6,041 nucleotides of DNA from Chthoniobacterales bacterium (lineage in GTDB: Bacteria; Verrucomicrobiota; Verrucomicrobiae; Chthoniobacterales; UBA10450), in the NCBI GenBank assembly GCA_003244125.1, contig QHBL01000389.1, positions 1 through 6,041 of the forward strand, given 5' to 3'. Numbering within the stretch: the first letter of the stretch is position 1; every line of letters begins with the position of its first letter. The notes under the pieces were generated by a model. The model saw nothing but the letters and a program-made list of their open reading frames with translations. It was not told the DNA's origin and did not search any database. This document shows positions 1 to 6,041 of the stretch, in pieces. Position numbers and translations under genes: made by a program.

Positions 1-1184
1 GGCATCTTCCATTTCGTGATGTTCGAGTCGATGAACATCGACGTGTAAGCGAAACCTTTGCCGTCATACTGCGTGTGCAGCGGGCCGAGCCCGACCGGCA
101 CCTCGCCTTCGACTACTGCTTCGTATTTCAGAATCGGCACACCGCGAAAATCGCCATCGAACGTTTTGTTGTTAATCGCCGCCTGCACCTTCTCGAAATT
201 CAGCACCGTCGTCGACGGCTGCAGTTTCCCGCCCGCGACGATCCATTTCCCGGTCGGATCGACGTCCATGCCGTGCGGCGATTTGCCGATTGGCACGAAA
301 TACATTACGCCGGGCACCTTCGCCGGATCGATGATCGGCACGTTATCCATCATCGTCGCCTGGCCGTTCGCCACCGCCTGCTCAGCCGCATGCCAGTTCA
401 CCACCGCGGCGAAGTCACGATCCTTCTGCGTCGCGTTCACTTCGAGCGTGTCGTGCGCCATCTCGGTGTTGTAGCTCGTCCAGAATGCCCAGCCGCTGCT
501 GGGGCCCTTGCCGGTCGAGCCGAGGTCCCAATCAAAGGGCGGCGTCAGGATTTGCCAGCCCACCTTCATCTCGCCGGTCTGCGGATCGACTTTGATCCCG
601 CTGACCATGCCGTTGAATTCCTTGTCGTAGGCGTTCGGATCAGCCACGCGCCCTTTCGGCAAGGGCGTCGAGAATCGCGTCGCGCACAAAATGTATTCGC
701 TGTTCTCGGTGATGAACGATGAGCCGTGATTGCCGATCGAATTCGGAATCGGCCCGAGGATTTGATGCGTTTTGAAATCGTGCAGATCAATGCGGGCGAT
801 GCGGTTGTTGGCGTTATCGTTCACGAACAGCCAGCGGCCGTCGTACTTGGACTTCGTCTGCGAAAGCGCGGGATGATGGACGTCGCCCCAGGTGAAATCG
901 CCCAGCATCTTACGCGATTCATCATCAAAGCCGTAGCCAGTCGCCGGATAGGGCGCGAACACCGGAATGGTGATGATGTGCCGCATCGACGGAATGCCCG
1001 CGACAAACACCTGGCCGGAATGTCCGCCGGAATAGAACAGGTAGTATTCATCCTTCTCACCCGGCGCGACGTAACTCGCGAGCGCGTTCGCGGTGCGATC
1101 GCCTTTGTTCGTGCTCGTGCTCTGTTTGCCGCAGCCGGTCAGGACGACGGCGAGCACGAGGCTGCATTTGAGAATCTGATTCAT
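1..1184 (-). CDS. nosZ: Nitrous-oxide reductase, clade II type, lipoprotein (C-terminus beyond window edge)
   Basis: This is the periplasmic multicopper enzyme that reduces N2O to N2, the last step of denitrification. Only the first 394 residues are present; the end of the beta-propeller and the C-terminal CuA cupredoxin domain lie off the left edge. Five of the seven CuZ histidines are visible: H103/H104 in WGDVHHPALS, H153 in GNHG, H304 in SPHG and H370 in GLGPLHT. Y238 and E241 (SYNTE) match the calcium-site residues of known NosZ. The N-terminus is a short Sec-type signal with a lipobox, VLTGC (C18), and has no twin-arginine motif; this and DVHHPALS point to clade II. The ATG at 1184 is preceded by GAAGGG about 7 bases upstream. 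It starts 11 bases after the cupredoxin stop, so the two are almost certainly co-transcribed. The remaining nos accessory genes may follow off-window. Family assignment is very secure. Confidence 0.96.
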   Translation of the reverse strand, partial: MNQILKCSLVLAVVLTGCGKQSTSTNKGDRTANALASYVAPGEKDEYYLFYSGGHSGQVFVAGIPSMRHIITIPVFAPYPATGYGFDDESRKMLGDFTWGDVHHPALSQTKSKYDGRWLFVNDNANNRIARIDLHDFKTHQILGPIPNSIGNHGSSFITENSEYILCATRFSTPLPKGRVADPNAYDKEFNGMVSGIKVDPQTGEMKVGWQILTPPFDWDLGSTGKGPSSGWAFWTSYNTEMAHDTLEVNATQKDRDFAAVVNWHAAEQAVANGQATMMDNVPIIDPAKVPGVMYFVPIGKSPHGMDVDPTGKWIVAGGKLQPSTTVLNFEKVQAAINNKTFDGDFRGVPILKYEAVVEGEVPVGLGPLHTQYDGKGFAYTSMFIDSNITKWKM

Positions 1185-1195
1185 AGATTTCCCTT

Positions 1196-1663
1196 CTACT
1201 TCACGGTCATGATTCCCTTGGTGCCTTGAGAATAGTGGCCGGGGAACGAGCAGAGATAGAGATAGTCACCCGGGACGAACGGCGCGGTGAAGGTGACGGT
1301 ATCGGTCTCGCCAGGTCCGAGCAGCTTCGTGTGCGCAAGCACCTGCTTGTCATCGGGCGGGACGTAATCGTGCGCCGCTTCACTCGAGGCTTTGTCGAGC
1401 CACGTCTGCACGTTGCCGGTGTTCACCGCTTTATCGAGCATGACGAAGTTGTGTCCCATGGAGAATTTCGGTGTGGTGCCGATATTCTTGAGCGTGACGG
1501 AGACTTTCTGGCCAGGCTTCACTTCGAAGGCGGTGACATCGAAGCGCATCTTATCGTCAGCCTGCACCGTCACCTCCTTGGGCGGCGCTTCCGGCGCGCG
1601 CGAGCAGGCCGTGATGCAAAGGAGAAGCGCGCCAGACGCGAAAAGGGCGTGTCGTATAATCAT
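1196..1663 (-). CDS. Azurin/plastocyanin-like cupredoxin lipoprotein, first gene of the nosZ operon
   Basis: A 155-residue blue-copper protein, probably a periplasmic electron carrier anchored to a membrane. The signal peptide ends in a lipobox, CITAC (C20), followed by a short Pro/Glu-rich linker and one cupredoxin domain (about 30-155). Copper ligands recognisable by comparison with azurin are H71 (MGHNF, with the preceding G70), C138 and H143 (CSFPGH). The fourth, axial methionine of azurin (four residues after the last His) is not there: the sequence reads GHYSQGTKG, so Q146 or T148 may sit near the copper. The ATG at 1663 has AAGG about 8 bases upstream; no other in-frame start precedes the signal peptide. 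Position immediately before nosZ suggests it donates electrons to NosZ, but a copper-carrier role is also possible. The fold is secure; the partner is inferred. Confidence 0.93.
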   Translation of the reverse strand: MIIRHALFASGALLLCITACSRAPEAPPKEVTVQADDKMRFDVTAFEVKPGQKVSVTLKNIGTTPKFSMGHNFVMLDKAVNTGNVQTWLDKASSEAAHDYVPPDDKQVLAHTKLLGPGETDTVTFTAPFVPGDYLYLCSFPGHYSQGTKGIMTVK

Positions 1664-1729
1664 GCTGTCAGCCTTCGGTCGTTTTCGCTCGCGCTGCCTT
1701 GATGCGGGTCAAAGTCAGGGCTGATTCAT
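1664..1729. promoter_or_regulatory. Divergent promoter region between the cupredoxin-nosZ operon and the SCO-like gene
   Basis: These 66 bases separate two outward-facing copper genes, so promoters for both must lie in or overlap them. They contain the FNR-like box listed separately. A plus-strand TATAAT at 1655-1660 overlaps the first codons of the cupredoxin gene and would place a start for the SCO gene near 1667, but no good -35 lies 16-18 bases upstream of it. No clear -10 is visible for the leftward operon. Confidence 0.6.
1699..1712. promoter_or_regulatory. FNR/DNR/NNR-type operator box
   Basis: TTGATGCGGGTCAA matches the FNR-family consensus TTGAT-N4-ATCAA at 9 of 10 specified positions. 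CRP/FNR-family regulators using such sites control nos genes in many denitrifiers in response to low oxygen or NO. The centre (1705.5) is about 42 bases upstream of the cupredoxin ATG and 24 upstream of the SCO GTG. Classic class II activation at -41.5 would put the leftward transcript start at 1664, one base before that ATG. The motif is clear; direction and sign of regulation are inferred. Confidence 0.6.
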
Positions 1730-2644
1730 GTGCTTAGTTGGGTAATGCTCGCGCGCGCATTTCTCGTCCTTGGGTGGTTGGCGCTGGCCGCATGCTCACG
1801 TCCGGCCAATCGCGAAACGCGCAGCTACGAAGTGCGCGGCTTCGTTCGCGGCTTTGCCCCCGATCGGAGCACGGTCGAAATCCAGCATGAAGATATTCCT
1901 GGTCTCATGCCCTCCATGACGATGCCGTTTGCCGTTCGTGCCAGGAAAGAGATCGCCAGCCTCAACATCGGCGACGCCATTGCCTTCCGCCTCATGGTCG
2001 CGGGCGATGACTGGTCCCTCACACACGTGCGCAAGATCGATCGCGCCGCGCTACATTTGCCTGCGTCACCGACATCAATCGGCGCTGCACCATCTTCCTC
2101 ATCGCGTTTACGCGAAGGCGACGCGCTGCCGGATTTTCATCTGCTCGATCAGAACGGCGCTCCAGTTTCGCTCGCCAGTTTTCGCGGCCAACCGCTGATT
2201 CTCACTTTCATTTTCACGCGCTGCCCGGTGCCGAAGTTTTGTCCCCTCATCTCGGCGCAATTCGCCCAGCTGCAATCGGCGATCAAATCAGGCGCCGGCG
2301 CGCTCGCGTCCACTCGCCTGCTCAGCATCACGCTCGATCCCGCGTTCGATCAGCCACCGGTGCTGAAGCAATACGCCGAGCAGCTCCAGGCCGATCCAAA
2401 AGTCTGGACGTTCGCGACCGGCGAGCAAGCGCAGGTCGACAAACTCACCCGCGAGTTTGCCGTGTACGTGCAACCCGAAGGCGGCACCATATCTCACGGT
2501 CTCGCCACCGCACTCATCGCGCCAGACGGTCGCGTCGCACAAATGTGGCGCGGCAACACCTGGAAGCCGGACCAGGTACTCAGCGCGGTTTCATTGCTCG
2601 AGCGAAAGGGCGCGCGAGCGGAGTTTAAAAACGGGAACGGCTGA
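1730..2644 (+). CDS. Lipoprotein fusion: CusF-like copper-binding domain plus SCO1/SenC copper chaperone
   Basis: A 304-residue copper-handling lipoprotein. The signal peptide ends at LALAAC (C22). Residues about 33-105 resemble the CusF-type periplasmic copper-binding domain, with H53 and M63/M65 (PSMTMPF) as likely ligands. After a Ser-rich linker (about 112-126), residues 128-293 form a SCO/thioredoxin fold: DFHLLDQNG, then FTRCPVPKFCP with C165 and C171, and the distal metal histidine H256 in ISHGLATALIAPDG. SCO proteins deliver copper to CuA sites; beside nosZ the likely client is the CuA domain of NosZ, although cytochrome oxidase is an alternative. The GTG at 1730 is chosen because CAGGG lies nine bases upstream; ATG at 1745 would also keep an intact signal peptide. 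Divergent from the cupredoxin-nosZ operon, so possibly co-regulated. Confidence 0.92.
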   Translation: MLSWVMLARAFLVLGWLALAACSRPANRETRSYEVRGFVRGFAPDRSTVEIQHEDIPGLMPSMTMPFAVRARKEIASLNIGDAIAFRLMVAGDDWSLTHVRKIDRAALHLPASPTSIGAAPSSSSRLREGDALPDFHLLDQNGAPVSLASFRGQPLILTFIFTRCPVPKFCPLISAQFAQLQSAIKSGAGALASTRLLSITLDPAFDQPPVLKQYAEQLQADPKVWTFATGEQAQVDKLTREFAVYVQPEGGTISHGLATALIAPDGRVAQMWRGNTWKPDQVLSAVSLLERKGARAEFKNGNG

Positions 2645-2742
2645 GACAGATAGCGAGTCGCCAGTCGAAACGCGAGCGGCGCGGCGCAGATCGCGTGGAA
2701 GAACAAGCCGATTCGACCGATCGATGCGCAGCGTTGTCGTCA

Positions 2743-2769
2743 TGCCATAAGTACGGCACGTTTATGGCA
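2743..2769. repeat. Inverted repeat TGCCATAA-N11-TTATGGCA in the convergent gap
   Basis: A perfect 8-base inverted repeat with an 11-base spacer lies between the ends of the SCO-like gene and the membrane-protein gene. It could fold as a hairpin shared by both converging transcripts, but there is no T-run after it on either strand, so a standard intrinsic terminator is not demonstrated. A protein-binding palindrome is the alternative. The rest of 2645-2791 shows nothing recognisable. Confidence 0.4.
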
Positions 2770-2791
2770 CAATCTGAAAGAGTCCTGGGGT

Positions 2792-3577
2792 TTAAAGGAT
2801 GCGCCAGTCGTGCCACACGCCCATCGAGCACAGGCGCACGTAAACATCGGTGAACCCCACCCAGAACAAGCTCATCCAGGCCCAAAGCATGTGGCGACGA
2901 TTAAGGCAGCTGACGCAGCGGTAGCAATTGTATGAAGCCGGCGCGCGTGAAAGCTGGTCGCGAAATCCACCGATGAGATGGCGCAGTGAATGACAACCGA
3001 AGGTGTAACCGCCGAGCAGAATCACATTGATGAGAAGAACGAACGTGCCGATTCCAATGCCGAAGCGCCCGCCGAACCAAAGCGCTTTCCACACGTCGTA
3101 GGAAAGAATGACGATGAAGATGAGCGCGAGATAAAGAAAGTAGCGGTGCACGTTTTGCATGATGAGCGGGAACGAGCGTTCGCCCAGATAAGTCTTGCGC
3201 GGTTCACCCACCGTGCACGCGGGCGGATCAGCCCAGAACGCCTTGTAATACGCGCCCCGATAATAGTAACAGGTCAGCCGAAATCCGCCCGGCGCCCAAA
3301 GGATCAGTAAAGCGGGTGAAAACAGAAGCCAGCGCGGCCACCATGCCGGCTTTGGACCGAACCAGGCATGCGGAGAATTCCCAAAAAGCTCCGGCGAATA
3401 AAACGGCGAGACGTAGTTGCCGAAAAAATAATGACGTCCTTGAAACGCTGCCCACGTGGAATAAACAATGAACGCGCTCAGCCCGAGAAAAACCAGCAGC
3501 GGCTGCGTCCACCAGACGTCCCCACGCATTGTTTCGCCAAACGACCGCTGCGGGAGTGTGCTCGAGACCGATGCCAT
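2792..3577 (-). CDS. Multi-pass membrane protein of unknown function, probably succinate dehydrogenase-associated
   Basis: A 261-residue integral membrane protein with about five hydrophobic spans (roughly 27-45, 83-101, 146-168, 174-193 and 230-249). Noteworthy conserved-looking elements are an aromatic-rich stretch with WAPGGFRLTCYYYRGAYYK (94-112), a polar loop FWADPPAC..GEPRK, a membrane histidine in NVHRYF (H144), GCHSLRH (H196, H200), and a CxxCxxC cluster YNCYRCVSC (C218, C221, C224) before the last span. From memory, proteins like this occur beside succinate dehydrogenase genes of the cytochrome b558 type in several phyla, and here the gene is divergent from sdhC. Paired His and Cys residues would allow haem or metal binding, but no function is established. 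ATG 3577 lacks a clear ribosome-binding site; ATG 3529 is an alternative start. The membrane topology is secure, the role is inferred. Confidence 0.85.
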   Translation of the reverse strand: MASVSSTLPQRSFGETMRGDVWWTQPLLVFLGLSAFIVYSTWAAFQGRHYFFGNYVSPFYSPELFGNSPHAWFGPKPAWWPRWLLFSPALLILWAPGGFRLTCYYYRGAYYKAFWADPPACTVGEPRKTYLGERSFPLIMQNVHRYFLYLALIFIVILSYDVWKALWFGGRFGIGIGTFVLLINVILLGGYTFGCHSLRHLIGGFRDQLSRAPASYNCYRCVSCLNRRHMLWAWMSLFWVGFTDVYVRLCSMGVWHDWRIL

Positions 3578-3662
3578 GGCTCAATAATGACAGCCGCTCG
3601 CGCCACGATGCAACCATGGAGGCGCAGGCGCGACCCTTCCTCTCGCGCGGCCGGGAGGCAGA

Positions 3663-3906
3663 TTATCGATTCGCACATTCTGACTCCGCTGCGAGTGAGC
3701 GGAGCCGCCGCAACGCAGCACCCGCCTCCGCTCCGCGCGCTTCGATCTCGGCCATTATTTGAACCCGGCGTGCGCCTGTCGAAAACGAGGTTCGTTTTCA
3801 CTCCGGCGCCGGCGCTGGAGGAAACGCCGCCGGGCAGGCTGACGAAGCAGTCTTCCTTCCCGCCGAAAGGCGGATTCATCAGCAAGTAGTCGAAGAACTT
3901 CGGGCC
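3663..3906 (-). pseudogene. Remnant of a type I restriction-modification N6-adenine methyltransferase (HsdM), deleted and frameshifted
   Basis: One minus-strand frame reads KFFDYLLMNPPFGGKED (3855-3903), which is motif IV (NPPF) of HsdM-type DNA methyltransferases. It is followed almost directly by SLPGGVSSSAGAGVKTNLVF, a segment that in intact HsdM proteins lies several tens of residues further on. The reading then shifts by one frame near 3757-3763 and continues as MAEIEARGAEAGAALRRLRS to a TAA at 3663-3665. This resembles the charged helical C-terminal end of HsdM. Thus an internal deletion and a frameshift have left the catalytic motif without its AdoMet-binding part. No hsdS or hsdR partner is in the window. 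The product cannot be an active methyltransferase; it looks like debris of an old restriction-modification locus next to sdhC. Homology is from remembered motifs. Confidence 0.72.
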
Positions 3907-4024
3907 CCGCCGAACAGCCTCGTTGCTACCGCCGCGAGGAGTACGGTATCGGCAGGCCAAGTTTGAACGCCGCGAACGTAGATGTTCGCACTTCTCAACC
4001 CGTCCCTTCTGCCGTATCGCCGAT

Positions 4025-4053
4025 TTGAATGGCACGCTTAAACCAGCCATTAT
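4025..4053 (+). promoter_or_regulatory. Possible sigma70-type promoter for sdhC
   Basis: TTGAAT (4025-4030) and CATTAT (4048-4053) are separated by 17 bases and each match the -35/-10 consensus at 4 of 6 positions. Transcription would begin near 4060, at or just before the proposed GTG start, implying a leaderless or nearly leaderless message. This would explain the absence of a ribosome-binding site there. The match is weak. Confidence 0.25.
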
Positions 4054-4060
4054 TAATGCA

Positions 4061-4756
4061 GTGAGCAATGCCGCCGCTTTTTATCACTCGTCCATCGGCA
4101 GAAAAATGATCGTCGCCGTTACTGGCGTGATCCTGATGGTCTTTGTCCTCGGGCATCTGCTGGGGAATTTGCAGATTTTTCTCGGACCCGGTTGGATCAA
4201 TGGCTACGCGCAGCACCTGCGCGATCTCGGTCCCCTGCTCTGGGTCGAGCGCATCGTTCTCCTCATAGCGGTCGCGCTTCACATCTACTTCACCATTTTG
4301 CTCGCGATCGAGAACCGGCGCGCACGTCCGCGGCGTTATGTGGAAAAGGAGCACGTCAAAGCCAGCTTCGCTTCACGTCACATGGTGGTGAGCGGGTTGG
4401 TCGTACTCGCCTTTATCATTTTCCATTTGCTCCATTTCACCGGGCACAAATTCAACGCGCGTTTTCCACTCCTGAAAAGCGACCCGCTCAACCATTACGA
4501 CGTTTATTCGATGATGGTTTACGGGTTTCAGAACCTTTACGTCTCCGCGTTCTACATCATCGGTTTGTTCTTGTTAACGCTGCACCTGACTCACGGCGCA
4601 TCGAGCTTCTTGCAGTCACTTGGACTTAACGACAAAAAGCTCACGCCGCGCCTCGCCTTTGGCGCGCGCATCTTCGCCTGGGCGCTCTTCGTCGGCTACA
4701 CCTCCATCCCTGTCGCCGTATTGCTCGGCCTCGTTAGACCGACGCAGCAATTATGA
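4061..4756 (+). CDS. sdhC: Succinate dehydrogenase cytochrome b558 subunit (membrane anchor)
   Basis: A 231-residue di-haem membrane anchor of succinate:quinone oxidoreductase, passing electrons between the flavoprotein/iron-sulphur subunits and the membrane quinone. It opens with FYHSSIGRKMIVAVTG, typical of the b558 family, and has five spans (about 15-34, 60-82, 106-126, 155-177 and 203-224). Four membrane histidines, H32 (GHLLGNLQIF), H74 (LHIYF), H122 (FHLLHF) and H175 (LHLTHG), fit the bis-His ligation of two b haems. The frame stays open upstream to an ATG at 3923, but that extension overlaps the hsdM remnant flank and is not family-like. GTG 4061 gives the normal N-terminus; TTG 4025 is possible. 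No ribosome-binding site precedes GTG 4061. The stop overlaps ATG 4753 of the inserted IVP reading frame (ATGA). Confidence 0.93.
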   Translation: MSNAAAFYHSSIGRKMIVAVTGVILMVFVLGHLLGNLQIFLGPGWINGYAQHLRDLGPLLWVERIVLLIAVALHIYFTILLAIENRRARPRRYVEKEHVKASFASRHMVVSGLVVLAFIIFHLLHFTGHKFNARFPLLKSDPLNHYDVYSMMVYGFQNLYVSAFYIIGLFLLTLHLTHGASSFLQSLGLNDKKLTPRLAFGARIFAWALFVGYTSIPVAVLLGLVRPTQQL

Positions 4757-5186
4757 ACGACTGGAAATCCGAAATCCGAATGCCGAATACCCAAACAACG
4801 GCCAATCAAAAAACCAGACAGGAGGACGCAATAACAAATGGAGGGAACTCAAAGCCCTATGATCTCGAGGAGCGGACGTTCCAGTTTGCAAGGAGCAGCC
4901 GCACTTTTGCGAAGCAACTGCCGCGAACCATTTCGAATATTGAGGATGTGAAGCAGTTCATTCGCGCCTCCGGCTCGATCGGCGCGAACTATATCGAAGC
5001 CAACGAGGCAAGAAGGATTTCGGGATGAAAATAAGGATCTGCCGGCGAGAAGCGAAGGAAAGCCGCTATTGGCTTCGTCTTATCGACATCCATGGCAAGC
5101 TCGAAGTGGAGCAACTACGCCTACTCGGCGAGGCCGATGAGTTTATGAAAATCTTCGTCGCGATCGTCCGCAAATGCGAACAATGA
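4753..5186 (+). pseudogene. Four-helix-bundle protein of the 23S rRNA intervening-sequence (IVP) family, frameshifted
   Basis: Typical IVP-family sequence starts at YDLEERTFQFARSSRTFAKQ (4858 on) and continues through PRTISNIEDVKQFIRASGSIGANYIEANEA. Near 5005-5012 the frame breaks: the first frame stops at 5026-5028, while the family sequence carries on in the frame of KKDFGMKIRICRREAKESRY..WLRLIDI to a TGA at 5184-5186. The 5' end also looks damaged. A perfect AGGAGG (4820-4825) precedes ATG 4838, but that ATG is one base out of frame with the core, whereas the core frame opens only at ATG 4753, which overlaps the sdhC stop and translates the flanking repeat. An intact family member would be about 115-125 residues. 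The protein's function is unknown; it is known mainly from 23S rRNA insertions. A two-piece product coupled through ATGA (5025-5028) is possible but less likely. Confidence 0.82.
4764..4787 (+). repeat. Left arm of imperfect inverted repeat flanking the IVP cassette
   Basis: This 24-base arm, containing GAAATCCGAAATCCGAATG, is complementary to 5268-5291 at 19 of 24 positions. Weaker similarity runs on inward (ACCCAAACAA here against ACCCGAAACAA in the complement of the right arm). It also carries an internal tandem GAAATCC (4764-4770 and 4771-4777). It begins seven bases after the sdhC stop. Confidence 0.6.
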
Positions 5187-5298
5187 ACGCCGGACAATTC
5201 GACGTCCCGTGGACTCGCGCGCATCTGGTGTTTTCCGCCTTTCGGTTTGTTAATCATTGTTTCGGGTTTCGACATTCAAGTTTCGAATTTCGCCTCCT
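5187..5298. other. Gap between the IVP remnant and sdhA
   Basis: These 112 bases hold no gene. The distal half becomes TTTCG/TTCGA-rich, unlike the neighbouring GC-rich coding sequence, and includes the right inverted-repeat arm. CCTCCT (5293-5298) directly abuts the sdhA start codon, exactly where a ribosome-binding site would be expected; it is the complement of one. Confidence 0.6.
5268..5291 (-). repeat. Right arm of imperfect inverted repeat flanking the IVP cassette
   Basis: The reverse complement, beginning GAAATTCGAAACTTGAATG, aligns without gaps to the left arm at 4764-4787 (five mismatches in 24). The arm ends seven bases before the sdhA ATG, so the element boundary and the translation initiation region of sdhA almost touch. 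In RNA the two arms could pair around the IVP gene. Confidence 0.6.
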
Positions 5299-6041
5299 AT
5301 GATCGGCAACCTCAAATCCAAGGTTCCTCCCGGTCCGCTGGAGCAGAAATGGGCCAATCACAAGAATAACTCACGCCTCGTTAGCCCGAATAACCGGCGC
5401 AAGTTCGAGATCATCGTCGTCGGCAGCGGGCTCGCCGGCGGATCGGCCGCGGCTACGCTGGGCGAACTCGGCTACCGCGTGAAGTGTTTCTGTTACCAGG
5501 ACTCGCCGCGCCGCGCTCACTCCATTGCCGCGCAAGGCGGAATCAACGCCGCGAAAAATTACCAGAATGATGGCGATAGCGTCTTTCGCTTGTTTTACGA
5601 CACCATCAAAGGCGGCGATTTCCGTTCACGCGAACCCAACGTTTACCGCCTGGCTGAAGTCAGCGTTAACATCATCGACCAGTGCGTCGCGCAAGGCGTC
5701 CCTTTCGCACGCGAATACAGCGGCTACCTCGCGAATCGCTCCTTCGGCGGCGCGCAAGTCTCGCGCACCTTTTACGCCCGCGGGCAGACCGGCCAGCAGC
5801 TCCTGCTCGGTTGCTACCAGGCGCTCTGTCGCCAGGTCGCCGCCGGCACGGTGCAGATGTTTCCACAAACTGAGATGCTCGATCTCGTGCTCGTCGACGG
5901 CCACACCAAAGGCATTATCACACGCGATCTCAAGAGCGGCGCGATTCAGGCGTTCGCGGGTGATGCCGTCGTGCTTGCCACCGGCGGCTACGGCAACGTT
6001 TTTTTCCTATCGACCAACGCGCGCGGCTGCAACGTCACCGC
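5299..6041 (+). CDS. sdhA: Succinate dehydrogenase/fumarate reductase flavoprotein subunit (C-terminus beyond window edge)
   Basis: This is the catalytic flavoprotein that interconverts succinate and fumarate on the cytoplasmic side of the complex. The first 247 residues are present and the gene runs off the right edge. After an N-terminal extension ([13 protein letters not shown], residues 10-22) comes the FAD-binding dinucleotide motif VVGSGLAGG (G42, G44, G47), then [15 protein letters not shown] with H74, the expected site of covalent FAD attachment. [54 protein letters not shown] and [12 protein letters not shown] are all characteristic of the b558-linked SdhA family. ATG 5299 gives the expected N-terminus, but the bases before it (CCTCCT) are not a ribosome-binding site. 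It pairs functionally with sdhC upstream; sdhB should follow off-window. Direction of the reaction in vivo cannot be read from the sequence. Confidence 0.97.

What the first reader, a model, noticed from the sequence alone, without database searches (positions are those of the whole stretch)
4753..5298. IVP-type cassette with inverted-repeat ends inserted between sdhC and sdhA
Seen: a four-helix-bundle IVP-family gene sits between two operon genes and is bounded by a 24-base inverted repeat (19/24) starting seven bases after the sdhC stop and ending seven bases before the sdhA ATG. Known: this family was first described in 23S rRNA intervening sequences, which are insertions whose ends pair and are excised from the transcript by RNase III. 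Inference: this could be the same kind of element placed in an mRNA. The paired arms would form a long stem in the sdh message that might be processed, separating sdhC from sdhAB and changing their stoichiometry. The tight fit to both gene boundaries and the damaged gene suggest an element that spread by an unknown route and is now decaying.
Basis: partly seen in the sequence, partly recalled or inferred. Interest (0 to 1): 0.8.

Follow-up and report, generated by a model that had tools for sequence, protein, structure and literature searches.

The report
Small mobile cassette with heptamer-repeat arms
A roughly 550-base cassette has inserted between two respiratory genes; it belongs to a widespread, apparently mobile family of one-gene elements whose ends are mirror-image arrays of a seven-letter word that differs from element to element but is shared by both ends and tracks the encoded protein.

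Summary
Between sdhC and sdhA lies a broken four-helix-bundle (IVP) gene between inverted arms of 35 nt, each of five tandem heptamers (GAAATCC-type). The two best sdhA relatives have an empty site (sdhC stop overlapping sdhA start): 546 bp was inserted, with TATGA on both sides. Of 147 scored IVP loci from several phyla, 113 reach the 99th percentile of mismatched arm pairs (pseudo-gene control: 4 of 283). The best period is 7 in 84 of 111. Words differ between cassettes, match within a cassette, and track IVP similarity at unrelated sites (Mantel r 0.29, null maximum 0.06), even across phyla. One Algoriphagus junction is empty, occupied by two cassette types, or holds remnants. A Chthoniobacter-genus genome has 2 IVP genes but 20 gene-less hairpins on one 363-kb contig. 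Processing of sdh mRNA is untested, and same-site cassettes show no compensatory arm evolution. Best reading: a mobile cassette, no transposase recognised, whose protein probably recognises its own repeats. How it moves is unknown.

The parts
3923..4756 (+). sdhC ORF (b558-type cytochrome subunit; the true start lies further in), TGA stop 4754-4756
   Evidence: TIGR02046 1.8e-58
4752..4756 (+). TATGA, left copy of the 5-bp duplicated target (contains the sdhC stop)
   Evidence: empty sites TTATGATCGG in L001 and TTATGATTGG in L002
4764..4798 (+). left arm: GAAATCC GAAATCC GAATGCC GAATACC CAAACAA
4753..5028 (+). IVP (four-helix-bundle) ORF, N-terminal piece; first in-frame ATG lies in the duplicated target, the next (4780) inside the left arm; domain match at residues 40-87
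   Evidence: TIGR02436 6.6e-6; ORF
5025..5186 (+). IVP, C-terminal piece in another frame
   Evidence: TIGR02436 6.6e-5, just under cut-off
5257..5291 (-). right arm, read inward: GAAATTC GAAACTT GAATGTC GAAACCC GAAACAA
5298..5302 (+). TATGA, right copy of the duplicated target (contains the sdhA ATG)
4757..5302 (+). inserted cassette, net 546 bp
   Evidence: comparison with L001 and L002
5299..6041 (+). sdhA (cut by the window end)
   Evidence: NF005749 4.4e-137

Best explanation
The feature is one copy of a widespread small mobile cassette: an IVP gene between inverted arms of tandem heptamers. Shown: it was inserted into an ATGA stop/start overlap; IVP genes in several phyla have such arms; the word differs between cassettes, is shared by the two arms of one cassette, and follows the IVP protein's similarity at unrelated sites; sites occur empty, occupied, apparently re-occupied and as remnants; gene-less hairpins of the same word exist in the genome of a gene-bearing cassette. 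Inferred: the IVP protein (relative of the Avd protein of diversity-generating retroelements, no catalytic domain recognised) binds its own repeats and helps the cassette and its gene-less derivatives move with borrowed host or partner enzymes; both arms are made from one template at each move, then drift independently; the gene is expressed by read-through, hence its orientation with its neighbours. In the window the copy is dying.
For: Empty site and 5-bp duplication. Of 147 scored IVP loci 113 reach the 99th percentile of mismatched arm pairs and 132 the 95th; pseudo-gene control 4 of 283 against 113 of 147 at score 28. Best period 7 in 84, 8 in 17, 6 in 6, other in 4 of 111. Arm similarity rises with IVP identity at unrelated flanks from a mean of 13.0 to 30.1, only in the same orientation; Mantel r 0.292, maximum of 1000 permutations 0.059. 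Cross-phylum pairs L082/L141, L161/L221, L145/L175. One junction in 30 Algoriphagus-genus loci: 15 empty, 13 with cassettes of two types, 2 remnants. Another junction: cassette in G006 and G088, none in G007, gene-less hairpins in G086. G086 contig: 20 gene-less inverted pairs, no IVP gene, 2 IVP genes in the whole genome; two of the hairpins share the word of cassette L285. With codirectional neighbours IVP is co-oriented 58 to 1 (56 to 2 with a rougher ORF caller).
Against: No transposase or other enzyme was recognised in the window's cassette, and no movement has been observed. Target duplications are not general: mean longest shared flank word 5.15 against 4.95 nt; 9 nt or more in 4 of 97 (one of them heptamer sequence) against about 0.4% of 1500. 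At the G006/G007 junction the two sites differ by more than a clean insertion. In the spirochaete set only 6 of 21 pass the 99th percentile, and the 23S copy L312 itself only the 95th. The loci are not independent: some are orthologues. The evidence that arms are re-matched at each move is confounded by divergence: at 0.79-0.90 IVP identity there are only four unrelated-site pairs and they are mixed. TATGA could partly reflect selection to keep both stop and start. Of 44 heptamer or octamer arrays on the G086 contig, 10 have no inverted partner.
Confidence: 0.72

Rival explanations
1. One reading: an intervening sequence in an mRNA. The paired arms form a stem that RNase III cuts, separating sdhC from sdhAB.
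For: The arms pair in the predicted fold. A 23S rRNA IVS has heptamer arms, and IVSs are excised by RNase III (passages of PMC4990558). Co-orientation with the neighbours, 58 to 1, fits something that acts in the transcript.
Against: Whole-segment fold z 0.03. In cassettes sharing one site, own-arm pairing is no better than pairing with another genome's arm (type a 38.0 and 38.0, type b 30.8 and 29.5; four orthologous pairs own about equal to cross).
Confidence: 0.25
2. The arms are operator arrays: IVP is an autoregulator that binds its own heptamers and controls its own and neighbouring genes; co-diversification reflects autoregulation, and spread is by ordinary horizontal transfer.
For: Arms track the protein. 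Paired heptamer sites in Geobacter metallireducens were called putative global-regulator sites (passages of PMC2700814).
Against: Does not explain insertion at single junctions with empty relatives, two cassette types at one junction, gene-less copies far outnumbering genes in G086, or an insertion in 23S rRNA.
Confidence: 0.2
3. The heptamers are ordinary simple-sequence repeats grown by polymerase slippage, and IVP genes are passengers.
For: Heptameric repeats are over-represented in intergenic regions of some bacteria (passages of PMC4692102). Orthologous cassettes L088 and L095 differ by one heptamer.
Against: Slippage does not give two inverted arrays with the same word, nor a word tied to the enclosed protein across phyla.
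Confidence: 0.05

Closest known systems
23S rRNA intervening sequences (IVS) with an S23/IVP ORF (for example Coxiella, PMC4990558, passages)
   Same: same protein family, about 0.4-0.55 kb, terminal inverted repeats that pair, patchy distribution; in L312 the arms of a 23S copy are heptamers too
   Different: inserted between protein genes; arms shown to be element-specific tandem heptamers; up to 18 IVP genes per genome (G014); gene-less relatives
Heptamer repeats: cyanobacterial STRR (name from search listing and recall), TAACTGA of Beggiatoaceae (PMC4679880), GGGAATC of Xanthomonas with 70 and 75 convergent pairs (PMC4692102), paired heptamer sites of Geobacter metallireducens (PMC2700814)
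   Same: intergenic tandem 7-mers, often close to genes; convergent pairs in Xanthomonas and Geobacter
   Different: described as repeats or binding sites; in the passages read no link to an enclosed IVP gene is made
MITEs and REP/REPIN palindromes with RAYT transposases (recalled)
   Same: gene-less hairpins that outnumber a gene-bearing relative with the same ends
   Different: no transposase recognised; ends are heptamer arrays whose sequence differs by family
Avd protein of diversity-generating retroelements
   Same: related four-helix bundle (PMC10053308 passages; the IVP of L285 hits Pfam bAvd at 25.2 bits, below its cut-off of 40)
   Different: no reverse transcriptase in the window's cassette, which holds only the IVP pieces

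Membership tests
IVP / TIGR02436 four-helix-bundle protein | match over the curated cut-off | tested here: met
   TIGR02436 26.3 bits (cut-off 24) for the N-terminal piece; C-terminal piece 23.1, just below; Pfam PF05635 below its cut-off for both pieces
23S rRNA intervening sequence | lies in 23S rRNA | tested here: not met
   lies between sdhC and sdhA; no Rfam family in the window at gathering threshold
23S rRNA intervening sequence | complementary ends around an IVP ORF | tested here: met
23S rRNA intervening sequence | excised from the transcript by RNase III | not testable with these tools
   needs RNA end mapping
heptamer-armed IVP cassette (class proposed here) | inverted arms of 6-8-nt tandem units shared within the cassette | tested here: met
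heptamer-armed IVP cassette (class proposed here) | arms resemble those of cassettes with related IVP at other sites | tested here: met
   L098 and L205 at 64% IVP identity, arm scores 35 and 38
heptamer-armed IVP cassette (class proposed here) | empty site in relatives | tested here: met
   L001, L002
DNA transposon / insertion sequence | encodes a transposase | tested here: not met
   between the arms the ORF list shows the IVP pieces and unmatched overlapping frames
DNA transposon / insertion sequence | target-site duplication | tested here: inconclusive
   5 bp in the window; no general signal in 97 cassettes
diversity-generating retroelement | reverse transcriptase with template and variable repeats | tested here: not met
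   no such ORF in the window's cassette; not sought in the other cassettes or genome-wide

The most novel reading that the evidence does not exclude
IVP cassettes are a new class of minimal mobile element without a transposase of their own. Their two heptamer arms are re-made from one template at each move, the small protein reads its own heptamer word (a protein-repeat recognition code diversified across phyla), gene-less heptamer hairpins are their non-autonomous satellites, rRNA intervening sequences are just the copies that landed in 23S genes, and cassettes carrying a PD-(D/E)XK nuclease gene (GxxExxY) between iterated inverted arms form a sister class.
Probability: 0.45. Interest if true: 0.92.

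Novelty: new variant of a known kind. Interest (0 to 1): 0.82.

Why it matters
It joins three puzzles that were studied apart: what rRNA intervening sequences are and how they spread, why some bacterial intergenic regions are rich in heptamer repeats, and what the common orphan four-helix-bundle genes do. It makes each directly testable: it predicts that a given IVP binds its own heptamer, and that gene-less heptamer hairpins share ends with a gene-bearing cassette. It also suggests a way for a tiny element to keep both ends matched while its end sequence changes quickly.

Tried and rejected
Tried with little result: target duplications across cassettes (weak); compensatory evolution of arms at one site (none seen); Rfam families in the window (none); more 23S copies in the family of G131 (its four new loci L320-L323 were not scored for arms) and a motif scan of held loci (only L312 showed several 23S motifs, L302 one short one). 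dN/dS of the Algoriphagus IVP genes: synonymous sites saturated; medians 0.066 and 0.146 rest on 5 of 21 and 4 of 15 pairs, so only a hint of protein constraint; 4 of 13 ORFs there are shorter than the rest (L237, L240, L242, L246). Chance and plain slippage were rejected. Literature: ten searches of the open-licence PMC library listed no paper that by title, abstract start or passages read links IVP genes to heptamer arms; subscription papers and preprints were not searched, and papers were seen as listings or passages, none in full.

Corrections on the way: read minus-strand loci of the genome search unflipped. The arm test does not depend on orientation, but the protein comparisons were wrong for those loci, and two loci (L122, L133) were misplaced. 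One search repeats the full set corrected and is the one to use; the 30-locus figures were not repeated separately. One search stopped with an error and was rerun. Dropped rows: of 150 loci (149 and the window) 3 with short flanks were not scored; of 24 spirochaete places 3 were not scored; of 30 GxxExxY loci 1 was not scored; of 39 Algoriphagus-genus matches 30 were fetched and read. Lists were capped and not every listed match was fetched.

Full report
What is in the window. The inverted repeat is real: 4764-4798 against 5257-5291, 35 nt, 77% complementary, score 34 against 0 of 5000 dinucleotide shuffles. Read inward the arms are GAAATCC GAAATCC GAATGCC GAATACC CAAACAA and GAAATTC GAAACTT GAATGTC GAAACCC GAAACAA: five heptamers each, in register (lag-7 self-identity 0.68, 0 of 2000 shuffles). 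Between them lies an IVP gene in two frames (TIGR02436 6.6e-6 and 6.6e-5). Its own genome is not held; the two best sdhA matches kept are Verrucomicrobia MAGs, L001 and L002, at 88% and 86% amino-acid identity.

Empty site. In L001 and L002 sdhC and sdhA overlap: CAATTATGATCGG and CAATTATGATTGG. The window has CAATTATGA, the cassette, then TCCTATGATCGG: 546 bp were added and TATGA is present on both sides. By eye, L008 has a different IVP-like gene with its own arms at the same junction (probably the sub-cut-off match G005:C19, 7.4e-6), and L003 and L005 have short arm-like spacers without a gene. These three were not scored.

The arms are a general property of IVP genes. I held 149 IVP loci found by the Pfam model in genomes reached from loci labelled Verrucomicrobia, Bacteroidota, Desulfobacteraceae, Desulfosarcina, Deltaproteobacteria and Chloroflexaceae, plus the window; 147 of the 150 had enough flank. 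The best complementarity between the 300 nt before and after the IVP domain was compared with that of mismatched pairs (42,924 scores). 113 of 147 reach the 99th percentile and 132 the 95th. The loci are mostly best matches and include some orthologues. Pseudo-genes of the same length elsewhere in the same loci reach that score in 4 of 283. The 30 loci outside Verrucomicrobia alone give 23 and 28 of 30. Nine further loci of the G006 genus, scored without a control, give 35-57 in seven and 19-21 in two. A spirochaete set is weaker: 6 and 10 of 21. IVP genes are not everywhere: 41 of 59 genomes of that phylum, 7 of 16 mixed genomes and 17 of 90 of the spirochaete set had matches at the thresholds used. 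In the first 43 arm pairs self-identity is 0.47-0.49 at lag 7 and 0.44-0.46 at lag 14, against 0.26 in controls; among 111 cassettes with arms the best period is 7 in 84, 8 in 17, 6 in 6, others in 4.

The word belongs to the cassette and to the protein. For pairs of IVP genes with unrelated flanks, arm similarity rises with protein identity: mean 13.0 below 25% identity, 22.4 at 55-65% (88 pairs), 30.1 above 65% (19 pairs); the opposite orientation stays at 11-12; Mantel r 0.292, largest of 1000 permutations 0.059. The link is not perfect: even above 65% identity only 53% of pairs score 30 or more. Examples across phyla: L082 (genome of a locus labelled Limisphaerales) and L141 (labelled Chloroflexaceae) share GAGTGAC; L161 (labelled Desulfosarcina) and L221 share GAATATY; the window shares its word with L098 and L205, the latter in the genome of L002, whose sdh site is empty. 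Labels are those of public MAG records.

Arms match within a cassette and drift at a site. For 50 unrelated-site pairs with at least 60% IVP identity, a cassette's own arms score 44.3 against each other, but only 22.3 (left-right) and 22.9 (same side) against the related cassette. For four same-site pairs at 0.81-0.93 identity, own arms score no better than left-right across genomes, and same-side arms score higher. Two further same-site pairs (L172 with L120 and L185, 63-65% identity) look like replacement by a different cassette. This suggests both arms are renewed together when the element moves and are not kept paired afterwards. Divergence confounds it; at matched identity only four unrelated-site pairs exist and they are mixed.

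Gain, loss and re-use of a site. A junction that I read as trpE-trpG (recalled from the protein start) was found in 39 of 40 genomes of the Algoriphagus genus; I read 30. Fifteen are empty, seven hold an ATTGGAAG-type cassette, six hold another type, and two hold remnants (L238 a lone right arm; L239 a left arm with an IVP stub). L241 and L244 seem, by eye, to carry a right arm of the first type outside a cassette of the second. At a MoxR-type junction (recalled) in the genus of G006, G006 has a 552-nt cassette with arms identical over 43 nt, G007 has a 16-nt spacer and no cassette, G088 a related copy, and G086 nested gene-less inverted repeats. The fifth genome, G087, gave no match.

Gene-less relatives. 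On one 363-kb contig of G086, lag-7 arrays number 40 against 4 (lag 8), 1 (lag 5), 1 (lag 10) and 0 (lag 11), with no IVP gene at E 1e-3; 10 of the 44 lag-7 and lag-8 arrays have no inverted partner. Of 21 inverted pairs inspected, 20 have loops of at most 86 nt and so no gene. The whole 7.8-Mb genome has 2 IVP genes. One, L285, shares heptamer order with two gene-less hairpins; for one of them the shared stretch runs into the outer end.

Orientation. Where both neighbours could be called and point the same way, IVP points with them in 58 and against them in 1; 50 of 77 left arms begin between 10 nt before and 14 nt after the stop codon of a codirectional upstream gene. A rougher ORF caller gave 56 and 2. 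ORFs and arm ends are approximate. Either insertion is directed, or only readable copies persist.

The rRNA link. L312, from the phylum of the Leptospiraceae MAG L013, lies in a 23S rRNA gene (Rfam LSU, 1707.6 bits). Its IVP gene has stops and frame changes, and its arms GTTCAGAGGACAGATGACAGAAGACTGA and GTTCAGAGGGACGAAGACTGATGACTGA are heptamers (lag 7 0.68, 0 of 2000; pairing 2 of 2000). Against mismatched pairs its arms reach only the 95th percentile (27; 95th 25, 99th 30). The same gene has a gene-less inverted insertion with a similar word further upstream (model position 583). I place the IVP insertion at helix 45 by recalled comparison with E. coli. This is one genome; a motif scan of held loci found no other clear case.

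Mechanism. Shown: insertion, shared arms, gene-arm linkage, gain and loss. Inferred: IVP recognises its word; movement uses enzymes from elsewhere; arms are copied from one template. IVP resembles Avd, which is needed for retrohoming in diversity-generating retroelements (passages of PMC10053308). A solved relative is 2rld (1.9e-6). RNase III processing remains possible but has no support here beyond pairing and the rRNA analogy.

A possible sister class. The 21st pair on the G086 contig encloses a GxxExxY gene (TIGR04256, 2.3e-37), a family of the PDDEXK_3 type. In the 59 Verrucomicrobia-phylum genomes, 25 have matches; of 30 loci fetched 29 were scored: 21 pass the 99th percentile and 26 the 95th. 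The arms look like iterated motifs of about 9-10 nt, with only a weak lag-9 signal of 0.33.

Noticed in passing
L283 (G086:C57 350106-350659) and loci L324-L353: GxxExxY (PDDEXK_3-type) genes also sit between inverted, loosely iterated arms (CGCAGAGR-, CACAGAT-, GCGAAT-like): 21 of 29 scored loci at or above the 99th percentile of mismatched pairs. Possibly a nuclease-bearing sister class.
   Followed up: partly
L312, bases about 481-740 of the reverse complement: A gene-less inverted insertion with lag-7 repetition in the same 23S rRNA gene (Rfam model position 583), with a word similar to that of the IVP-bearing insertion.
   Followed up: partly
L261, L140: Extra arm arrays beside the IVP gene, seen by eye (two left arms in L261; a gene-less hairpin just upstream of the gene in L140), as if cassettes landed in or next to each other.
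   Followed up: no
L087, L096, L109, L204, L206: Six-base units, pyrimidine-rich reading inward; L087/L096, L096/L206 and L204/L206 share 64-66% IVP identity, so unit length may be a clade property.
   Followed up: no
L172 against L120 and L185: Same flanking genes but IVP only 63-65% identical and unrelated arms: one cassette may have replaced another at the same site.
   Followed up: partly
window 3-1184 minus: ORF without Pfam match that resembles a Sec/lipoprotein-type nitrous-oxide reductase (recalled), next to a plastocyanin-like and an SCO1/CusF-like gene.
   Followed up: no
window 3478-4068 minus: An open frame containing FDYLLMNPPFGGKEDC looks like a remnant of a DNA methylase (recalled motif).
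   Followed up: no
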